From Marinitoga aeolica (GTDB lineage Bacteria > Thermotogota > Thermotogae > Petrotogales > Petrotogaceae), in assembly GCF_029910535.1 (NCBI RefSeq), contig NZ_CP069362.1, positions 1,674,001-1,738,000 on the forward strand: DNA of 64,000 bases. Reading direction: 5' to 3'. The position numbers and the translations under genes were made by a program. The notes beneath the pieces were generated by a model. It made no database searches and was not told the DNA's origin. It saw only the letters and a program-made list of their open reading frames with translations. Every line of letters begins with the position of its first letter. Positions within the stretch are counted from its first letter, which is position 1. Shown piece after piece: positions 1 to 64,000 of this stretch.

Positions 1-787
1 AGGAGGAAATCTTTTTCAAACAGAAACATCATTAAGGAGTTTCTTGTATTATGATTTTTTATTTAATGTAGCAAAACATTATAAAAAGAATGTACTATTT
101 TTATCTCAAGGATTTGGACATTTTAAACATAAATATGCTACAGCTAGGTTAAAAAAAATATTGAAATATAAAAATTTATATGGAATATTAAGAGATGAGA
201 CAAGCTTTAAATTTGCCAAAATGTGTTCTGATAATTTTGATCTTGGAACAGATATAGGAATGCTTAAATATAAAAATATTATCTTTGAAAAAGATCCTCA
301 AAAATGTCATATTTCATTAATCATAAAAAATAGAAAAAACTGGGATAAAATAATATACATATTAAAACAAGTTAATATTTCAAGAATAACTCCTATTGTT
401 TTTAATAAATCTCAAGATTCAATTTTTGCATATGAATTTTTTGAAAAATATAAAGGCAAAATAAATATTTCTTTTCCAGTTTCGGAGGAGAATAAGATAA
501 TAAATGAAATATTAAAATCGCAGTTTATTATTTCAGATAGATTGCATGGCGGTATATTATCCTTATATTTGGGTGTTCCGGTTATAATGTATAAAAATCA
601 TAAGAATTATAGAGTTTTTAAAACAATAGACAAAGAATATGATTTATTTTTTAGATCTGAAGATGATATGATAAATTCTTTATCAAAATTAAATAGCTTT
701 GAATTTGAAAAAATGCAAAAAAAGTATATAACTAAATTAAATGAAACACATGAAAAAATTGTAGGAATGGTCAAAACCTTCTTATAA
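1..787 (+). CDS. csaB: Polysaccharide pyruvyl transferase, CsaB-like (5' truncated)
   Basis: The reading frame is open from base 2, upstream of the first ATG at 44, and begins GGNLFQ followed by SLRSFLYY. That matches the nucleotide-binding stretch of CsaB-type polysaccharide pyruvyl transferases, so the gene starts before the window. The C-terminal half carries the family motif SDRLHGG followed by LGVPVI. CsaB enzymes add ketal-linked pyruvate to cell-wall polysaccharide, and in some bacteria this anchors S-layer (SLH) proteins. The end overlaps the convergent gene by 17 bp. The family call is good; the exact substrate is unknown. Confidence 0.78.
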   Translation, partial: GGNLFQTETSLRSFLYYDFLFNVAKHYKKNVLFLSQGFGHFKHKYATARLKKILKYKNLYGILRDETSFKFAKMCSDNFDLGTDIGMLKYKNIIFEKDPQKCHISLIIKNRKNWDKIIYILKQVNISRITPIVFNKSQDSIFAYEFFEKYKGKINISFPVSEENKIINEILKSQFIISDRLHGGILSLYLGVPVIMYKNHKNYRVFKTIDKEYDLFFRSEDDMINSLSKLNSFEFEKMQKKYITKLNETHEKIVGMVKTFL

Positions 788-1823
788 TATTTAATGTTTT
801 TCCATCAGTACAGAGTACCAAAATAATATCATCTGTAGGAACTTCGACATCTATAGGATAATCATCTAATTTTAAAGTTTCATAAATTTGAAAATTTTTA
901 TCAATAACAAAAAACTCTCCGGTTATATGGGATATAGCGAACAAAAAATCATTTTTAGAATTATATGCAAAATCAGTAATGGGAATATTCTTCAAAATAA
1001 CTTTTGTTGTTTTATCTTTTAAAGAATAAATATATAAACCACCAAAAAGAGAATTTCCTATGATATTGTCATTAAAAATACCTATGTTAATTAACATTTT
1101 CCCAAATTGTGCAATTTTCTTCTGATAATTATCCCAAAATTCATATATTCCTCCATCAAAATATTCTCCTAAATAATATTTATCTTTGTATTTTTCTATA
1201 TCTATAGGAAATACAATTCTTTTTAAATTCATAATAAATTTTTTATCACTTACTCTGAATAAAAGTTTATATGTATTTAATATGTTATCTTTTTCGTTTT
1301 CATACATTGGAATTAATACGTCATTATTTATAATTGAAATAAAAGGTGTTTTTACTGGAAATTCGTAAAATTTTTCTATTTTTAAAGATTTTTTTTCCAC
1401 AATATATAAACCATATGGATTGGTAGTAGTTATATAAAATTTATCATTTAACACTTTCATATTTATTGGTCTGGCTTTTAATCTTAATTTTCTGCTTAAA
1501 TTGCCCCATTTGTTTATAACTTTAACGGATGGATCACCGTTATCTATAACATATAAGTAATTATTTATATAATAACCAGCCATTGGGCGAGAAATAATAC
1601 CATTATCAACGTATAATGTAACATCTCCGTTAACATAATCGATTACCTTTACTGTCCCACTGTAATTACATATTGTGGCATAATTTCCATAAATATCAAT
1701 ATGAAAAGTCCTTTCGCCAACAGGAATCCTATCGACAATCTGGAAAGTATCAGGTGAAGCAAAAGATAATCCAGATATTAAAATAAATAAATATAGAATG
1801 ATTTTTAAATTTGTTTTTAGCAT
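771..1823 (-). CDS. Secreted beta-propeller-like hypothetical protein
   Basis: A 350-residue protein with a clear signal peptide (short basic N-terminus, hydrophobic stretch at about residues 6-21, likely cleavage after SFA). The rest is built of repeated short beta-strand units with YVID-, FVID- and YIYS-like strands and little helix, which is typical of WD/NHL-like propellers. No catalytic motif is visible. A periplasmic or surface binding role is inferred only. It has its own promoter region and shares the 1824-2006 intergenic space with the divergent OsmC gene. Confidence 0.6.
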   Translation of the reverse strand: MLKTNLKIILYLFILISGLSFASPDTFQIVDRIPVGERTFHIDIYGNYATICNYSGTVKVIDYVNGDVTLYVDNGIISRPMAGYYINNYLYVIDNGDPSVKVINKWGNLSRKLRLKARPINMKVLNDKFYITTTNPYGLYIVEKKSLKIEKFYEFPVKTPFISIINNDVLIPMYENEKDNILNTYKLLFRVSDKKFIMNLKRIVFPIDIEKYKDKYYLGEYFDGGIYEFWDNYQKKIAQFGKMLINIGIFNDNIIGNSLFGGLYIYSLKDKTTKVILKNIPITDFAYNSKNDFLFAISHITGEFFVIDKNFQIYETLKLDDYPIDVEVPTDDIILVLCTDGKTLNIIRRF

Positions 1824-1947
1824 ATAATACCTCCAGCAATTCTTTATTTCAATTTTCGTTTATTACCACAATTCTTAAGTAATTATACATCAAAAATATT
1901 AAAAACTCAAAAAAGTAATTTTTAAAAATTTTGTTATCCATTATTAT

Positions 1948-1998
1948 AAGTATAGCGTTATAATTAATTATACTTGACATAAAAAATCCTAATTAGGA
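1948..1998. promoter_or_regulatory. Inverted repeats upstream of the OsmC-Mrp-mtnA operon
   Basis: AAGTATA (1948-1954) is mirrored by TATACTT (1969-1975) around a TATAAT-like box at 1959-1964. A 12-bp perfect palindrome, TCCTAATTAGGA (1987-1998), overlaps the Shine-Dalgarno AGGAGGG, so it could mask ribosome access or act as an operator. Chance palindromes are common in AT-rich DNA, so this is weak evidence of regulation. Confidence 0.3.
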
Positions 1999-2006
1999 GG
2001 GAAAAT

Positions 2007-2423
2007 ATGGAAATAGAATTAAAAAATACTTTGGGAATGCAATTTGTATCTAAAACACCATCAGGACATGAAGTAATAATTGATGCTTCACCAGAAGTAG
2101 GAGGAACAAATAGTGGTCCTCGTGCATTAGAATTATTTTTGCTTGGAATAGGTGGGTGTACTGGTATAGATGTTGCAATGATTTTAAAGAAAATGAAAGT
2201 TGATTATAAAGATTTAAGAGTAAAATTAGAAACAGAAAGAAATGAAGAACATCCAAGATATTTCAAAAGAATAAATGTGAAATATATATTTAAAGGTAAA
2301 GATTTACCAATGGAAAAATTAGAAAGAGCAGTAAAATTATCTCAAGAAAAATACTGTTCTGCTTCTGCAACAGTAAAAGGCATGGCAGAAGTTACATACG
2401 AAATTATAGTTGAGGAGGAATAA
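2007..2423 (+). CDS. OsmC family protein
   Basis: A 138-residue OsmC/Ohr-fold protein. Both family cysteines are present, one in a GGCTG motif at the start of the central helix and one in KYCSAS. Family members use this pair to reduce organic or fatty-acid hydroperoxides or bind persulfides. The start is ATG 2007 behind AGGAGGG. It ends 1 bp before the Mrp gene, so the two are cotranscribed, linking a thiol protein with an iron-sulfur ATPase. A second OsmC gene, lacking one cysteine, lies at 41756. Confidence 0.82.
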   Translation: MEIELKNTLGMQFVSKTPSGHEVIIDASPEVGGTNSGPRALELFLLGIGGCTGIDVAMILKKMKVDYKDLRVKLETERNEEHPRYFKRINVKYIFKGKDLPMEKLERAVKLSQEKYCSASATVKGMAEVTYEIIVEEE

Positions 2424-2424
2424 T

Positions 2425-3246
2425 ATGGCTGATAAAAAAATACCGTTTCACTTACCAGATCAAAATGAGTTGAAAAACATTAAACACATTATAATGGTAA
2501 TGAGTGGTAAAGGTGGAGTTGGAAAATCAACAATTGCCGTAAATTTAGCAGTTGCTTTATCATTAGAAGGTAGAAAAGTTGGACTGATGGATATTGATAT
2601 GCATGGTCCTAATGTTATGAGAATGTTAGGAGGTACAGAAAAAGATCATCCATATCAGGTTGGAGAAAAAATAGTTCCACCAGAAGTTAATGGAGTTAAA
2701 GTTATATCTGTTTCACAATTTGTTCCTGAATCAGGGAAACCAATTGTATGGAGAGGGCCAATAAAAACAGGGACAATTAAACAATTCTTTAATGATATTG
2801 AATGGGAAGATTTAGACTATATGATTATAGATGCACCTCCAGGTACAGGTGACGAACCATTAACAGTAATGCAAATGTTAAAAAAATTTGATGGTGCAAT
2901 AATAGTAACAACACCATCAGAAGTTTCAAAAGATGATGTAGAAAGAGCAATAAATTTCTTTAAGGTTATGAATAAAAAAGTTTTAGGTTTAGTTGAAAAT
3001 ATGGCATATTTTGAATGTCCAAACTGTCATACAAAACATTATATTTTTGGTAAAAATGGAGCAAAATCATTAGCAGAAAAATATGAATTACCAATTTTAG
3101 CAGAAATACCAATTAGTGAAGAAATTAGAACAAATATGGATACAGGAAAACCTGCAGCATATTTTGGAAAACCGGAACATGTAGCTCCATATGTTCAATT
3201 AGCAAAAAGAGTTATCAATGAAGTTGAAAAGGATGATAAAGAATGA
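2425..3246 (+). CDS. Mrp/NBP35-type Fe-S carrier P-loop ATPase
   Basis: A 273-residue MinD/Mrp-like ATPase. The deviant Walker [10 protein letters not shown] lies near the N-terminus, with DIDMHGPNV and DAPPGTGDE downstream. A CPNC cysteine pair near residue 195 is the bridging Fe-S site of the ApbC/NBP35 family, which assembles and transfers [4Fe-4S] clusters. I chose ATG 2425 over an in-frame TTG at 2410, because the upstream codons are the Shine-Dalgarno (GAGGAGG). It overlaps mtnA by 4 bp. Confidence 0.88.
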
Positions 3247-4280
3247 GCAAGTTAAAGACTATAACAATGGAATGGACAGGAGATTCATTGATTTTAGTCG
3301 ATCAAAGATACTTGCCTTTAGAAGAAACATATGTAACATGTAAAAATTACAAAGAAGTTGCTGTAGCTATAAAAGATATGATTGTTAGAGGTGCTCCAGC
3401 TATTGGTGCATCAGCAGCTTTTGGATATGTACTAGGGGTAAAAGAGTTTATAAACACAGAAAATTTTGATGAAAAAATGAAAGAAGTAAAAGATACATTA
3501 GCAAATACAAGACCTACAGCAGTAAATCTTTTCTGGGCATTAGACAGAATGGAGAAAAAATTAAATGAAATAAAAAATGAAGAAAATTTAATAGAGTTAA
3601 TTGAAAAAGAAGCTTTAGATATAGCCTATGAAGATATTGAAGCAAATAAAGCAATGGGGAGATTTGGTGGAGAATTATTAAATGACGGAGATACTGTATT
3701 AACCCATTGTAATGCAGGAGCATTAGCAACAGTTGATTATGGAACAGCATTAGGAGTTATAAGAGGCGCAAGGGAATTAGGTAAAGACATAAAAGTGTAT
3801 GCAGATGAAACAAGACCATATTTACAAGGTGCAAGACTAACAGTATGGGAATTATATAAAGATGGATTTGATGTAACGTTAATTTCAGACAATATGGCTG
3901 GTTGGGTAATGAAACAAGGAAAAATAAATGCTGTAGTAGTTGGTGCAGACAGAATTGCTGCGAATGGTGATGTTGCTAATAAAATAGGAACATATTCTGT
4001 AGCGTTATTAGCAAAAGAACATGGAATTCCTTTTTATGTTGCAGCACCATTATCAACAATAGATTTAAATACGCCAACTGGAAATGAAATTCCTATAGAA
4101 GAAAGATCTCATAAAGAAGTTAGATATTGTCATAAATCGAAAATGGTTCCAGAAGAAATTAAGGTATATAACCCAGCATTTGACGTAACTCCAAATGAAT
4201 TGGTAACAGCAATTATTACAGAAAAAGGTGTGGTAAGACCACCATATTCTGAAAATTTAAAAAAACTATTTGAAAAATGA
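3243..4280 (+). CDS. mtnA: Methylthioribose-1-phosphate isomerase
   Basis: A 345-residue member of the eIF-2B alpha/beta/delta family with the MtnA signatures [23 protein letters not shown] (catalytic Cys near residue 160) and [18 protein letters not shown] (catalytic Asp near 240). It isomerises 5-methylthioribose-1-phosphate to methylthioribulose-1-phosphate in methionine salvage. Length matches the family. It is the last gene of the OsmC-Mrp-mtnA unit and overlaps Mrp by 4 bp (ATGA). A bidirectional terminator follows. Confidence 0.92.
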
Positions 4281-4283
4281 TTA

Positions 4284-4316
4284 AAATGGCTCTCAAAATT
4301 TTGAGAGCCATTTTTC
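4284..4316. terminator. Bidirectional rho-independent terminator
   Basis: The stem ATGGCTCTCAAAA pairs with its inverse copy and is flanked by A-tracts and T-tracts on both sides. It sits between convergent mtnA and the CheW gene, so it can end both transcripts. Confidence 0.85.
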
Positions 4317-4317
4317 T

Positions 4318-5628
4318 TTAAATGGAAAATTTATCAACATCAATAACAAAGATTAATACATCTTTCTTATTAATAACATTTCTTAGATATTTGCCATTAG
4401 CTGTATTTTTTAAAATTTCTTCAGGCACAGGTTCTATTTCATGTTTAAGAACATTCATTATTTCTTCTACTTCATCCACAATCATTCCAAAATCCTTTTC
4501 TTTTCCTTTTACTATAACAACATTTTTTGAGTTATTTTTTGCATGATAGAATTTATCTTTTAAATCTATTAATGGAATAATTTCTCCTCTAATGTTTACA
4601 ACATCCTCAACATTATCTTTTTCTAATGTTGTAATTTCTCTAATTTTTTCTATTTCTATTGCATAATATTCTTCTAATAATTTAAATCTTAAGAATAATT
4701 TTGATTCTTCATGTGAAAAAGTGGCTTCTTTTGTTTTTTCTTCAATTTTTTCATTTATTTCTATTCCTAATTCTCCAAATACTTTTTCTAAATCTAATAA
4801 AGTAATTATTTCATCGCCTAAATTAACAATACCTATTACCTTAGAATTTTTATTTGTAACCGGTAATTTGTTTATTTCGTCTATATTTATACTTACAATA
4901 TTTTTTACTTTTTCTACATGTAGTCCGAATTTTATTCCATGAATTTCTATTACTATTAGTTCTCTAAGATTTAAATTTTCTTTTTTGAATAATTCATTTA
5001 AATCGATAATCTGAATAATTTCTCCTCTTAACGAAGTAACTCCTTTTACAAAATCAGGCATGTCTGGAACAGAGTATATTGTTGGTTTTTTAACAATTTC
5101 CTGAACATTTTCTACAGGGATAGCCATTATTTCATTACCTAATTTAAATTTAAGAATTTGGACTAAATTTTCATTTATTAATTCTTGAGATTCTTTTGGG
5201 TTACTATTATTATCCACATATATATTTTTACTACCTTCAAATAATTTTTCTATATTTATTACTTTATATAATGAATCTTCCTTTTTTATAACAGAAGAAA
5301 AGTATTCAGATCCTTTTATTTTTTCTATACTTGACTCATCTTTTATATGCAACATCTCTGCAGTGTCATCAATAATTATACCTATTAAAGTACCCCTATG
5401 AGTTAAAATTACTATTTTTGAGTCAGGGACTATATTCTTTCCAATATTCATTTTGCTTTTTATATTCATTATAGGGATAGTTTTATCTCTTAAATTAATA
5501 ATACCAATAATATGACTATCTGTACCTGGGACTTTTACAATATTCTCGTATTTTATTACTTCTTGAACGTTCTCCATTGGAATTGCATATTTTTCTTTTT
5601 CTAATATTATCGTGATAAATTGTAACAT
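4318..5628 (-). CDS. Triple-CheW-domain protein
   Basis: A 436-residue protein made of three consecutive CheW-like SH3-type domains, roughly residues 1-135, 150-285 and 310-436. Each starts with a FxxxxEYAIPxENVQEV-like strand and holds an IxxLRGExIPIIDL-like core. CheW couples chemoreceptors to the CheA kinase; multi-CheW proteins are thought to act as extended scaffolds or CheV-like adaptors, but no receiver domain is present here. ATG 5628 has a weak AAGTGGG ribosome site; GTG 5640 in frame has none. No chemotaxis neighbours. Confidence 0.85.
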   Translation of the reverse strand: MLQFITIILEKEKYAIPMENVQEVIKYENIVKVPGTDSHIIGIINLRDKTIPIMNIKSKMNIGKNIVPDSKIVILTHRGTLIGIIIDDTAEMLHIKDESSIEKIKGSEYFSSVIKKEDSLYKVINIEKLFEGSKNIYVDNNSNPKESQELINENLVQILKFKLGNEIMAIPVENVQEIVKKPTIYSVPDMPDFVKGVTSLRGEIIQIIDLNELFKKENLNLRELIVIEIHGIKFGLHVEKVKNIVSINIDEINKLPVTNKNSKVIGIVNLGDEIITLLDLEKVFGELGIEINEKIEEKTKEATFSHEESKLFLRFKLLEEYYAIEIEKIREITTLEKDNVEDVVNIRGEIIPLIDLKDKFYHAKNNSKNVVIVKGKEKDFGMIVDEVEEIMNVLKHEIEPVPEEILKNTANGKYLRNVINKKDVLIFVIDVDKFSI

Positions 5629-5794
5629 ACTATTACCCACTTATATTAAATATTTTATAATTCTATTCTTTTAAAGAATTATTTTCTTTATTCATTAATA
5701 TTATATCATATATTAATCTAATAATCAATAAAAAATTATGCTCTCTTTTTTCTAAAATATATAGAGTTCTTTATTAAGAATACTCATATATTTA

Positions 5795-5823
5795 TTGAAT
5801 TTTATGTGAAAATGTGATAAAAT
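5795..5823 (+). promoter_or_regulatory. Promoter of the aor unit
   Basis: The -35 box TTGAAT (5795-5800) and -10 box TAAAAT (5818-5823) are separated by exactly 17 bp. The predicted start of transcription near 5830 falls just upstream of the riboswitch, which supports both calls. Confidence 0.65.
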
Positions 5824-5835
5824 TAAAGTGAATAC

Positions 5836-5940
5836 ATTACCCCTTCCGAGCCTTTATACCTAAAGCTTATGCCATGGTAAAAGGCCAATGGGTATGGTTG
5901 GAAACGGCTATGCCTCCCGTGTTTGGAAAGGAAGGAAAAA
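5836..5940 (+). promoter_or_regulatory. Moco/Tuco RNA (molybdenum- or tungsten-cofactor riboswitch)
   Basis: The leader of aor matches the Moco RNA motif. It has a closing stem (CCTTCC 5842-5847 with GGAAGG 5930-5935), a CCGAGCC segment, and a hairpin GCCTTTATACC (5850-5860) with GGTAAAAGGC (5876-5885). A signature GGTATGGTTGGAAACGGCT segment (5891-5909), with GGTAT pairing ATGCC, is followed by TGCCTCCC. The family is reported to sense molybdenum or tungsten cofactor. The run of G at 5947-5953 that forms the ribosome site could pair with the CCCC of the closing stem, suggesting translational control. The gene downstream is a tungsten-type enzyme. Confidence 0.87.
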
Positions 5941-5959
5941 TTATAAGGGGGGGTAAAAA

Positions 5960-7759
5960 GTGTCATTTAACGGAAAAGTTTTAAGAGTAAACCTTACAGA
6001 AAGAAGTGTTAAAGTTGAAGAATTGCCAAAAGATGCAGAACTTTATTTAGGTGGTAGAGGTCTTGCAACAAAAATGTTTTACGATGAAGTAGATCCGAAA
6101 GTAGATCCATTATCACCAGAAAACAAATTATTCTTTTCCACAGGACCGCTTTCTGGAACTGCAGCACCAACTGGTGGGAGGTATATGGTTGTTACAAAAG
6201 GTCCATTGACTGGCACCATAGCTTCAAGTAATTCAGGAGGCTATTTTGGTGCAGAACTGAAGTTTGCAGGATATGATATGGTTATTTTTGAAGGAAAAGC
6301 TGATAAACCTGTTTATCTATGGATTAAAGATGACCATGTTGAATTAAAAGACGCTGCACATTTATGGGGAAAAGATGTATTTGAAACAACAGACACATTA
6401 TTAGAAGAGGTTGGAGAACCAAAAGCAAGAGTTGCATGTATAGGTCCAGCTGGTGAGAAACTGGTTAAATTTGCTGCTGTTATGAATGATAAGCATAGAG
6501 CAGCAGGAAGAACTGGTGTTGGAGCTGTTATGGGTAGTAAGAATCTAAAAGCTGTTGTTGTTAGAGGAACAAAGAGACCTGAGGTAAAAGATCCTGCTAA
6601 GTTTATGGAAACGGTAAAAGAAAAGATAAAGAAATTAAAGGAAAATGGAGTAACAGGAGAAGGATTACCAAAATTAGGAACAAAAGTATTGGATAACATT
6701 ATAAACCAAAATGGGTTATATCCAACAAGGAATTTTCAGGATTCTGTATTTGAATTAACGGATGAAGTTTCAGGTGAAGCTTTAGTTGAAAAGGGTTATT
6801 TAATAAAGAATATGCCGTGTTTTGGTTGTCCTATAGCTTGTGGTAGAAGAGTAACATTACCTAATGGAATAGAAACAGAAGGACCAGAATATGAAACTGG
6901 TTGGGCATTTGGTGCAGATTGTGGTGTTTCAAATTTAATTGCTATAGTTGAAGCTAACCATCTATGTAATAAATATGGTCTTGATACAATTTCTGCAGGT
7001 GCAACAATAGCAGCAGCAATGGAGTTATATGAAAAAGGTATTATTAAAAGGGATGAATTGGGTAATGGCCCTGAATTAAAATTTGGAAGTTCAGAAGCTA
7101 TAGTATTTTATACAAAACAAATAGGATTAAGAGAAGGATTTGGAGACAAATTAGCAGAAGGCTCGTACAGATTAGCAGAAAGTTATGGTCATGTAGAATA
7201 TTCAATGACAGTTAAAAAACAAGAGCTTCCTGCATATGATCCAAGGGGTGCTCAGGGACATGGACTTGAGTATGCTACAAGTAATAGAGGTGGATGTCAT
7301 GTTAGAGGATATATGATATCACCAGAAATTTTAGGTGCTCCAGAAAAATTAGATCCACAACAATTAGAAGGTAAAGCAGAATGGGTAAAAACATTCCAGG
7401 ATTTAACAGCTGTTATTGATTCAGCAGGGTTGTGTTTATTTACCTCATTTGCTTTAGGATTAGATGATTATAAAGATCTTATTAATGCAGCATTAGGTTG
7501 GAATTTATCCTCAGAAGAAACATTAAAGATTGGTGAAAGAATTTGGAATTTAGAAAGAAAATTTAATTTAGAGGCAGGAATTGATCCATCACAGGATACA
7601 TTACCAAAAAGATTGCTTGAAGAACCTGCAAAAGAAGGTCCTAATAAAGGCCAAGTTGTGCATTTAGATGTATTGTTGCCAAAATATTATGAAGTAAGAG
7701 GATGGAGTAAAGAAGGAGTTCCAACAGAAGAAAAATTAAAGGAGTTAAATATTTTATGA
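5960..7759 (+). CDS. aor: Tungsten-containing aldehyde:ferredoxin oxidoreductase
   Basis: A 599-residue enzyme of the AOR family, which oxidises aldehydes to acids with ferredoxin as acceptor using a tungsto-bispyranopterin and one [4Fe-4S] cluster. The cluster ligands are visible as C287-x2-C290-x3-C294 and a distant C492 in DSAGLCLF. The N-terminal beta domain has LGGRGL and FSTGPLSGT, and PEYET is present. The start is GTG 5960 with a strong AAGGGGGGG ribosome site. Its stop overlaps moaD by 4 bp. Expression is probably set by the upstream cofactor riboswitch. Native substrate unknown. Confidence 0.93.
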
Positions 7760-8037
7760 AAATAGAAGTAAAGTTTTTCGCTACCCTGAGATTATATCTC
7801 GGGGTAGCTTCAATAAATCTGGAAATTAATAAACCGATAACAGTTGATAATTTAATAGATATGCTTGTAGAAAAATTTAATGACAAGAAGATAAGAGATT
7901 ACCTTGTAGAAGGTAAAAAAATAAAGATTGGAACTATGATTTTGATAAATGGGAAAAATATTATTCATTTAAATGGATTGGATACGATGGTTGAAGAAGG
8001 AATTATATCTATATTTCCTCCAGCGGGTGGTGGATGA
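7756..8037 (+). CDS. moaD: MoaD/ThiS-type ubiquitin-like sulfur carrier
   Basis: A 93-residue beta-grasp protein ending in the sulfur-carrier tail AGGG after FPPAGGG. The C-terminal glycine of MoaD is adenylated and thiocarboxylated, and it donates sulfur to make the dithiolene of molybdopterin. It overlaps aor and abuts the moeB-like gene, its expected activating enzyme. MoaE, the large subunit of molybdopterin synthase, is not found in this window. Confidence 0.86.
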
Positions 8038-8038
8038 T

Positions 8039-8704
8039 ATGGATAGATATTCGAGACATATGAAATTATACAAAAACTTTGATAAAATTAGAAATGCTAA
8101 AATAATGGTTGCTGGTGCTGGTGGTTTAGGTAGTAATGTTTTAATGCATCTCTCAAGATTAGGGATTGGAGAAATACATATTTTTGATAATGGGATTCTT
8201 GACATGCCAGATCTTAATAGGCAAATATTATATGATCATGAAGATTTGGGTAAAAAAAAGGTTTTTGTAGCAAAAGAAAAATTAAATGAAATTAATCCAG
8301 AGGTTAAAATACATATTTTTGCCGAAAAAATTCAGGAAAAAACAGTATTGCCAGATGTTGATATTGCAATTGATTGTTTTGATAATTTTGAAAGTAGAAA
8401 GATTTTGGATAGAAAAGTACATGAAAAAAATATTCCTTTAATTCATGGCGGTGTAGAAAGATTTTTTGGACAGGTAACAGATATTATCCCAGGCAAAACT
8501 AAAACGTTAAGTGAAATTTTAGGTGATGTAAAAGATACGGATGAAATAAAATATGTTACACCTTATGCTGTTTCTATTATTGCTTCAATTCAAGTGAGTG
8601 AAGCAATGAAATTACTTTGTGGAGATTATGATAATGCGTTGATAAATAAGTTATTGGTTGTGGACCTTTATTTTAATACTTTTGATATTATACAAATAAA
8701 ATAA
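8039..8704 (+). CDS. MoeB/ThiF/HesA-family E1-like adenylyltransferase, short form
   Basis: A 221-residue activating enzyme starting RYSRHMKL, with the nucleotide-binding GAGGLGSNV, the DLNRQ motif and an IDCFDNF segment. It should adenylate the MoaD C-terminus encoded just upstream. ATG 8039 lies 2 bp after the moaD stop and matches the family N-terminus; an ATG at 7973 would overlap moaD by 65 bp. It is shorter than MoeB (about 245-250 aa) and lacks the two CxxC zinc pairs found in MoeB and ThiF. Confidence 0.82.
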   Translation: MDRYSRHMKLYKNFDKIRNAKIMVAGAGGLGSNVLMHLSRLGIGEIHIFDNGILDMPDLNRQILYDHEDLGKKKVFVAKEKLNEINPEVKIHIFAEKIQEKTVLPDVDIAIDCFDNFESRKILDRKVHEKNIPLIHGGVERFFGQVTDIIPGKTKTLSEILGDVKDTDEIKYVTPYAVSIIASIQVSEAMKLLCGDYDNALINKLLVVDLYFNTFDIIQIK

Positions 8705-8716
8705 TATGTCAGACTG

Positions 8717-8968
8717 TTGACAAAGTATTTTCTAAAAAAATAATATGAGCGAATACTTGAAAATTCCCAAACTTTCGCTTCGCGAAATTTTAAATATTAT
8801 AAACTAAAATAATTGCTCTATTTCAAACCTATATTAATTATTATAATTTTTTTAATATAAAAACCTTTATTTATTTTTAATGCTTCGCATTAAAAATATA
8901 TCCATGAGTATTTTTGAGGTTTTAGAATTTTCCGTATGAGTGAATATTATTTTTGAAAATACTTTGTA
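8717..8968. repeat. MITE-like repeat element, copy A
   Basis: The ends are imperfect inverted repeats: ACAAAGTATTTTC then an A-run and TAATAT at 8720-8746, mirrored at about 8944-8966. The same two ends recur in inverted orientation at 22572-22884. The interior holds two strong hairpins sharing a GC-TTC-GC tip: TTTCGC/GCGAAA at 8773-8787 and TTTTTAATGC/GCATTAAAAA at 8874-8896. No open reading frame is supported. It fills the gap between the aor unit and mog. Confidence 0.7.
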
Positions 8969-9018
8969 TTTATTTTTGAGTTTGTCTACAAACTAAGGTG
9001 ATTGGTATCACCTCTTGT

Positions 9019-9501
9019 TTATCTTGCGCAATCGCCACCCAAATTTTTAATTTTTTCTACGGCATGTGGAATAGCAGGTAATAATACATTAAGGTTTTCT
9101 TTTACTGCTTTTGGGCTTCCTGGGAGATTTATAATTAAAGTGTTATTTGCAACACCTACAACAGCTCTTGATAGCATTCCGTGAGGAGTATGTTTTAAAG
9201 CTTCTATAATCATAGCCATTTCCATTCCATATATTCTTCTTTCAATAACTTCCATTGTTGCTTCTGGTGTAACATCTCTTGGAGTTAATCCGGTTCCACC
9301 AGTGGTTAATATAATATCTATATCTTTTTTTACCAAATCTTTTAATTCATTTGTGATTAATTCTTTTTCGTCAGGTAATATTTTATATCCTATTAATTCT
9401 CCGTTTATAGAATCCATGATTTCTTTAATAACTTTCCCGCTTAAATCTTCTCTTTCGCCTTTTGATCCTTTATCGCTTAATGTTAATACAAAATATTTCA
9501 T
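9019..9501 (-). CDS. mog: Molybdopterin adenylyltransferase (Mog/MoaB family)
   Basis: A 160-residue protein of the MogA/MoaB fold with TTGGTGLTPRDVTPEAT and LPGSPKAV, the signatures that bind molybdopterin and Mg-ATP. It adenylates molybdopterin before metal insertion by MoeA. It is the last gene of the eight-gene minus-strand unit, and its ATG overlaps the moaC stop by one base. Length is normal for a stand-alone MogA. Confidence 0.88.
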   Translation of the reverse strand: MKYFVLTLSDKGSKGEREDLSGKVIKEIMDSINGELIGYKILPDEKELITNELKDLVKKDIDIILTTGGTGLTPRDVTPEATMEVIERRIYGMEMAMIIEALKHTPHGMLSRAVVGVANNTLIINLPGSPKAVKENLNVLLPAIPHAVEKIKNLGGDCAR

Positions 9502-9974
9502 TAATTACCACCTCTTTTGAAATGGCCGCTTTTTCCACCGGATTTTTCGAGTAAATATATTTCTGTTATTTCCATTTCTCTATCTATAGCTTTACACATA
9601 TCATATATCGTTAAAGCTGCTATGTTTACAGCCGTTAATGCTTCCATTTCTATACCAGTTTTTGATTCAGTTTTAGCCATGGAAAAGATTTCTATATTGC
9701 CTTCATTTATTTTAAATTCTATATCTATTTTCGATATAAAAATATTATGGCACATTGGAATTAATTCTGAAGTTTTTTTAGCTCCCATAATGCCAGCGAT
9801 TTTTGCCGTTGTTAATACATTACCCTTTGCAACTTTTCCAGAAACAATAGCATTAAGTGTTTCTTTTTTCATTTTTATTTTTCCATGAGCTTTTGCAATT
9901 CTAAGAGTAATATTTTTTTCTGATACATCTACCATTTTTACATTGCCGTTTTTATCTAAATGTGTGAATTCCAT
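9501..9974 (-). CDS. moaC: Cyclic pyranopterin monophosphate synthase
   Basis: A 157-residue MoaC. It starts THLDKNGNVKMVDVS, contains IPMCHNI and a KTGIEMEALTAV segment, and ends KSGGKSGHF, all family hallmarks. It converts the MoaA product to cyclic pyranopterin monophosphate. The ribosome site GGGGGGA is embedded in the last codons of moaA, which lies 1 bp upstream, so translation is probably coupled. Confidence 0.93.
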   Translation of the reverse strand: MEFTHLDKNGNVKMVDVSEKNITLRIAKAHGKIKMKKETLNAIVSGKVAKGNVLTTAKIAGIMGAKKTSELIPMCHNIFISKIDIEFKINEGNIEIFSMAKTESKTGIEMEALTAVNIAALTIYDMCKAIDREMEITEIYLLEKSGGKSGHFKRGGN

Positions 9975-9975
9975 T

Positions 9976-10917
9976 TTATCCCCCCATTTTATGCATAGGT
10001 GTTACTTTTTTTATTTCGTTTAAATAATGTCTCTGTGGTTTTTCTAAAATGGCAAACTGTATTTTTTCTTTTAATTTTTCTTCTTTTAAAATTACATCCT
10101 TTATAGGAATATGATAATCGAAAGCAAGGCATGGATATATATTTCCATTTGCTGAGATTCTGATTTTATTACATGAAGAGCAGAAATTATGTGTCATAGC
10201 GGAAATAAAACCAATTTTTGAATTTAATTCTTTAATTATGTAATATTTTGAAGGACCAATTCCGAGCTTTTTATCATATGGAATTAATGAATACTTTTCT
10301 GAAATTTTTGATTTTAATATATCTTCGCTTATAAAATCGTTTTCGTTATAATTATTACCTATAGGCATTAATTCTATAAATCTTATGGGTAATTTATATT
10401 TTGCGGCAAATTCTATTAATTCAAAAACTTCATTAAAATTTCTTTTTTGAATTACAGTATTTAATTTTACATTCAATCCAATTTCTAAAGATTTCTCTAA
10501 TCCATTAAGAACATTATTAAGGTCATCTCTTTTTGTAATTTTTGTAAATGTATATCTATTTAATGAATCCAAACTAAAATTTACATTTTTTAATCCGTTC
10601 TTTTTTAAATCTTGTGCCAATATATGCATTAAAGAACCGTTTGTAGTAATACTGAATTCACCAAAGTAATTTTTAATTATTTTAGCTATATCGATTATAT
10701 CTGGTCTTAAAGTAGGTTCGCCACCAGTTAATCTGATATTTTTGAATTTTAGATCTTTTAATACTTTTACTAATTTTTCTATTTCTATTAATGAAAGTAA
10801 TTCGTTATCTTGCATGAATCGCACATTTTCATTCATACAATAATTACATCTGAAATTACATTTATCAGTTATGGATAATCTAACATAATCAATTTTTCTA
10901 TTATATTTATCTATCAT
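9976..10917 (-). CDS. moaA: GTP 3',8-cyclase (radical SAM)
   Basis: A 313-residue MoaA with the N-terminal radical SAM cluster C20-x3-C24-x2-C27 and the C-terminal substrate-site cluster CSSCNKIRIS...YPC (C-x2-C-x13-C). The C-terminal di-glycine (HKMGG), needed for activity in the family, is present. It performs the first step of pterin-cofactor synthesis from GTP. ATG 10917 is preceded by GAGGTAATTC; a longer start at 10947 would overlap wtpB. Confidence 0.93.
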   Translation of the reverse strand: MIDKYNRKIDYVRLSITDKCNFRCNYCMNENVRFMQDNELLSLIEIEKLVKVLKDLKFKNIRLTGGEPTLRPDIIDIAKIIKNYFGEFSITTNGSLMHILAQDLKKNGLKNVNFSLDSLNRYTFTKITKRDDLNNVLNGLEKSLEIGLNVKLNTVIQKRNFNEVFELIEFAAKYKLPIRFIELMPIGNNYNENDFISEDILKSKISEKYSLIPYDKKLGIGPSKYYIIKELNSKIGFISAMTHNFCSSCNKIRISANGNIYPCLAFDYHIPIKDVILKEEKLKEKIQFAILEKPQRHYLNEIKKVTPMHKMGG

Positions 10918-10922
10918 ATGAA

Positions 10923-11699
10923 TTACCTCGATTCTGTATGTTTCCAAATATTTTGAATGATTCTAATAATAACAAAAATAATCATAGACATAATAAATAT
11001 TAAAGCAGTAATAGCTAGAGCTTGTTTTAAACCATATCCCTGAAATTTATCATATGTAAGAACAGATAATGTCATTGGATAATATGCGAGAATAGCGACA
11101 GCTCCAAATTCAGAAATACCTCTTGCCCACATTAATAATGCTCCACTTATAATATCATGTTTTATCATGGGAAGGGTTACGAAAAAGAATGCTTTAAAAG
11201 GTGTAGCCCCTAAAGACCGGGCAACTTTTTCATATCTAATATCAATTTTTCTAACACCTTCTTTTACAGCGTTTACAAAAATACTAAAACTTAAAAAACC
11301 CATTGCCGCAACTACTCCCCAAAAGGTATGAACGAAAGATATACCTAATAATGAAGTTCCCTTACCAATGAAAGAAGAACGACCTAATGTCATTAATAAT
11401 GCAATACCAGCGGCAGTGTGTGGTATTGTTTGAGGTATATCAATAATTGCCTCAAAAACGCTTTTAAATGGGAATTTATATCTGATTACCGCATAAGCAA
11501 AAGGAATACCAAAAATTATAGCAATTAAAGTTGCAACAAATGCTGCTAAAAATGTGGTTTTTACAGCATTAAGAAATTCTGCTGTTTTGGAAATTTTATA
11601 TAATAAATGATAATCTACATTTAAAAACACAGTGATAAAAGGTAAGGAAATAAATATGATAAATAATAGACTAATAGTTATAATTAATTTCTTGAACAT
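10923..11699 (-). CDS. wtpB: Tungstate/molybdate ABC transporter permease
   Basis: A 258-residue inner-membrane permease with about six membrane segments and the permease EAA-type loop (YEKVARSLGATPFKAFF). The segment ISEFGAVAILAYYPMTLS and the PMTLSVLTYDKF stretch resemble WtpB of archaeal tungstate importers. It overlaps wtpC by 29 bp. Neighbouring tungsten-cofactor genes support tungstate as the substrate; molybdate cannot be excluded. Confidence 0.85.
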   Translation of the reverse strand: MFKKLIITISLLFIIFISLPFITVFLNVDYHLLYKISKTAEFLNAVKTTFLAAFVATLIAIIFGIPFAYAVIRYKFPFKSVFEAIIDIPQTIPHTAAGIALLMTLGRSSFIGKGTSLLGISFVHTFWGVVAAMGFLSFSIFVNAVKEGVRKIDIRYEKVARSLGATPFKAFFFVTLPMIKHDIISGALLMWARGISEFGAVAILAYYPMTLSVLTYDKFQGYGLKQALAITALIFIMSMIIFVIIRIIQNIWKHTESR

Positions 11700-12333
11700 T
11701 TTTTTTCTCCTCTGTTAGCTGACCATTTTTAATTTTAAAAACTCTACAATTATTTATTATTTCATTCTTATCATGAGTAACATGAATTGTTGTTAAAGTG
11801 TATTCTGAATTTAGCTCATGTATCAATTTTAATATATCACTTTTTGTATCTTGATCAAGTGCGGATAATGGTTCATCTAAAAGTAATATTCTAGGTTTTA
11901 TTACAAGAGCTCGTGCTAATGCTACACGTTGTTTTTCTCCTCCAGAAAGATTTTGTATCTTTCTATTTAATAAATGAGATATATTCAATTTTTTTATAAT
12001 ATAATCAAGAAAATTAGCATCTTTTATTTTTTTCATTTTTAGTCCAAATTCGATGTTCTTTTTTACTGTTAAATGTGGAAATAAATGATAATTTTGGTAC
12101 ATAAACCCAACATTTCTTTTTTCTGGAGGTAATTGAGTAACATCTATGTTATTAAAGAATATTTTTCCTGAAACTGGAGAAATAAAACCAGCTATACTTT
12201 CTAATAATAAGGTCTTTCCTGCTCCAGTTGGGCCGATAATATATATATATTCTCCTGAGGTTATTTTTAAGTCATCTATAAATAAACTAAAATTTTCGAT
12301 GTTTATGGATAAGTTTTTAATATATAAATCCAA
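11671..12333 (-). CDS. wtpC: Tungstate/molybdate ABC transporter ATPase
   Basis: A 220-residue ABC ATPase with Walker A GPTGAGKT, signature LSGGEKQR, Walker B ILLLDEPLSALD and the switch His in TTIHVTHD. It lacks the C-terminal regulatory (TOBE-like) extension of many ModC proteins, so it is a short form. The start is TTG 12333 with a GGGGG ribosome site lying in the last codons of wtpA. It powers the WtpB permease. Confidence 0.86.
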   Translation of the reverse strand: MDLYIKNLSINIENFSLFIDDLKITSGEYIYIIGPTGAGKTLLLESIAGFISPVSGKIFFNNIDVTQLPPEKRNVGFMYQNYHLFPHLTVKKNIEFGLKMKKIKDANFLDYIIKKLNISHLLNRKIQNLSGGEKQRVALARALVIKPRILLLDEPLSALDQDTKSDILKLIHELNSEYTLTTIHVTHDKNEIINNCRVFKIKNGQLTEEKKNVQEINYNY

Positions 12334-12334
12334 A

Positions 12335-13252
12335 TCAATACCCCCAAAGTGTTTTTAAATTGTAAGGAAGATTTCCAGGATAATCCACATTCACAAATAA
12401 AGACATACCTTTATCTTTAAAGATTTTTTGACCTTTTTCAGAATACATAAATTTAATGAAGTTTATAGCATCTTTTTTATTATTAGCATTTTGAGGTATA
12501 GTGAAACTATAATTAATAGATTTACCGTATATTCTTGTTTTTTCTCCACTCTTTCCTGGAACTTCTACAAATGCCTTTTTGTAATTTTTTTCAAATTTTA
12601 CAGATGATAAATTTATTTCTTCAGGAAGTTCCAGATAATTCAAATTATGTTGAAAAGCCTCGGATTTGTATAAAAAAGCATAATCCATTTCATTGGCTTC
12701 TAAATAAGCAATTAAATCTATAGATTTTTTTAATACCATTCTATTTTTAGAATTTAAAAAATTCTTATATAGTCCATTTAGATTATAATATTTTTCTGCC
12801 AATTGCATGGTTATTAATGTTCTATAACCACATGGGTCTAAATCTGGATTTGAATGACCAAAGATAACCCCTTTATTAAAAATAATCTTATACCAATTGT
12901 CTTTGTTTATTTCTTTTCTGTATTTTGAATTATCTGTATAAGCTAATACCATACTATTATTTGAAAAAATTACATTGAAATTAGCATATTGAGGATATAA
13001 AAAATTTGGAATTATTGAATAATCTGCAACAAAAGCTAAATCGGCAATTTGACCTAATTCTGTTATTTTTCTTGCTACAACAAGACTACCTGAACCCATT
13101 AATTGAACTTCTACATCAGGATTATCTTTTTCAAATTCCACAGCAATAGCTTTTAATACATTAGTTAAAGAACCAGCATGGAAAATAATTAGTTTTTTAG
13201 AAAAGGAAATGATAGTTAAAATAATGAATAAGAAAGTTATAAGTTTTTTCAT
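12335..13252 (-). CDS. wtpA: Tungstate/molybdate-binding protein
   Basis: A 305-residue extracellular solute-binding protein with a signal peptide (about residues 1-19) but no lipobox cysteine. It has the WtpA hallmarks FHAGSLTNV, a LADLAF-like ADY segment and NPDLDPCGYR. WtpA-type proteins bind tungstate or molybdate with octahedral carboxylate ligation. ATG 13252 overlaps the stop of the MOSC gene (TGATG) and has GGAGG 7 bp upstream, better than TTG 13255. Confidence 0.88.
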   Translation of the reverse strand: MKKLITFLFIILTIISFSKKLIIFHAGSLTNVLKAIAVEFEKDNPDVEVQLMGSGSLVVARKITELGQIADLAFVADYSIIPNFLYPQYANFNVIFSNNSMVLAYTDNSKYRKEINKDNWYKIIFNKGVIFGHSNPDLDPCGYRTLITMQLAEKYYNLNGLYKNFLNSKNRMVLKKSIDLIAYLEANEMDYAFLYKSEAFQHNLNYLELPEEINLSSVKFEKNYKKAFVEVPGKSGEKTRIYGKSINYSFTIPQNANNKKDAINFIKFMYSEKGQKIFKDKGMSLFVNVDYPGNLPYNLKTLWGY

Positions 13253-13713
13253 CAAATGACCTCCTTTACTAAATCATCAGTATAAAATATTACTTTATCA
13301 CCAACTTTTATTTCACCGCCTTTTAATACTTTAAGAAAAATTCCCTCCAGAGGCATTACACATTTTCCGATTGTTTGAGAAATTGCGCATGAAGTATGAC
13401 ATTCTTTCCCAATTTGAGTTATTTCTAATAAAGTATCTCCGATTTTTACTTTTGTTCCTATAGGAAGTTTGAAAATATCGCCATTTTTTACAGTAATATT
13501 TTCTGCAAAATCGCCATATTTTAATTCATAACCATATTTCCTCATTTTATCAATACTTTCTTCTGAAAGCATAGAAACCTGTCTATGCCAATTTCCAGCA
13601 TGGGCATCTCCTATAATCCCCCAATTTTCTTTTAGAGTTGCGTATTTAATAGGCTCTTTAGTAATTCCTTTTTTTCTTGAAATATTAATAGATACAACAT
13701 GAGTAGTAATCAT
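13252..13713 (-). CDS. MOSC-domain protein 1
   Basis: A 153-residue stand-alone MOSC protein with ENWGIIGDAHAGNWHRQVSML at the N-terminus and the conserved Cys in GKECHTSC. MOSC domains bind molybdenum-type cofactor and are proposed to carry or sulfurate it. It is closely related to the next gene upstream, so the two arose by tandem duplication. It overlaps both neighbours by 3-4 bp within the wtp-moa unit. Confidence 0.85.
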   Translation of the reverse strand: MITTHVVSINISRKKGITKEPIKYATLKENWGIIGDAHAGNWHRQVSMLSEESIDKMRKYGYELKYGDFAENITVKNGDIFKLPIGTKVKIGDTLLEITQIGKECHTSCAISQTIGKCVMPLEGIFLKVLKGGEIKVGDKVIFYTDDLVKEVI

Positions 13714-14159
13714 ATTTTTTCCTCCGCATAAAAGATAATTTCATCACCAACGTTTATTCTTCCACCTTTTAATACTTTTAAAAATACACCTTCTTCTGGG
13801 GTTATGCATTTTCCTGTTAATCTTCTAACGAGATTATCTTTTTCACATGCCTTTCCGATTTGTGTGATTTCTAATTCAGCATCGTTTATTTTAACTTTTG
13901 TACCAATTGGTAAAGTGTGTATTATTACATCTTTTACGATGATGTTAGCTGCAAAATCACCATAACTTAATGTTTTTAATTTTTCTTTATCAATTTTTTC
14001 TATACTTTTTGTTGAAAGCATAGAAACCTGCCTATGCCAATTTCCAGCATGAGCATCTCCTATGATTCCCCAATTTTCTTTTAATATAACATTTGATACT
14101 TCGTTTTTTCTGGTTCCCCTTTTCTCGGAAATATTTAAAGAAACAATATAGCTTTTTAT
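13710..14159 (-). CDS. MOSC-domain protein 2, probable ATA start
   Basis: First gene of the minus-strand tungsten unit, a paralogue of MOSC 1 that shares the ENWGIIGDAHAGNWHRQ block and the GKACEKD cysteine. The frame has no ATG, GTG or TTG at the position where the paralogue starts. A near-perfect ribosome site AAGGGGGGAG lies 6 bp before an in-frame ATA (14157-14159), aligning with residue 2 of the paralogue. The only upstream canonical start, GTG 14204, has no ribosome site and adds 15 unmatched residues. Coordinates assume ATA. Confidence 0.75.
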   Translation of the reverse strand: MKSYIVSLNISEKRGTRKNEVSNVILKENWGIIGDAHAGNWHRQVSMLSTKSIEKIDKEKLKTLSYGDFAANIIVKDVIIHTLPIGTKVKINDAELEITQIGKACEKDNLVRRLTGKCITPEEGVFLKVLKGGRINVGDEIIFYAEEKI

Positions 14160-14287
14160 AAAACTCCCCCCTTGAAAATTTAAAATTGATAAAAAAACTC
14201 CCACTTATCAAGAAAGATTATATCACTTTTCATTTTTTTTACAAAATAGCGTATTATTATTTCTCGGGTATTAAATTAAAAATAATC

Positions 14288-14335
14288 TTCATTTTTTTGT
14301 TATTTTGTTGTATAATTTAAGTTAGCTAACCTAAC
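14288..14335 (+). promoter_or_regulatory. Promoter and palindromic operator of the moeA unit
   Basis: TATAAT (14311-14316) lies 17 bp after a weak TTCATT -35 box. The perfect palindrome GTTAGCTAAC (14321-14330), followed by a third half-site CTAAC, covers the expected transcription start, a position typical of repressor sites. No known ModE-type consensus was recognised. Confidence 0.45.
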
Positions 14336-14349
14336 AAGGAGGGATAGGA

Positions 14350-16266
14350 TTGAAAAGAAGATTTTATTTAAACAAAAAGGATTTAGAAGAGACTGTGGGA
14401 ATATATTTTAATGAATTAAAGGACTATTTTTTAAAAGATGATATAGAATATATAAAAGCAAGGGAAGGTATAAATAGAATTACAGCTTTACCAATAATAG
14501 CAAATGAAAATGTGCCATCATATAATAGTAGCGCTATGGATGGAATAGCGGTTATAAGCAAAAGAACATATGGTGCAAATGAATCTAATCCTGTTATTTT
14601 AGAAAAAGGAAAAGATTTTGAATATATAAATACAGGATATCCTATAAACAATCCATATGATAGTGTTATAATGATTGAAAATATAGAAATAATAGATGAT
14701 GGACATGTTCAGATAAGAAACAGTGTTTATCCTTATAAAGATGTAAGAAAAGTGGGGGAGGACATTTGTAAAGGCGAAATGGTATTTCCCAGATATCATA
14801 CATTAACATCATCTGATATTTCATTTTTAATGATGGCAAAGGTTTTTGAAATTCCTGTTATTAGAAAAATGAAAATATTATTAATACCAACAGGTAATGA
14901 AATAGTTAAGCCGGAGGAATTGACGGAAGAATTTCAAATTCCTGAAACTAATTCTTTAATGATAAAAAATTATTTAGAACACTTTAATGCTGTTGTTGAT
15001 ATAAATGAAATTCTTCCTGATGATATAAATATAATAAAAAATATCATTGCTGAAAAAATAAAAGAGTATGATTTAATTCTTTTAAATGCAGGTTCATCAG
15101 CAGGTTCAAAAGACTTCACTTATCATGCAATAAATGATTTAGGAAAAGTTATTATTCATGGAATAAATATAAAACCTGGGAAGCCAGCTGTTTTAGGTAT
15201 TGTTAATGAAAAACCAGTTATAGGGTTACCTGGATTTCCGGTATCTTGTAATATTATTATGGAAGATATAGTTAAACCATTAATTTTAAATAAAACTAAA
15301 TATGAAATATATTATGATAATGAAATTATTGAAGGTATTTCTGCAAAAAGGATACATTCTTCGATTACAGAGAAGGAATATTTAAGAGTAGGTGTTGGAA
15401 AAGTAGGAGAAAATTATGTAGCTATTCCTTTAAAAAGGGGAGCTGCTAATATTTCTGCTATTTCTAAACAAGATGGAATAGTTTATATAGAAAAGGGAAT
15501 TGAAGTGGTAGAAGATGGTGAAGAAGTATCTATACATTTAAAAAGAAGTAAAAAATTAATTGATAATAATATCTTGATTATAGGCAGCCATGATTTGTTA
15601 TTGTATTTGCTTGCGGATTTTGTAAAAAAATATGATAAGAATATAAATATTGTATCTGCAAATGTAGGAAGTCTTGGAGGGATTTTATCAATAGCAAAAG
15701 GCTACTCACATTTAGCTGGTATGCATTTACTTGATCCGGAAACTGGAGAGTATAATATTTCATATATAAAAGAATATATGGATGATTTTAAATTAATGAA
15801 TTTATCTTATAGAGAACAGGGATTTATAGTACAAAAAGGTAATCCTAAAAAAATTAAAGATTTTGAAGATTTGACAAAAGATGGAGTAAGATACATCAAC
15901 AGACAAAAAACAGCAGGGACAAGAATATTGTTAGATTATAATCTTGATAAAAAAGGAATATCTCCAAAGGAAATACACGGTTATTCTGATGAAGAATATT
16001 CCCATGTTAATTTAGCTTTAAAAATAAAAAAAGATATGGCTGATGTAGGGTTAGGAATAAGAGCAGCTGCTAATATTTATAATCTTGACTTTGTTCCAGT
16101 GGCATTAGAAAGGTATGATTTGTTGATTCAAGATAGTTTCTTAAATGATAAAAGATTTGAATTAATTATGAATATTATAACTTCTAATGAGTTTAAAGAA
16201 GAAGCAGAAAAATTGGGAGGATACATTTTAAAAGATACTGGGAAAATATGGGAGGTTGTAAAATGA
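14350..16266 (+). CDS. MoeA fused to a periplasmic-binding-protein-like domain
   Basis: A 638-residue fusion. Residues 1 to about 400 form a MoeA molybdenum/tungsten insertase, with SSAMDGIAV, a MoCF-type NAGSSAGSKDF segment and GLPGFPVS. Residues about 405-638 form a PBP-like domain (IIGSHD...NVGSLGGI...RQKTAGTRILLD) of the type found attached to MoeA or MoaR-like regulators, possibly an oxyanion sensor. The start is TTG with AAGGAGGG. It overlaps the second moeA by 4 bp. No signal peptide, so it is cytoplasmic. Confidence 0.88.
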   Translation: MKRRFYLNKKDLEETVGIYFNELKDYFLKDDIEYIKAREGINRITALPIIANENVPSYNSSAMDGIAVISKRTYGANESNPVILEKGKDFEYINTGYPINNPYDSVIMIENIEIIDDGHVQIRNSVYPYKDVRKVGEDICKGEMVFPRYHTLTSSDISFLMMAKVFEIPVIRKMKILLIPTGNEIVKPEELTEEFQIPETNSLMIKNYLEHFNAVVDINEILPDDINIIKNIIAEKIKEYDLILLNAGSSAGSKDFTYHAINDLGKVIIHGINIKPGKPAVLGIVNEKPVIGLPGFPVSCNIIMEDIVKPLILNKTKYEIYYDNEIIEGISAKRIHSSITEKEYLRVGVGKVGENYVAIPLKRGAANISAISKQDGIVYIEKGIEVVEDGEEVSIHLKRSKKLIDNNILIIGSHDLLLYLLADFVKKYDKNINIVSANVGSLGGILSIAKGYSHLAGMHLLDPETGEYNISYIKEYMDDFKLMNLSYREQGFIVQKGNPKKIKDFEDLTKDGVRYINRQKTAGTRILLDYNLDKKGISPKEIHGYSDEEYSHVNLALKIKKDMADVGLGIRAAANIYNLDFVPVALERYDLLIQDSFLNDKRFELIMNIITSNEFKEEAEKLGGYILKDTGKIWEVVK

Positions 16267-17492
16267 AAAAAAGATTTCAGGTATTCGTTCCAAGACAGGA
16301 AATTTATGAAAACTTTATTGATAAATTAGATATCAGAACAGAAATAATGAAAATAAAAACAGAAGATTCTCTTGGATATGCATCTGCAGAAGATATATAT
16401 TCACCAGAAAATTTGCCAGGATTTGATAAATCTACAGTTGATGGATATGCTGTATATGCAGAAGATACATTTGGTTCTAGTGATGGGAATCCTGCATTTT
16501 TAAAGATTGTTGGAGAAGTTTTTATGGGAGAGGAATATATAGGAGAAATAAAATCTGGTGAATGTGTAAAAATACCAACAGGAGGTATGCTGCCAAAAGG
16601 TGCAAATGCCGTAGTTATGGTTGAAAATACTAAAGAATTTGGGAAAAGAGTGGAAATTTATAAATCAGTTGCTCCAGGAGAAAATGTTTTATCCAAAGAT
16701 GAAGACGTAAAAAAAGATAGCATTATGTTAAACAAAGGCGAATCTATCAATATAGGTCATATTCATAATTTAATGAGTTTGGGAATAACATCTATAAAAG
16801 TATATAAAAAACCAACAATTTGTATTATACCAACAGGAGATGAAGTGGTAGAACCAACAGAACAAAGAATAAAAACACAGATTAGAGATGGTAATTCATA
16901 TGCTTTAATGGCGTGGTTAAAGAGTTTTGGCTATGAAGTTAAAAGGTTTAGATTGATAAAAGATGATCCTGATGAATTTAAAGAAGGGGTGAAATGGGGA
17001 TTAGAAAATGGTGATATAGTAGTTATTTCTGGTGGAAGTTCTTTAGGAGCAAGAGACTATTCATTATCCACCATAGAACATTTTGGTGAGGTGCTATATA
17101 ATGGAGTACAGGTTAAACCAGGGAAACCTGTAATTTTTGGTAAAACTAAGGAAAAAGTAATATTAGGTTTACCAGGGAATCCAACTTCTTTTATTGTAAG
17201 TTCATTTTTATTTTTATTTCCTACTTTGAAGAAATTGTCTGGCCATAATTTATTTAAACCAGAACCTGATTTTTATGTAAGGATTACAACTAATGTTCCA
17301 ACTGCCCAGGGTAGAGAGAGATTTATTTTTGTAAAATTAGAAAAGGGTAAATATGAAATTTTAGCTCATCCAATTTTAGGTGAATCAGGTATAGCTTCAC
17401 CATTTAGAATGGCTGATGGAATAGTAAGAATACCATTAGGAAAAGAAGGATTGTATAAAGACGAATTGTGTGAGTTTTATTCATGGAGATGA
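16263..17492 (+). CDS. moeA: Molybdopterin molybdenumtransferase-like (MoeA)
   Basis: A 409-residue MoeA with STVDGYAV, PTGGMLPKGANAVVMVE, SGGSSLGARDYS and GLPGNPTS. It inserts the metal into adenylated pterin. ATG 16263 is chosen because GGGAGG lies at an ideal distance and the start overlaps the upstream stop (ATGA); the in-frame ATG at 16248 would include the ribosome site. Two MoeA paralogues in one operon may divide molybdate and tungstate insertion, as suggested for archaea. Confidence 0.92.
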   Translation: MKKRFQVFVPRQEIYENFIDKLDIRTEIMKIKTEDSLGYASAEDIYSPENLPGFDKSTVDGYAVYAEDTFGSSDGNPAFLKIVGEVFMGEEYIGEIKSGECVKIPTGGMLPKGANAVVMVENTKEFGKRVEIYKSVAPGENVLSKDEDVKKDSIMLNKGESINIGHIHNLMSLGITSIKVYKKPTICIIPTGDEVVEPTEQRIKTQIRDGNSYALMAWLKSFGYEVKRFRLIKDDPDEFKEGVKWGLENGDIVVISGGSSLGARDYSLSTIEHFGEVLYNGVQVKPGKPVIFGKTKEKVILGLPGNPTSFIVSSFLFLFPTLKKLSGHNLFKPEPDFYVRITTNVPTAQGRERFIFVKLEKGKYEILAHPILGESGIASPFRMADGIVRIPLGKEGLYKDELCEFYSWR

Positions 17493-17499
17493 TAATAAT

Positions 17500-18585
17500 A
17501 TGAAAGAGTATATTTTTAAAATGAATGCAGGTGAATTAATTTTAAAACCACAAAAAGATTTAAAAAAATTATATATTGAGTTATCTTCAAGATGCAATCT
17601 TGATTGTCCTATGTGTTTTAAAAATACTTTTACAGATCCTGAAGGGTTTATGTCAAAAGGAACTTTTGATAAAATTATAAAAGATTTAAAAGAATTTCCA
17701 GAAGTTGATCATATAATTTTTGGTGGTATTGGAGAATGCACAATGAATCCGCATTTTCTTGATATGGTTAGAAAAGTGAAAAATGAAGGATATATGATAA
17801 CCATTACTTCTAATGGTTATATGTTGTCAGATCTTTTGATAATGCAATTAATAGATTTAAAGGTTGATGAATTAGTTGTTTCTGTAGAGACAGGCGATGT
17901 AGGTCATCCCAGTTTTAAATATGTTGAAAAATTATTGGAGAAATTTTCTAAATATAAAGAACAAAGAAATACAGGAAAACCAGCGTTATCAATAGAAACA
18001 GTTTTAACTAAAAAGAATTATATGGATTTTGGGAATATAGTAAAATCATTATTACCATATGGCATAAGAAAGGTTGTTATATCCAATCTTTTACCAGTAT
18101 ACGAACATTTCCTTGGGCTCGAATTATATAGTGAAGATAGTAAAGAAAAAGATGTTGAATTAAGAAAATTAATATCTAATGCTGTAACAGCAAAGGTTAG
18201 TGCTGTAATACCGAATTTTAAATTAAAAACAGAAAGACATTGTAATTTTATTGAAAAGAATGCAACAGTTATCAGATGGGATGGAGAAGTTGTTCCATGT
18301 TATAGGTTTTTGCACGATGGAATTGAATATGTGTATGGACAAAAGAAAGAAATAAAAGCATATTCTTTTGGTAATATTGAAAAAAATACTTTATCTGAAA
18401 TATGGACTTCGAAAGACTATACATGGTTTAGATATAAAGTTAAGAATTCTCTATTTCCGTCATGTACAGATTGTGATTTAAAAGATGGTTGTCAGTTTGT
18501 GGAAACAACACAACAGGATTGTTGGGGCAATGAACCTTCTTGTGCAGATTGTCTCTGGTGGAGAAATATAATAATGTGCCCATAG
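17500..18585 (+). CDS. Radical SAM maturase for tungsten-cofactor enzymes (Cmo-like, SPASM-type C-terminus)
   Basis: A 361-residue radical SAM protein with C32-x3-C36-x2-C39 (SSRCNLDCPMCF), a GGIGECTMNPHF glycine-rich segment, and a C-terminal set of cysteines (CTDCDLKDGCQF and CADCLWW) typical of SPASM/Twitch auxiliary clusters. This architecture matches radical SAM proteins habitually next to tungsten aldehyde oxidoreductases, presumed cofactor-modifying maturases. Last gene of the moeA unit. ATG 17500 has GGAGATG upstream; 17470 would overlap moeA. Confidence 0.83.
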   Translation: MKEYIFKMNAGELILKPQKDLKKLYIELSSRCNLDCPMCFKNTFTDPEGFMSKGTFDKIIKDLKEFPEVDHIIFGGIGECTMNPHFLDMVRKVKNEGYMITITSNGYMLSDLLIMQLIDLKVDELVVSVETGDVGHPSFKYVEKLLEKFSKYKEQRNTGKPALSIETVLTKKNYMDFGNIVKSLLPYGIRKVVISNLLPVYEHFLGLELYSEDSKEKDVELRKLISNAVTAKVSAVIPNFKLKTERHCNFIEKNATVIRWDGEVVPCYRFLHDGIEYVYGQKKEIKAYSFGNIEKNTLSEIWTSKDYTWFRYKVKNSLFPSCTDCDLKDGCQFVETTQQDCWGNEPSCADCLWWRNIIMCP

Positions 18586-18590
18586 ACCAT

Positions 18591-18627
18591 AAAAGAAAAA
18601 AGAAGCTTAATGCTTCTTTTTTCTTTT
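18591..18627. terminator. Bidirectional terminator
   Basis: AAAAGAAAAAAGAAGC and its complement flank the loop TTAAT between the convergent maturase and GGDEF genes, giving T-tracts on both strands. Confidence 0.8.
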
Positions 18628-19971
18628 ATTTTGGTACATTATTTCATCGGCTTTTGAAATTATAGAATCCAATGTTTCTTTATGATCATACTCAATAAAA
18701 CCAAAGCTTACACTATAATTAATATTTTCTTTTTTGCTAATTTGTATAAGATCATTTGTAATATTTTCTTCAATACGCTTTGCATCTTTTAATTTGCAGT
18801 TATAAAGAGCAATGAAAAATTCATCTCCACCAAATCTTGCAATTATATCTGATTTTCTCATATGCTTTTTAATGGTTTTAGCAACGACTTTTAAAACTTT
18901 ATCTCCTACAGAATGGCCAAAAGTATCATTGATTTTTTTTAGATTATCAACATCAATAAATCCTATAGTAATAATTTTATTTTCTCTTTTTGCAATTTGG
19001 GTGAGATGGGCTAAAAATTGGAATCCTGCTCTTCTATTGTATATATTTGTGAGAGGATCAATTTGAGCAAGTTTTTCCAGTGTATCTTTTTGCCTTTTTA
19101 TTATTTGATTTTGTTTTATTAATTCTTTGGTTTTTCTTTTTATAATCCTATCCATAATGGCAATAATTAAGAGTAATAAAAACAAAGTAATAATAGAAAT
19201 TATCAAAAATAATTTTAGCCATTTTGGAAATTCATGAAAATTTATATATTTATCAATTATCTCATAATATATAGAATTTTTATTGCTTTTTAGTACTTTT
19301 AAATCTTTGTCTATTATAGAAATTATTTTTTTTAATTTCGGATTACGATAAATTATATATAAATCTATTAAATAAAATTCTAGAGGTGTTTCAGCAACCA
19401 TTTTCTTTTTATAAAAATATTTTCCAATAAAATAATCAAACACTCCAGCGTCGATTTCCTTTTTCAAAACGGCATTGAATATATCAGAATAATTATCGTA
19501 TTCAATAAATTTAATATTTAATCCCATGGTTTTAGCTATATTTTTAATCCCATAGGGTCCTTCATAATATATATCTTTTTTCAGAACTCCAACTTTTTTA
19601 TTATTTAAATCTAAAAAAGAGTATATATCAGAATTTTTAGAAGTAAAAATTCCACCATGAGAATTTAAAAATGGTATTTTATTGTAATCAAAAATAGAAT
19701 CTCTTTCTTTTGTATATCCAACACCCAGATAAATATCTATTTTATCATTTTTTAAATTATCGAATCCATCTGCAAAAGTTGAATATACATATTTTATGTC
19801 AAATCCTTCTTTTTTAGCAATGTATTCTAAAATTTCTGGTAGAATACCCTTTATTTCTTCTCCTTCTTTATAAATTATAGGAGGATATTCATATATTCCT
19901 ACTTTTAAAGATAAACTAAAGGAAATTATTATCAGAAAAATATATAAATAAATAAGGAAAAATTTTTTCAT
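18607..19971 (-). CDS. Extracellular solute-sensing diguanylate cyclase
   Basis: A 454-residue membrane sensor. A signal sequence (residues 1-21) is followed by an SBP_bac_3-type ligand-binding domain (about 22-245), one membrane segment (about 250-272), a coiled linker, and a GGDEF domain (about 290-454) with an intact RFGGDEF active site. It should make cyclic di-GMP in response to an extracellular small molecule, perhaps an amino acid, as in amino-acid-binding SBP3 domains. Single gene between a terminator and the PLD gene. Confidence 0.87.
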   Translation of the reverse strand: MKKFFLIYLYIFLIIISFSLSLKVGIYEYPPIIYKEGEEIKGILPEILEYIAKKEGFDIKYVYSTFADGFDNLKNDKIDIYLGVGYTKERDSIFDYNKIPFLNSHGGIFTSKNSDIYSFLDLNNKKVGVLKKDIYYEGPYGIKNIAKTMGLNIKFIEYDNYSDIFNAVLKKEIDAGVFDYFIGKYFYKKKMVAETPLEFYLIDLYIIYRNPKLKKIISIIDKDLKVLKSNKNSIYYEIIDKYINFHEFPKWLKLFLIISIITLFLLLLIIAIMDRIIKRKTKELIKQNQIIKRQKDTLEKLAQIDPLTNIYNRRAGFQFLAHLTQIAKRENKIITIGFIDVDNLKKINDTFGHSVGDKVLKVVAKTIKKHMRKSDIIARFGGDEFFIALYNCKLKDAKRIEENITNDLIQISKKENINYSVSFGFIEYDHKETLDSIISKADEIMYQNKRKKKH

Positions 19972-19994
19972 TTTTAGACCACCGCCTGATGTTT

Positions 19995-20897
19995 TTATTG
20001 ATAACTATTCCAGAGATTTTCAAATGGCCTTTGAAAAGCATTTTTTATTGTGTTTTTATATATAATCATAATATATTCATCATTTTTTTCTCGGGCTCTG
20101 TAGGTTAAATTATAACTTCCTAACAATACACCGTTTTCGTTAATTAGAACTTTTAAATGCATATTTCTATATTTTTTTATTATCTTATATTCTATACCTT
20201 TTAAATATTTAATATTTGAATAATTTGTAATATTCCATTTATCAGCTATTATTTTTATTTCAACGTTTCTTGAGGATAATTTTTCTAAATCATACAATAT
20301 TCTTCCATCAGTGAAAGAGAAAGAAAAAATGTATAAAAATTTTTTTGAAGACTTTATAAATTTATCAACTTCATTATATATATTTTGCGATGGTCCAGTA
20401 ACAAATTTAATTTTTCCTAAATCGTGAGATTTTACCTCTTTATCTATAATTCTTTTTTTATTACCAAAATTCCCATTTTTAAAGTTTTGAAACTCTTTTA
20501 AAAACAAATTAACAATTTTTATATCTTCTGAATATATAAAGACATTTAAATCTTCAAAAATACTACCTGATGTAAAATTACCTGTACCAAATAAAACGCT
20601 TTTATTATCAAAAATAATAAATTTTTCATGTAAATATCCATTTATATTTTTATCAGGTAATATGTTAGCGCTTTCAAAATTCATCATTTCATATTCTATG
20701 AAACCAGTTGTTTTATTATTATCAAGTATATCTATAAAAGGTTTGTCTATACTTAAAGAAACAAATTTTATATTATTTGATATTAAACTTTTTTCTTTTA
20801 TAAAATCATATAATTCATATGATGGAGTCAAGAAAATTTTATAAGAAAAAGAAATTGAAAATATTAAAATATAAATTATAAATGCTAATTTTTTCAT
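19995..20897 (-). CDS. Phospholipase D-like protein, exported
   Basis: A 300-residue protein with a signal peptide (residues 1-18) and two HKD-type motifs. The first, HEKFIIFDN followed by GTGNFTSGS, is complete. The second, HLKVLINE followed by GSYNLTYRA, has Glu where the motif Asp is expected. PLD-like enzymes cleave phosphodiesters in lipids or nucleic acids; this one would act outside the cytoplasm. It lies 23 bp upstream of the GGDEF gene on the same strand and may be cotranscribed with it. Confidence 0.78.
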   Translation of the reverse strand: MKKLAFIIYILIFSISFSYKIFLTPSYELYDFIKEKSLISNNIKFVSLSIDKPFIDILDNNKTTGFIEYEMMNFESANILPDKNINGYLHEKFIIFDNKSVLFGTGNFTSGSIFEDLNVFIYSEDIKIVNLFLKEFQNFKNGNFGNKKRIIDKEVKSHDLGKIKFVTGPSQNIYNEVDKFIKSSKKFLYIFSFSFTDGRILYDLEKLSSRNVEIKIIADKWNITNYSNIKYLKGIEYKIIKKYRNMHLKVLINENGVLLGSYNLTYRAREKNDEYIMIIYKNTIKNAFQRPFENLWNSYQ

Positions 20898-20977
20898 TTT
20901 ACCCTCCTGATTATAAGAATCTATATCTAATTATATCAAATAAAATATATGGTATAATTAAATCGGAGGTGGAACCG

Positions 20978-22531
20978 ATGAAAAAATTACCAATAGGGAT
21001 ACAGGATTATAAGGAAATAATAGAAGGAAATTACATATATGTAGATAAAACAAAATATATATTTGATTTAATAGATAATGGAAAATATTATTTTCTATCT
21101 CGACCAAGGAGATTTGGAAAGAGTTTAACAATATCGACATTATATTACATATTCAAAGGAGAAAAAGAATTATTTAAAGATACATATATATATAACAAAT
21201 GGGAATTCAAAGAATATCCAATAATAAAATTAGATATGTCTGATAATATATTAAAAGATTTAGAATCATTTCTAAAATCATTGGATAATAATATAGAAAA
21301 AATATATAAAGAATACGAAATAACACCAGATATAGATGATGTATCAATGAAATTTGGTAATTTAATAGAGTTTTTGAATAAAAAATATAATAAGAAAGTA
21401 GTAATATTAATAGATGAATATGAATCACCAATATTAGAGCATATAAACAATAAAAAAGAAGCAGAAGAAATAAGAGGATTTTTAAGAGAATTCTATAAAA
21501 AAGTAAAAACAAAAGATGAATACATAAAATTTGTATTTATCACAGGAATAACGAAATTTACTTTAAAAAGCAATTATTCAGGTTTAAATAATTTAAATGA
21601 TATATCTTTTGATAATGACTATTCGCAAATGTTGGGATATACACAAAAAGAATTAGAACATTATTTCAATGACCATATAGAAGAAACAGCAAAAGAAATG
21701 GGGATAAGTAAAGAAGAATTATTAAAAGAAATAAAAACATATTATAATGGATTCTCATTTGATGGAGAACACTTTGTATATAATCCATTCTCAGTATTAA
21801 GATTCTTTGATGAAAGGAAATTTCAAAATTATTGGTTTGAAAGTAGATCACCATCATTCATATACGAATACGTAAAAGGAAGAAAAATAGAATACGAAGA
21901 TTTAGTAAAATACACAGTAGATTCATTAGACTTCACAACAAGAGAAATAGAAGAAGCAAATGCAAATATATTCTTTGCACAAGCAGGATACTTAACCTTT
22001 AAAGGAATAAAAAAATATGGAATAACAGAAAAGTATATATTAGACTATCCAAATCTTGAAGTAAAAAATAGTTTTTCAAAACTAATATTAGAAGCAAATT
22101 ATAGCCTAAACGAAGAATCATATGAAAAAATATATGAAATATATGAATTAGTAGAAAAAAATAAAATAGAAGAAATAATAGAGGAAATAAAAAGGATAAT
22201 AAGTGCAATACCGTATAACTTACAACAAAAAAGAGAAAGTTATTATCACTCATTAATATATACAATATTAGCATCAGCAGGATTAAATGTAACAGCAGAA
22301 GAATTAACGAATCTTGGAAGAAGTGACTTAGTATTAGAACATAATGACAAAATATATTTGTTTGAAATAAAATTAGATAAAAGCGCAAAAGAAGCAATTG
22401 AACAAATAAAAGAAAAAAAATACTATGAAAAATATAATGGGAAAGAAATATATATAATAGGAATAAATATAAACTCAGAAAAAAGAAATATTGATGAGTA
22501 TATTATTGAAAAAATACAATCACAGCCTTAA
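20978..22531 (+). CDS. AAA-ATPase-like / PD-(D/E)XK nuclease-family protein
   Basis: A 517-residue member of the family with an N-terminal AAA-ATPase-like domain (LPIGIQDYKEI, RPRRFGKSLT Walker A, VVILIDEYESP Walker B) and a C-terminal PD-(D/E)XK-like domain (GRSDLVLE...LFEIKLD). These proteins occur in many copies in anaerobes; their function is not established, though nuclease or mobile-element roles have been proposed. ATG 20978 has GGAGGTGG upstream and matches the family N-terminus. Codon use is strongly A-ending (ata, aaa, gaa), unlike the neighbours. Confidence 0.85.
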   Translation: MKKLPIGIQDYKEIIEGNYIYVDKTKYIFDLIDNGKYYFLSRPRRFGKSLTISTLYYIFKGEKELFKDTYIYNKWEFKEYPIIKLDMSDNILKDLESFLKSLDNNIEKIYKEYEITPDIDDVSMKFGNLIEFLNKKYNKKVVILIDEYESPILEHINNKKEAEEIRGFLREFYKKVKTKDEYIKFVFITGITKFTLKSNYSGLNNLNDISFDNDYSQMLGYTQKELEHYFNDHIEETAKEMGISKEELLKEIKTYYNGFSFDGEHFVYNPFSVLRFFDERKFQNYWFESRSPSFIYEYVKGRKIEYEDLVKYTVDSLDFTTREIEEANANIFFAQAGYLTFKGIKKYGITEKYILDYPNLEVKNSFSKLILEANYSLNEESYEKIYEIYELVEKNKIEEIIEEIKRIISAIPYNLQQKRESYYHSLIYTILASAGLNVTAEELTNLGRSDLVLEHNDKIYLFEIKLDKSAKEAIEQIKEKKYYEKYNGKEIYIIGININSEKRNIDEYIIEKIQSQP

Positions 22532-22571
22532 CTATGATCAGATTATTTACAAACGCTATATTTAAATACAA

Positions 22572-22884
22572 AGTATTTTCAAAAAAAATATTTCTCATAC
22601 GGAAAATTCTAATCTTCAAAATAGGAATCAAAATAAAACTCATTCAAACGCTCGATTGCTAATCTGAAAAAATTAATCATTCCCGGTTTCCGTTCAGACT
22701 CGCATCCATGCTCGGCTTCACTCAAAATCATATCCATGTGATTTTGGAAACCTTCATTCATAATTTTTTCAGGCAATCTTCGAGTTTTCATTTGTTTTAT
22801 TTTTGAATTCCAATATATTTAACTCTATTTATAATTTTTGGGAATTTTCAAGTATTTGCCTATATTATTTTTTTGAAAACATTT
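22572..22884. repeat. MITE-like repeat element, copy B
   Basis: Inverse copy of the element at 8717-8968. The left end (ACAAAGTATTTTC... CTCATACGGAAAATTC) matches the complement of the right end of copy A nearly base for base. The right end (GGGAATTTTCAAGTATTTG ... TATTATTTTTTTGAAAA) matches the complement of the left end of copy A. The interior differs: it is richer in G and C and holds a 60-codon open frame. It sits directly after the AAA/PD-(D/E)XK gene. Confidence 0.7.
22609..22791 (-). CDS. Short open frame inside repeat copy B
   Basis: Sixty codons starting MKTRRLPEKIMNEGF and ending DSYFED, charged and without membrane or signal features. Its base composition is higher in G+C than its flanks. 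No family was recognised and no good ribosome site is visible. It may be the coding remnant of a formerly autonomous element, or simply an open stretch in repeat DNA; I favour the remnant, at low confidence. Confidence 0.3.
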   Translation of the reverse strand: MKTRRLPEKIMNEGFQNHMDMILSEAEHGCESERKPGMINFFRLAIERLNEFYFDSYFED

Positions 22885-22895
22885 TGCCGATAGTT

Positions 22896-22921
22896 CAAAA
22901 TCCCCTGAAAAGGGGATTTTG
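22896..22921 (+). terminator. Hairpin terminator
   Basis: AAAATCCCC (22897-22905) pairs with GGGGATTTT (22912-22920) around TGAAAA-type loop bases and runs into TTTTGTTATAT. It would end transcription arriving through repeat copy B. Confidence 0.6.
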
Positions 22922-22988
22922 TTATATAAAAATTTATGTGTGAATTAAAGCATTTATTCCTTGTAAACTAAAAAATTAACAATAAAAA

Positions 22989-23004
22989 TATATCATATGA
23001 TATA
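22989..23004. promoter_or_regulatory. Perfect 16-bp palindrome in the ABC-transporter leader
   Basis: TATATCATATGATATA is a perfect palindrome about 210 bp before the ABC ATPase gene. Position and length would suit an operator, but no regulator gene adjoins. The rest of 23005-23212 is AT-rich with no other feature seen. Confidence 0.3.
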
Positions 23005-23212
23005 ATAAAGATGTAAATTTATTGAATTTAAGAAAAGAAAAATTTGCCACATGTTTACTTTAATGTTTTTATTTTTTGCTAAAATTATTATTAGATAAAA
23101 TTTTATTTATATATTCTTTTGTCATATATTCATTAATTTATGTCATATTGTTAAATAAATCACATTTTGCTTTTTTAAAGAAAAACTTAAAATATATAGT
23201 TGAGGTGTTTTT

Positions 23213-24088
23213 ATGAGTAAAGTGCTTGAAGTTATTGATTTAAAGAAAAACTATAAATATTTCAATTTGAATGTGAGTTTCAGTTTGAAAATAGGAAAGA
23301 TTACTGGATTTATTGGAATCAATGGTTCTGGTAAAACTACTACTATAAAATCAATTCTTGGTCTTGCATTAAAAGATAGTGGAATAATAAAAATATTTGG
23401 AAAAGAGCTAAATGAAAAAACAGAAAGAGAAATAAAAAATCGAATAGGAGTTGTATTTGATGAAGGATACTTTTATGAAAATTTAACTTTAAAAGAAATG
23501 AAAGATATAATATCACCTGCATATACAAACTGGGATGAATCAATTTTTGAGGAATATATGAAAAGATTCAATTTAAGAATAGATCAAAAAATAGGCAATA
23601 TGTCTAAAGGAATGAAAATGAAATATTCAATAGCCTTGGCTCTTTCTCATGAACCAGATCTTTTAATCATGGATGAGCCAACAAGTGGATTGGATCCATT
23701 AATAAGACATGAATTAATGGAAATATTATTGGAATTTATGAAAAATAAAAATAAAAGTGTATTTTTTTCGACACATATAACTTCTGATTTGGATAAAGTA
23801 GCAGATGATTTAATATTAATAAATAAAGGTAAAATAGTTTTTTGTGAAAACAAAAATGAATTATTAGATAGATATGCGATAATTAAGGGGCCAAAAGAGA
23901 TTATTGATTCAAAAATAAAAAGTATGTTTTTAAGTTTGAAAATAAGGGAGAAAAGTTTTGAAGGAATAACAGATGAAAAAAATAAAATAATTAATATGTT
24001 ATCAAAAAATATTAAAATCGAGAAGCCAACTATTGAAAACATAATGCTTGGACATATAGAAGGTGATAAAAATGAAATTAATATTTAA
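23213..24088 (+). CDS. ABC transporter ATPase (ABC-2 type)
   Basis: A 291-residue ABC ATPase with Walker A GINGSGKTT, signature MSKGMKMK in place of LSGGQ, and Walker B LLIMDEPTSGLD. The C-terminal 70 residues form the small extension common in ABC-2 exporters. The degenerate signature is typical of the YtrB/EcsA-like group. It overlaps its permease gene by 17 bp. Substrate unknown. Confidence 0.86.
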   Translation: MSKVLEVIDLKKNYKYFNLNVSFSLKIGKITGFIGINGSGKTTTIKSILGLALKDSGIIKIFGKELNEKTEREIKNRIGVVFDEGYFYENLTLKEMKDIISPAYTNWDESIFEEYMKRFNLRIDQKIGNMSKGMKMKYSIALALSHEPDLLIMDEPTSGLDPLIRHELMEILLEFMKNKNKSVFFSTHITSDLDKVADDLILINKGKIVFCENKNELLDRYAIIKGPKEIIDSKIKSMFLSLKIREKSFEGITDEKNKIINMLSKNIKIEKPTIENIMLGHIEGDKNEINI

Positions 24089-24707
24089 TTTAGTAAAAAA
24101 AGATATTTTACTTGCAAAAAACTATTTGTTATTAACTTTTATTACAGCTATAATTATTCCTATATTTGTAAATAGCAAAGTAGGTAATATGGGTGGAAGT
24201 TTTTTAAATTTTTTTATTATGATAATATATACACAGTATTTATTATATAATTCCATATCTATAGTTGAGCATAAATATAAAGGGTCATATTTACTAAGTG
24301 CAACTCCATATGGAAGAAAATTACAGATAAAAGCAAAATATTTCTTTATACTATTAATTTTTATATTGTGCTTTTTTTTATATAATATTCTCTCAATAGC
24401 TTTTTCTATTCCTAAATTAACTTTGGTTTCAGTAGGATTAACCTTATTAATAATAAGTATTTTTTGGGGGGTTATAATTCCGCTTCAATATAAATTTGGA
24501 TATGAAAAAACAAAATATATTTTAGCTATGTTTATTTTTTTAACTCCTTTTTTATTACCAAACATAATAAAAAATTTATTTGTTAAAGGATATAATTTAA
24601 GCATTTCTGGGGGGATTTTTGATATATTATTATATACTTTTTCAATATTATTTTTATATATATCTATGAAAGTATCAATATTTATATATTTAAGAAAAGA
24701 TTTTTAA
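24072..24707 (+). CDS. ABC-2 type permease
   Basis: A 211-residue integral membrane protein with about six hydrophobic segments (for example around residues 16-36, 46-66, 92-112, 115-137, 148-165 and 180-205). It is the partner of the ATPase upstream. ATG 24072, preceded by GAAGGTG, is preferred to 24063. No substrate motif is visible. Confidence 0.8.
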   Translation: MKLIFNLVKKDILLAKNYLLLTFITAIIIPIFVNSKVGNMGGSFLNFFIMIIYTQYLLYNSISIVEHKYKGSYLLSATPYGRKLQIKAKYFFILLIFILCFFLYNILSIAFSIPKLTLVSVGLTLLIISIFWGVIIPLQYKFGYEKTKYILAMFIFLTPFLLPNIIKNLFVKGYNLSISGGIFDILLYTFSILFLYISMKVSIFIYLRKDF

Positions 24708-24728
24708 TTAATAGGAAGGAGAATAAAA

Positions 24729-24818
24729 ATGGAGACAATTTTATTTGTCATAGCCTTTATTGCTTTAGTGGGTATATCAGAATTAGTAAAAAAGTGGAGA
24801 AATAAAAACAAATTTTAA
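24729..24818 (+). CDS. 29-residue single-pass membrane peptide
   Basis: An ATG with the strong ribosome site AGGAAGGAG opens a 29-codon frame (METILFVIAFIALVGI then SELVKKWRNKNKF). It has one hydrophobic helix followed by a basic tail, the normal form of a small inner-membrane peptide with its C-terminus in the cytoplasm. It lies 21 bp after the permease and before the terminator, so it is the third gene of the ABC operon. It may be a small regulatory subunit. No homologue is recalled. Confidence 0.65.
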   Translation: METILFVIAFIALVGISELVKKWRNKNKF

Positions 24819-24908
24819 TTATTTAGATATATAGCAAAACAAAAAATAATTAGATGATATATGATTACTTTGAAGTATAATAATAAAAAGTTTAAGAAAA
24901 ATTTATTA

Positions 24909-24942
24909 AAACAAGCCACAGTTTTTAAACTGTGGCTTGTTT
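24909..24942. terminator. Bidirectional terminator
   Basis: AACAAGCCACAGTTT pairs with AAACTGTGGCTTGTT, between the ABC operon and the convergent hemolysin III gene, with A and T tracts on both sides. Confidence 0.85.
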
Positions 24943-24943
24943 A

Positions 24944-25606
24944 TTATTGATTAAGTACGTAAAAAAATACCGCTATAAAATGAGATATACTACCACCTAA
25001 AACAAATAAATGCCATATCATATGGCCATATGGCAACTTTCTCCAGACATAAAATATTGCACCAATAGTATATAATAATCCACCTGTAACCAGCCATGCA
25101 ATTCCACCAAAAGGTAAAGTGGACACTAAAGGTTTAATAGCAAATACAATCATCCATCCCATTGCAATGTATAGAAGTGTCGATAATATTCTAAACTTTT
25201 TAACAAAAAAAGGTTTTAATGCTATACCGATAAAAGCAAGTGTCCATACAGTAATAAAAATAGTCCAACCAATTTTTCCATTTAAAGTTACAAGGGTAAA
25301 AGGTGTATATGTTCCTGCAATTAATAAATATATAGAAGAATGGTCTATAATTTCCAAAATTTGTTTTGCTTTTTTGTGTTGAATACTATGGTATAATGTT
25401 GAAGCTAAATATAGTAAAAATAAACTAATACCATATACAGTTACGCTAAAGGTTTGTAAAGGAGTCCCTTTTAATGCTGAAAACACGATTAAAATTATTA
25501 AAGCTGCTAAACTCAATAGAGCTCCGATTCCATGAGTAATAGAATTAGCAATTTCTTCACCTAAAGTATATTTTTCGTAATTATCTAAATCTTTTATATC
25601 AACCAC
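24944..25606 (-). CDS. Hemolysin III / AdipoR-family membrane protein
   Basis: A 220-residue seven-helix protein of the Hly-III (YqfA, PAQR-related) family. It has the conserved NSITHGIGA, an STLYHS segment, DHSSIYLLIAGTYTP and a final GHMIWHLFVLGGSISHF. These His, Ser and Asp residues form the zinc site of the superfamily. The physiological role is uncertain; membrane homeostasis has been proposed. The GTG at 25606 lies inside the ribosome site AAGGTGG, so the true start may be a few codons later. It follows mgsA by 4 bp. Confidence 0.88.
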   Translation of the reverse strand: MVDIKDLDNYEKYTLGEEIANSITHGIGALLSLAALIILIVFSALKGTPLQTFSVTVYGISLFLLYLASTLYHSIQHKKAKQILEIIDHSSIYLLIAGTYTPFTLVTLNGKIGWTIFITVWTLAFIGIALKPFFVKKFRILSTLLYIAMGWMIVFAIKPLVSTLPFGGIAWLVTGGLLYTIGAIFYVWRKLPYGHMIWHLFVLGGSISHFIAVFFYVLNQ

Positions 25607-25610
25607 CTTC

Positions 25611-25985
25611 TCACAATTTTTTTTCGATTTCTAAAACTAAGCCTTCTGCAGTAGCTAAATTAGTAGCTAAAGGAATATTATGAACATCACAAACTCTCAT
25701 TAATGCAGAAACATCTGGTTCATGAGGCTGTGCAGTTAATGGATCTCTTAAAAATATTACAAAGTCCATATTTCCGGAAGCTATTAATGCTCCAATTTGC
25801 AAATCACCACCATATGGACCTGAAGCGAATTTAGTAATTTTTAATCCAACTTTTTCTTCTATTAAAGTACCTGTTGAGCTAGTAGCATATAGATTACATT
25901 TTTCAAAAACATGTTTCCATTCTTTAACGAACATTACTAAATCTAACTTTTTCTTATCATGTGCAATTAATGCAACATTTATCAT
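25611..25985 (-). CDS. mgsA: Methylglyoxal synthase
   Basis: A 124-residue MgsA with [26 protein letters not shown] (catalytic Asp) and [20 protein letters not shown]. It converts dihydroxyacetone phosphate to methylglyoxal and phosphate, a glycolytic bypass. Length is slightly short but complete. The start is ATG 25985 with GGAGGGAA. It is first in a two-gene unit with the hemolysin III gene. Confidence 0.93.
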
Positions 25986-26082
25986 ATTTTTCCCTCCGAT
26001 ATCTTTTGTCTCATGTTATTATAACATAATTTAATGAATAAAATTATAAGTAGTTTTAAGTAAAATTTATTAAAAATAAAAA

Positions 26083-26107
26083 AACGACCTGAAAATTTCA
26101 GGCCGTT
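26083..26107 (-). terminator. Terminator of the V-ATPase operon
   Basis: AACGACCTGAAA pairs with TTTCAGGCCGTT with one A-C mismatch; on the minus strand a T-rich tract follows. It lies 58 bp beyond the last ATPase gene. Confidence 0.7.
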
Positions 26108-26164
26108 AAAAATGATTATCAATTAATATTATACCACAAAAAATAGTTTTTGTCAAGGGGTAAT

Positions 26165-26773
26165 TTATTTTTTCAACATTTTTAATTTAAAGAATTCTTC
26201 TCTTTCAAATTCTTCTAAGGTATCTTGAATAAATTTTATGGATTCTTTTAAGTTTGGAATTACAACATTTTCAAGAGCAGACACTCTCTTTTTTGTTTTC
26301 TTAACTTCATATGCAAGCTTATATACTTTGTTTTCTATCATAGAAGCTTCGGTTATTAGTTCTAAAACAGTTTTAAAAGAAATATATGCCTGATCAAGAG
26401 CAGCATCCGTTCTGTATATTTCATAAGGTATATCTATTTGTTGCTTTTCTCTATATATTTCTGGTACTTCTACTCCCATAATGCTTCTAAACCTGATTTT
26501 TAAATTATCATATTCAGGCACGCCATTAGCATATTCTTCTACATTTTCTATACCTAAATCTAAATTTGCTAATTGTAAAGATTCATATGCTTTTTCAAAA
26601 ATTTTTAAAATTCTTTCCTGAATTTCTTTAGCTTGATCTATTAAATCGACTAATTCTTTCATTATGATATTTCTTTTCTTTTCTAATAAATCATGTCCTT
26701 GTTTGGCAAGACTAAACTGTTGTTTTAAATTTATTAAATTACCTTTTGTAGGAATGGTTTGATTAAAAATCAT
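26165..26773 (-). CDS. atpD: V-type ATPase subunit D
   Basis: A 202-residue mostly helical protein beginning PTKGNLINLKQQFSLAKQGHDLLEKKR, the conserved N-terminus of the central rotor shaft subunit D. Two long coiled-coil arms (residues 10-80 and 130-195) flank a short middle. It transmits rotation between the A3B3 head and the membrane ring. It is the last gene of the nine-gene operon, 30 bp after subunit B. Confidence 0.93.
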   Translation of the reverse strand: MIFNQTIPTKGNLINLKQQFSLAKQGHDLLEKKRNIIMKELVDLIDQAKEIQERILKIFEKAYESLQLANLDLGIENVEEYANGVPEYDNLKIRFRSIMGVEVPEIYREKQQIDIPYEIYRTDAALDQAYISFKTVLELITEASMIENKVYKLAYEVKKTKKRVSALENVVIPNLKESIKFIQDTLEEFEREEFFKLKMLKK

Positions 26774-26803
26774 ATTTTCACCTTCAATCTATTGGTAGAA
26801 AGG

Positions 26804-28174
26804 TTAAACTTCATTGTAATACTTTTCTATATATTCTTTCTTTACTCTGGTTAATTCTGTTTTTGGAAGTATAGAAAGTATTTCCCAAGCTAAATTAAGT
26901 GTTTCTTCAAGAGGTCTTTCTTCATCAAACCCCTGATTAATAAACTTTTCTTCAAATTCTTTTCCAAATTTCAAGTATAATTTATCTGTTTCAGATAAAT
27001 CATCTTCACCAATGATTGCAGCTAAAGATCTTATTTCGAAAACTCTTGAATATGATGCAAATAATTGAGAGGATACATCAGGATGATCATCTCTTGTATA
27101 ACCTTTACCTATACCATCTTTCATTAATCTTGAAAGAGAAGGTAAAACATTGATTGGTGGATAAATATTTTTTCTGTGTAATTCACGAGATAATACAATT
27201 TGTCCTTCTGTAATAAATCCTGTTAGATCAGGTATAGGGTGTGTTATATCATCATTTGGCATTGTTAAAATTGGTATTTGTGTAACTGAACCTTCTTTTC
27301 CTCTTATCATTCCAGCTCTTTCATAAATAGAAGCAAGATCAGAGTATAAATAACCTGGAAATCCTTTTCTTCCAGGGATTTCGCCTCTATAGTTTGATAA
27401 TTCCCTTAATGCTTCACAATAGTTTGTCATATCGTTTAAAATAACGAGCACATGTTTGCCTAATTCAAATGCGAGATATTCTGCAACTGTTAAAGCCATT
27501 CTTGGAGTTGCAATTCTTTCTACAACAGGATCACTGGCTAAATTTAAGAATACAACCATATTTTTGATTGCACCGCTTTCTTCAAAATTCTTGATAATAA
27601 AATTAGCGTCATCTTTTTTAAGACCTATTGCACCGAAAACAACGGCAAATTCTTCATTTGATTTTAATTTTGCTTGTTTTGCAATTTGAACAGCTAACTT
27701 ATTATGTGGCAATCCGTTTCCGGAAAAAATAGGTAATTTTTGTCCTCTGATTAATGTTAGCATACTATCTATTGCAGAAATTCCTGTTTGTATAAAGTTT
27801 CTTGGATATTCTCTTGCTGCGGGATTAATAGCAGAACCGTTAATATCAATACTTTTTTCTGCTATAATTTCACCCATTCCATCGATAGGTCTTCCTAATC
27901 CATCAAATGTTCTACCAAGTATATCAGGTGATAAATTAATTTCTAATGGTTTTCCTAAAAATTTAATTTTTGGATCAATTAAAGATAAACCTTGAGTTCC
28001 TTCAAAAACCTGAATAACTGCAGCATCCTCGCTGACCATAATAACTTTGCCAGTTCTTTTGATATTTCCTGATTCTATTTCAACAACCTCATCATATTTA
28101 ATGTCTTTAATGTTTTCTATTATCATAAGCGGACCATGAATTTGAGATACACCACTATATTCCCTTATTGCCAT
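26804..28174 (-). CDS. atpB: V-type ATPase subunit B (non-catalytic)
   Basis: A 456-residue regulatory subunit with a SGNGLPHN loop in place of a Walker A, as expected for subunit B, plus [14 protein letters not shown] and [16 protein letters not shown]. It forms the hexameric head with subunit A and carries the non-catalytic nucleotide sites. The ATG lies just after a hairpin that contains the Shine-Dalgarno (28175-28192). Confidence 0.95.
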
Positions 28175-28177
28175 GAG

Positions 28178-28192
28178 CTCACCTCCGGTGAG
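28178..28192 (-). promoter_or_regulatory. Hairpin masking the subunit B ribosome site
   Basis: On the minus strand CTCACC pairs with GGTGAG around the loop GGA, and GGAGGTGAG is the Shine-Dalgarno of subunit B. It could tune the A:B ratio by requiring ribosomes finishing subunit A to open it. Confidence 0.4.
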
Positions 28193-28195
28193 ATA

Positions 28196-29944
28196 TTATT
28201 TGCTATATATTCCTTCTAGTTTTTCAAAGTGTTCATTTAGCATATTTTCAATATTTTCAAATTCATTTATTTCTTTTATTTCTTCTTTCATAGTCATTAA
28301 TTTTGAAATAATTTCAGAAGGTAAAATTTGACTTAAAGCTATAGATTTTTCTACATATTTTTTTGCTTTTGTATAAGTATCCATTATTATTTTTATTAAA
28401 TGATATTGTTTTTCCAAAGGACAATAAGAATCAACTTCGCTAAAAGCACTTTGTTGCAACACACCAACTTTAATGATTTTTGAAATTAAAACGACTAATT
28501 TTTGATCATCAGGTAAAACATCTTCACCAACGATTTTTATTATTTGTTGTAATCTGTCGTCTTCTGTTAATAATTTCATAGCTTCATCCCTATAATAATT
28601 CCAGTCATCAGTTACATTTTCAGAGAACCATTCTTTTAAGTCTTCTGTATATTCACTATAACTAGTAAGCCAATTAATAGATGGGTAATGCCTTGAATAA
28701 GCAAGGTTTTTATCCAAACCCCAGAAACATTTTACAAATCTTTTGGTATTTTGAGTTACAGGCTCTGAAAAATCTCCACCTGGAGGTGATACTGCACCTA
28801 TTATAGTAACTGATCCTTTTGTACCATTTAAATTTTCTGAAAGACCAGCTCTTTCATAAAATTGTCCTATTCTTGATGCAAGATAAGAAGGATAACCTTC
28901 TTCAGCAGGCATTTCTTCAAGGCGTCCTGATAATTCCCTTAATGCTTCTGCCCATCTTGATGTTGAATCAGCCATTATTGCAACGTTATATCCCATATCT
29001 CTAAAATATTCAGCTATTGTAATACCTGTATATATAGATGCTTCTCTTGCAGAAACAGGCATATTTGAAGTATTTGCAATCAATACAGTTCTATCCATCA
29101 ATGGAGCGCCTGTTTTTGGATCTTTTAAATTAGGGAATTCTTCTAAAACTTCTGTCATTTCATTACCACGTTCTCCACAACCAATATAAACTATTACATC
29201 GGCATCAGACCATTTAGCCAATTGGTGTTGAGTAATAGTTTTTCCTGTTCCAAATCCACCAGGAATTGCTGCAGTTCCACCTTTACTTATTGGGAAGAAA
29301 AGATCGATTACTCTTTGTCCAGTTATTAGTGGTATTTTTGGTTCTAATCTATTTTTAACAGGTCTTGGTATTTTAACAGGCCATTCCTGATACATTTTAA
29401 CTTCTTCAATACCATCTTTTGTTTCGATTTTTGCTAAAACATCGGTAACCTTGTAACTACCATTTTCTTTAAGTTCAACAATTTTTCCATTGATATTTGG
29501 TGGAACCATTATTTTATGAATTAAACTTTGAGTTTCTCTGACTTCTGCAATAATATCGCCACCAGATACAATATCTCCAACTTTTTTAACAAAAGTAACT
29601 TCCCATAATTTTTTATCATCTAACCCAAAAGCATCAATACCTCTTCCAATAAAAGAACCTGATTTTTTTATTAATTCATCTAAAGGTCTTTGGATACCAT
29701 CATAGATACTGCTGAGTAATCCAGGTCCTAAAGCTACAGAAAGCATTTTACCCGTGCCTTCTACGGGTTCTCCAGGTTTTAACATGGAAGTTTCTTCATA
29801 TACTTGAACAGTAGCAATATCACCGTTTATTCCAATAACTTCACCTGTTAACTTAAAATTTCCTACTTTAACCATTTCATTCATAAATAAACCTTTTGTA
29901 CCCTTTACTTTGACAACAGGACCATTGATTTCTTTAATTTGCAT
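28196..29944 (-). CDS. atpA: V-type ATPase subunit A (catalytic)
   Basis: A 582-residue catalytic subunit with Walker [24 protein letters not shown], Walker B-like [17 protein letters not shown] and [10 protein letters not shown]. It includes the 90-residue non-homologous region typical of A/V-type rather than F-type enzymes. ATG 29944 has GAGGTAGGTG upstream and overlaps subunit E by 11 bp; the ORF also contains a start at 29953. Confidence 0.95.
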
Positions 29945-30518
29945 CAATATCACCTACCTCTTCTAAAACAAAGCCAAATATTTTATTTTTGTTTTCCTGA
30001 ATATATGAGTCAATGGTATTTCTAATAATTAAATTTTTACCTTTTAAAATGATTCCGCCCTTGATATTTTCATCAGTTTCTATTTTGTGTTCACTAACAA
30101 ATGATTTTACAATATCTATATCTTTTGGATTGCATAACACTACAAAATCTTCATTTATAATTTTAATAGCATCGTTATACAGTTTTTCATAAAAATATTT
30201 TTTCTTTTTAGGTTCAAGATTTATCAATTTTTCTTCTAAAATAGATAAAATTTTCATCAATAATTGATTTTTTAATTTTAATTTTTCTTGTTTTAATTGA
30301 AGTCCTGCTTTTGATTTAGCCAATTTAATAATATGATTAGCTTTTTCTTTAGCTTCTTTTAGTCTTTTTTTACTTATTTCTTTTGTTTCTTGTTCGTAAT
30401 TTTTTAGAACTTTATTATATTCATCGTCATATTTTCTTTTTAAAGAATCATATTCCACTTTTAAATCATCATCCAATAATTTAAGCATTTTATTAAGTTT
30501 ATTTTCTATTTCATTCAT
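29934..30518 (-). CDS. atpE: V-type ATPase subunit E
   Basis: A 194-residue peripheral-stalk protein. The first 110 residues form a long charged coiled coil, followed by a globular C-terminal domain with an [11 protein letters not shown]-like segment. It pairs with the small stalk subunit encoded at the operon start. It overlaps subunit F by 8 bp and subunit A by 11 bp. Confidence 0.88.
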
Positions 30519-30825
30519 TTACTCTCACCCCAATAGCTTCCTCAACGTATTTGGTAATAAAATCTTTGTCTCCACGCCAGCCATGTCTATCTGGTATAAC
30601 AAATATTAGAGGAAGTTTTCCAGAAAGTTTATGCGCTTTTAATTCTTCTGGTATTTTTTCAGCAGCTAATTCTGTTATAAGAATGACTCCATATTCCTTA
30701 TTATTTAAAGCATTATTAAAAGCTTCCAATATTTCATTTCTTTCATGTACAACGACTCCATTAACACCGCTTAATCTGAGTCCGGCGGCAGTATCAATAT
30801 TGTCGCTGATAAGAAAGAATTTCAT
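30511..30825 (-). CDS. atpF: V-type ATPase subunit F
   Basis: A 104-residue Rossmann-like protein (FFLISDNIDTAAGLRLSGVNG, then ILITELAAEKI and FVIPDRHG), matching the central-stalk regulatory subunit F. The ATG lies 3 bp after subunit K. Here F precedes E, which differs from the usual bacterial gene order. Confidence 0.9.
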   Translation of the reverse strand: MKFFLISDNIDTAAGLRLSGVNGVVVHERNEILEAFNNALNNKEYGVILITELAAEKIPEELKAHKLSGKLPLIFVIPDRHGWRGDKDFITKYVEEAIGVRVNE

Positions 30826-30828
30826 TTG

Positions 30829-31269
30829 TTATATCCTCCCAAGGATCATTATAGTAACTATTAAACCATAAATTGCAATACCTTCTGCTAATCCAACATA
30901 GATTAAAGTTTTACCTAATAATTCAGGTTTTTCACTAATAGCGCCAACGGAAGCAGCACCAACCATACCAACACCAACACCAGCACCAACAGCAGCTAAA
31001 CCAGTTGCCAATGCAGCACCAATTAATCCTAATCCGGTATTATCAGTAGTATCTACTGCAGTTGTTGTATTAGGATTGGCAGAAGCAGCATAAGTTGTTG
31101 AAGGGCTTAAACTTATTAATGCGAATACCATAATTGCTATGAAAATAGCTATATTTCCTGCAAATACCTTTTTTGCAAATTTTCTGGATTTTTCTGGATT
31201 TTTTGCAAAATAAAAACCAAATACTACAGTTAAAAATACTAAAATAGAAAGAGAAATAACGTATGCCAT
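30829..31269 (-). CDS. atpK: V-type ATPase proteolipid subunit K with an N-terminal extension
   Basis: A 146-residue proteolipid. The last about 75 residues are the two-helix ring unit, with the glycine-rich GAALATGLAAVGAGVGVG helix and the ion-binding Glu in VGLAEGIAIYG. The first about 70 residues add two further hydrophobic stretches and a Thr/Asn/Ser-rich loop ending at a signal-like AASAN site. There is no glutamine in the first ring helix, which may point to proton rather than sodium coupling. ATG 31269 has GGAGGTG at ideal spacing. Confidence 0.88.
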   Translation of the reverse strand: MAYVISLSILVFLTVVFGFYFAKNPEKSRKFAKKVFAGNIAIFIAIMVFALISLSPSTTYAASANPNTTTAVDTTDNTGLGLIGAALATGLAAVGAGVGVGMVGAASVGAISEKPELLGKTLIYVGLAEGIAIYGLIVTIMILGRI

Positions 31270-31296
31270 AACTAACACCTCCATAAAAATTTTGTA

Positions 31297-33153
31297 TTAA
31301 AATTTGTATTTTATAGGTTTAAATTCTCTACCATTACCATTAAAAAATCTTGTGAAAAATTCATAATATTCAAGCCTTAAAGTTTGTATGAAAACAACTA
31401 AGCCTTCTAATACAACGATTAAAATATTACCAAATAACAAAATAATAAAAGATAAAATAGAATTATGTGTCATTTGAGACATCATATAAAATGCAAGGAA
31501 TAATCCAGCATGATTTAAAGCGAAAGCGCCTAATCTGATAAAAGATAAAGTATTGCTTAAATATCCTAATAAAATTTCAAAAAGTTCAAAAAATCCTTGC
31601 ACTAATTTTTCTCCAATCTTTCCTTCTTCAAATATAATGCTTTTAAGATATATAACAATAATTAATCCTATAATGAAAAAATAACTAATTTTAGGAAAAT
31701 TACCATTTTTTATCATATAAAATATAGACCCCAATAAAATCCAATATAACGAAATACCCGCGAATCCATTTGGATCGAAAATTAATTCTTTGTTTTTTCT
31801 ATTTTTTATTTTGTTTATTATATTTAAAATCATAGCTAGTGTGAGTATTGTAATTCCAAAATAAATTGATAACATTAAAAAGAAATTTATATTATCCATA
31901 GGTCGCTTCCATAATGGTTTAATTATATCTTCAAAACCGAAAAAACTTCCGTATAATATACCAAATATCATAGAAAATATTCCAGCTGAACCTATAACAT
32001 AAAACAGATCTGATTTTTTCTTTTTATATATCCAAAAACCAAATAAAGTTAATATTAAACCATGGCCGACATCTCCAAACATCATTCCATAGAATAGTAA
32101 GAATAAAACGGAAATTATAGGAGTTGGATCAATTTCATCACTTGATGGTGTGCCAAACATTTTTACAACAAATTCAAAATGTTTAAAGAATCCATTGTTT
32201 TTTAATAATGTTGGTGCTTTTTCATTAAAAGAATAATCAAGGAATAGAATATAATCATTAGATTTTGAATAATTAAATAAATCAAAATATGTTTTTTCTG
32301 TAGTCCATCCGGAAATCAAAAAGAAATTTTCTGTAAATTTAATTGAATGAGTTAAATCATAAATATTTTTTAAAACAAATATGTAATCGAAGTATTTATA
32401 TATATGTCTTCTATTTTCGAAAAATAATTTTTTTAAGGACATGTTTAACATTTCAATTTCGTATTTTAATGAACGATGTTTATCATACAACTCCCATAAT
32501 ATTTCTTTAGGTGTTCCTGAATAATTTTCTGAAATATGGTATTCCATAAAATTAGCAACTGATAAAACTTTTTCAATATCAATATTAGAATCGTAAATAA
32601 TAATTATCCAATCAAAACTCTCATCTTTTGCAAAATTTATAGATAATGCATTTTTATCATTTAAACTTTGAACAAATCTCTCATAATACATAGTGCTAAT
32701 TTTTCCAACTTTATACTTTAATTTTCGCATTTTTCTGAATCTTTCAATTTTTATGTTTATGGAACGGAGTTTTTCAAATAATTCTATTTCTGTTTCCAGG
32801 CTTTTTCTTTCTTCCTTTAATTCTTCAATTTTAAAAAATATTTTCTCCATTTTCTCATTTAATTCATTTGAAAAGTTCAATATTTCATCTTTATCGATTA
32901 TTAAAGGAAATTTTATTTTCTTGGTTTTAGGTTCAGGAGATTTTTCAGCATAGTTAAATATTTTCATAAAATTGTCATATATTTCTTTGTAAGCATTTTC
33001 TTTTTGAATTTTTAATTCTTTCAATAATTCTTGTTTTATAATTTTTTCAAGTGGTATTATTTCAACTTCTTGTGAATCTAATATTTTCTTTGAAATTTCC
33101 TCTAATTCGTATTTATTTGAAATTATAGTAAATGGTTTTAATTTCTCATGCAT
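31297..33153 (-). CDS. atpI: V-type ATPase subunit I (a-type stator)
   Basis: A 618-residue two-part protein: a cytosolic coiled-coil N-terminal half (about 1-330) and a membrane half with about seven to eight helices. The latter includes FYGMMFGDVGHG and, near the C-terminus, LSFIRLGAFALNHAGL, which holds the essential Arg of the ion channel. ATG 33153 with AGGTGAG is preferred over GTG 33162. It overlaps subunit C by 8 bp. Confidence 0.92.
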   Translation of the reverse strand: MHEKLKPFTIISNKYELEEISKKILDSQEVEIIPLEKIIKQELLKELKIQKENAYKEIYDNFMKIFNYAEKSPEPKTKKIKFPLIIDKDEILNFSNELNEKMEKIFFKIEELKEERKSLETEIELFEKLRSINIKIERFRKMRKLKYKVGKISTMYYERFVQSLNDKNALSINFAKDESFDWIIIIYDSNIDIEKVLSVANFMEYHISENYSGTPKEILWELYDKHRSLKYEIEMLNMSLKKLFFENRRHIYKYFDYIFVLKNIYDLTHSIKFTENFFLISGWTTEKTYFDLFNYSKSNDYILFLDYSFNEKAPTLLKNNGFFKHFEFVVKMFGTPSSDEIDPTPIISVLFLLFYGMMFGDVGHGLILTLFGFWIYKKKKSDLFYVIGSAGIFSMIFGILYGSFFGFEDIIKPLWKRPMDNINFFLMLSIYFGITILTLAMILNIINKIKNRKNKELIFDPNGFAGISLYWILLGSIFYMIKNGNFPKISYFFIIGLIIVIYLKSIIFEEGKIGEKLVQGFFELFEILLGYLSNTLSFIRLGAFALNHAGLFLAFYMMSQMTHNSILSFIILLFGNILIVVLEGLVVFIQTLRLEYYEFFTRFFNGNGREFKPIKYKF

Positions 33154-34204
33154 CGTTCTCACCTGCCAAAATCAAGAAACTTTTAATTTTTTCATCAGGT
33201 ATTTCATATCTTTTTCCTTCAATTAAAGTAATCAGATCTTTGTACTCGTATTCTCTTACATATAAGTAACCACTCATTACATCAAATCCATTTTGAGTTC
33301 TACTTAATAAAGTTTTCGCATTTTTTAAAATGATTTTTTCACAGGTTCTCTCTATCACATATGGGAATATATCTTTATCAATATTGTGAAAATACTGACC
33401 ATATGAACAAATAGAAATTTTATTTATAAAATCATCGGTGGTTTCAGCAGAAGCCATGCTTTTTAATTCGTCTTGAGATAAATTAAAAGAAATAGGCATC
33501 AAAAAATTTAATACTTCTTCAGTAGAAAGTTTAAATAAAATTTTAGCTCTGTAAATCCATTGTATATTTGCTAAATCCATTTGTATGTAATATAATTTTT
33601 TTAAATTTTTTCCAAATGACGGCATCGTACTTAAAATAGATTTCATTTTTGTAAAATACCAAAAATCAAAAGCATTTAATAAATATTGAATTTTCTTTGT
33701 TTTTGCATAATTTTGATAAACGGAGTTTATAATAGGTTCGTAAATAGTATTTTTAAATATATTGAGTGCATCATCAAAAGAGGATATATTGGTAAGCGTA
33801 TCTTCATCAACAGTTTTGTGATTTAAAGGGAAGAGCTTTTCTTTTTTAATATATTCGGGATGGTTTGAATGAAGTGATCTTAAAATAAATTTTATATTTT
33901 CAATTTCAAATCTTTTTTCCATTAATCTAAAAAATTTTTGTCCTTCTATTGGAAGGAAGAAATATATATTATACATATCCTCTAGCATAGCTTTTCTCAA
34001 TAATATTTCTATATCTCTTCTATGAAGTTTTTCAATATCGAATCCTTCAAATAATTTTTTATAATGTGTATTATTTTTTAAATATTCTGCAATTTCAGTT
34101 ACGGTATCGGTATTTATTAAATTTTGAAAATCGTTATCATTAAGTATTTTAGAATTTAAAACTTTTATTTTAGCCATTAATGCTGGAAATTTCAATTTAA
34201 TCAT
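33146..34204 (-). CDS. atpC: V-type ATPase subunit C (d-type)
   Basis: A 352-residue helical protein of the V-type subunit C/AC39 family, the socket that joins the rotor shaft to the proteolipid ring. Helical repeats and an RALYYIQMDLANIQWIYRAK-like segment support this. The ORF also allows TTG 34210; ATG 34204 is preferred. In most bacterial V-ATPase operons C follows E; here it is second. Confidence 0.88.
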   Translation of the reverse strand: MIKLKFPALMAKIKVLNSKILNDNDFQNLINTDTVTEIAEYLKNNTHYKKLFEGFDIEKLHRRDIEILLRKAMLEDMYNIYFFLPIEGQKFFRLMEKRFEIENIKFILRSLHSNHPEYIKKEKLFPLNHKTVDEDTLTNISSFDDALNIFKNTIYEPIINSVYQNYAKTKKIQYLLNAFDFWYFTKMKSILSTMPSFGKNLKKLYYIQMDLANIQWIYRAKILFKLSTEEVLNFLMPISFNLSQDELKSMASAETTDDFINKISICSYGQYFHNIDKDIFPYVIERTCEKIILKNAKTLLSRTQNGFDVMSGYLYVREYEYKDLITLIEGKRYEIPDEKIKSFLILAGENDA

Positions 34205-34210
34205 CCCCAA

Positions 34211-34528
34211 TTATGAAATTATTTTTTCAACGACAGAAGAAGCAATGCCATCTATTTTTTCATCAAAAACATTAAACTTTTTTCTTAAAGACTTAATATC
34301 TTTTTCGGATTCTTCCATAATTTTTTTAGCTGTATTTTGTGCATTTTGTATAATATTTTTACATTCTTCATCTATTCGCTTAATATCTTCTTCTTTTTTC
34401 TTTTCCAAAAGTAATATTTTTTCTTTTAGTTCTTTTTTTAGATCGTCTTCTGCTTTTTTTAATTTTTTATTCGTTTCAATTTCAGCACTTACTATTTTAT
34501 TTAATATTTCATTAGGGGATAAGTCCAT
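34211..34528 (-). CDS. atpH: V-type ATPase stalk subunit G/H
   Basis: A 105-residue, highly charged, coiled-coil protein (ILNKIVSAEIETNKKLKKAE, long EK-rich stretch) of the peripheral-stalk G/H family. It dimerises with subunit E to form the stator stalks. First gene of the operon; strong ribosome site AGGAGGTGG. The stop abuts the subunit C start. Confidence 0.85.
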   Translation of the reverse strand: MDLSPNEILNKIVSAEIETNKKLKKAEDDLKKELKEKILLLEKKKEEDIKRIDEECKNIIQNAQNTAKKIMEESEKDIKSLRKKFNVFDEKIDGIASSVVEKIIS

Positions 34529-34605
34529 TTTACCACCTCCTAATAATCATTATACTCCTTTGATTTTTAAGAATCTACTAAAAAAATGAGTATTTTTTGT
34601 GATTA

Positions 34606-34665
34606 AAACTGTTAAGAAATGATTAAACGTATTTAATAGCAAAAAACAATAGAATTTAACAGTTT
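34606..34665. promoter_or_regulatory. Widely spaced inverted repeat between the V-ATPase operon and the ArsR pair
   Basis: AAACTGTTAA (34606-34615) and TTAACAGTTT (34656-34665) are perfect 10-bp inverted copies 40 bp apart in the divergent intergenic region (34529-34785). They could be paired operator half-sites acting on both directions. A TATAAT-like -10 for the ArsR gene lies at 34753-34758. Confidence 0.35.
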
Positions 34666-34785
34666 CTAATTTTTACAAATTTGCATTTAAACATATGAAG
34701 AATATTAGGTATATTGAAATCTTCATATTTAAATCTTTTTATAAAAAAATGGTATAATATATAAAAAATAATTGGAGGTAGTAAA

Positions 34786-35043
34786 ATGGAGGCATATAAA
34801 ATTTTTAAAGCCTTAGGTTGTAAATGGAGAGTTGAAATAGTGAAAAAAATAGCTAAAAATAAAAATATTTGTTTATGTGAGTTGCAAAAAGAATTTCCGC
34901 TTGATGTAAGTACTCTTTCAAGACATATTAGTATGTTAAAAAAAGTTGGAATAATAGTAGAAGAAAGGCAAGGTACTTCAAAAATTCTTTCTATATCTTC
35001 AAGAAAAGTAATGGAATTAATAAAACAGGCAGAAAAATTATAA
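34786..35043 (+). CDS. ArsR-family regulator with CxC motif
   Basis: An 85-residue winged-helix ArsR/SmtB protein: KALGCKWRVEIV, then NICLCELQKEF in the position of the ELCVCDL metal site, and a VSTLSRHISMLKKVGI recognition helix. The CLC pair and a third Cys at residue 12 suggest sensing of arsenite, another thiophilic metal or reactive sulfur. It lies 15 bp upstream of a second, larger ArsR-type gene. Confidence 0.85.
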   Translation: MEAYKIFKALGCKWRVEIVKKIAKNKNICLCELQKEFPLDVSTLSRHISMLKKVGIIVEERQGTSKILSISSRKVMELIKQAEKL

Positions 35044-35058
35044 AAAGAAGGAGAAAAT

Positions 35059-35649
35059 ATGAAAAAAAACCTCACATTACAAGATTTATTTAAAGCATTA
35101 GCTAATCAAATAAGAATGGAAATATTAATTTCGATATTTGATAATTATTTAACAGCTTCTGAAATTGCTGAAAAATTAAATCATGATATTTCTACTATAT
35201 ATAGACATTTGCTTCATATGAAAAAAATAGGAATTTTAAAATCTGAAAGAAAAAATGGTATAGAATATTTTGATTTTTCTTCAACTAAAATATTTCATAT
35301 AATAGAAAATGCGATAGAATTTATTTCTGAAATAAAAGGAAATAAAGTTATAGATTGTACACATATGGGAAGATGTTTATTAGATCAAAACTCTTTAAAT
35401 ATTGAACCAGATATGATTCTTGATATGAGAGGTGAAATTTGTCCTGTTCCTGATATACAAACAAGGAAAGTATTAAAAAACATGAAAAAAGAGCAGGTGC
35501 TTTTAGTAATAGTGGATTATCCACTTTCGGCTGAAAGAATTCCTATTTCAATAGCAAAAGAAGGGCATATATTATTAGGGAAAATAAACGAAATCCCTGG
35601 TGAAACAAAATTATACATAAAAAGAGCCAAAAAAATCAGGAGAGCTTAA
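35059..35649 (+). CDS. ArsR-type HTH fused to a TusA sulfur-carrier domain
   Basis: A 196-residue two-domain protein. Residues about 1-90 form an ArsR-like winged helix (LFKALANQIRMEIL, STIYRHLLHMKKIGI). Residues about 120-196 form a complete TusA/SirA domain with the sulfur-accepting Cys in GEICPVPDIQ and an SAERIPISIAKEGH segment. The linker holds another Cys pair (CTHMGRC). TusA domains carry persulfide sulfur, so this may be a regulator reading the sulfur-relay state directly (inferred). Operon with the upstream ArsR. Confidence 0.85.
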   Translation: MKKNLTLQDLFKALANQIRMEILISIFDNYLTASEIAEKLNHDISTIYRHLLHMKKIGILKSERKNGIEYFDFSSTKIFHIIENAIEFISEIKGNKVIDCTHMGRCLLDQNSLNIEPDMILDMRGEICPVPDIQTRKVLKNMKKEQVLLVIVDYPLSAERIPISIAKEGHILLGKINEIPGETKLYIKRAKKIRRA

Positions 35650-35661
35650 GCCTCTCCTGAA
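35637..35661. terminator. Bidirectional terminator
   Basis: TCAGGAGAG and CTCTCCTGA pair around CTTAAGC between the convergent ArsR-TusA and H-protein genes, with T-rich flanks. Confidence 0.8.
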
Positions 35662-35669
35662 TTTAAAAA

Positions 35670-36029
35670 TTATAATGATTTTTTATATTCTTCTTCTGAT
35701 AATAATTCATCGAGTTCTTCTTTATTAGAAACTTCTATCTTTACAATCCAGCCGTCTTTTTCAGGTGAATCGTTTATTATTTCTGGGTTGCTATCTAATG
35801 TGGAATTAACTTCTACAATTTTTCCGCTTATTGGTGCATATACATCACTTGCTGACTTTACAGATTCCAATGTACATAATACATCACCTTTTTTTATTTC
35901 TTTTCCTACTTCGGGCAATTCAACAAATGTTACATCTCCTAATTCCTCAGCAGCATGTTCTGAAATACCAATATAAGCAATATTATCTTCTAATAATACC
36001 CATTCATGAGTTTTAGCAAATTTTTTCAT
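35670..36029 (-). CDS. gcvH: Lipoyl carrier protein, GcvH-like
   Basis: A 119-residue lipoyl-domain protein with ELGDVTFVELPEVG and the lipoylation site LESVKSASD, followed by an EIINDSPEKDGWI segment. By sequence it is a normal glycine-cleavage H protein. However, no glycine decarboxylase (P) or aminomethyltransferase (T) gene lies nearby; the partners are dihydrolipoyl dehydrogenase and a sulfur-relay operon. A role as a lipoyl carrier in sulfur transfer is therefore possible. Last in a two-gene unit. Confidence 0.87.
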   Translation of the reverse strand: MKKFAKTHEWVLLEDNIAYIGISEHAAEELGDVTFVELPEVGKEIKKGDVLCTLESVKSASDVYAPISGKIVEVNSTLDSNPEIINDSPEKDGWIVKIEVSNKEELDELLSEEEYKKSL

Positions 36030-36066
36030 ATTATTCCTCCTTTTTTAATCATTTAAATTTTTATAT

Positions 36067-37419
36067 TTATATATGTAATGCCATTCCTTCAGCATCTTCA
36101 AAAGCTCCAAGAATTGTTTCTGTTAAAGTAGGATGTGGATGTATAGAATTTGAAACTTCTTCAACGGTTAATCCGTGTTTAACAGCTAAAACACCTTCCA
36201 TAATCATATCCGTAGCAGAAGGTGAAACAACAGCAAATCCTAACACTTTTTTTGTTTCTTTATCCGCTATAACCTTAGCAAATCCATCTCTTTCTTCCAT
36301 TGTTCTAGCTCTTCCATTAGCTGAAACAGGGAATTTTCCTATTATTATCTTATCTGGATCTAAATCTTTTTCTTTTAATCCTGTCGAAGCAACTTCTGGA
36401 GAAGAGAAAATAATAGATGGAACTGCTGAATAATCCATTTCCATTTTTTCTCCAGCAATATTATGTGCAGCAACAATACCTTCAAACATTGCTACATGGG
36501 CTAACATAATTTTTGCTCTAATATCCCCTATAGCATATATATTATCAATATTTGTTTTCATAGTATTGTCAGTAACGACTCCTCTTTCAATTGTTACACC
36601 TAATTTTTTAACATCTTCCGGGATATTTGGCCTTCTTCCAACAGCTAATAATACTCTGTCAGCAGTTAATTCTATTTCTCCATTTTCAGATTCTGCTATT
36701 ACAATATAATTTTCATCCTTTTTAACATCTTTTACTTTTGTTTTCTCATATACTTTAACGCCTTTTTTAATTAATGATTTTTTCACTTCTTGAGCAACAT
36801 CTTCGTCTTCAAAAGGTAGAATATGCTCAGCTAATTCTACAATATGAACTTTTTTGCCTAATGAAGCAAAGAATGTCGCAAATTCAACTCCTATAACTCC
36901 ACCACCAATAATAACAATGCTATCTGGTAATTCTGTCATTTTAAATACATCATCACTTGTCCATATACCTTCTACTTGATTAAAAGGTGGGAACATTGAA
37001 GGAACAGAACCATGGGCTAAAATCAAATATTCGCTTTCAATGATTTCATCATTCACTTTTATGTGATTTTTATCTATTATTTCTCCAGTTCCTTTAAATA
37101 CTTCTATATTGTTTTTCTTCATTAAATATTCAATACCTTTACGCGACATTGTAATTGATTTATTCATATGTTTCATAATTCCAGAAAGTTCATAAGAAAT
37201 ACTATCAACTTTAATACCAAATTTCTTTGATTTGGAAATAATATCCGTATATAAATGTGCAGCAGTTAAAAGAGCTTTTGTTGGGATACAACCCTTATTT
37301 GTACAGGTGCCACCTAAATTTTCTTTTTCTATGATAGCAACTTTTTTCCCTAATTGAGCCAATCTAATTGCAGAAACATATCCGCCAGGACCACCACCAA
37401 TTACAATTACATCATACAT
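36067..37419 (-). CDS. lpdA: Dihydrolipoyl dehydrogenase
   Basis: A 450-residue flavoprotein disulfide reductase. It has the FAD motif GGGPGGYVSA, redox-active GGTCTNKGCIPTKALL, NAD-binding GGGVIGVEFA, a second FAD site YAIGDI and the C-terminal HPHPTLTE His-Glu pair. It reoxidises dihydrolipoamide with NAD. It sits 37 bp upstream of the lipoyl carrier gene, so the two form a unit separate from the TusBCD-like operon, which ends at a terminator at 37506. Confidence 0.95.
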   Translation of the reverse strand: MYDVIVIGGGPGGYVSAIRLAQLGKKVAIIEKENLGGTCTNKGCIPTKALLTAAHLYTDIISKSKKFGIKVDSISYELSGIMKHMNKSITMSRKGIEYLMKKNNIEVFKGTGEIIDKNHIKVNDEIIESEYLILAHGSVPSMFPPFNQVEGIWTSDDVFKMTELPDSIVIIGGGVIGVEFATFFASLGKKVHIVELAEHILPFEDEDVAQEVKKSLIKKGVKVYEKTKVKDVKKDENYIVIAESENGEIELTADRVLLAVGRRPNIPEDVKKLGVTIERGVVTDNTMKTNIDNIYAIGDIRAKIMLAHVAMFEGIVAAHNIAGEKMEMDYSAVPSIIFSSPEVASTGLKEKDLDPDKIIIGKFPVSANGRARTMEERDGFAKVIADKETKKVLGFAVVSPSATDMIMEGVLAVKHGLTVEEVSNSIHPHPTLTETILGAFEDAEGMALHI

Positions 37420-37505
37420 TTAATCCACCCCTTTGCGTTATTGTCGCAAGTATTTTATCGTTTAGACAGAAATTTTATTTTACAAAAAAGTTAAATGATT
37501 AAAAA

Positions 37506-37527
37506 GAAGGGGAGAAATCTCCCCTTC
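37506..37527 (-). terminator. Terminator of the Tus-like operon
   Basis: GAAGGGGAGA pairs with TCTCCCCTTC around AA; on the minus strand TTTTTAATC follows. It separates the sulfur-relay operon from lpdA. Confidence 0.75.
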
Positions 37528-37535
37528 TATATCCT

Positions 37536-37805
37536 TTAACCAATAAATTTAGGTTCTTTTTCAACTAAATCAATGAATTCATGATAATCAATTAAGTTAG
37601 TATTAGCATCTTCTTCTGTATATCCTCTTGCTAAAAAATCATCTTTTACTAAATAAGTTTTTCCTTCTGTTAATTCAGATAAGTTTTCAAAATTCCAATA
37701 AATACCGTCTTGTATAAATACAATAGAATCATCTTTTTTTGCACTTTTTATTTTTAGTTTTTCAATAGGATGATCTATACCAAATTTTACTAATATTAAA
37801 GCCAT
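37536..37805 (-). CDS. tusB: TusB/DsrH-like sulfur-relay protein
   Basis: An 89-residue DsrH/TusB-type protein (LVKFGIDHPIEKLKI, DSIVFIQDGIYW, TYLVKDDFLARG). The family joins TusC and TusD in a hexamer that passes persulfide from TusA. The conserved DsrH cysteine is absent here: no Cys is present in the protein. It lies 8 bp after the TusC-like gene. Confidence 0.8.
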   Translation of the reverse strand: MALILVKFGIDHPIEKLKIKSAKKDDSIVFIQDGIYWNFENLSELTEGKTYLVKDDFLARGYTEEDANTNLIDYHEFIDLVEKEPKFIG

Positions 37806-37813
37806 GTTTCACC

Positions 37814-38170
37814 TCACATGAAAATAACATAATCAAATTGATGGGAAAAATCAGTTAATGAGTCTTTGTTAATAATTTCAGCATTGAAATTTTTGTCAAT
37901 GTTTTTAACTCTGTATTTTTCAATATCTTCTTTTATACCATATACAGGTGTTTCGTAACGTTTTATAAATCTTTGAACAATTCTTATTGGCAATAATCCA
38001 AGTGATTCAGGAGAAGTGTTTTTTGATAAAGCTACAGAAGCACCTTCCATTAATAAAACAGCTGGTTCAATATCTTCTCCATACATTCCAAATGTAGTTC
38101 TAAAACCTTCATTTACCCAAATTGAACCTACTGGAGATTGATAAACAACAAATAAAACTTTTTTTCCCAT
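37814..38170 (-). CDS. tusC: TusC/DsrF-like sulfur-relay protein
   Basis: A 118-residue DsrE/DsrF-fold protein. It starts KKVLFVVYQSPVGSIWVNEGFRT and continues MYGEDIEPAVLLMEGASVAL, as in TusC/DsrF. No cysteine is seen, which is common for TusC. It lies between the TusA-DsrE chimera and TusB and should form part of a heteromeric relay complex. Confidence 0.83.
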   Translation of the reverse strand: MGKKVLFVVYQSPVGSIWVNEGFRTTFGMYGEDIEPAVLLMEGASVALSKNTSPESLGLLPIRIVQRFIKRYETPVYGIKEDIEKYRVKNIDKNFNAEIINKDSLTDFSHQFDYVIFM

Positions 38171-38181
38171 TTTATATCACC

Positions 38182-38616
38182 TCACGCCATTAAACTAATG
38201 AATCTATCGCTTTCATATATTAATGCAGCGAGTTCTGGTAATCCACTTGGATTAGATCCCTCAACTATCATATCAGTAGTGATTCCTCTGTAATCCATAC
38301 ATATACCACATATTTCTACTTTTCCGCCTCTATCAATAACTTCTTTTAAAAGGTCTGGAATTTTTCTATCAGATCTCACGGGTTTGATTTGATTATTTGA
38401 AGCGATTGCAGCATCACAGAATAAAAATATAATAACTTCATGGCCCATTTTTTTCATACCTTCTGGAATTCTTTCCTTTGACATTGGATAGTCAATCCAT
38501 ACCTCTAAAATTTCACCAGGTTTCATTTTTTTAACAACTCTTTTAGCTTCAACGTCTGGAACTGGACAAACTTCACCCCTTACATCAATACTCTTAGTAA
38601 CTTCATATTTACTCAT
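38182..38616 (-). CDS. TusA-DsrE (TusD-like) fusion protein
   Basis: A 144-residue protein in which TusA runs into DsrE without a linker. Residues about 8-62 are TusA (DVRGEVCPVPDVEA with the acceptor Cys, SKERIPEGMKKMGHEV). From residue about 63 the sequence is DsrE/TusD-like (IIFLFCDAAIAS, then VEICGICMDYRGI with the DsrE Cys). The last strands of TusA and the first strand-helix of DsrE appear replaced by each other. First gene of the TusC-TusB operon. Both sulfur-carrying cysteines are in one chain. Confidence 0.8.
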   Translation of the reverse strand: MSKYEVTKSIDVRGEVCPVPDVEAKRVVKKMKPGEILEVWIDYPMSKERIPEGMKKMGHEVIIFLFCDAAIASNNQIKPVRSDRKIPDLLKEVIDRGGKVEICGICMDYRGITTDMIVEGSNPSGLPELAALIYESDRFISLMA

Positions 38617-38647
38617 AATAATCCCTCCTTAATAATTGTGATTTTAT

Positions 38648-38682
38648 TCACTATAGTTAATTTTTTTTGATTCTTATAGTGA
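38648..38682. promoter_or_regulatory. Inverted repeat upstream of the Tus-like operon
   Basis: TCACTATA (38648-38655) and TATAGTGA (38675-38682) are perfect inverted copies 19 bp apart, 32 bp before the TusA-DsrE start, a good place for an ArsR-type operator. The rest of 38617-38928 is AT-rich; I see no gene there. Confidence 0.45.
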
Positions 38683-38928
38683 TTATTTTCACTTATAACC
38701 ACATTATAAAAGAAAAAATTAAATATTATTTTCAAATAAATTAAGATTTGGTAAAACACAAAAAGATAAAAATTTTAAACTGTTATTAGTAAGTGAAAAA
38801 TCAGATATAATTTTTTTATATTAGGAAATTAGTAGCTTTGATAATATAAAAAATATAACAAAGTAAGAAATTTAAAACTAAAAATATTACAATGATTTTT
38901 GTATAAAAATGCAAAAAGGAGGTAGATT

Positions 38929-39135
38929 ATGGAAGAAAGAATTAAAGGTTTTGCTCCATCATGGTTTACAATTATATCCCCTCTTGGAGCATATGTTGCA
39001 TCAACTCACAATATTTCCATGTTTTTCAAAATAAAGCTTATCGATTATATAGGATTGGGAATGTATTTCTTATTAACAGTTATATGGTTAATTACCTTTG
39101 TTAATTTAACTATTTTTATATTTAGAAAAAAATAA
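38929..39135 (+). CDS. 68-residue membrane protein resembling the end of a TDT-family transporter
   Basis: Strong ribosome site AAAAAGGAGG. The product begins FAPSWFTIISPLGAYVAST and has two hydrophobic stretches (about residues 11-30 and 40-64). This resembles the last two helices of TehA/SLAC1-like TDT exporters, of which some carry sulfite. No preceding part of such a gene is visible in 38617-38928, so it is either a decayed remnant or a stand-alone small protein. Its own good ribosome site and following terminator favour expression. Confidence 0.55.
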   Translation: MEERIKGFAPSWFTIISPLGAYVASTHNISMFFKIKLIDYIGLGMYFLLTVIWLITFVNLTIFIFRKK

Positions 39136-39140
39136 TAATC

Positions 39141-39171
39141 ATAATGGCGCTATATTTTATAGCACCATTAT
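39141..39171. terminator. Hairpin terminator
   Basis: ATAATGGCGCTATA pairs with TATAGCACCATTAT (one mismatch) around TTT, followed by a TTTTT run, just after the 68-residue protein. Confidence 0.75.
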
Positions 39172-39186
39172 TTTTAATTATCATTT

Positions 39187-39217
39187 GTATATTTAACCAA
39201 ATTGTATAACATATAAA
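39187..39217. promoter_or_regulatory. Recurrent motif ATATTTAACCAAA, site 1
   Basis: GTATATTTAACCAAATTG followed by TATAACATATAA lies 66-96 bp upstream of the ferredoxin gene. The 13-mer ATATTTAACCAAA recurs exactly at 40962-40974, upstream of the broken permease operon, and as ATATAACCAAA upstream of the arsR-acr3 operon. It is a candidate site for one of the local ArsR proteins. Confidence 0.4.
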
Positions 39218-39282
39218 ATTTAAAATAAACATTAAAGTTTTAGTATTTAATTGAGAAAAATTTCATTATTGGAGGTGAAAGT

Positions 39283-39708
39283 ATGTCAACACCAAATAAT
39301 ATGCCGACAATTGGCAAAGACGCTTTAGGTAGAGAAGTGAAAGATTTAACAAAGATATCCTGGTGGGGAATGAATAGAAAAGAAATAAATTGGTATCCAA
39401 CTATTGATCATGATAAGTGTGCAGGTTGTGGATTGTGTTTTGTAACTTGTGGAAGAAGAGTATTTGATTGGGATGATAAACTATCAAAACCTGTAGTAGC
39501 TCAACCATATAATTGTATGGTTGGATGTCAAACCTGTGCGAATCTTTGTCCTACAAGTGCGATATCTTTTCCTGATGTTTCAGAAATGAAAAAGCTGGTA
39601 GCAAAAAATAATGTTGTGAAAAAATCTTTTGAAAAAATAGCTCCGCTTATTAATTGTGATAAACCATTAGATGATGAAGAAACTGAATCAAACTTTAATA
39701 AATCCTAA
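39283..39708 (+). CDS. Two-[4Fe-4S] ferredoxin-like protein
   Basis: A 141-residue protein with two cluster motifs in the middle: CAGCGLCFVTCGRR (C-x2-C-x2-C-x3-C) and CMVGCQTCANLCP (C-x3-C-x2-C-x3-CP). The extra residue in the second motif is unusual. About 45 N-terminal residues (DLTKISWWGMNRKEINWYP) and about 45 C-terminal residues are not typical of small ferredoxins. It probably shuttles electrons to an oxidoreductase of the surrounding sulfur/arsenic island; the partner is unknown. Single gene with its own terminator. Confidence 0.8.
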   Translation: MSTPNNMPTIGKDALGREVKDLTKISWWGMNRKEINWYPTIDHDKCAGCGLCFVTCGRRVFDWDDKLSKPVVAQPYNCMVGCQTCANLCPTSAISFPDVSEMKKLVAKNNVVKKSFEKIAPLINCDKPLDDEETESNFNKS

Positions 39709-39709
39709 G

Positions 39710-39732
39710 TCTCCCTTTTGGGAGATTTTTTG
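39710..39732 (+). terminator. Terminator after the ferredoxin gene
   Basis: TCTCCC pairs with GGGAGA around TTTT, followed by TTTTTTG. Confidence 0.8.
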
Positions 39733-39795
39733 TTGACAAAATTAAAGATTTAATATATAATATCATTATGTACATATAAACAACTTTTCATATGT
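39733..39795 (+). promoter_or_regulatory. Promoter and operator of the arsR-tauE operon
   Basis: TTGACA (39733-39738), a 17-bp spacer and TATAAT (39756-39761) form a consensus promoter. At the predicted start site, ACATAT (39772-39777) and ATATGT (39790-39795) form an inverted repeat 12 bp apart with AAACAACT inside. The same sequence pattern recurs at 42997-43018 upstream of the SPW gene. Likely autoregulated by the downstream ArsR. Confidence 0.7.
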
Positions 39796-39821
39796 GAATT
39801 GGTTATATTGGAGGTGTAATT

Positions 39822-40136
39822 ATGTCTAAAAAAGCAGAAATGACGGAATTAAAGCATGATCATGATTATTATTATGATATGGCAGAGTTTTTTTCTATAT
39901 TTGCAGATCCCACAAGATTAAAAATTTTACACGCATTATTAGATGGTGAAAAATGTGTCAAAAAAATTTGTCAAATAGTTGGTTTAAATCAATCTACATG
40001 TTCGCATCAATTGAAGATTTTAAGACAATATAAAGTAGTAAAAGCAAAAAGAGAAGGTAAATTTATTCGTTACTCATTAGACGATTCTCATATTAAAGAT
40101 TTAATTGAAGTTGGTGAAGAACATATCAATGAATAG
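39822..40136 (+). CDS. ArsR-family regulator
   Basis: A 104-residue winged-helix repressor: FADPTRLKILHALLDG, QSTCSHQLKILRQYKVV recognition helix. Cysteines occur in the sensing region (EKCVKKIC) and in the recognition helix. An N-terminal His/Tyr-rich segment (HDHDYYYD) could bind metal. It is 11 bp upstream of a TauE/SafE exporter and should control it. It is closely similar to the ArsR at 42218, including the STCSHQLKIL helix. Confidence 0.88.
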   Translation: MSKKAEMTELKHDHDYYYDMAEFFSIFADPTRLKILHALLDGEKCVKKICQIVGLNQSTCSHQLKILRQYKVVKAKREGKFIRYSLDDSHIKDLIEVGEEHINE

Positions 40137-40147
40137 GAGATGAAGTA

Positions 40148-40918
40148 ATGATAGCGCTTGGAATTGTTTTATTTTTTATAACTATTGTTTTATCCATGCT
40201 TGGAAAAGGTGGTGGAGAATTTTTTGTACCAATTTTTTTAGCATATGGTATATCCTATCAACAAGCGGCATCAGCTTCTTTGTTTATTTTAATGGTATCT
40301 GGTTTAATAATGATGTTGGTATATCATAAAAAGGCGTTAATAGATTGGTATACAGGTACAATAATGATTTTATCTGTTGCAAGTGGTTCTTTTTTAGGAG
40401 GATTTATTTCTGCAAAAATTAGTGTAGTGCTATTAAAAATTATATTTTCAACACTACTATTATTATCAGCATTTTTTATTTCAAGAAAAAAAAGAAATTT
40501 AAATATAAAATTTGGACCTGTGTTAAGAAGAAAATGTTGCGACCACGAATATGATATTCCCCTTATTATTGTAATTCCAACAGTTTTTGTTATCGGATTT
40601 ATAGCTGGAATGGTTGGAATTTCAGGTGGTGGATTAATTGTTCCATTACTTATTATAATTGGTAATATGCCTATGCGTTTAGCTTTTGCTACTAATTCCA
40701 TGATGGTTTTGTTTTCTGCAACAACGGGATTTATTGGAAGAGGTTTGAGTGTAGGAATTGATTGGAAGTTTAATATAACTATGGCAACATTTGCAGCGTT
40801 GGGATCATTGATTGGTTCCCATTTTTCAACAAAGGTAAAAACAGAAAACCTTAAGAAAATATTTGTATATGTCATTTTGTTTGCTGCTGTGTGGATGATA
40901 ATAAAAATATTTATTTGA
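40148..40918 (+). CDS. TauE/SafE-family anion exporter
   Basis: A 256-residue membrane protein with about eight helices and two repeated halves, each starting with a GxGGGxxxVP motif (GKGGGEFFVPIFLAYG and GISGGGLIVPLLIIIG). These are diagnostic of TauE/SafE, which export sulfite, sulfonates or other sulfur anions. A cytoplasmic loop has CCDHEYD, a possible metal- or thiol-binding patch. Operon with the upstream arsR. Confidence 0.88.
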   Translation: MIALGIVLFFITIVLSMLGKGGGEFFVPIFLAYGISYQQAASASLFILMVSGLIMMLVYHKKALIDWYTGTIMILSVASGSFLGGFISAKISVVLLKIIFSTLLLLSAFFISRKKRNLNIKFGPVLRRKCCDHEYDIPLIIVIPTVFVIGFIAGMVGISGGGLIVPLLIIIGNMPMRLAFATNSMMVLFSATTGFIGRGLSVGIDWKFNITMATFAALGSLIGSHFSTKVKTENLKKIFVYVILFAAVWMIIKIFI

Positions 40919-40945
40919 TATAGTGACAGAAATGTCACTATATTT
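40918..40945 (+). terminator. Terminator after the tauE gene
   Basis: TATAGTGACA pairs with TGTCACTATA around GAAA, followed by TTTTATAA. Confidence 0.8.
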
Positions 40946-40958
40946 TATAAAATCAGCT

Positions 40959-40980
40959 TGCATATTTAACCAAAAAGCAA
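40959..40980. promoter_or_regulatory. Recurrent motif ATATTTAACCAAA, site 2
   Basis: TTGCATATTTAACCAAAAAGC repeats the 13-mer at 39190. It is 37 bp or more upstream of the broken permease-OsmC operon, in a promoter position. Confidence 0.4.
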
Positions 40981-41016
40981 AAATAAAAACATAATATATT
41001 CAGCGGAGGTGAAAAA

Positions 41017-41759
41017 ATGGAAATTATTAAAAAACTAGCATCTAATATAAAGAGATTTTTGGTGTTATATTCATTATTAGCAATAACTACAGGATGGCTA
41101 CTTGGAATAAAGTTTTCGTCATATGCATCTTTGCACAAAGGCATATATTCTAACTTAATAGTATTATTTGTATTTTTTATGATATATCCAATGTATCTTC
41201 ATTTTATTGCAAAAGGAAGCAATATTCATGTGCCTATGAATTCAATTTTAAAATCGATTTTAATTGTAGTCATATTACCTATGATTCTTGGTTATATAAC
41301 AAGAATATTTATAATAAAATTTAAAGGGAAAAAAGGATTGAAGAATATAAAGCCATTGACGGATTGATAACACCTTTTTCTATGTTGTTTGTGATCTTTT
41401 TTATCTTCTTTTTAAAAGGTAATATGCTACTCTCAAAATGGGGGATTTTAGTTCAGTTAGGAATAATTACATTGATATATATAATTTTGGCATTGCTATT
41501 AGAAACATTTATTAATAAGAAATCTGGATTAAGTTATAAGGAGCATATGGGAATAGTTTTTCTGAGTACAGGAAAAAATAATGGTACAGCTGTAGCTTTA
41601 GCAACTATGGCATTTGGACCGTTAGTAGCAATTCCAGCAGCAGTATTACCTATTTTTCAAATAATTTTACTTATATTGTATATTCATATGGAAAAAATTA
41701 TATGGCACTATTTTGAAGGCAAAAAACACAAATCAAATTTGATAAGGGAGGAAGAATGA
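41017..41759 (+). pseudogene. Broken ACR3/BASS-family permease
   Basis: Two adjoining frames (41017-41367, 116 aa; 41364-41759, 131 aa) together read as one permease of the arsenite/bile-acid symporter superfamily. The N-terminal LAITTGWLLG and IYPMYL, a central ILPMILGYITR, and the C-terminal STGKNNGTAVALATMAFGPL match the family. A minus-one shift near 41362-41365 (GAT then TTG) would rejoin the frames. Even joined, the 247 residues are about 80-100 short, with middle helices missing between HVPMNS and ILKSIL. Inferred to be non-functional. OsmC follows with overlap. Confidence 0.72.
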
Positions 41760-42178
41760 TGGAGTTTTTACAAGAATTTAAATTAAAAACAAAGTTTTTA
41801 CCTGAAGAGTCTGTTGCGTTGCATATTGCCAGAGATTTAGAAACCAAAATATCAGTAAATCCAGATAGGAAACATAAAAATGCTCATACACCTGTAGAGA
41901 TGGTAATAGCAGCTTTAGGATCATGTGTAATGATAAATCTACAAAGATTTTTATTAGATGAAGGTGTAAAATATTCAGATATTGATATGGAATTAAAAGG
42001 TTATAGAGATCCAGAGATACCTAAATTAGTTAAGATTGAATACAGTATTAAAGTAGATGGTAACCTTAAAGAGTATGACCTGGAAGAAGTAAAAGCAAAA
42101 ATTGAAAAAAGTAGTACAACTTATAATACTTTAAAAGATGCAGTAGAAATAATTGGAAAAATAGAATTCTCAAAATAG
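41756..42178 (+). CDS. OsmC family protein, second cysteine missing
   Basis: A 140-residue OsmC/Ohr-fold protein: HTPVEMVIAALGSCVMINLQ holds the first family cysteine, but at the position of the second (CPxSNTL) it has STTYNTL. Without the pair, peroxidase activity is doubtful; binding of a thiol, metal or persulfide is more likely. It overlaps the end of the broken permease. ATG 41756 and 41759 are both possible behind GGGAGGAAG. Compare the intact OsmC at 2007. Confidence 0.82.
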   Translation: MMEFLQEFKLKTKFLPEESVALHIARDLETKISVNPDRKHKNAHTPVEMVIAALGSCVMINLQRFLLDEGVKYSDIDMELKGYRDPEIPKLVKIEYSIKVDGNLKEYDLEEVKAKIEKSSTTYNTLKDAVEIIGKIEFSK

Positions 42179-42189
42179 TTTTGTATAAA

Positions 42190-42216
42190 AATACCATCCT
42201 GTTGAAGGATGGTATT
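42190..42216. terminator. Bidirectional terminator
   Basis: ATACCATCCT pairs with AGGATGGTAT around GTTGA, with A and T tracts either side, between convergent osmC and arsR genes. Confidence 0.8.
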
Positions 42217-42217
42217 T

Positions 42218-42514
42218 TTATAATTCTTCGGTAAGTAAATAACCAAAATCAAAAATTTTTTTAATATATTTATTATTAATAAAGTAAAAAATATGTTGTC
42301 CACGTCGTTCTGATTTTACTATGTTGGATTGTTTTAAAATTTTTAATTGATGAGAGCATGTTGATTGTTTTAAATTTAATGTATCGCATATTGTTTTGAC
42401 ATTTTTTGCCCCGGATAATAAAACAGTTAGAATACGCAATCTTGTAACATCAGAAAATATAGAAAAAATAGTAGCTATATCATGAAATTTCTTATCATTA
42501 TATGAAATATTCAA
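42218..42514 (-). CDS. ArsR-family regulator
   Basis: A 98-residue winged-helix protein: IFSDVTRLRILTVLLSGA, TICDTLNLKQSTCSHQLKIL. It shares the recognition helix STCSHQLKIL with the ArsR at 39822, so the two may bind the same operators. The start is TTG 42514 with GGAGGTGAAATA. A terminator hairpin lies between it and the SPW gene upstream, so its expression may depend on read-through or an unseen promoter. Confidence 0.85.
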   Translation of the reverse strand: MNISYNDKKFHDIATIFSIFSDVTRLRILTVLLSGAKNVKTICDTLNLKQSTCSHQLKILKQSNIVKSERRGQHIFYFINNKYIKKIFDFGYLLTEEL

Positions 42515-42537
42515 TATTTCACCTCCATATAGAAATT

Positions 42538-42573
42538 AATAAACCCTGTACTTTTTAGTACAGGGTTTATTAG
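42538..42573 (-). terminator. Terminator/attenuator between SPW and arsR genes
   Basis: AATAAACCCTGTAC pairs with GTACAGGGTTTATT around a TTTTTA loop. It follows the SPW stop by 5 bp on the minus strand. Confidence 0.75.
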
Positions 42574-42577
42574 ATCT

Positions 42578-42931
42578 TTACTTGTTGTTATTTTGTTCAA
42601 AGAAAACTTCTGGAGAGGATTTTCTATCAAAAAAAGCGAATATTGCAGTTAAAATACCAAATAATAAATCATTTGTCATTGCACCTGCTTTTGAACCAGT
42701 AACTCCAGGAATGAAAGCGGAAATAAGTAACCATACACCAGAAATTAATATTATCCATGCAGCTGTCTTATTGGCGTTTCTAAGCATTGGTAACCCTGCT
42801 GCTATAAATACAATACCGGCGATTAAGAAATTTGTTAAATTAGCACTTGATGAACCAACAACACCAGGAATAAATGCTGCGATAATTAACCAAACTGCAA
42901 AAATTAATACTGTCCAACCTTTCCATGTCAT
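42578..42931 (-). CDS. SPW-repeat membrane protein
   Basis: A 117-residue protein with two copies of a repeat of about 55 residues. Each carries a W(L/I)I-AFIPGV-GS segment (WLIIAAFIPGVVGSS and WLLISAFIPGVTGSK) and paired hydrophobic helices, matching the SPW repeat family of unknown function. ATG 42931 sits 6 bp after GGAGGTG; GTG 42940 is inside that ribosome site. The promoter region contains the same putative operator as the arsR-tauE operon. Confidence 0.8.
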   Translation of the reverse strand: MTWKGWTVLIFAVWLIIAAFIPGVVGSSSANLTNFLIAGIVFIAAGLPMLRNANKTAAWIILISGVWLLISAFIPGVTGSKAGAMTNDLLFGILTAIFAFFDRKSSPEVFFEQNNNK

Positions 42932-42996
42932 ACCTAACACCTCCTATAAAATTTTAAAACTTTTATATACCAGCATATAACGATATATACATAACT

Positions 42997-43021
42997 ACAT
43001 ATGAACAACTGCTGATATAAC
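42997..43021 (-). promoter_or_regulatory. Second copy of the arsR-type operator
   Basis: ACATATGAACAACTGCTG then ATATAA matches the site at 39772-39795 at about 18 of 24 positions (ACATAT-x-AACAACT-xx-T-x-ATAT). It lies 66 bp or more upstream of the SPW gene on its promoter side. The remainder of 42941-43234 is AT-rich with no gene seen. Confidence 0.5.
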
Positions 43022-43194
43022 CATCTAATAATATTATATTCCAAAAAAATATAAAAGTCAACTAAAATAGAAAAAAATATACAGTCTAAAATACCTATAA
43101 ATAAAGCATTTTAGCCATATATCTAAAACTTAATCATTTTTTAATGTTTTTGCAATATAAAAACTCTTTATTTTTTATATTATCTGTTATAATT

Positions 43195-43222
43195 ATATAA
43201 CCAAATAATCATATAGTTATAT
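43195..43222 (+). promoter_or_regulatory. Operator of the arsR-acr3 operon
   Basis: ATATAAC (43195-43201) and GTTATAT (43216-43222) form an inverted repeat 14 bp apart. It touches the ribosome site of arsR, so repressor binding would block transcription. Confidence 0.5.
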
Positions 43223-43234
43223 GGAGGTAATAAT

Positions 43235-43597
43235 ATGAATAAATTTGTTGAAATGATAAAACTTTTTTCTGATGAAACAAGGTTAAGAATATTAAACATC
43301 CTTTTTCAAGGTGAACATTGTAATTGTGATTTGGAAGAGGTTTTAGGATTATCTCAACCAAATATTTCAAAGCATTTAAAAAAAATAATGTTACTTGATT
43401 TGGCTACAAGCAGAAAAAGTTCATATTGGACATATTATAAGATAAATGAAGAAGTCTTTAATAAACATCCTTTTATGATTGAAATAATGAAAGAAATACA
43501 GGAATTAGAACCATTCAAATCTGATTTAATAAAATTAAGAGAATATAAAAATTCACCTGGAAGATGCCAAATAAATTTGAATTCAAGGGAGGTATAA
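43235..43597 (+). CDS. arsR: Arsenical-resistance repressor
   Basis: A 120-residue ArsR with the metal-binding EHCNCDLEEVLGLSQPNISKHLKKI stretch: the CNC pair sits exactly where CVC is found in arsenite-sensing ArsR. A further C-terminal Cys (PGRCQ) may be the third ligand. It should derepress on arsenite. It is 1 bp upstream of the acr3 pump gene, which it presumably controls together with itself. Confidence 0.92.
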   Translation: MNKFVEMIKLFSDETRLRILNILFQGEHCNCDLEEVLGLSQPNISKHLKKIMLLDLATSRKSSYWTYYKINEEVFNKHPFMIEIMKEIQELEPFKSDLIKLREYKNSPGRCQINLNSREV

Positions 43598-43598
43598 T

Positions 43599-44636
43599 AT
43601 GGAGAAAAAAATGAACGTATTTGAAAAATACCTAAGTTTATGGGTTGCAGTTTGTATCGTTTTAGGAGTTTTAATAGGCAAAATTATACCTGCGTTTCCT
43701 CAAACATTAAGTAAATGGGAATATGCTAATGTTTCGATACCTGTAGCAATATTAATATGGTTAATGATTTTTCCTATGATGCTGAAAATTGATTTTTCCA
43801 GTTTAAAATATGTTGGGAAAAATCCAAAAGGATTAATTGTTACTTTAACAGTAAATTGGATTATAAAACCATTTACTATGTATTTTTTTGCATGGATATT
43901 TTTTAAATATATATTTGCTGCATTTATAAACCCAGAACTTGCTAGCGAATATATTGCAGGAGCAGTATTATTAGGAGCAGCTCCTTGCACTGCAATGGTA
44001 TTTGTTTGGAGTTATTTAAGTGATGGTGATCCTGCATATACTCTTGTTCAGGTTGCTATAAATGATTTAGTGATTCTATTTGCATTTGCTCCAATAGTCT
44101 CATTTCTATTAAAAGTTGGAAATGTAGATGTTCCATTTGACACATTATTATTTTCTGTTATAATATTCGTATTATTCCCTTTAATTGCTGCAATAATTAC
44201 TAGAAGATATATTATAAATAAAAAAGGTATTGAATGGTTTAATAATGTATTTTTGAAAGAATTTTCTGTAGTATCAACTATAGGATTATTATTGACTTTA
44301 ATAATTTTGTTTTCATTCCAGGGGGAAGTTATTTTAAATAATTATTTGCATATATTATTAATTGCTGTACCATTAATAATACAAACATTTTTCATTTTTT
44401 CAATTGGATATTTTTGGGCATATAAATGGAAATTACCTCATAGAATAGCTGCTCCAGCATCTATGATTGGTGCAAGCAACTTTTTTGAATTAGCTGTAGC
44501 AGTAGCTATATCATTATTTGGTTTGGAATCTGGAGCTGTTTTAGCTACTGTTGTTGGAGTTTTAGTAGAAGTACCTGTAATGCTTACATTGGTAAATATC
44601 GCCAATAAAACAAGAAATAAATTTGTATGGGAGTGA
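43599..44636 (+). CDS. acr3: Arsenite efflux transporter ACR3
   Basis: A 345-residue, ten-helix pump. It has KYLSLWVAVCIVLGVLIG, the ACR3 motif GAAPCTAMVFVWSYL with the essential Cys, an IITRRYI segment and the final APASMIGASNFFELAVAVA. It extrudes As(III) (and often Sb(III)) with the proton gradient. The start has GGAGGTATAAT. Full length, unlike the broken relative at 41017. Confidence 0.95.
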   Translation: MEKKMNVFEKYLSLWVAVCIVLGVLIGKIIPAFPQTLSKWEYANVSIPVAILIWLMIFPMMLKIDFSSLKYVGKNPKGLIVTLTVNWIIKPFTMYFFAWIFFKYIFAAFINPELASEYIAGAVLLGAAPCTAMVFVWSYLSDGDPAYTLVQVAINDLVILFAFAPIVSFLLKVGNVDVPFDTLLFSVIIFVLFPLIAAIITRRYIINKKGIEWFNNVFLKEFSVVSTIGLLLTLIILFSFQGEVILNNYLHILLIAVPLIIQTFFIFSIGYFWAYKWKLPHRIAAPASMIGASNFFELAVAVAISLFGLESGAVLATVVGVLVEVPVMLTLVNIANKTRNKFVWE

Positions 44637-44640
44637 TAGA

Positions 44641-45417
44641 ATGAAAATAGCTTTTATTTCTGATATTCATAGTAATTTAGAGGCATTAAATGCTGTATTA
44701 GATGATATTAAAAAAAGAAATGTTGAAAAAATTTATTGTTTAGGAGATTTAGTGGGTTATGGACCGAATCCTAATGAAGTAGTTGAAATTATAAGAAAAA
44801 TGAATATTGAAAGTATTATGGGAAATTATGACGATGCTATTGGATATGAAAAAGAAAGTTGTGGCTGTGCATATAATCCAGGAAGAGAAACAGAAGTTGG
44901 AGATGAATCAATAAATTGGACAATAAAAAACACAAGTAAAGAAAATAAAGAATTCTTAAAATCATTGCCGATGAAAAAAGAAATTGAAATTGAGGGAGTA
45001 AAAATATTATTGGTACATGGTAGTCCATTAAATCATTTATTAGAATATGTAAAGCCTAATATAACACCGGAAAGATTAAAGGAATTAACAGATAATGTAA
45101 ATGCAGATATAATAATTAATGGACATACACATTTAATGATGGCAAAACATTTACATGGAAAAACTGTACTAAACCCCGGGAGTGTCGGTAGAACAAAAGA
45201 TAGGGAACCATTAGCAACATATTTAATATTAAATATTGAAAAAGGTGTATATAATTATGAGTTTGTTAAGGTAAAATATGATGTAAAAATCACTGTTGAA
45301 AAAATTATAAAAGTAGGATTACCTGTAGAGTTAGCAACAGTATTAGCATTAGGTGGAACATTTAATATGGGAAAAGCGAAAAACATTAAAAAGAATGATA
45401 TAGGATTTAAAATATAA
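44641..45417 (+). CDS. Metallophosphoesterase, YfcE/MJ0936-like
   Basis: A 258-residue calcineurin-like phosphoesterase: DIHSNLEALNAV, GDLVGYGPNP, GNYDDAI, VHGSPLNH and NGHTHLMM supply the two-metal site. An insert CGCAYNPGRE follows the GNYD motif. Substrate unknown; family members hydrolyse phosphodiesters. ATG 44641 (GGGAGTGATAGA) is preferred to 44623, which overlaps acr3. It closes the arsR-acr3 unit, before a terminator. Confidence 0.87.
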   Translation: MKIAFISDIHSNLEALNAVLDDIKKRNVEKIYCLGDLVGYGPNPNEVVEIIRKMNIESIMGNYDDAIGYEKESCGCAYNPGRETEVGDESINWTIKNTSKENKEFLKSLPMKKEIEIEGVKILLVHGSPLNHLLEYVKPNITPERLKELTDNVNADIIINGHTHLMMAKHLHGKTVLNPGSVGRTKDREPLATYLILNIEKGVYNYEFVKVKYDVKITVEKIIKVGLPVELATVLALGGTFNMGKAKNIKKNDIGFKI

Positions 45418-45443
45418 AAACAGCTCAGTCTGAGCTGTTTTTA
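45416..45443. terminator. Bidirectional terminator
   Basis: AAAAACAGCTCAG pairs with CTGAGCTGTTTTT around TC, between the phosphoesterase and the convergent permease. Confidence 0.85.
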
Positions 45444-46715
45444 TACATATAATAAGTATCCGACATATAATAAACCAATAATTAAAGATATTAATACAGG
45501 AACTATTTTCCATCTCATATATTCCATAAACCCAAATTTTCTTCCCAGATTTTTTTCAAGATAATTTACAGCTACAATATTTTGAACTGCTCCCAATGGA
45601 GTTAAACTTGTAGCGAAATTAGCTCCTATAGCAAAAGCCCACCATAATACAGGAGTCATTCCCTGTCCAACCAGTATTTTAATTACAGGTGCTAAAATTA
45701 ATGCAGAAGGTACGTTATTTAAAATTGGAATTGTAATAATAGCTATTAAATAAAACACACCTATAAGTAGAAGTGGGGTTCCTTCTAAAGGCATAAACAT
45801 GTGGGCTATTTTTTCAGTAAATCCAACTTCTTCTAAAGCATAAGATGTCATATATAACCCAGCAAAGAAAAACAACATATCCCAATCGATATCTTTAGCG
45901 ATATCTTCATATCCATGAGCAAATTTAAATACAAGAATAGAACCTCCTAATAGAGCAATTACCGCTAATTCTACATGAAGTGTAGAATGTAGAATAAATA
46001 AAACGATAACTATAACAAAATCTATTAAAGAGTATATCATCATTTTTTTATCAGTTATAGCTTTATTTTCATCCATTTTTTTCAATTTTTCGATGTTTAA
46101 CAAAGCTTTTTCATTAATTTTTAGATGTTTTTTGAAATATATCAATACACCTATAAATGCTAATATAGATACCGGTCCCATTTTTACTATAAAATCATTA
46201 AAAGAATATCCGCTAATAGAACCTATAACAAGGTTTAATGGACTACCAATTAATGTAGCAGCACCTCCAATATTATCCATTAATATTGTAAGCATTATTA
46301 AAGGAATAGGACTTATTTCAAGCATATCTGCTATTAAAAAAATCATTGGTGCCATAACTAAAATAGTAACAACATTATCTAAAAAAGCTGATGTTAAAGC
46401 AACTATAATCATTAACATTGTTACTGTTAGAAAAAACCTCTTTCCACCAAGCTTTATTATTTTTATTGAAAAAAATTCAAAAAAACCAGATTTGCTTAAA
46501 AAAGCAACTATCATCATCATACCAGTTAAAAGCCCAAGTGTATCAACATCGACAACATGACTAAAATTTTCTGTATCCAAGCCTTCAACCAATCTTAGTG
46601 CTGAGATTAATAATGCAAGACTAAAAACTACAACTGGTTTGTTTTTCTTTCCAAAAATAATATATAAATAGGCAGCTGCAACAATTATTAATACAAGAAT
46701 GGCATTTGTTGTCAT
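45441..46715 (-). CDS. ArsB/NhaD-superfamily anion permease
   Basis: A 424-residue ion transporter of the ArsB/P-protein (YbiR-like) group, with about eleven helices. Motifs include GLLTGMMMIV, TSAFLDNVVTILVMAP, NIGGAATLIGSPLN and the repeat NNVPSALILAP...GANFATSLTPLGAVQN. Family members move arsenite, silicon compounds or other anions. The adjoining arsR supports metalloid or oxyanion export. It overlaps the arsR stop by 4 bp (ATGA). Confidence 0.85.
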   Translation of the reverse strand: MTTNAILVLIIVAAAYLYIIFGKKNKPVVVFSLALLISALRLVEGLDTENFSHVVDVDTLGLLTGMMMIVAFLSKSGFFEFFSIKIIKLGGKRFFLTVTMLMIIVALTSAFLDNVVTILVMAPMIFLIADMLEISPIPLIMLTILMDNIGGAATLIGSPLNLVIGSISGYSFNDFIVKMGPVSILAFIGVLIYFKKHLKINEKALLNIEKLKKMDENKAITDKKMMIYSLIDFVIVIVLFILHSTLHVELAVIALLGGSILVFKFAHGYEDIAKDIDWDMLFFFAGLYMTSYALEEVGFTEKIAHMFMPLEGTPLLLIGVFYLIAIITIPILNNVPSALILAPVIKILVGQGMTPVLWWAFAIGANFATSLTPLGAVQNIVAVNYLEKNLGRKFGFMEYMRWKIVPVLISLIIGLLYVGYLLYV

Positions 46716-47011
46716 TTGATCACCTCTAATTTTTTAATTTCAGAAATTAATTTGTTGAGAAATTCTTTAAATTCTTCAGAAGAAATTTTATATCTAATTC
46801 TTTGTGCATCTCTTTCACAAATTACAAATCCATTTTCTTTTAATGATTTTAGATGTTGAGAAGCTAATGGTTGAGAAATATTCAAAGATTTTGATATATG
46901 ATTTACACAATAAGGTCTTTCCAATAATAAAGATAAAATTTTGATCCGGATAGGAGAACCTAATACTGAAAATACATTAGCTAATTTTTCAACGTCTTTT
47001 TCAAAGATAAT
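46712..47011 (-). CDS. ArsR-family regulator with probable ATT (or ATC) start
   Basis: The full winged-helix domain (FEKDVEKLANVFSVLGSPIR, YCVNHISKSLNISQPLASQHLKSL) extends well upstream of the first canonical start (TTG 46924), back to an in-frame stop, with no ATG, GTG or TTG in between. A strong ribosome site AAGTGGGGTGAT ends right before ATT (47011-47009) and ATC (47008-47006). The family domain needs these residues, so a rare ATT/ATC start is inferred; a start mutation (pseudogene) is the alternative. Operon with the ArsB-like permease. Confidence 0.75.
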   Translation of the reverse strand: MIFEKDVEKLANVFSVLGSPIRIKILSLLLERPYCVNHISKSLNISQPLASQHLKSLKENGFVICERDAQRIRYKISSEEFKEFLNKLISEIKKLEVIK

Positions 47012-47199
47012 ATCACCCCACTTGTATAAAAGATTTTTTATATAAAGAACAGTTTATATAATATTCCTCTAATATAATAATTTTCTTTCAAAAAATTTTA
47101 AATAGTGAGAAGAAAATATTACAAATTATGATATAATAAAAGTGTAAAAGATTATAATTAAATTAATAATATATTAATAATAATAAAAGAGGTGAAGAA

Positions 47200-48447
47200 A
47201 TGTATTATTTAACAAAAGATGGAAAATTCGTATATAAAAACACTAAGCATAACTTGAATAAATATATAACACCATTAATAACAGATACGCATATGCATAT
47301 TTTAGGTTTTGGTGAAAAATTATTAAATCCTGATATTGAGGGTTTAAAAAAAGAAGATATAGAGAAAATAATAATAGATAAATTAAAAGATAATCCAGAA
47401 AAAGTTGTTTTAAGAGGTTGGAGTGAATTAAATATAGATTTAGATATATATTCTAAAAATACACCTATAATACTTATAAGAAGATGTGGTCATATAGCAA
47501 TTGTAAATTCTGTTATTTTAGAAAGGCTTACAAAAGAAGTTGATAATAAGTATATAGATTTTAAGAAAAAAATAATTAAAGAAAAAGCCCTGGAAAAATT
47601 TCATGAAATATATGGTTTTTATTCTGATGTAAAAAGAGCATATTTAAAAGCAAAAGAATATCTATTAAATAAAGGGTATGGATTTATTCATTCTGACGAT
47701 TTACATGGTATAAGCAAAGAAGATTTACCTTTTGATGATGAATTAAAGGTTTTTGAGAAGGTTGCTATTAATAATTATAATGAATTAATCGATTATTATG
47801 AAAAAGGATATTTTAATACTTTTAAAGCAGTAAAAATATACGTTGATGGATCTTTTGGAGGAAGAACTGCATATTTAAGAGAAAAATATAATGATGGTAA
47901 GGATAAAGGATATTTAGTTTGGAAAGAAGATGAATTAAAAAAAGTATTAGAATTTTGTGAAAATAATAATCTTCATTTATGTATGCATGCAATAGGTGAT
48001 GGAGCTATAGATGTAATTTTGAATGTATTTGAAAAAACAAAACCAGAGTATTATCATAGAATTATTCATGCATCAATTTTACATGACGATCAAATAGAAA
48101 AAATTAAAAAATATAATTTGATATTAGATATGCAACCACAATTTATTGAATCTGATAAAAAAATATTAAAAAATAGGTTAGGAAAAAGAAGTAAACTAAC
48201 ATATAGATTCAAGAAGTTATTTGATGAAAAAATTCCAATGTTTTTTTCTTCGGATGCACCAGTAGAAATACCAGATTGGTTTAGAGATGCAAAAATATTA
48301 AATAATAGCGGAATACCTTTAAAATATATAATATACAATATGACATATTTTCCAGAGTTTATAGATAAATTTAATAGAGAAAATAAGTATCTTATATTTA
48401 ATGAAAATCCGTTTGAAAGATTAACAATTCCTGATATAGGAGGATAA
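47200..48447 (+). CDS. Amidohydrolase, YtcJ-like
   Basis: A 415-residue metal-dependent hydrolase: TDTHMHILGFG at the N-terminus, RCGHIAIVNS, HAIGDGAID (metal ligands), IIHASIL and SSDAPVE near the C-terminus. It lacks the long insert of typical 500-residue YtcJ proteins. Exact substrate unknown, probably an N-acyl or cyclic amide. 1 bp upstream of the GGDEF gene, so cotranscribed. Confidence 0.82.
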   Translation: MYYLTKDGKFVYKNTKHNLNKYITPLITDTHMHILGFGEKLLNPDIEGLKKEDIEKIIIDKLKDNPEKVVLRGWSELNIDLDIYSKNTPIILIRRCGHIAIVNSVILERLTKEVDNKYIDFKKKIIKEKALEKFHEIYGFYSDVKRAYLKAKEYLLNKGYGFIHSDDLHGISKEDLPFDDELKVFEKVAINNYNELIDYYEKGYFNTFKAVKIYVDGSFGGRTAYLREKYNDGKDKGYLVWKEDELKKVLEFCENNNLHLCMHAIGDGAIDVILNVFEKTKPEYYHRIIHASILHDDQIEKIKKYNLILDMQPQFIESDKKILKNRLGKRSKLTYRFKKLFDEKIPMFFSSDAPVEIPDWFRDAKILNNSGIPLKYIIYNMTYFPEFIDKFNRENKYLIFNENPFERLTIPDIGG

Positions 48448-48448
48448 A

Positions 48449-49888
48449 ATGTTATATATTTCTATTATTTTTTTTATTATTGCTATATCAACTTTTGCTT
48501 ATCTTTATTTAAAAACAAAAAATAAATTAAAAAGAGAAATCAAGAATTTTTATTCAATTCTTGATAAATTGCCGTTTTTTATTGCTATTCATAATATGGA
48601 AGATATTTATTATTTAAGTCCAGGAGTAGAAAAAGTTATTGGTAAAAAGATTAATAAAGTAAGTGAATACTTAGATCTTTTTAGTAAAGGAGAAAAAGTA
48701 AAAATATTGCAAGTTCTTTCTAATGAAAAAGAAGGATTTTTTCAAAATACTATTAGAGAAATAATGGGAAAAATTTATTATATAACATCATCAAAAATAA
48801 ACTTTTTTGATACTGAGTTTGTTCTTGAAGTTTTTAAAGATATAACTGAACTTTCAAATAAAAATAAAGAATTAGAAGAAATGCAACGTAGTATAGAAGT
48901 ACTGGATAATATTCGGAATTTAACATATACAAAAAATTTTAATTTAAGTGGTACAATGGAAAGTATGTTTAATTATTTAAGAAAAATAAGTTTAATAGAT
49001 ATATTTGCATATAATACTCTTTTGGAAGATAAAAGAAGTGCAAAAGTAACTATTTATTATGAGAATAAAAAAATAGAAAAAAAATTAGACAAATCGGAAA
49101 AAACTTTGGCATGGTATTTTTTTGATAACAATTTAGACAAATTATACGTTCCGGAAGCTTTTTCTTTTTCAAAAGATGGTTATAAGAGTAGTATTGATTC
49201 ATATGAATTCGATGAGAATCTCAATGAATTAACACTGTATATTTTTCCTTATTATTTTGAAAATAAAATTCACGGATTGTTTGCTTTTGGGAAAAAAGGG
49301 AAAGATGCTTATTCTGAGAAAGATAAAAAGATACTGGAATCAATAGCATCTCATATCGATTTTGTTATAAAATACCAATATATTCTCAAGAAATATAATG
49401 AAGAGAAAAATCATTTTAAAGAACTTGCTACGAAAGATGCATTAACTCAATTATATTCTAGATATTATTTTAATGAGTGGATATTAAAACATGCTGAATA
49501 TCTTAAAAGAAAAAATAAGGTATCCATTTTGGTGATGATAGATATAGATAAATTTAAACATATTAATGATACATATGGGCATGTTGTAGGAGATGAAGTG
49601 TTAAAATTTATTTCAAATCGTTTTCTGGAAAATATCAGAAGTATGGATATAGGGGTTAGATTTGGCGGTGATGAATTTCTTCTTGTATTTCCGGAAGCTT
49701 CTATTGATGATATAGCTAAAAAAATGGAAATAATAAGTGAAGAATTGAAAAATAATCCTTTTGACTTTGAAATTTCAATATCATATGGTATATCTGAGTT
49801 TAATGGTGAAAATTATATTAAAGCATTAAAAAAAGCAGATGAAGAAATGTATAAAATGAAAAATATGAAAAATGGAAATAATAATTAA
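48449..49888 (+). CDS. Membrane-anchored diguanylate cyclase
   Basis: A 479-residue protein with one N-terminal membrane helix (about residues 2-21). A PAS-like domain (about 30-140) and a GAF-like domain (about 160-305) follow, then a GGDEF domain (about 320-479) with intact RFGGDEF. It should synthesise cyclic di-GMP on an intracellular cue. Unlike the diguanylate cyclase at 18607 it has no extracellular binding domain. Confidence 0.85.
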   Translation: MLYISIIFFIIAISTFAYLYLKTKNKLKREIKNFYSILDKLPFFIAIHNMEDIYYLSPGVEKVIGKKINKVSEYLDLFSKGEKVKILQVLSNEKEGFFQNTIREIMGKIYYITSSKINFFDTEFVLEVFKDITELSNKNKELEEMQRSIEVLDNIRNLTYTKNFNLSGTMESMFNYLRKISLIDIFAYNTLLEDKRSAKVTIYYENKKIEKKLDKSEKTLAWYFFDNNLDKLYVPEAFSFSKDGYKSSIDSYEFDENLNELTLYIFPYYFENKIHGLFAFGKKGKDAYSEKDKKILESIASHIDFVIKYQYILKKYNEEKNHFKELATKDALTQLYSRYYFNEWILKHAEYLKRKNKVSILVMIDIDKFKHINDTYGHVVGDEVLKFISNRFLENIRSMDIGVRFGGDEFLLVFPEASIDDIAKKMEIISEELKNNPFDFEISISYGISEFNGENYIKALKKADEEMYKMKNMKNGNNN

Positions 49889-49908
49889 AATATTTTGTCA
49901 ACATTCTG

Positions 49909-49930
49909 AAATGCATCGCATGATGCATTT
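49909..49930 (+). terminator. Terminator after the GGDEF gene
   Basis: AAATGCATC pairs with GATGCATTT around GCAT, followed by TTTT. Confidence 0.7.
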
Positions 49931-49967
49931 TTTTATACTTATGATATAATAAAAATGAGGTGAAATA

Positions 49968-50276
49968 ATGTTGAAGATAAAGTTTATGAGTAATTTAAGA
50001 ACAATTGTTGATAAAAAGTCTATTGAACTAAAAATTGAAAAGGAAAAAAGTATTGAAGATTTGTTAAATTTTATTGGTAAAAAGATAGATTCTAAATTTG
50101 AAATAATAAAAAAAGAAAAAGATCATATGGTCTTAAAATTATATATTGATCTCATGGGTCAAAAGAGTTATATAACAATGAGGGTAAAATTTATACACAA
50201 TAATGAATTTATTACAACTGACAAAAAAATTAAAGATGGGGAATTACAAATATTGCCATTACTTGGCGGCGGATGA
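49968..50276 (+). CDS. Second MoaD/ThiS-like ubiquitin-fold protein
   Basis: A 102-residue beta-grasp protein ending LPLLGGG, the activated Gly-Gly tail of sulfur carriers. It is more divergent than the MoaD at 7756, with charged additions in the middle. It has no activating enzyme nearby; the neighbour is a phosphohexomutase gene. It may serve tRNA thiolation, cofactor synthesis or protein conjugation; undetermined. Confidence 0.75.
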   Translation: MLKIKFMSNLRTIVDKKSIELKIEKEKSIEDLLNFIGKKIDSKFEIIKKEKDHMVLKLYIDLMGQKSYITMRVKFIHNNEFITTDKKIKDGELQILPLLGGG

Positions 50277-50301
50277 TAAATAAGATAAAGGAGTGGTAAG
50301 A

Positions 50302-52017
50302 ATGGATTACATGAAAGTATATGAAGAATGGTTAAATAGTCCTTATGTGGACGAAGAAACTAAAAAAGAACTATTATCTATTAAAGATAACGAAAAAGAG
50401 ATTATGGAAAGATTCTATAAAGAACTGGAATTTGGTACAGCTGGTTTAAGAGGTATATTAGGTGCTGGAACTAACAGAATGAATATATATACAGTAGGTA
50501 AAGCTACCCAGGGTTTAGCAGATTTTATTAAATCTAAAGGCGAAGAATATATGAAACGTGGTGTTGTTATTGCCTATGATGTAAGACATAATTCAGATCT
50601 TTTTGCTAAAACTGCAGCTTTAATTTTATCAGCTAATGGAATTAAAGCTTATTTATTTGATCATATAGCACCAACACCATTATTATCATTTTCTGTAAGA
50701 AGATTACATACTGCAGCAGGTATAGTTGTAACAGCAAGTCATAATCCAAAAAATTATAATGGTTATAAAGTGTATTGGGAACAAGGTTCTCAAATTTTAG
50801 ATGATGTTGCAATACCTGTTATGGAAAATATAAAGAAATTAACAGATTTTTCTATGATTAAAAAGATTTCAGAAGAAGAAGCTTTAGAAAAAGGATTATT
50901 AGAATATGTTGGAAAAGAAATTGAAGATGAATATATAGAAAAAGTAAAAGGTTTAGCAATAAGAGAAGATATTGATAAAGATGTGAAAATTGTGTATACA
51001 CCTCTTAATGGGACAGGTAATAAGCCAGTAAGAAGAGTATTAGCAGAAAGAGGATTTAATAATGTATTTGTTGTTCCAGAACAAGAAAATCCAGATCCAG
51101 ACTTTACAACAGTTGGATACCCAAATCCTGAAGATATTAAAGCATTTGAATATGCTAAAAATCTTGCAAAAGAAAAAGATGCTGATGTAATAATTGCAAC
51201 AGATCCAGATTGTGATAGAACAGCAGTTGTGGTAAAACATAATGGTGAATATGTTCCTCTAAATGGTAATCAAACTGGTGCAATATTAATTAAATATATA
51301 ATCGAAGGTAGAAAAGAAAAAGGAATGCTTTCAGATAAAGGTATGATTATAAAATCAATAGTTACAGGTGATTTAGGAAAAGAATTAGCAGAAAAATATG
51401 GAGTAGTTACATTTGAAACATTAACAGGATTTAAAAACATTTGTGGGTTAGAGAATGAATTAGAAGGAAAATATGATTTTGAATTTGGATATGAAGAAAG
51501 TATTGGTTATGTAACAGGGACATTTGTAAGGGATAAAGATGGTGTTATTTCTTCAATGTTTGTATCTGAAGCAGCTGGATATTATAAAAAGCTTGGTAAA
51601 ACATTAGTAGATGTTTTAAATGATATGTACAAAGAAATTGGTTATTATTTTGAAAATAATTTCTCCATAATTATTGAAGGTTTAGAAGGTATGGCAAAAA
51701 TGAAAAGAATAATGGAAGTATATAGAAAAGAATTTCCAAAAGAAATTGGTGATATGAAACTTGTAAGATATATAGATTATTTAGAAAAGAAAGATATAGA
51801 TTTAAAAACAGGTGAAACAAAAGAAACTGATGTTCCAAAATCAAATGTATTGAGATTCTTCTTTGATGATGGTTCATGGTATGCTGTAAGACCTTCAGGA
51901 ACAGAACCAAAACTAAAGATCTACATTTATTCAAAAGATAAAGAAGAAGAAAAATCAAAAGAAAAATTAAAATTGATGAAAGAAAAAATAATGGAAATAA
52001 TAAACTCAGTTGAGTAA
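50302..52017 (+). CDS. Phosphoglucomutase/phosphomannomutase
   Basis: A 571-residue alpha-D-phosphohexomutase with the N-terminal GTAGLRGILG, phosphoserine loop TASHNPKNYNGYKVY, metal loop DPDCDRTA, sugar loop GYEESIGY and phosphate loop RPSGTEPKLKIY. It interconverts hexose 1- and 6-phosphates. Length matches the PGM2-like bacterial group. ATG 50302 has GGAG upstream. Confidence 0.92.
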   Translation: MDYMKVYEEWLNSPYVDEETKKELLSIKDNEKEIMERFYKELEFGTAGLRGILGAGTNRMNIYTVGKATQGLADFIKSKGEEYMKRGVVIAYDVRHNSDLFAKTAALILSANGIKAYLFDHIAPTPLLSFSVRRLHTAAGIVVTASHNPKNYNGYKVYWEQGSQILDDVAIPVMENIKKLTDFSMIKKISEEEALEKGLLEYVGKEIEDEYIEKVKGLAIREDIDKDVKIVYTPLNGTGNKPVRRVLAERGFNNVFVVPEQENPDPDFTTVGYPNPEDIKAFEYAKNLAKEKDADVIIATDPDCDRTAVVVKHNGEYVPLNGNQTGAILIKYIIEGRKEKGMLSDKGMIIKSIVTGDLGKELAEKYGVVTFETLTGFKNICGLENELEGKYDFEFGYEESIGYVTGTFVRDKDGVISSMFVSEAAGYYKKLGKTLVDVLNDMYKEIGYYFENNFSIIIEGLEGMAKMKRIMEVYRKEFPKEIGDMKLVRYIDYLEKKDIDLKTGETKETDVPKSNVLRFFFDDGSWYAVRPSGTEPKLKIYIYSKDKEEEKSKEKLKLMKEKIMEIINSVE

Positions 52018-52024
52018 TTCATCA

Positions 52025-52047
52025 CCCCCTCTGATTTTCAGAGGGGG
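52025..52047 (+). terminator. Terminator after the phosphohexomutase gene
   Basis: CCCCCTCTGA pairs with TCAGAGGGGG around TTT, followed by ATTTTTATT. Confidence 0.85.
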
Positions 52048-52094
52048 ATTTTTATTATTGAAATGTGATATAATTCTGTTGTGGAGGTGAAAAG

Positions 52095-53618
52095 ATGAAA
52101 CGATTTTGTACATCAGGACCTGTTGATAAGAACACTTGTTATTATATAGAAAGACCAGAATTGATGAAAGAAGCAATTGATCATATAGAAAATTGGAGAT
52201 ACTTCACAGTATCAGCACCAAGGCAAACAGGAAAGACTACATTTTTGAATGAAATAGTGGAAAAAACAAAAGATAAATATTTGCCTATATTTATTTCATT
52301 TGAAAATCTTGGAAGGATTGAAGATGAAAATGAATTTATGGAGTTGTTTAAAGAAAAAATAGATTTTTATTTACAATTCAAATATGGAAAATCATTTGAG
52401 TATAAAAATACAATGACAATAAGGCAAATAAGTAAATATATAATAGAAATGAGTGAAAAATTTGAAAAAGAAATAATACTAATGATAGATGAATTTGAGA
52501 AGTTTAACAATGAAGAATTAATGAATGAATTTTTACACGCAATAAGGGAAATATATCATATGAGAAAAGGATATAAATTAAGAAGTGTGATATTAATAAG
52601 TGTAAGTTATTTAAGTGGAATATTAGAAGATAATGCAAGTCCATTTAATATAGCAGAACATATGGAAGTGCCATACTTTACAAAAGAACAGGTATATGAT
52701 TTATTAAACCAACATGAAAAAGAAACAGGGCAAATATTTGAAGAAGAAGTAAAAGAACTTATATGGCATAATGCAGGAGGACAACCTGGATTAACCAATG
52801 CATTATCCTATGATTTAGTAGCGAAAAAAGCTAAGAATGAAAAGATAATAACGAAAGAATATTTTGAAAAAACATTAAATGATTTTATGTATGTATATAT
52901 AGATAAAAACATAGCAAATATAATAAACAAAGCGAAAAAAGAAAAAGAATTGGTAATGAAAATATTATTTGAACCAGGAAGCGTTGAATTTAATATATAT
53001 GATGAAAGGATAAACTACTTATATTTAAATGGAGTAATAGATAATTGTGAAAGGAAATGTTGTGTAAGAGTACCGTTATACTATAAAGCATTATATGACA
53101 GATTTAAACCACAAATAAATGGCGAAAAAGAAAAAATGAAACCATTTGGAGAAACGGTTAAGAATTATATAAATAACGGTGTATTAGACCTAAATAAATT
53201 GATGAAAAGATATACAACATATATAAAACAAAGAGGAGCAAAAATGTTTAAGGGAAGAAATTACTATGAAGGTGTATATCAATATAATTTAGATCAATTT
53301 CTAAGTTTATATGTAGAAGCAGCAGAAGGAAAAGTATATCCAGAAACAGAAGTAGGTGGAGGAAGAATAGATTTACTAATAAATCTGGATAACAGAGAAT
53401 ATTTAATAGAAGTAAAAGCAAATATAGATAGTGATGAATATGAAAAAGCGAAAAAACAATTATTTGAATACGTAACAAGAAGAGGATTAAAAGAAGGATG
53501 GTTGATAATATACTCAAACACAATAGAAGATTTTAAATATTTAATGGAAGAAAAAGATGGAGTAAAAATTCATGTGTGGTTTATAAAAACAAATTTTGAA
53601 AATCCATCGAAAATGTAA
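52095..53618 (+). CDS. AAA-ATPase / PD-(D/E)XK-family protein
   Basis: A 507-residue protein with an N-terminal AAA domain (RYFTVSAPRQTGKTTF Walker A, IILMIDEFEKF Walker B) and a C-terminal restriction-like nuclease fold (GGGRIDLLINLDNREYLIEVKAN with the D...ExK core). It is distinct in sequence from the protein at 20978 but has the same architecture and the same A-ending codon bias. The family is often multicopy in anaerobes. Function not established. Confidence 0.83.
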   Translation: MKRFCTSGPVDKNTCYYIERPELMKEAIDHIENWRYFTVSAPRQTGKTTFLNEIVEKTKDKYLPIFISFENLGRIEDENEFMELFKEKIDFYLQFKYGKSFEYKNTMTIRQISKYIIEMSEKFEKEIILMIDEFEKFNNEELMNEFLHAIREIYHMRKGYKLRSVILISVSYLSGILEDNASPFNIAEHMEVPYFTKEQVYDLLNQHEKETGQIFEEEVKELIWHNAGGQPGLTNALSYDLVAKKAKNEKIITKEYFEKTLNDFMYVYIDKNIANIINKAKKEKELVMKILFEPGSVEFNIYDERINYLYLNGVIDNCERKCCVRVPLYYKALYDRFKPQINGEKEKMKPFGETVKNYINNGVLDLNKLMKRYTTYIKQRGAKMFKGRNYYEGVYQYNLDQFLSLYVEAAEGKVYPETEVGGGRIDLLINLDNREYLIEVKANIDSDEYEKAKKQLFEYVTRRGLKEGWLIIYSNTIEDFKYLMEEKDGVKIHVWFIKTNFENPSKM

Positions 53619-53641
53619 AATATAAAAATGGGGGGAGAGAA

Positions 53642-54373
53642 ATGGATTTAGGATTAAAAAATAAAACAGTATTAGTTACTGGAGGAAGTTCGGGAATAGG
53701 TTTAGCTGTGGCAAACACATTTAACAATGAAGGGGCTAAACCTGTAGTAATATCCAGAAATGAAGAAAAATTGAAAAAAACAGGATTTCCATATATTATA
53801 TGTGATCTTTCAAAAAAAGAAGATATAGATAATATGAATAAAAATTTTGAAGAGAAATATGGAGTTCCTGATATTATATTTTTAAATGCAGGAGGACCTA
53901 AGCCTGGATATTTTGAAGAAACATCTGAAGAAGATTGGCAATATGGATTTGAACAAAATCTTATGAGTACCGTTCGTATTTTAAAATATTTTTTGCCTAA
54001 AATGAAAAATAAAGAATGGGCGAGAGTTGTATTTTTAACTTCCCTTTCTGTAAAAACACCAATAGAAAATCTTTATATATCCAATTCAATAAGATTAGGA
54101 ATAACTGGATTACTCAAAACGCTATCTTTAGAATATGGGAAGTACAATATAACTTTTAATGCAGTGGGGCCTGGCTGGACAAAAACAACAAGAGTTAGAG
54201 AATTAGTCAATGAAGAAAAAGAAAAGCAAATTTCAGATAATATTCCTTTAAAAAGAATGGCAATGCCTGAAGAGATAGCTAATGTGGTAGTTTTTCTTTC
54301 ATCCGAAAGAGCATCATATGTTAATGGCCAAACTATTTTAGTAGATGGTGGATTGTCAAAATTCCCATTATAA
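53642..54373 (+). CDS. Short-chain dehydrogenase/reductase without the catalytic Lys
   Basis: A 243-residue SDR with the NAD(P) site GGSSGIGLAVA, a FLNAGGP segment and the final YVNGQTILVDGG. The catalytic tetrad is altered: after Tyr in LYISNSIRLG, the YxxxK lysine is replaced by Ser. It belongs with SDR proteins bearing SN-x-x-R in that place, whose reaction is unclear. Shine-Dalgarno GGGGGGAG. Next to the AAA gene, 23 bp downstream. Confidence 0.83.
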   Translation: MDLGLKNKTVLVTGGSSGIGLAVANTFNNEGAKPVVISRNEEKLKKTGFPYIICDLSKKEDIDNMNKNFEEKYGVPDIIFLNAGGPKPGYFEETSEEDWQYGFEQNLMSTVRILKYFLPKMKNKEWARVVFLTSLSVKTPIENLYISNSIRLGITGLLKTLSLEYGKYNITFNAVGPGWTKTTRVRELVNEEKEKQISDNIPLKRMAMPEEIANVVVFLSSERASYVNGQTILVDGGLSKFPL

Positions 54374-54393
54374 TAAAGTCCATAAAATTGAGA

Positions 54394-54461
54394 CCATAAA
54401 AAATTTTGTGTAAATAAAAATAAAACCCTTCTTATTTTACAATATCAAGAAGGGTTTTTTC
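54394..54461. repeat. Dispersed repeat with terminator hairpin, copy 1
   Basis: A 23-bp sequence (CCATAAAAAATTTTGTGTAA then ATA) is followed by a hairpin AAAACCCTTCTT/AAGAAGGGTTTT. The identical 23-mer plus a similar hairpin recurs at 62952-63028. The AAATTTTGTGTAAAT core resembles IS256-type transposon ends. It also works as a terminator for the SDR gene. Confidence 0.6.
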
Positions 54462-54491
54462 TGTTTTTAACAGCGTATTTATAATTTAACT

Positions 54492-55025
54492 TCAATTTTT
54501 GTATTTCCATATGTTAATTATTGTTATTTTTAATAAAATGTATCCTATAACAAAACAGAATACAGCATTTAATGCTGAAACTGGTGTTGATATTCCCGAT
54601 AATGTCATTGTTTGAATTAATAAAAATATAAATACAATTATAAACTTTAAAAATCCCAGATGTAAATATATTAAATTTACTAATGTTAATGCATATAACA
54701 ATACTATAGTATTTAATAATCCCATTCTAAAGAATTTTCCAAATATTAATGTTCTCATTTTTATTGGTAAACTTAATTCAAAATATATCTTTTGTTTTGT
54801 CACAAATTCTATTCCTAATTCAACTCCGCCAACTATTGAAACTATTATCATTGCCAGAGATATTAACCCTATTGATAATGCCTGTGAATACATATCGCTA
54901 TTAGAAATTTTTCCCAAACCATATGGTAATATCATTATAGATATAGTCTGGGATATCAATAATGTGATTATTTTTGATTTTTCCAGAAATAAGTATTTGG
55001 CTTCATATTTATAATATTCCAGCAT
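54492..55025 (-). CDS. ABC-2 type permease, shortened
   Basis: A 177-residue membrane protein beginning LEYYKYEAKYLFLEKSK, with about five hydrophobic helices and an ELSLPIKMRTLIFGKFFRMG segment typical of ABC-2 permeases. The sequence jumps from SGISTPVSALN directly to AVFCFVIGYILL. In relatives a stretch of roughly 50-60 residues with another helix lies between these, so an internal deletion is inferred. The ATG has GGAGGTAAATTA and overlaps the stop of the ATPase tail (TAATG). Probably the partner of that interrupted ATPase. Confidence 0.65.
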   Translation of the reverse strand: MLEYYKYEAKYLFLEKSKIITLLISQTISIMILPYGLGKISNSDMYSQALSIGLISLAMIIVSIVGGVELGIEFVTKQKIYFELSLPIKMRTLIFGKFFRMGLLNTIVLLYALTLVNLIYLHLGFLKFIIVFIFLLIQTMTLSGISTPVSALNAVFCFVIGYILLKITIINIWKYKN

Positions 55026-56038
55026 TAATTTACCTCCATACTCAATATCTGCACTTTGTATTCAACAAATGTCTTTAATACATCATTTTCTACTGTTTCA
55101 ATATTGTCATTTGTGTATACTTCTATAACATGTTTTAATTCTTTATTTTCCATAGTTGCTACCTGTGTTTTTTCAATACCTAATTTTTCCAGAACATCAT
55201 CAACCGATATATCAGTATTTGATAAATCAACCACTTTTATATTTGCATTACCAAATTTTTGTTGAATATCATTTTTTATTTTATCTAATTCTGCTTTAAC
55301 AACTACTTTTTCTACTCCTTCTATTTTTTCTATCTTTTCCTTTATTTCTTTTTTTCAATTTTTTACTGTAAATTTCAATATTTTCATTATTTTCCCCTCC
55401 CTAAAATCTTTTATTTTTCCATCTATTATTATTTTTTTAGTATCTGCCAATTCATTTAATTCATTTCTCATATTTGTAACCAATAATATTATCTTCTTTT
55501 CTTTTTTTAAACTCCTTATATGATCCCAGGCCGTTTTTTGAGATTCTGGATCGAATCCTATTGTGGGTTCATCAAATAAATGAAATAGAGCATCTTTATA
55601 TATTATGGATTTTAAAAATTCTATTTTCTTTTTTGTTCCACCTGAAAGATGTGTTATCTTCTTTTTCATATCTTCATTTTTTATCCCATAACTTTCTGCT
55701 AAAGAGATAATATCTTTTTTTCTATATGGACTTTTTACAATTTTTGAATAAAATAATAAAAAGTCTATTGTTTTAAATCCAGAAGGCACTATGTTTTCCT
55801 GAAAAACTGCACATATATCTTTTTTAACTTTATTATTTTTATGTATATCTTTCCCATTTAGAAATATATTTCCATTATCTGGCTTCATTATTCCACTCAA
55901 TATCTTCAATAATGTACTTTTACCACTTGCGTTATGCCCAAATAAACTGAAAATTTCTCCTTCTTTAATTTCAAAAGTTATATTATTTAATATTATTTGC
56001 TTTTTTAAACTTTTCTGCAATTGTTCTACTTTGAGCAT
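55025..56038 (-). pseudogene. ABC transporter ATPase split by an in-frame TGA
   Basis: The N-terminal part (55355-56038, 227 aa) is a full ABC domain: GHNASGKST, LSGGTKKK, LFDEPTIGFD. It ends FTVKN-TGA at 55357-55355. Reading on in the same frame gives KKEIKEKIEKIEGVEKVVV and continues unbroken for 109 codons to 55025, with no ribosome site or proper start. This is the C-terminal domain normal for this ABC class. A TGG (Trp) to TGA change best explains it; readthrough or sequence error are alternatives. The ABC domain alone may still be active. Confidence 0.75.
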
Positions 56039-56043
56039 TATTA

Positions 56044-56222
56044 CTTACCTCCAGTAATATATCTATTAAATCAGTATTTTCATATTTAATCAATTCTAAA
56101 TTTTTTATCCATACTTTTATTATTATTAAAAATTTGAATAGCATCAATAAATAATGTTGTAATTATCCTTCTTACCCAATTTATATCTTTTATATATTTC
56201 TCAAGTAAAAAGAATTCAAATT
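56044..56222 (-). pseudogene. Short frameshifted coding remnant
   Basis: In the 205-bp gap between the two ABC genes, a frame encodes EFFLLEKYIKDINWVRR and a hydrophobic IITTLFIDAIQIF stretch, then shifts frame to LELIKYENTDLIDILLEVSN. It has no start or ribosome site. It looks like a decayed small cluster gene, but it is too short to assign and could be chance. Confidence 0.3.
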
Positions 56223-56243
56223 ATAATTGAAAACTTATTATAA

Positions 56244-57839
56244 TTAAAAACTCGAAAATTGCTCAATATCTATAATTTTTCCAATTTTGCTTATATCTTT
56301 ATCATGGGTTGATATTATTACAATTTTATCTTTTAAAAACTTATTTATACCATAAAGTATTTTTTGTTTTGTTTTTTTATCTACTCCATTTAAAGGCTCA
56401 TCAAGTAATATTATCTTTCTTTCTTTAGCTGTTAACGCTCTTGCAAGTAGAATTCTTGATTTTTGTCCTCCAGATATATTATTTCCATTTTTTTCCAATT
56501 TATAATCAAGATGAATATCTTTTAAGCTAAAAAAATCAAGCATTTCTCTTATTATTTCTTTATTTATATTTCTTCCCAGAGATATGTTTTCATATACACT
56601 TTCATTAAATATATAATCATTTTGTGTCATATAAGATATTTTATTAATTATATTTTTAACCTCTAAATTATTATCGTTGTTTATTTTTATTTTGCCTTTT
56701 CCTATTTCTTTTCTTCCACTTAAAATATCTAATAAAGTTGTTTTCCCCGTTCCACTTTTTCCTTTTATTATTATAATTTCATTTTTATATGCAGAAAATG
56801 AAAGATTTTCAATTAAATTAGTTCCATTATATCCATAGGATAAATTTTCAACTAAAATATTGTTTATTTCTTCTTCGGATATTTTAGATAAATTTTTTTT
56901 ATTATTTTCAATATATTCTAATAAAATATTTTTGTTTGAAAGAGCTCTTGATATATCTGAGGTTATTATTGATAATTGCTGAGCAACAATAAATATTGTT
57001 CCTGAATAATTTAATATCATCTGAAATGTTCCTATTGTAATTGTTTTAGAAATTAATTGATATATAGATATTATCAATATCATTGAAAAAGATATTGTTC
57101 TTATATATTCTGGTATCATATTAATATATATATGATTAATTGAATATGCTTTTTTATTTTTTTCTGTAAATTCATCAAATTCTTTATTTTGTTTTTCAAA
57201 AAAATATTTGATTTTATTATATAAATATAAGTCCACACGTGTCTTTAATAGATTTTCAACTTTTGCTTTTAAATCTCTTTTTGTATTTTGAACTTTCTGA
57301 AATCCTTCTGAATTTTTTTTAAAAGCTATCTTAAAATGAAAAAATATACTTACGAGATAAAAGACTATTATTGCTGTATACAATATATTTATTTTGAACA
57401 TTATATATCCTGAAATAAGTATATATAATGTGTATAATGATGTTATAACTATCCTCGGATTCATTATGGATAAAAATATTTCTATGTCATCAAATATTAA
57501 TGTTTGAATATATCCTATACCTTTTTCAGATATTTTTTCACTTTTATTATTAATTATATTTTTTAATAATTTTTTTCTTAATTCTTTTTCTGAAGAAGCT
57601 TCTGTATATGTTGATAATATTCCGCTTATTAATTCAGTAATTTCTGATGCGATATATATTAAAAATAGGGAGATAATCATTTGAATTTTTACATCTTTAT
57701 TATTAATTGTATAATCAATTATCTTTTTTATTTGTAATGGTATTCCAATTTGAAATATCATTGATAATATTCCAAATATTATAGCTAAAAAGAATATAAT
57801 CAAGTTTTTGTATCCAACATTTTTTAATAATTTCCACAT
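56244..57839 (-). CDS. ABC exporter half-transporter (subunit 2)
   Basis: A 531-residue fusion of a six-helix membrane domain (about 1-310) and an ATPase domain (about 330-531) with GKSGTGKTT, NISGGQKSRILLAR and IILLDEPLNGVD. No C39 peptidase is present, so any leader must be removed otherwise. With its neighbour it probably forms a heterodimeric exporter for the peptide encoded upstream. ATG behind AAGGTGATAAT. Confidence 0.87.
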   Translation of the reverse strand: MWKLLKNVGYKNLIIFFLAIIFGILSMIFQIGIPLQIKKIIDYTINNKDVKIQMIISLFLIYIASEITELISGILSTYTEASSEKELRKKLLKNIINNKSEKISEKGIGYIQTLIFDDIEIFLSIMNPRIVITSLYTLYILISGYIMFKINILYTAIIVFYLVSIFFHFKIAFKKNSEGFQKVQNTKRDLKAKVENLLKTRVDLYLYNKIKYFFEKQNKEFDEFTEKNKKAYSINHIYINMIPEYIRTISFSMILIISIYQLISKTITIGTFQMILNYSGTIFIVAQQLSIITSDISRALSNKNILLEYIENNKKNLSKISEEEINNILVENLSYGYNGTNLIENLSFSAYKNEIIIIKGKSGTGKTTLLDILSGRKEIGKGKIKINNDNNLEVKNIINKISYMTQNDYIFNESVYENISLGRNINKEIIREMLDFFSLKDIHLDYKLEKNGNNISGGQKSRILLARALTAKERKIILLDEPLNGVDKKTKQKILYGINKFLKDKIVIISTHDKDISKIGKIIDIEQFSSF

Positions 57840-57848
57840 ATTATCACC

Positions 57849-59414
57849 TTATAAGTTTATGACTTTATCAGCCATTTTATCAAGAATATTTTCATGACTT
57901 ATTACTATACACATCTTTTTTTCTTTTATTTCTTCTATTAATTTTATTATTAAATTTCTATTGAATTCATCTAAATTTGTAAATGGTTCATCAAATATTA
58001 CTATTTGTGAATTATCAATTATGGTTCTTCCTAATAATATTCTTTTTAATTGCCCTCCTGAAATATTTTCTCCATTAAAATCAATTATATAATCAATATT
58101 TTCTTTAAATTTATTTAAGGCTATTTTTTCGAGCGTTCTAATTATTTGCTCCATTTCATAATTTCTTCCAAAATCAATATTTTCTCTTATAGAGTCATAT
58201 ATAACAGAACTATCTTGCATTAATACTTTTATGTTATTTTTTACATAATTAATATTCTCTTTTTTTATATTTATACCATTTAAATTTATTTCACCAGATT
58301 GTGGTTCTGTAATTCCCAATATCAATTTTATCAATGTACTTTTTCCTCTACCACTTTCTCCTTTTATTACATATAATCCTTTACCGGATAATTTTAGATT
58401 TAAATTTTCAAATATTATTTTTTTATCATTATATTGGAATTTAATATTTTTTAATTCTATTTGAGGACTTTCTGTTGTTTCTAATACATTTTCAACATTT
58501 TCAGTTAATTCTATTTCTTTTAATTTATCTATTTCTTTTAATTTATTTCTACTAACCTTTATTTTTTTATATTCATTTATTAGAAATTTAAAAACCTCTA
58601 TTGGATCTACAACGTTTTCTTTCAGTTCAAATATCATGAAATATGTTCCTAACGTTATTAATCCATTTTTTATATCCATTAATAGCATATAAATTATCAT
58701 TAAATTAAAAAAAATCACAATTAAAGAATTTATTTGATTCAAAAGGGTATATTTTATATAATATTTCATATGTTCTTTTATATTTTCATTTTCATATCGT
58801 TCTTTTATTTTATAAAATTTATCAAATACATTATATTGAGAAATTGATTTATATCCAGAAATAAAATCCATTTGATTATCTACAAGTGTTTTATATTTTT
58901 CATTAACTTTATCGTATTTTATCTTACGGTGTAATCGTAAATTTAAAGCTATTAATATTATATAAATTAAGGATAATGTAAAATACTTAATCCCTGCTAT
59001 ATATCCTATGAGTGCAAGTGATATTATGCTTATTATCAATCTTCCATAAAACATAGCAAAAAATATTTGGTTTGGTTCAACATCATTATATGTATCATCA
59101 AATATCATATTTAGCAATGTACCATTATCAAAAAGTTTTTTCTTGTCATGTAAGGATTTAAATAAATAGAATTTTATTTTTTCCTTATAAAATATAGGCC
59201 ATATATGTCTATTTGCGACTCCAAAATATAATAATAAAGTTAATTCAATAATAATTATTATAGTATATAAATATGCTCCATATAACGACATTTTAGGAGC
59301 TTGTGTAATCATGTCTATTGTCCATTTAAGCAACAGGGGTAATAATACAGCTTTTACAACTCTTAGTAATATTTCAAATAAAAACAATAATTTATTTTTT
59401 AACTTTATATCCAT
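57849..59414 (-). CDS. ABC exporter half-transporter (subunit 1)
   Basis: A 521-residue membrane-ATPase fusion with GESGRGKSTL, NISGGQLKRILLGR and IVIFDEPFTNLD. The switch His is present in VISHE. Membrane helices fill roughly residues 10-300. It follows the SPASM maturase by 2 bp, so export and modification are coexpressed. It differs from subunit 2 enough to suggest a heterodimer. Confidence 0.87.
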   Translation of the reverse strand: MDIKLKNKLLFLFEILLRVVKAVLLPLLLKWTIDMITQAPKMSLYGAYLYTIIIIIELTLLLYFGVANRHIWPIFYKEKIKFYLFKSLHDKKKLFDNGTLLNMIFDDTYNDVEPNQIFFAMFYGRLIISIISLALIGYIAGIKYFTLSLIYIILIALNLRLHRKIKYDKVNEKYKTLVDNQMDFISGYKSISQYNVFDKFYKIKERYENENIKEHMKYYIKYTLLNQINSLIVIFFNLMIIYMLLMDIKNGLITLGTYFMIFELKENVVDPIEVFKFLINEYKKIKVSRNKLKEIDKLKEIELTENVENVLETTESPQIELKNIKFQYNDKKIIFENLNLKLSGKGLYVIKGESGRGKSTLIKLILGITEPQSGEINLNGINIKKENINYVKNNIKVLMQDSSVIYDSIRENIDFGRNYEMEQIIRTLEKIALNKFKENIDYIIDFNGENISGGQLKRILLGRTIIDNSQIVIFDEPFTNLDEFNRNLIIKLIEEIKEKKMCIVISHENILDKMADKVINL

Positions 59415-59416
59415 TT

Positions 59417-60691
59417 TTACACCTCTAATTCTACATTTATAGCTTCTTTAAGATAATATTTTTCTGGAATACAAAAATCATTTTTCTCTTTTATTTTTCT
59501 TGCATAGGCACAACCACCAAAACAAATAGGAAGTAAGTTGCATTTTCTACACTCTTCAAATTCAAAAACATCTCTATTTCTGCTATATAATTTATTATAT
59601 AATTTTTTATTTGTTATTATTAAATTACCTTTTGGATCAAGATATCCCATATTATTTTCATTGTTAAGTGGATCTATTCCTGTACATATTGTAATTTTAC
59701 CATCTGGGGTAAATGTAAAAGTATTTGGTAATCCAGCACTGCAACTATATAATGGATTTTTAAAAAAGCTAGAAATTTCAAAACCTTTTTCTTTCGCTTT
59801 TTTTAACAAATTATATACATATTTATCGTTATTTGCATTTTTTTCTTGTTCTGGATTATTAAATATTCCTACAATAGAAAGAAAATAATTTATATTTTTG
59901 AATTTGTACAAATCATCAAAATCTTTTTCTGTAAAATCTTCATTAATATTTAATCTATAAACGACGTTAATGTTTTTAATCTTTAAATTATCCAACTTTT
60001 TTAAATTTTTTATTATAATTTCATATGAACCATTGCCTGATTTAAAAGGTCTCATTTTATTATGTCGCTTTTTTGAACCATCCTGTGTTATTTGAATATT
60101 AATGTGTTCAGAAATTTCTGATAGTTTTATATAAAATTTTTCATCAAAAATCGAACCATTTGTTACTATATTCGCAATTAATTTTATATTTTTATTATTT
60201 ATTATGTTATATACAGATTCTGAAATTTTAAAAATTTTATCCTTTAATAACATAGGTTCCCCACCGAAAAACGTTAAGACAACCGACTTAATGTTTGAAT
60301 TTATTTTGTTTTTTATAAAATTAATTATAGCATTTTCATAAATATCCGATATATGAATTCTTTGATGATTTTGATAGCAATATGAACAATTAAAATTACA
60401 ATAATGTGTTAGAAATATTTTGATTATCAAATTTTCATTAATAAATGATTCATAATATTTCCTTAATAAATCTAGTTCGTCTATATCATCCTCTATTAAA
60501 AATTTATTTTCTATTAATACATTATAAAATTCTTGATTAAAATTTTTTAGAGAATCATTAGGAGAAGACAATATTTTCATTAGTTTTTTTTCATGATAAT
60601 TATCAAATATAACAAGGGATTGATATAATGTATTAAATAAAATTATTTTATTATCTATTTTTTTATATATTGTATATTTAGATTTTCTCAT
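59417..60691 (-). CDS. Radical SAM/SPASM peptide maturase
   Basis: A 424-residue RiPP maturase. Residues 1-85 form a PqqD-like leader-recognition region. The radical SAM cluster is C98-x3-C102-x2-C105 (HYCNFNCSYCYQ), with GGEPML following. The C-terminal SPASM region holds CSAGLPN, CTGIDP and CRKCNLLPICFGGC plus a final Cys, enough for two auxiliary [4Fe-4S] clusters. Enzymes of this form make thioether or other crosslinks from Cys. The Cys-rich precursor gene lies 109 bp upstream on the same strand. Confidence 0.92.
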   Translation of the reverse strand: MRKSKYTIYKKIDNKIILFNTLYQSLVIFDNYHEKKLMKILSSPNDSLKNFNQEFYNVLIENKFLIEDDIDELDLLRKYYESFINENLIIKIFLTHYCNFNCSYCYQNHQRIHISDIYENAIINFIKNKINSNIKSVVLTFFGGEPMLLKDKIFKISESVYNIINNKNIKLIANIVTNGSIFDEKFYIKLSEISEHINIQITQDGSKKRHNKMRPFKSGNGSYEIIIKNLKKLDNLKIKNINVVYRLNINEDFTEKDFDDLYKFKNINYFLSIVGIFNNPEQEKNANNDKYVYNLLKKAKEKGFEISSFFKNPLYSCSAGLPNTFTFTPDGKITICTGIDPLNNENNMGYLDPKGNLIITNKKLYNKLYSRNRDVFEFEECRKCNLLPICFGGCAYARKIKEKNDFCIPEKYYLKEAINVELEV

Positions 60692-60771
60692 AAGATCACC
60701 TCTAAAAAACTAAATATTAATTTTAATTGGTTTTAACTATGTAGTCTGTTCTATATCATTCTAACTATCAT

Positions 60772-60789
60772 GGAGGGAGTACTCCCTCC
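60772..60789 (-). promoter_or_regulatory. Perfect 18-bp palindrome between precursor and maturase genes
   Basis: GGAGGGAGTACTCCCTCC folds to a nine-pair stem without loop bases, or a shorter stem with a small loop, 11 bp after the precursor stop. There is no long T-tract on the minus strand. It probably protects the precursor RNA or partly attenuates transcription, giving more precursor than enzyme. Confidence 0.5.
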
Positions 60790-60800
60790 TATTAAAAATT

Positions 60801-60905
60801 TTATTTGCCATTGCAATTACAATTTGTATTTGTACATCCATCATTATTAGTGAAAATACTTGATAATTTTGATTTAGGCTTCTTTATTACTTTTACACCT
60901 TGCAT
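60801..60905 (-). CDS. RiPP precursor peptide, Cys-rich, 34 residues
   Basis: ATG 60905 with the perfect ribosome site AAAGGAGG opens 34 codons. A basic leader (MQGVKVIKKPKSKLSSIF) is followed by a core TNNDGCTNTNCNCNGK with Cys at 24, 29 and 31 in Gly/Asn/Thr surroundings. The IKKP leader and small Cys-rich C-terminus are like clostridial radical SAM-modified peptides (the Clo7bot-like Cys-rich group). It lies directly upstream of the SPASM maturase and exporter. The product is presumably a thioether-bridged peptide with signalling or antimicrobial action. Confidence 0.82.
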   Translation of the reverse strand: MQGVKVIKKPKSKLSSIFTNNDGCTNTNCNCNGK

Positions 60906-60925
60906 TTTATACCTCCTTTCGATTA

Positions 60926-60961
60926 TATTATCTTCTAGTACTAGATAATAACAGCCGGCTG
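60926..60961 (-). promoter_or_regulatory. Leader hairpins of the precursor gene
   Basis: TATTATCT (60926-60933) and AGATAATA (60943-60950) pair around a nine-base loop containing CTAGTACT. Just before it (in transcript order) lies the GC-rich palindrome CAGCCGGCTG (60952-60961), striking in this AT-rich DNA. They end about 13 bp before the ribosome site and may stabilise the mRNA or bind a regulator. Confidence 0.45.
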
Positions 60962-61052
60962 AAAAATTTTAATTTTAGTTTATAAACCACATTGTATTAC
61001 AAAAAATCATATGTTATAATGTTAATAAAACAATTGAGCATAAAGATGTTTT

Positions 61053-61184
61053 TTATTCAGAAACTTCAGTTTGAATTTGAGGATTAGTTGAATGAGTAGT
61101 TGAATTACTTTTATCATCACCACCATATACCATTGTTGAAGATAATATTATGATTGCCATTATTAATATAATTATTTTTTTCAT
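61053..61184 (-). CDS. 43-residue secreted peptide
   Basis: ATG 61184 behind GAGGGGGGTG encodes a signal peptide (MKKIIILIMAIIILSSTMVYG) and a 22-residue mature part, GDDKSNSTTHSTNPQIQTEV then SE, polar and rich in Ser, Thr and Asn, without Cys. It is the first gene of the RiPP unit. It could be a secreted signal, an immunity or processing partner, or a second peptide product. No homologue is recalled. Confidence 0.65.
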   Translation of the reverse strand: MKKIIILIMAIIILSSTMVYGGDDKSNSTTHSTNPQIQTEVSE

Positions 61185-61203
61185 TTTTTCACCCCCCTCA
61201 TTT

Positions 61204-61231
61204 ATCTTAGCATTTCTCATATGACTGTCAA
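61204..61231 (-). promoter_or_regulatory. Promoter of the RiPP cluster
   Basis: On the minus strand TTGACA (61231-61226) and TAAGAT (61209-61204) are 16 bp apart, 20 bp before the first peptide gene. It is the best promoter match in the 61185-61464 divergent region; the rest of that gap is AT-rich with no further gene seen. Confidence 0.6.
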
Positions 61232-61464
61232 GTGTTTCCTTTGTGGCCTGAAATTAGCTTTTTATAAACATTTTAAACCGCAATATCATTTTTAATAAAT
61301 GGTAATATTTTAGACATATAACTTCAACTTCTGAAATTCTTTATTTTGGATATTTATATATTTTTAAGTAATTGTTCTGTAACAAAATGTAACTTAACCT
61401 TAATTAAATATCATTCTTTAAGTTTTTGTTTTGATATTTATAATTTTTATTTAAGAGGTGTTTT

Positions 61465-62889
61465 ATGAAACATTATTCCTTAAATAAATTAATTGATATT
61501 ATAGAATATGGAGCTTTTTCTAAACCTATTGTGAATTATATTTTAACTAATACTGAGGATGAAGATTTGGTTTATTATCTTTTATGCTTAAAATCCATTT
61601 GGAAAAACAAACACAGAGAAGCTTTTAAATATGCCGATCTCGTTACTACTACTACTACTACTACAATTTTAAATGAACTTGCTACTCTTGAAAAAATTAG
61701 TATTTTATTTAATAATAATAAAATTAAAAAAGCTAATATTGAATTAAGAAAGATTAAAAATAATATTCAATCTCTTAATAAAAAAGCAAGAAAAATTATT
61801 ATTCCTGCTTTGAGATTTATGGAAATAAGATTTTCAAATTTAATTGATGAAAATCTTGTTAGATATTGGAGTGCAGAGTATGAAAGTAGTTATGCACAGA
61901 AATCATTATTAAAGTATTCTGAAGCCAGAAAATATTTAAATAATAAAGATTTTCATAAAGCTTTTGATTTATTTATTGAAGGGTTTAATTTTGCAAAAAG
62001 GTTTCCTCATCCCACAATGATATGTTCTGGATTGAATAATGCAGCATGGTGGATAAGAAATATTGATAAAAATAAATCTTTATATACTGCGATTTTATTG
62101 GAGTATAATATTGGTTATTATTTTGAAGACTTATTTAAAATTTATAATTGGTTTGATACTATTTTTGATGTTTATTCAATTAATAATTATATTGGTTTAT
62201 ATGAAATTTCAAGAATTGTGAATGAATTAAAAAATAATATAAATGTTGATAATAAATTTAATAAAGATTTTTATAATAGTTCAAATAAAAAACATATTAG
62301 TTTTTTATTTAAGAATAATATTAACCAAATTATGACTATATTTGATTTCAATTTTCCAATAGTATTTTTATCAACATATTCAGCATTAATAGAAAAACCA
62401 TATTTTACAAAGAGTCGGATTTTGAAAGTGATTTTTGAAGGAGATAAAGATAAAATCATTAAATACTTCTCAAATAATTATGAGAAGATGTATTTTTTTA
62501 ACTTAATGCTATCTGAATTTAAGGTTAAAGAAATCGAGAAAAGGATAATGAATCCTAATGATTTCGAAAAGATAAAACCTGATGTATCTCCATTTTTCAT
62601 ATCAAGAAAAAAACTCATCTTTAATCTTTTAAAAAATGCGAAAAAATTCAAGGAGTTTATTCTTAACTATTTCGAACTCAATGAAGAAGAAATGAGAACT
62701 TTTGATATGTTTTTAAGAAATTGTGTTCGTTATGATATAAAATGGCCAATTACACCTTATCCTAAAGGGAAAGTTCGTGATTTTGCAATTAAATATGGTC
62801 TTGGTCAAAAACGTGTTGCTTTAGGACATTATTCTTTTGAAGACAATGAAAGACTTTTTCTTGATTCTATTATTGAGAAGTTTTTATAA
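61465..62889 (+). CDS. Large helical protein divergent from the RiPP cluster, unknown function
   Basis: A 474-residue protein with no signal or clear membrane helix and a mostly helical make-up. The region of about residues 90-260 resembles TPR-like repeats (ARKYLNNKDFHKAFDLFIEG). A run of seven Thr at residues 61-67 is encoded by an ACT triplet repeat. The conserved-looking C-terminus (PITPYPKGKVRDFAIKYGLG) could be DNA-binding, but no HTH is certain. A regulator or peptide-responsive protein is possible from its divergent position. Not recognised. Confidence 0.6.
   Translation: MKHYSLNKLIDIIEYGAFSKPIVNYILTNTEDEDLVYYLLCLKSIWKNKHREAFKYADLVTTTTTTTILNELATLEKISILFNNNKIKKANIELRKIKNNIQSLNKKARKIIIPALRFMEIRFSNLIDENLVRYWSAEYESSYAQKSLLKYSEARKYLNNKDFHKAFDLFIEGFNFAKRFPHPTMICSGLNNAAWWIRNIDKNKSLYTAILLEYNIGYYFEDLFKIYNWFDTIFDVYSINNYIGLYEISRIVNELKNNINVDNKFNKDFYNSSNKKHISFLFKNNINQIMTIFDFNFPIVFLSTYSALIEKPYFTKSRILKVIFEGDKDKIIKYFSNNYEKMYFFNLMLSEFKVKEIEKRIMNPNDFEKIKPDVSPFFISRKKLIFNLLKNAKKFKEFILNYFELNEEEMRTFDMFLRNCVRYDIKWPITPYPKGKVRDFAIKYGLGQKRVALGHYSFEDNERLFLDSIIEKFL
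61645..61664 (+). repeat. ACT trinucleotide microsatellite
   Basis: Six perfect ACT units and a partial seventh lie inside the coding sequence, giving a poly-threonine tract. Length changes would keep the frame. Confidence 0.8.
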
Positions 62890-62951
62890 TGGAATTAGTG
62901 GATACTATATAAATAAATATTTAAGAACTGAAGAAGTTGGAATAGAATAGG

Positions 62952-63028
62952 CCATAAAAAATTTTGTGTAAATAGAAAAAATAAAAACCCTCTTCTTTGT
63001 ATAGTAGAATGCCAAGAAGGGGGTTTTC
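62952..63028. repeat. Dispersed repeat with terminator hairpin, copy 2
   Basis: The same 23-mer as at 54394 (CCATAAAAAATTTTGTGTAA then ATA) precedes CCCTCTTCTT pairing with AAGAAGGGGG. It lies between the convergent 61465 gene and the ABC-2 permease and probably terminates one or both. The rest of 62890-63108 holds no gene that I can support. Confidence 0.6.
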
Positions 63029-63108
63029 GATCTATTATTGGTATGTTATTTCTGAAATTATCAGGTTTTATATATTTTGTTTTATTTACTATACATAATT
63101 ATCATTTT

Positions 63109-63915
63109 TTAAAACCCATGAATTCCTTGTTTTCTGGATTTTGTTTCTAATAATTTAAATGAAATTATTCCTGTTATCAAATAAAATAAAGATAAAATTA
63201 ATAATATTATATATTCTGTTTTTATATCTATAATAGTATTTGTATTCATTAATAAGTAACGCATTATATCTAATCCCCAGCTAAATGGAAATAAATATGA
63301 TATCCACCTCAAAAATGCTGGTAAAACCGTTATTGGAAAAAACATACCTCCTATTAAAGGAGCGGCATTTCCCATTAAACTAACCAATTCATCCCCATCC
63401 TTAAATAATAAAGTTATTCCAAAAAAGAAAAAAACATATCCAAATGATGCTAACATAGAAATTATAAATACAGCTATTGCACCTAAAAAATTAATAATAT
63501 TAATTGTTGTTATATTTGATATTATTGCTAATATTATTATTGGTATTGATTCTATGGTTACTTTTAATATTCCCAATACAGACCATCCAAATATATAACC
63601 CAAAGGATTTATTGGCATCAAAAAAATTTCCTCCAATTGCCCTATTTTCATATGATGCCTTAATGTAAATATCACTCCCCACAATACTTCTATATAATTC
63701 CAATATGCTGCACCAATTAAAACATATCCGAATATATTTTTGGTATTGGTATTTCCATAAAAGAATTGCGTTAATCCGCTTTTTTCTCCGAAAAAATATA
63801 ATAAAAAAACAGGTATTATTGTTAATAATGGTGTAAAAAATGCCCCATACCAATCTATTCTATATTTTTTTGCTGTTAAAAAATTTGCTTTTGCAAGATA
63901 CAAACTATTTACCAT
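63109..63915 (-). CDS. ABC-2 type permease
   Basis: A 268-residue membrane protein with six hydrophobic helices and an IGQLEEIFLMPINPLGYIFG segment plus NAAPLIGGMFFPITVLPAFLRW, typical of ABC-2 permeases for drugs or peptides. ATG 63915, 8 bp after AAGGTGAG, is chosen over GTG 63924. It overlaps the end of another permease gene that runs out of the window, so a two-permease transporter is encoded, with its ATPase presumably upstream. Confidence 0.82.
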   Translation of the reverse strand: MVNSLYLAKANFLTAKKYRIDWYGAFFTPLLTIIPVFLLYFFGEKSGLTQFFYGNTNTKNIFGYVLIGAAYWNYIEVLWGVIFTLRHHMKIGQLEEIFLMPINPLGYIFGWSVLGILKVTIESIPIIILAIISNITTINIINFLGAIAVFIISMLASFGYVFFFFGITLLFKDGDELVSLMGNAAPLIGGMFFPITVLPAFLRWISYLFPFSWGLDIMRYLLMNTNTIIDIKTEYIILLILSLFYLITGIISFKLLETKSRKQGIHGF

Positions 63916-64000
63916 GATTCCCACTCACCTTTTTCACGTGTATATCTTTCTACTTTGTTTAACATTAATATTCCTATAATTAAATATATTAAACTTATTA
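63909..64000 (-). CDS. C-terminal end of a second ABC-2 permease (truncated by the window)
   Basis: Reading from the window edge on the minus strand gives ISLIYLIIGILMLNKVERYT then REKGEWESW and a stop at 63911-63909. A last hydrophobic helix followed by a basic-acidic tail (VERYTREKGE) is the usual ending of ABC-2 permeases. It overlaps the start of the 63109 gene by 7 bp, indicating coupled translation. Only about 30 residues are visible. Confidence 0.65.
   Translation of the reverse strand, partial: ISLIYLIIGILMLNKVERYTREKGEWESW

Follow-up and report, generated by a model that had tools for sequence, protein, structure and literature searches.

A candidate pheromone-linked radical SAM peptide operon in Marinitoga aeolica

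A radical SAM/SPASM RiPP operon on the minus strand of the window (the 64-kb stretch of DNA from the thermophile Marinitoga aeolica analyzed in this study) is, with a probability of about 0.6, linked to a peptide pheromone. In what we consider the best reading, a small Sec-type propeptide and a divergently encoded TPR-fold protein would act as an RRNPP-like pheromone and receptor module for turning on radical SAM RiPP operons, among them that of TM1316 in Thermotoga maritima. TPR-type cytoplasmic peptide-pheromone switches have been described for Firmicutes (PMC10075063), and no description of such a switch in Thermotogota or another diderm phylum was found in the literature searched.

Gene organization of the operon

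A first-pass annotation of the window had listed a promoter, a 43-aa secreted peptide, a 34-aa frame, a maturase, two ABC half-exporters and a pair of ABC-2 genes. All of these were located on the minus strand, in this order and at approximately the proposed positions. A promoter-like TTGACA-16-TAAGAT sequence (61231-61204) lies upstream of the gene for the 43-aa Sec-type propeptide (MKKIIILIMAIIILSSTMVYGGDDKSNSTTHSTNPQIQTEVSE, 61053-61184), and a similar sequence was found for most aligned Marinitoga paralogues. Further downstream are the genes for the 34-aa RiPP precursor (MQGVKVIKKPKSKLSSIFTNNDGCTNTNCNCNGK, 60801-60905), a 424-aa radical SAM/SPASM maturase (59417-60691) and the half-exporters. 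Half-exporter 1 (57849-59414) matched PF00005 with 91.3 bits and no peptidase domain was detected in it; half-exporter 2 (56244-57839) matched PF00005 and PF00664. Both occupy the same position in the Thermotogae MAG UBA12178 and in M. lauensis, in which exporter genes, half-exporter 2 among them, are broken. The window has intact genes for the precursor, the maturase and each of the two exporters.

Compared with an intact homologue of 339 aa, the frame of the ABC-2 type ATPase (55355-56038, minus strand) is broken by an in-frame TGA. Selenocysteine at this TGA was set aside in view of stop-free homologous frames in relatives. The short (177 aa) putative ABC-2 permease (54492-55025, minus strand) had no family match in Pfam and NCBIfam-type profile searches. 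Membership of these two genes in the operon was rejected, because both are absent from orthologous cassettes and the ATPase is interrupted; judged from gene content, they are probably neighbours outside the cassette. At its upstream end, the unit extends beyond the boundary originally drawn at 61231 and includes the divergent gene (61465-62889, plus strand) for a 474-aa TPR-fold receptor-like protein.

The precursor and its maturase

The maturase combines a radical SAM motif (CxxxCxxC, present as CNFNCSYC; Pfam PF04055, 57.5 bits) with a Cys-rich SPASM domain (TIGR04085, 46.5 bits against a cut-off of 27) and an adjacent small conserved precursor, the features of radical SAM/SPASM RiPP maturases, which supports the assignment of the operon to this type. 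Seven Cys of the SPASM region (317, 336, 381, 384, 390, 394, and 407) are invariant in five orthologues. Of the initial designation as a PqqD-SPASM enzyme, the SPASM part held, and no PqqD family match was found. Orthologues in M. lauensis and UBA12178 are 94% and 42-44% identical, respectively. The nearest profiles are TIGR04463, CefB, and Clo7bot (NCBIfam), with PapB further down, and the closest solved sequence is 5WGG (E 1.3e-22). Assignment to CefB, Clo7bot or TIGR04463 was rejected: full-length scores of 151-158 bits fall far below the curated cut-offs of 525-600, and the precursors differ.

The 34-aa frame, which has Cys at positions 24, 29, and 31, is preceded by a strong ribosome site (AAAGGAGG) ahead of its ATG and consists of a leader, MQGVKVIKKPK, and a core, NDGCTNTNCNCNGK. 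Frame and leader are conserved in M. lauensis and UBA12178, whose counterpart is MQGVKVVRKPKSVPIAPAGNGTCNGNCNCVL, with E <= 3e-15 in a whole-genome search with a profile built from the same sequences. Judged by this conservation, the frame is no chance ORF. Beside an orthologue of the maturase, the precursor was found in five genomes belonging to four genera, two of which have more divergent versions, and it was not found by profile search in other maturase-bearing genomes. It is conserved with every close maturase orthologue; loss of the frame beside a retained maturase, which had been named as evidence against the original proposal, was therefore not observed.

In the window, M. lauensis, and UBA12178, an Asn stands three residues before each of the three Cys (NxxC), and in UBA12178 this spacing is kept although the first Cys is shifted by one residue. 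A three-Cys core is not universal, as two distant relatives have only two Cys (...NGNCFGC), one of them in an NxxC motif. Conserved across the cores are N[TG]NC and a terminal NCNC or NCFGC, while Thr is not conserved. Shuffling gave P values of 0.022 and 0.0045 for the NxxC regularity, which are not independent because the core is Asn-rich and the sequences are homologous.

The NxxC maturase of streptococci cross-links this same spacing and forms an Asn20-Cys23 beta-thioether in NxxcA (PMC8326336, PMC13361665). Up to three Asn-Cys beta-thioethers are therefore predicted for the product in the window, and the core, previously thought to match no class that could be placed, suggests NxxC ranthipeptide chemistry. 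From this reading, the mass and the linkages of the peptide can be predicted exactly. The NxxcA/NxxcB system of Streptococcus orisratti (PMC8326336) shares the core spacing, with Asn three residues before the donor Cys, and a SPASM radical SAM maturase. It differs in having one NxxC site instead of three in tandem; the likeness from which the chemistry is predicted is that of the cores.

A Sec-type peptide paired with a divergent TPR gene

Of 103 Thermotogota genomes, 54 encode the TPR family to which the divergent gene belongs. Within 450 bp, a divergent gene for a small peptide of Sec type accompanied 51 out of 71 TPR genes, as compared to 2 out of 289 control genes, and was not recognised within this distance at the other 20; Sec-type calls were based on a hydropathy test for n-, h-, and c-regions. 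The pairing spans five GTDB families. Although the secreted nature of the 43-aa peptide had been noted earlier and agrees with this simple test, its pairing with the divergent gene had been missed. A radical SAM gene lies within 5 kb in operon direction at 28 of 64 loci. Many TPR loci that lack a neighbouring radical SAM gene also have the peptide, which there precedes, among others, ABC exporters or unrelated exported proteins; peptides of this kind are likewise found ahead of unrelated precursors. The 43-aa peptide was rejected as a second RiPP precursor, as it has no conserved Cys and tracks the TPR gene, not the maturase; based on these genomic associations, it is better read as a candidate pheromone propeptide. 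Peptide paralogues differ at their C-termini. Distances between peptides were correlated with those between receptors (rho 0.55; 0 of 2000 permutations), a correlation that shared ancestry alone can cause. No member of the TPR family was found on plasmids, in 11 genomes of other phyla or, with profile A1 at E<=1e-6, in 299 genomes of the Tissierella phylum, the empty answers from other phyla being weak evidence.

An AF2 model of the 474-aa protein (pLDDT 91.6) showed an all-alpha superhelix, for which the top Foldseek matches were mostly TPR proteins, all with E > 0.01. Longer family members have Pfam matches to XRE HTH and, weakly, to TPR_12 and TPR_2. The HTH, central in these long members, is absent from the window protein, which makes direct DNA binding by this copy doubtful. 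About a dozen Marinitoga paralogues likewise miss the HTH segment, and this type is regarded as a stable class because it persists with 84-88% identity across several copies and species. No fold match was obtained with Foldseek for the conserved C-terminal domain, and a DNA-binding fold for this domain was rejected accordingly. None of the top 50 Foldseek matches was an RRNPP protein, and no relation of the family to RRNPP receptors was detectable.

Known systems, proposed mechanism and alternatives

The five-part signature described for RRNPP systems of Firmicutes (PMC10075063) is largely matched. As in those systems, a small Sec propeptide, recognized by hydropathy, adjoins the receptor gene directly, and a TPR domain is indicated by the AF2 model, the Foldseek matches above E 0.01, and the weak Pfam matches of relatives. 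In contrast, the Thermotogota receptors (470-600 aa) have an internal HTH or none, instead of the N-terminal HTH of transcriptional RRNPP members, show no homology to known receptors, and occur outside Firmicutes; their TPR region is too divergent to reach the published HMM threshold of E < 1e-5 (PMC10075063). Streptococci place radical SAM RiPP operons under the control of Rgg/SHP pairs (PMC13361665), likewise with a small secreted peptide and a TPR-type regulator beside the operon. The Thermotogota receptor is not detectably homologous to Rgg and has the order TPR-HTH-CTD instead of HTH-TPR, its propeptide, unlike SHP, is of Sec type with 40-70 aa, and signalling is here deduced from the genes.

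The comparison with TM1316 suggested in the first-pass annotation proved apt in architecture. The T. maritima locus has the same order of divergent TPR-family gene, Sec-type peptide, small Cys peptide, radical SAM gene, and ABC transporter. We take this locus to be TM1315-TM1319, partly on the basis of an adjoining hicAB-like pair and of the 31-aa length of its Cys peptide, which agrees with that of TM1316. Frock et al. are said to have described TM1316, in 2013, as a 31-aa peptide induced in stationary phase and encoded in a TM1315-TM1319 operon. Its precursor (MQKMPKPVVPNDYLNPGKGCGGAGLVCGWCG) is unrelated in sequence to that of the window, and its receptor, unlike that of the window, has the middle segment that bears the HTH in relatives.

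In the proposed mechanism, the 43-aa propeptide would leave the cell through Sec and, once its signal sequence is cleaved off, be shortened further to a small C-terminal peptide. When cell density is high or growth has become stationary, this peptide would re-enter the cell, for example via an Opp transporter (the genome encodes four solute-binding proteins of the peptide type), and bind to the TPR superhelix of the divergently encoded protein. Either this receptor or one of its paralogues with a retained XRE HTH may then act at the pheromone promoter, and perhaps also at dyad sites ahead of the precursor, and raise transcription of the operon. The VKVIKKPK leader would be bound by the maturase, which is predicted to form up to three Cys-to-Asn thioethers (N21-C24, N26-C29, and N28-C31), and the product would be secreted by the two half-exporters. 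We put at about even odds the broader proposal that the Thermotogota possess, across the phylum, a peptide-pheromone system of their own. Its two parts, a Sec propeptide and a divergently encoded receptor of TPR-HTH-CTD order with no detectable relation to RRNPP proteins, would be repeated many times within a genome and would often switch radical SAM RiPP operons. Such a system would account for the stationary-phase induction reported for the TM1316 locus, which would gain a candidate regulator and signal. It would also provide a means of inducing heat-stable cross-linked peptides and, if the pairing means signalling, a testable role for dozens of uncharacterised Thermotogota genes.

With respect to the bond type, a sactipeptide or ranthipeptide with bonds other than Asn-Cys, similar to SCIFF, PapB or Clo7bot products, is a serious contender whose chances we place somewhat below even. 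The ranking of maturase profiles and the match to 5WGG favor it, and Thr25 and Thr27 are possible acceptors too; however, N[TG]NC rather than Thr is conserved, and every Cys of the three closest cores lies in NxxC. That the product is instead a metal-binding Cys peptide with a CxC or CxxC site, a chelator rather than an agent acting on other cells, appears very improbable: the conserved core end resembles metal-binding motifs, but thiols are normally consumed by radical SAM maturases and none of the genes recognised in the cassette is metal-related.

The 43-aa peptide could also be a second exported product or a RiPP helper with an immunity, chaperone or structural role, with the TPR regulator sensing something else. 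Its co-direction with the RiPP genes, the many roles open to exported peptides, and the TPR loci with no recognisable peptide are consistent with this view, which we nevertheless consider unlikely, as the peptide type tracks TPR genes even where radical SAM genes are missing and recurs ahead of unrelated precursors. Decay of the operon to an inactive state in M. aeolica, to which the HTH-less receptor, the interrupted ATPase, and the broken M. lauensis exporters might point, is less probable still, given the intact biosynthetic and export genes, the stability of the HTH-less class and the position of the ABC-2 genes outside the conserved cassette. The pheromone-linked operon remains our preferred reading.

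Candidate control elements were observed in the intergenic regions, in which no known RNA element was found in Rfam. Palindromes were modestly enriched (P<=0.05 for 13 of 50; P=0.11 for the window's own element). A palindrome ahead of the precursor (CAGCCGGCTG, 60952-60961), a candidate operator or RNA element, reads CAACCGGTTG in M. lauensis, a symmetric change. Next to it, an imperfect palindrome (TTATCTTCTAGTACTAGATAATAA, 60928-60951) is likewise changed symmetrically in M. lauensis, to TCCAGTACTGGA; its only other exact copy in the genome precedes the unrelated precursor of a neighbouring cassette. Between the precursor and maturase genes lies a perfect inverted repeat with 9-bp arms (60772-60789), a possible attenuator or RNA-stability hairpin.

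Precursor peptide and maturase

All genes listed in the first-pass annotation of the window, which spans 1674001-1738000 of a single-contig genome of 2,444,241 bp, were found in the order stated. Its 34-aa frame was confirmed, with AAAGGAGG preceding the ATG and cysteines at positions 24, 29 and 31. Conservation of this frame had been proposed as its test, and precursors were present upstream of a Marinitoga lauensis maturase 94% identical to that of the window (MQGVKVIKKPRPKLSSIFTNNDGCTNTNCNCNGK), a 44% identical maturase in the Thermotogae MAG UBA12178 (MQGVKVVRKPKSVPIAPAGNGTCNGNCNCVL) and two 38% identical maturases (MNKKVQVISRPINISGDKKDKVEPGNGNCFGC and MKKDTKIKIISKPTTLSGSISPSPKNGNCFGC). 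Judged by sequence, the 34-aa precursor is real. A profile of these five precursors, searched against 103 Thermotogota genomes, recovered its own sources at E ≤ 1e-12, which is by construction, and beyond them one weak match; absence from the remaining genomes is not by construction. Genomes whose maturases are all distant encoded different Cys peptides in its place.

The ABC-2 ATPase and permease genes (54492-56038), which the same annotation had included in the cluster, were rejected as operon members: they are missing from orthologous cassettes, and an in-frame TGA interrupts the ATPase ahead of its C-terminal extension (window 55025-55384, minus strand), where homologous frames in three compared genomes (G041, G042 and G044; 339 aa in G042) have no stop. 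At the TGA site, GGGAGGGG and an ATG precede the extension.

The maturase showed the motif CNFNCSYC and seven invariant SPASM cysteines. Its earlier description as a PqqD-SPASM enzyme held for SPASM; for PqqD no family match was found, although alignments to the best models begin near residue 1. Scores against TIGR04463, CefB and Clo7bot (158, 156 and 151 bits) lay below the curated cut-offs of 525-600 bits, so that the enzyme was assigned to none of them. The nearest solved sequence is 5WGG.

Asn occurred at i-3 of every Cys in the cores of the window, M. lauensis and UBA12178, as NDGC, NTNC and NCNC in one core type and NGTC, NGNC and NCNC in the other. The first Cys is offset by one residue between these types, and its Asn moves along. 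Shuffled cores attained this arrangement with P 0.022 and 0.0045. The core is rich in Asn, and cores of two distant relatives retained one NxxC. In NxxcA of Streptococcus orisratti, Asn20 and Cys23 are linked via the beta carbon (PMC8326336; PMC13361665). Taken with this linkage, the Asn spacing leads us to predict up to three Asn-Cys beta-thioethers in the mature peptide, which is likened to NxxcA by core motif.

A divergent receptor-like gene and Sec-type peptide

Upstream, the unit continues past the 43-aa peptide to a divergent 474-aa gene (61465..62889, plus strand), whose product had no matches in Pfam or NCBIfam. An AlphaFold2 model based on a 74-member alignment was all helical (pLDDT 91.6), and its Foldseek matches were mostly TPR proteins, none with E below 0.01. 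Longer family members matched TPR_12 and XRE-type HTH_26 or HTH_3 (best HTH match 30.5 bits, cut-off 22, residues 296-345); the HTH segment is missing from the window protein, as it is from roughly twelve paralogues in Marinitoga. Conservation extends over the C-terminal 113 residues, with two invariant positions (R and Y), but this part gave no fold match. An HTH-less receptor may act via a partner, in the style of Rap proteins, or alternatively via its own C-terminal domain.

Of 103 Thermotogota genomes, 54 carried the family, a single genome giving as many as about 17 matches when split and partial copies are counted. An opposite-strand Sec-type small peptide started within 450 bp of 51 of 71 TPR genes, and of 2 of 289 control ORFs, one of which adjoins a truncated TPR gene. 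These pairs span five GTDB families (representative propeptides, MKKFIVALLITVLVLGGIFVFGGDDGGEDGTSGLKPTEIVSVVEKVE and MKRFLIILILSSLLLSAISFADGGTTTNPSGNPHPPVVTKQK). One pair is kept across Marinitoga species (L085, L088, L095 and L102).

A small propeptide, a Sec signal, a receptor of ~250-500 aa, TPRs and adjacency constitute the five-point signature of RRNPP systems (PMC10075063), most of which the module displays, and streptococci run radical SAM RiPP operons through such peptide-receptor pairs (PMC13361665). On these grounds a pheromone-receptor module probably controls the radical SAM operon of the window (probability about 0.6). Although the module would work in an RRNPP manner, it was not filed as RRNPP, because homology was undetectable, the Thermotogota HTH is central or missing, and we infer signalling here.

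Two neighbouring receptors in the window genome had the same first 300 residues but differed in the last 125, and their propeptides shared the signal part and differed in their tails (IQTEVSE vs VQIEILE). Given the divergent arrangement of receptor and propeptide genes, a tract of gene conversion with its midpoint between them would equally produce this picture. Peptide and receptor distances correlated with rho 0.55, a correlation that can also arise from common descent.

Loci carrying the module

Where at least 3 kb of sequence was present, TPR loci numbered 64; in 28 of these a radical SAM gene lay no more than 5 kb away in the peptide direction, and others carried ABC exporters, membrane or exported proteins. 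A second, complete module just past the window end (L037:2109-8052; genome 1737109-1743052) comprised a TPR gene, a Sec peptide, a 29-aa precursor, a radical SAM gene, an ABC-2 ATPase and two permeases. Its precursor MNILKRIISGKMPLGGCTNRSQRCADLTQ (core PLGGCTNRSQRCA) is unrelated to the 34-aa precursor; this type also occurred in UBA12178, which has the same two cassettes in tandem, in a 1,860,725-bp genome equal in size to that of T. maritima MSB8, and in another compared genome (G069). In the MSB8-sized genome, a TPR gene, a 57-aa Sec peptide, a 31-aa Cys peptide (MQKMPKPVVPNDYLNPGKGCGGAGLVCGWCG), a radical SAM gene and an ABC transporter (L161:13310-18665) adjoin a hicAB-like pair. We take this locus to be TM1314-TM1319 and the Cys peptide to be TM1316. 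A review counts MSB8 hicAB within the island of the TM1316 paper.

Elsewhere in the window genome, a 20-kb block (L038; 2384001-2404000) held two TPR genes, of which one is truncated, along with two Sec-type propeptides, four further radical SAM genes and several small peptides rich in Cys. In L151 (genome G052), a TPR and Sec-peptide pair stands ahead of a PqqD-like protein of 88 aa with two radical SAM genes, another type of RiPP that shares the module. The L085 pair precedes a 455-aa non-RiPP protein that has a signal-like stretch at its N-terminus and a membrane segment, which suggests that the module also controls outputs other than RiPPs. In a MAG labelled Thermococcus sp. (L169:2389-2857), Cys-rich peptides (MEWIVKPVNKIQPSDCGG...) resembling Thermotogota ones such as MQWIEKNND... 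adjoin a radical SAM gene; cross-domain transfer or mis-binning is possible.

Candidate control sites

Both precursors of the window genome are preceded by TTATCTTCTAGTACTAGATAATAA, exact copies of which occur nowhere else in the genome, and by the adjoining CAGCCGGCTG. The M. lauensis counterparts are TCCAGTACTGGA and CAACCGGTTG, both halves being altered together. Long palindromes occupied the same position in other loci, for example TCCGAACACCGGTGTTCGGA ahead of the TM1316-like peptide; in L161 a perfect palindrome of 18-20 bp precedes the Cys peptide. Compared with shuffles, P was ≤0.05 in 13 of 50 loci and 0.11 for the window's own element alone. The palindromes could be operators or RNA hairpins. 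Between the precursor and maturase genes, a perfect inverted repeat with 9-bp arms (window 60772-60789) is a possible attenuator setting precursor excess.
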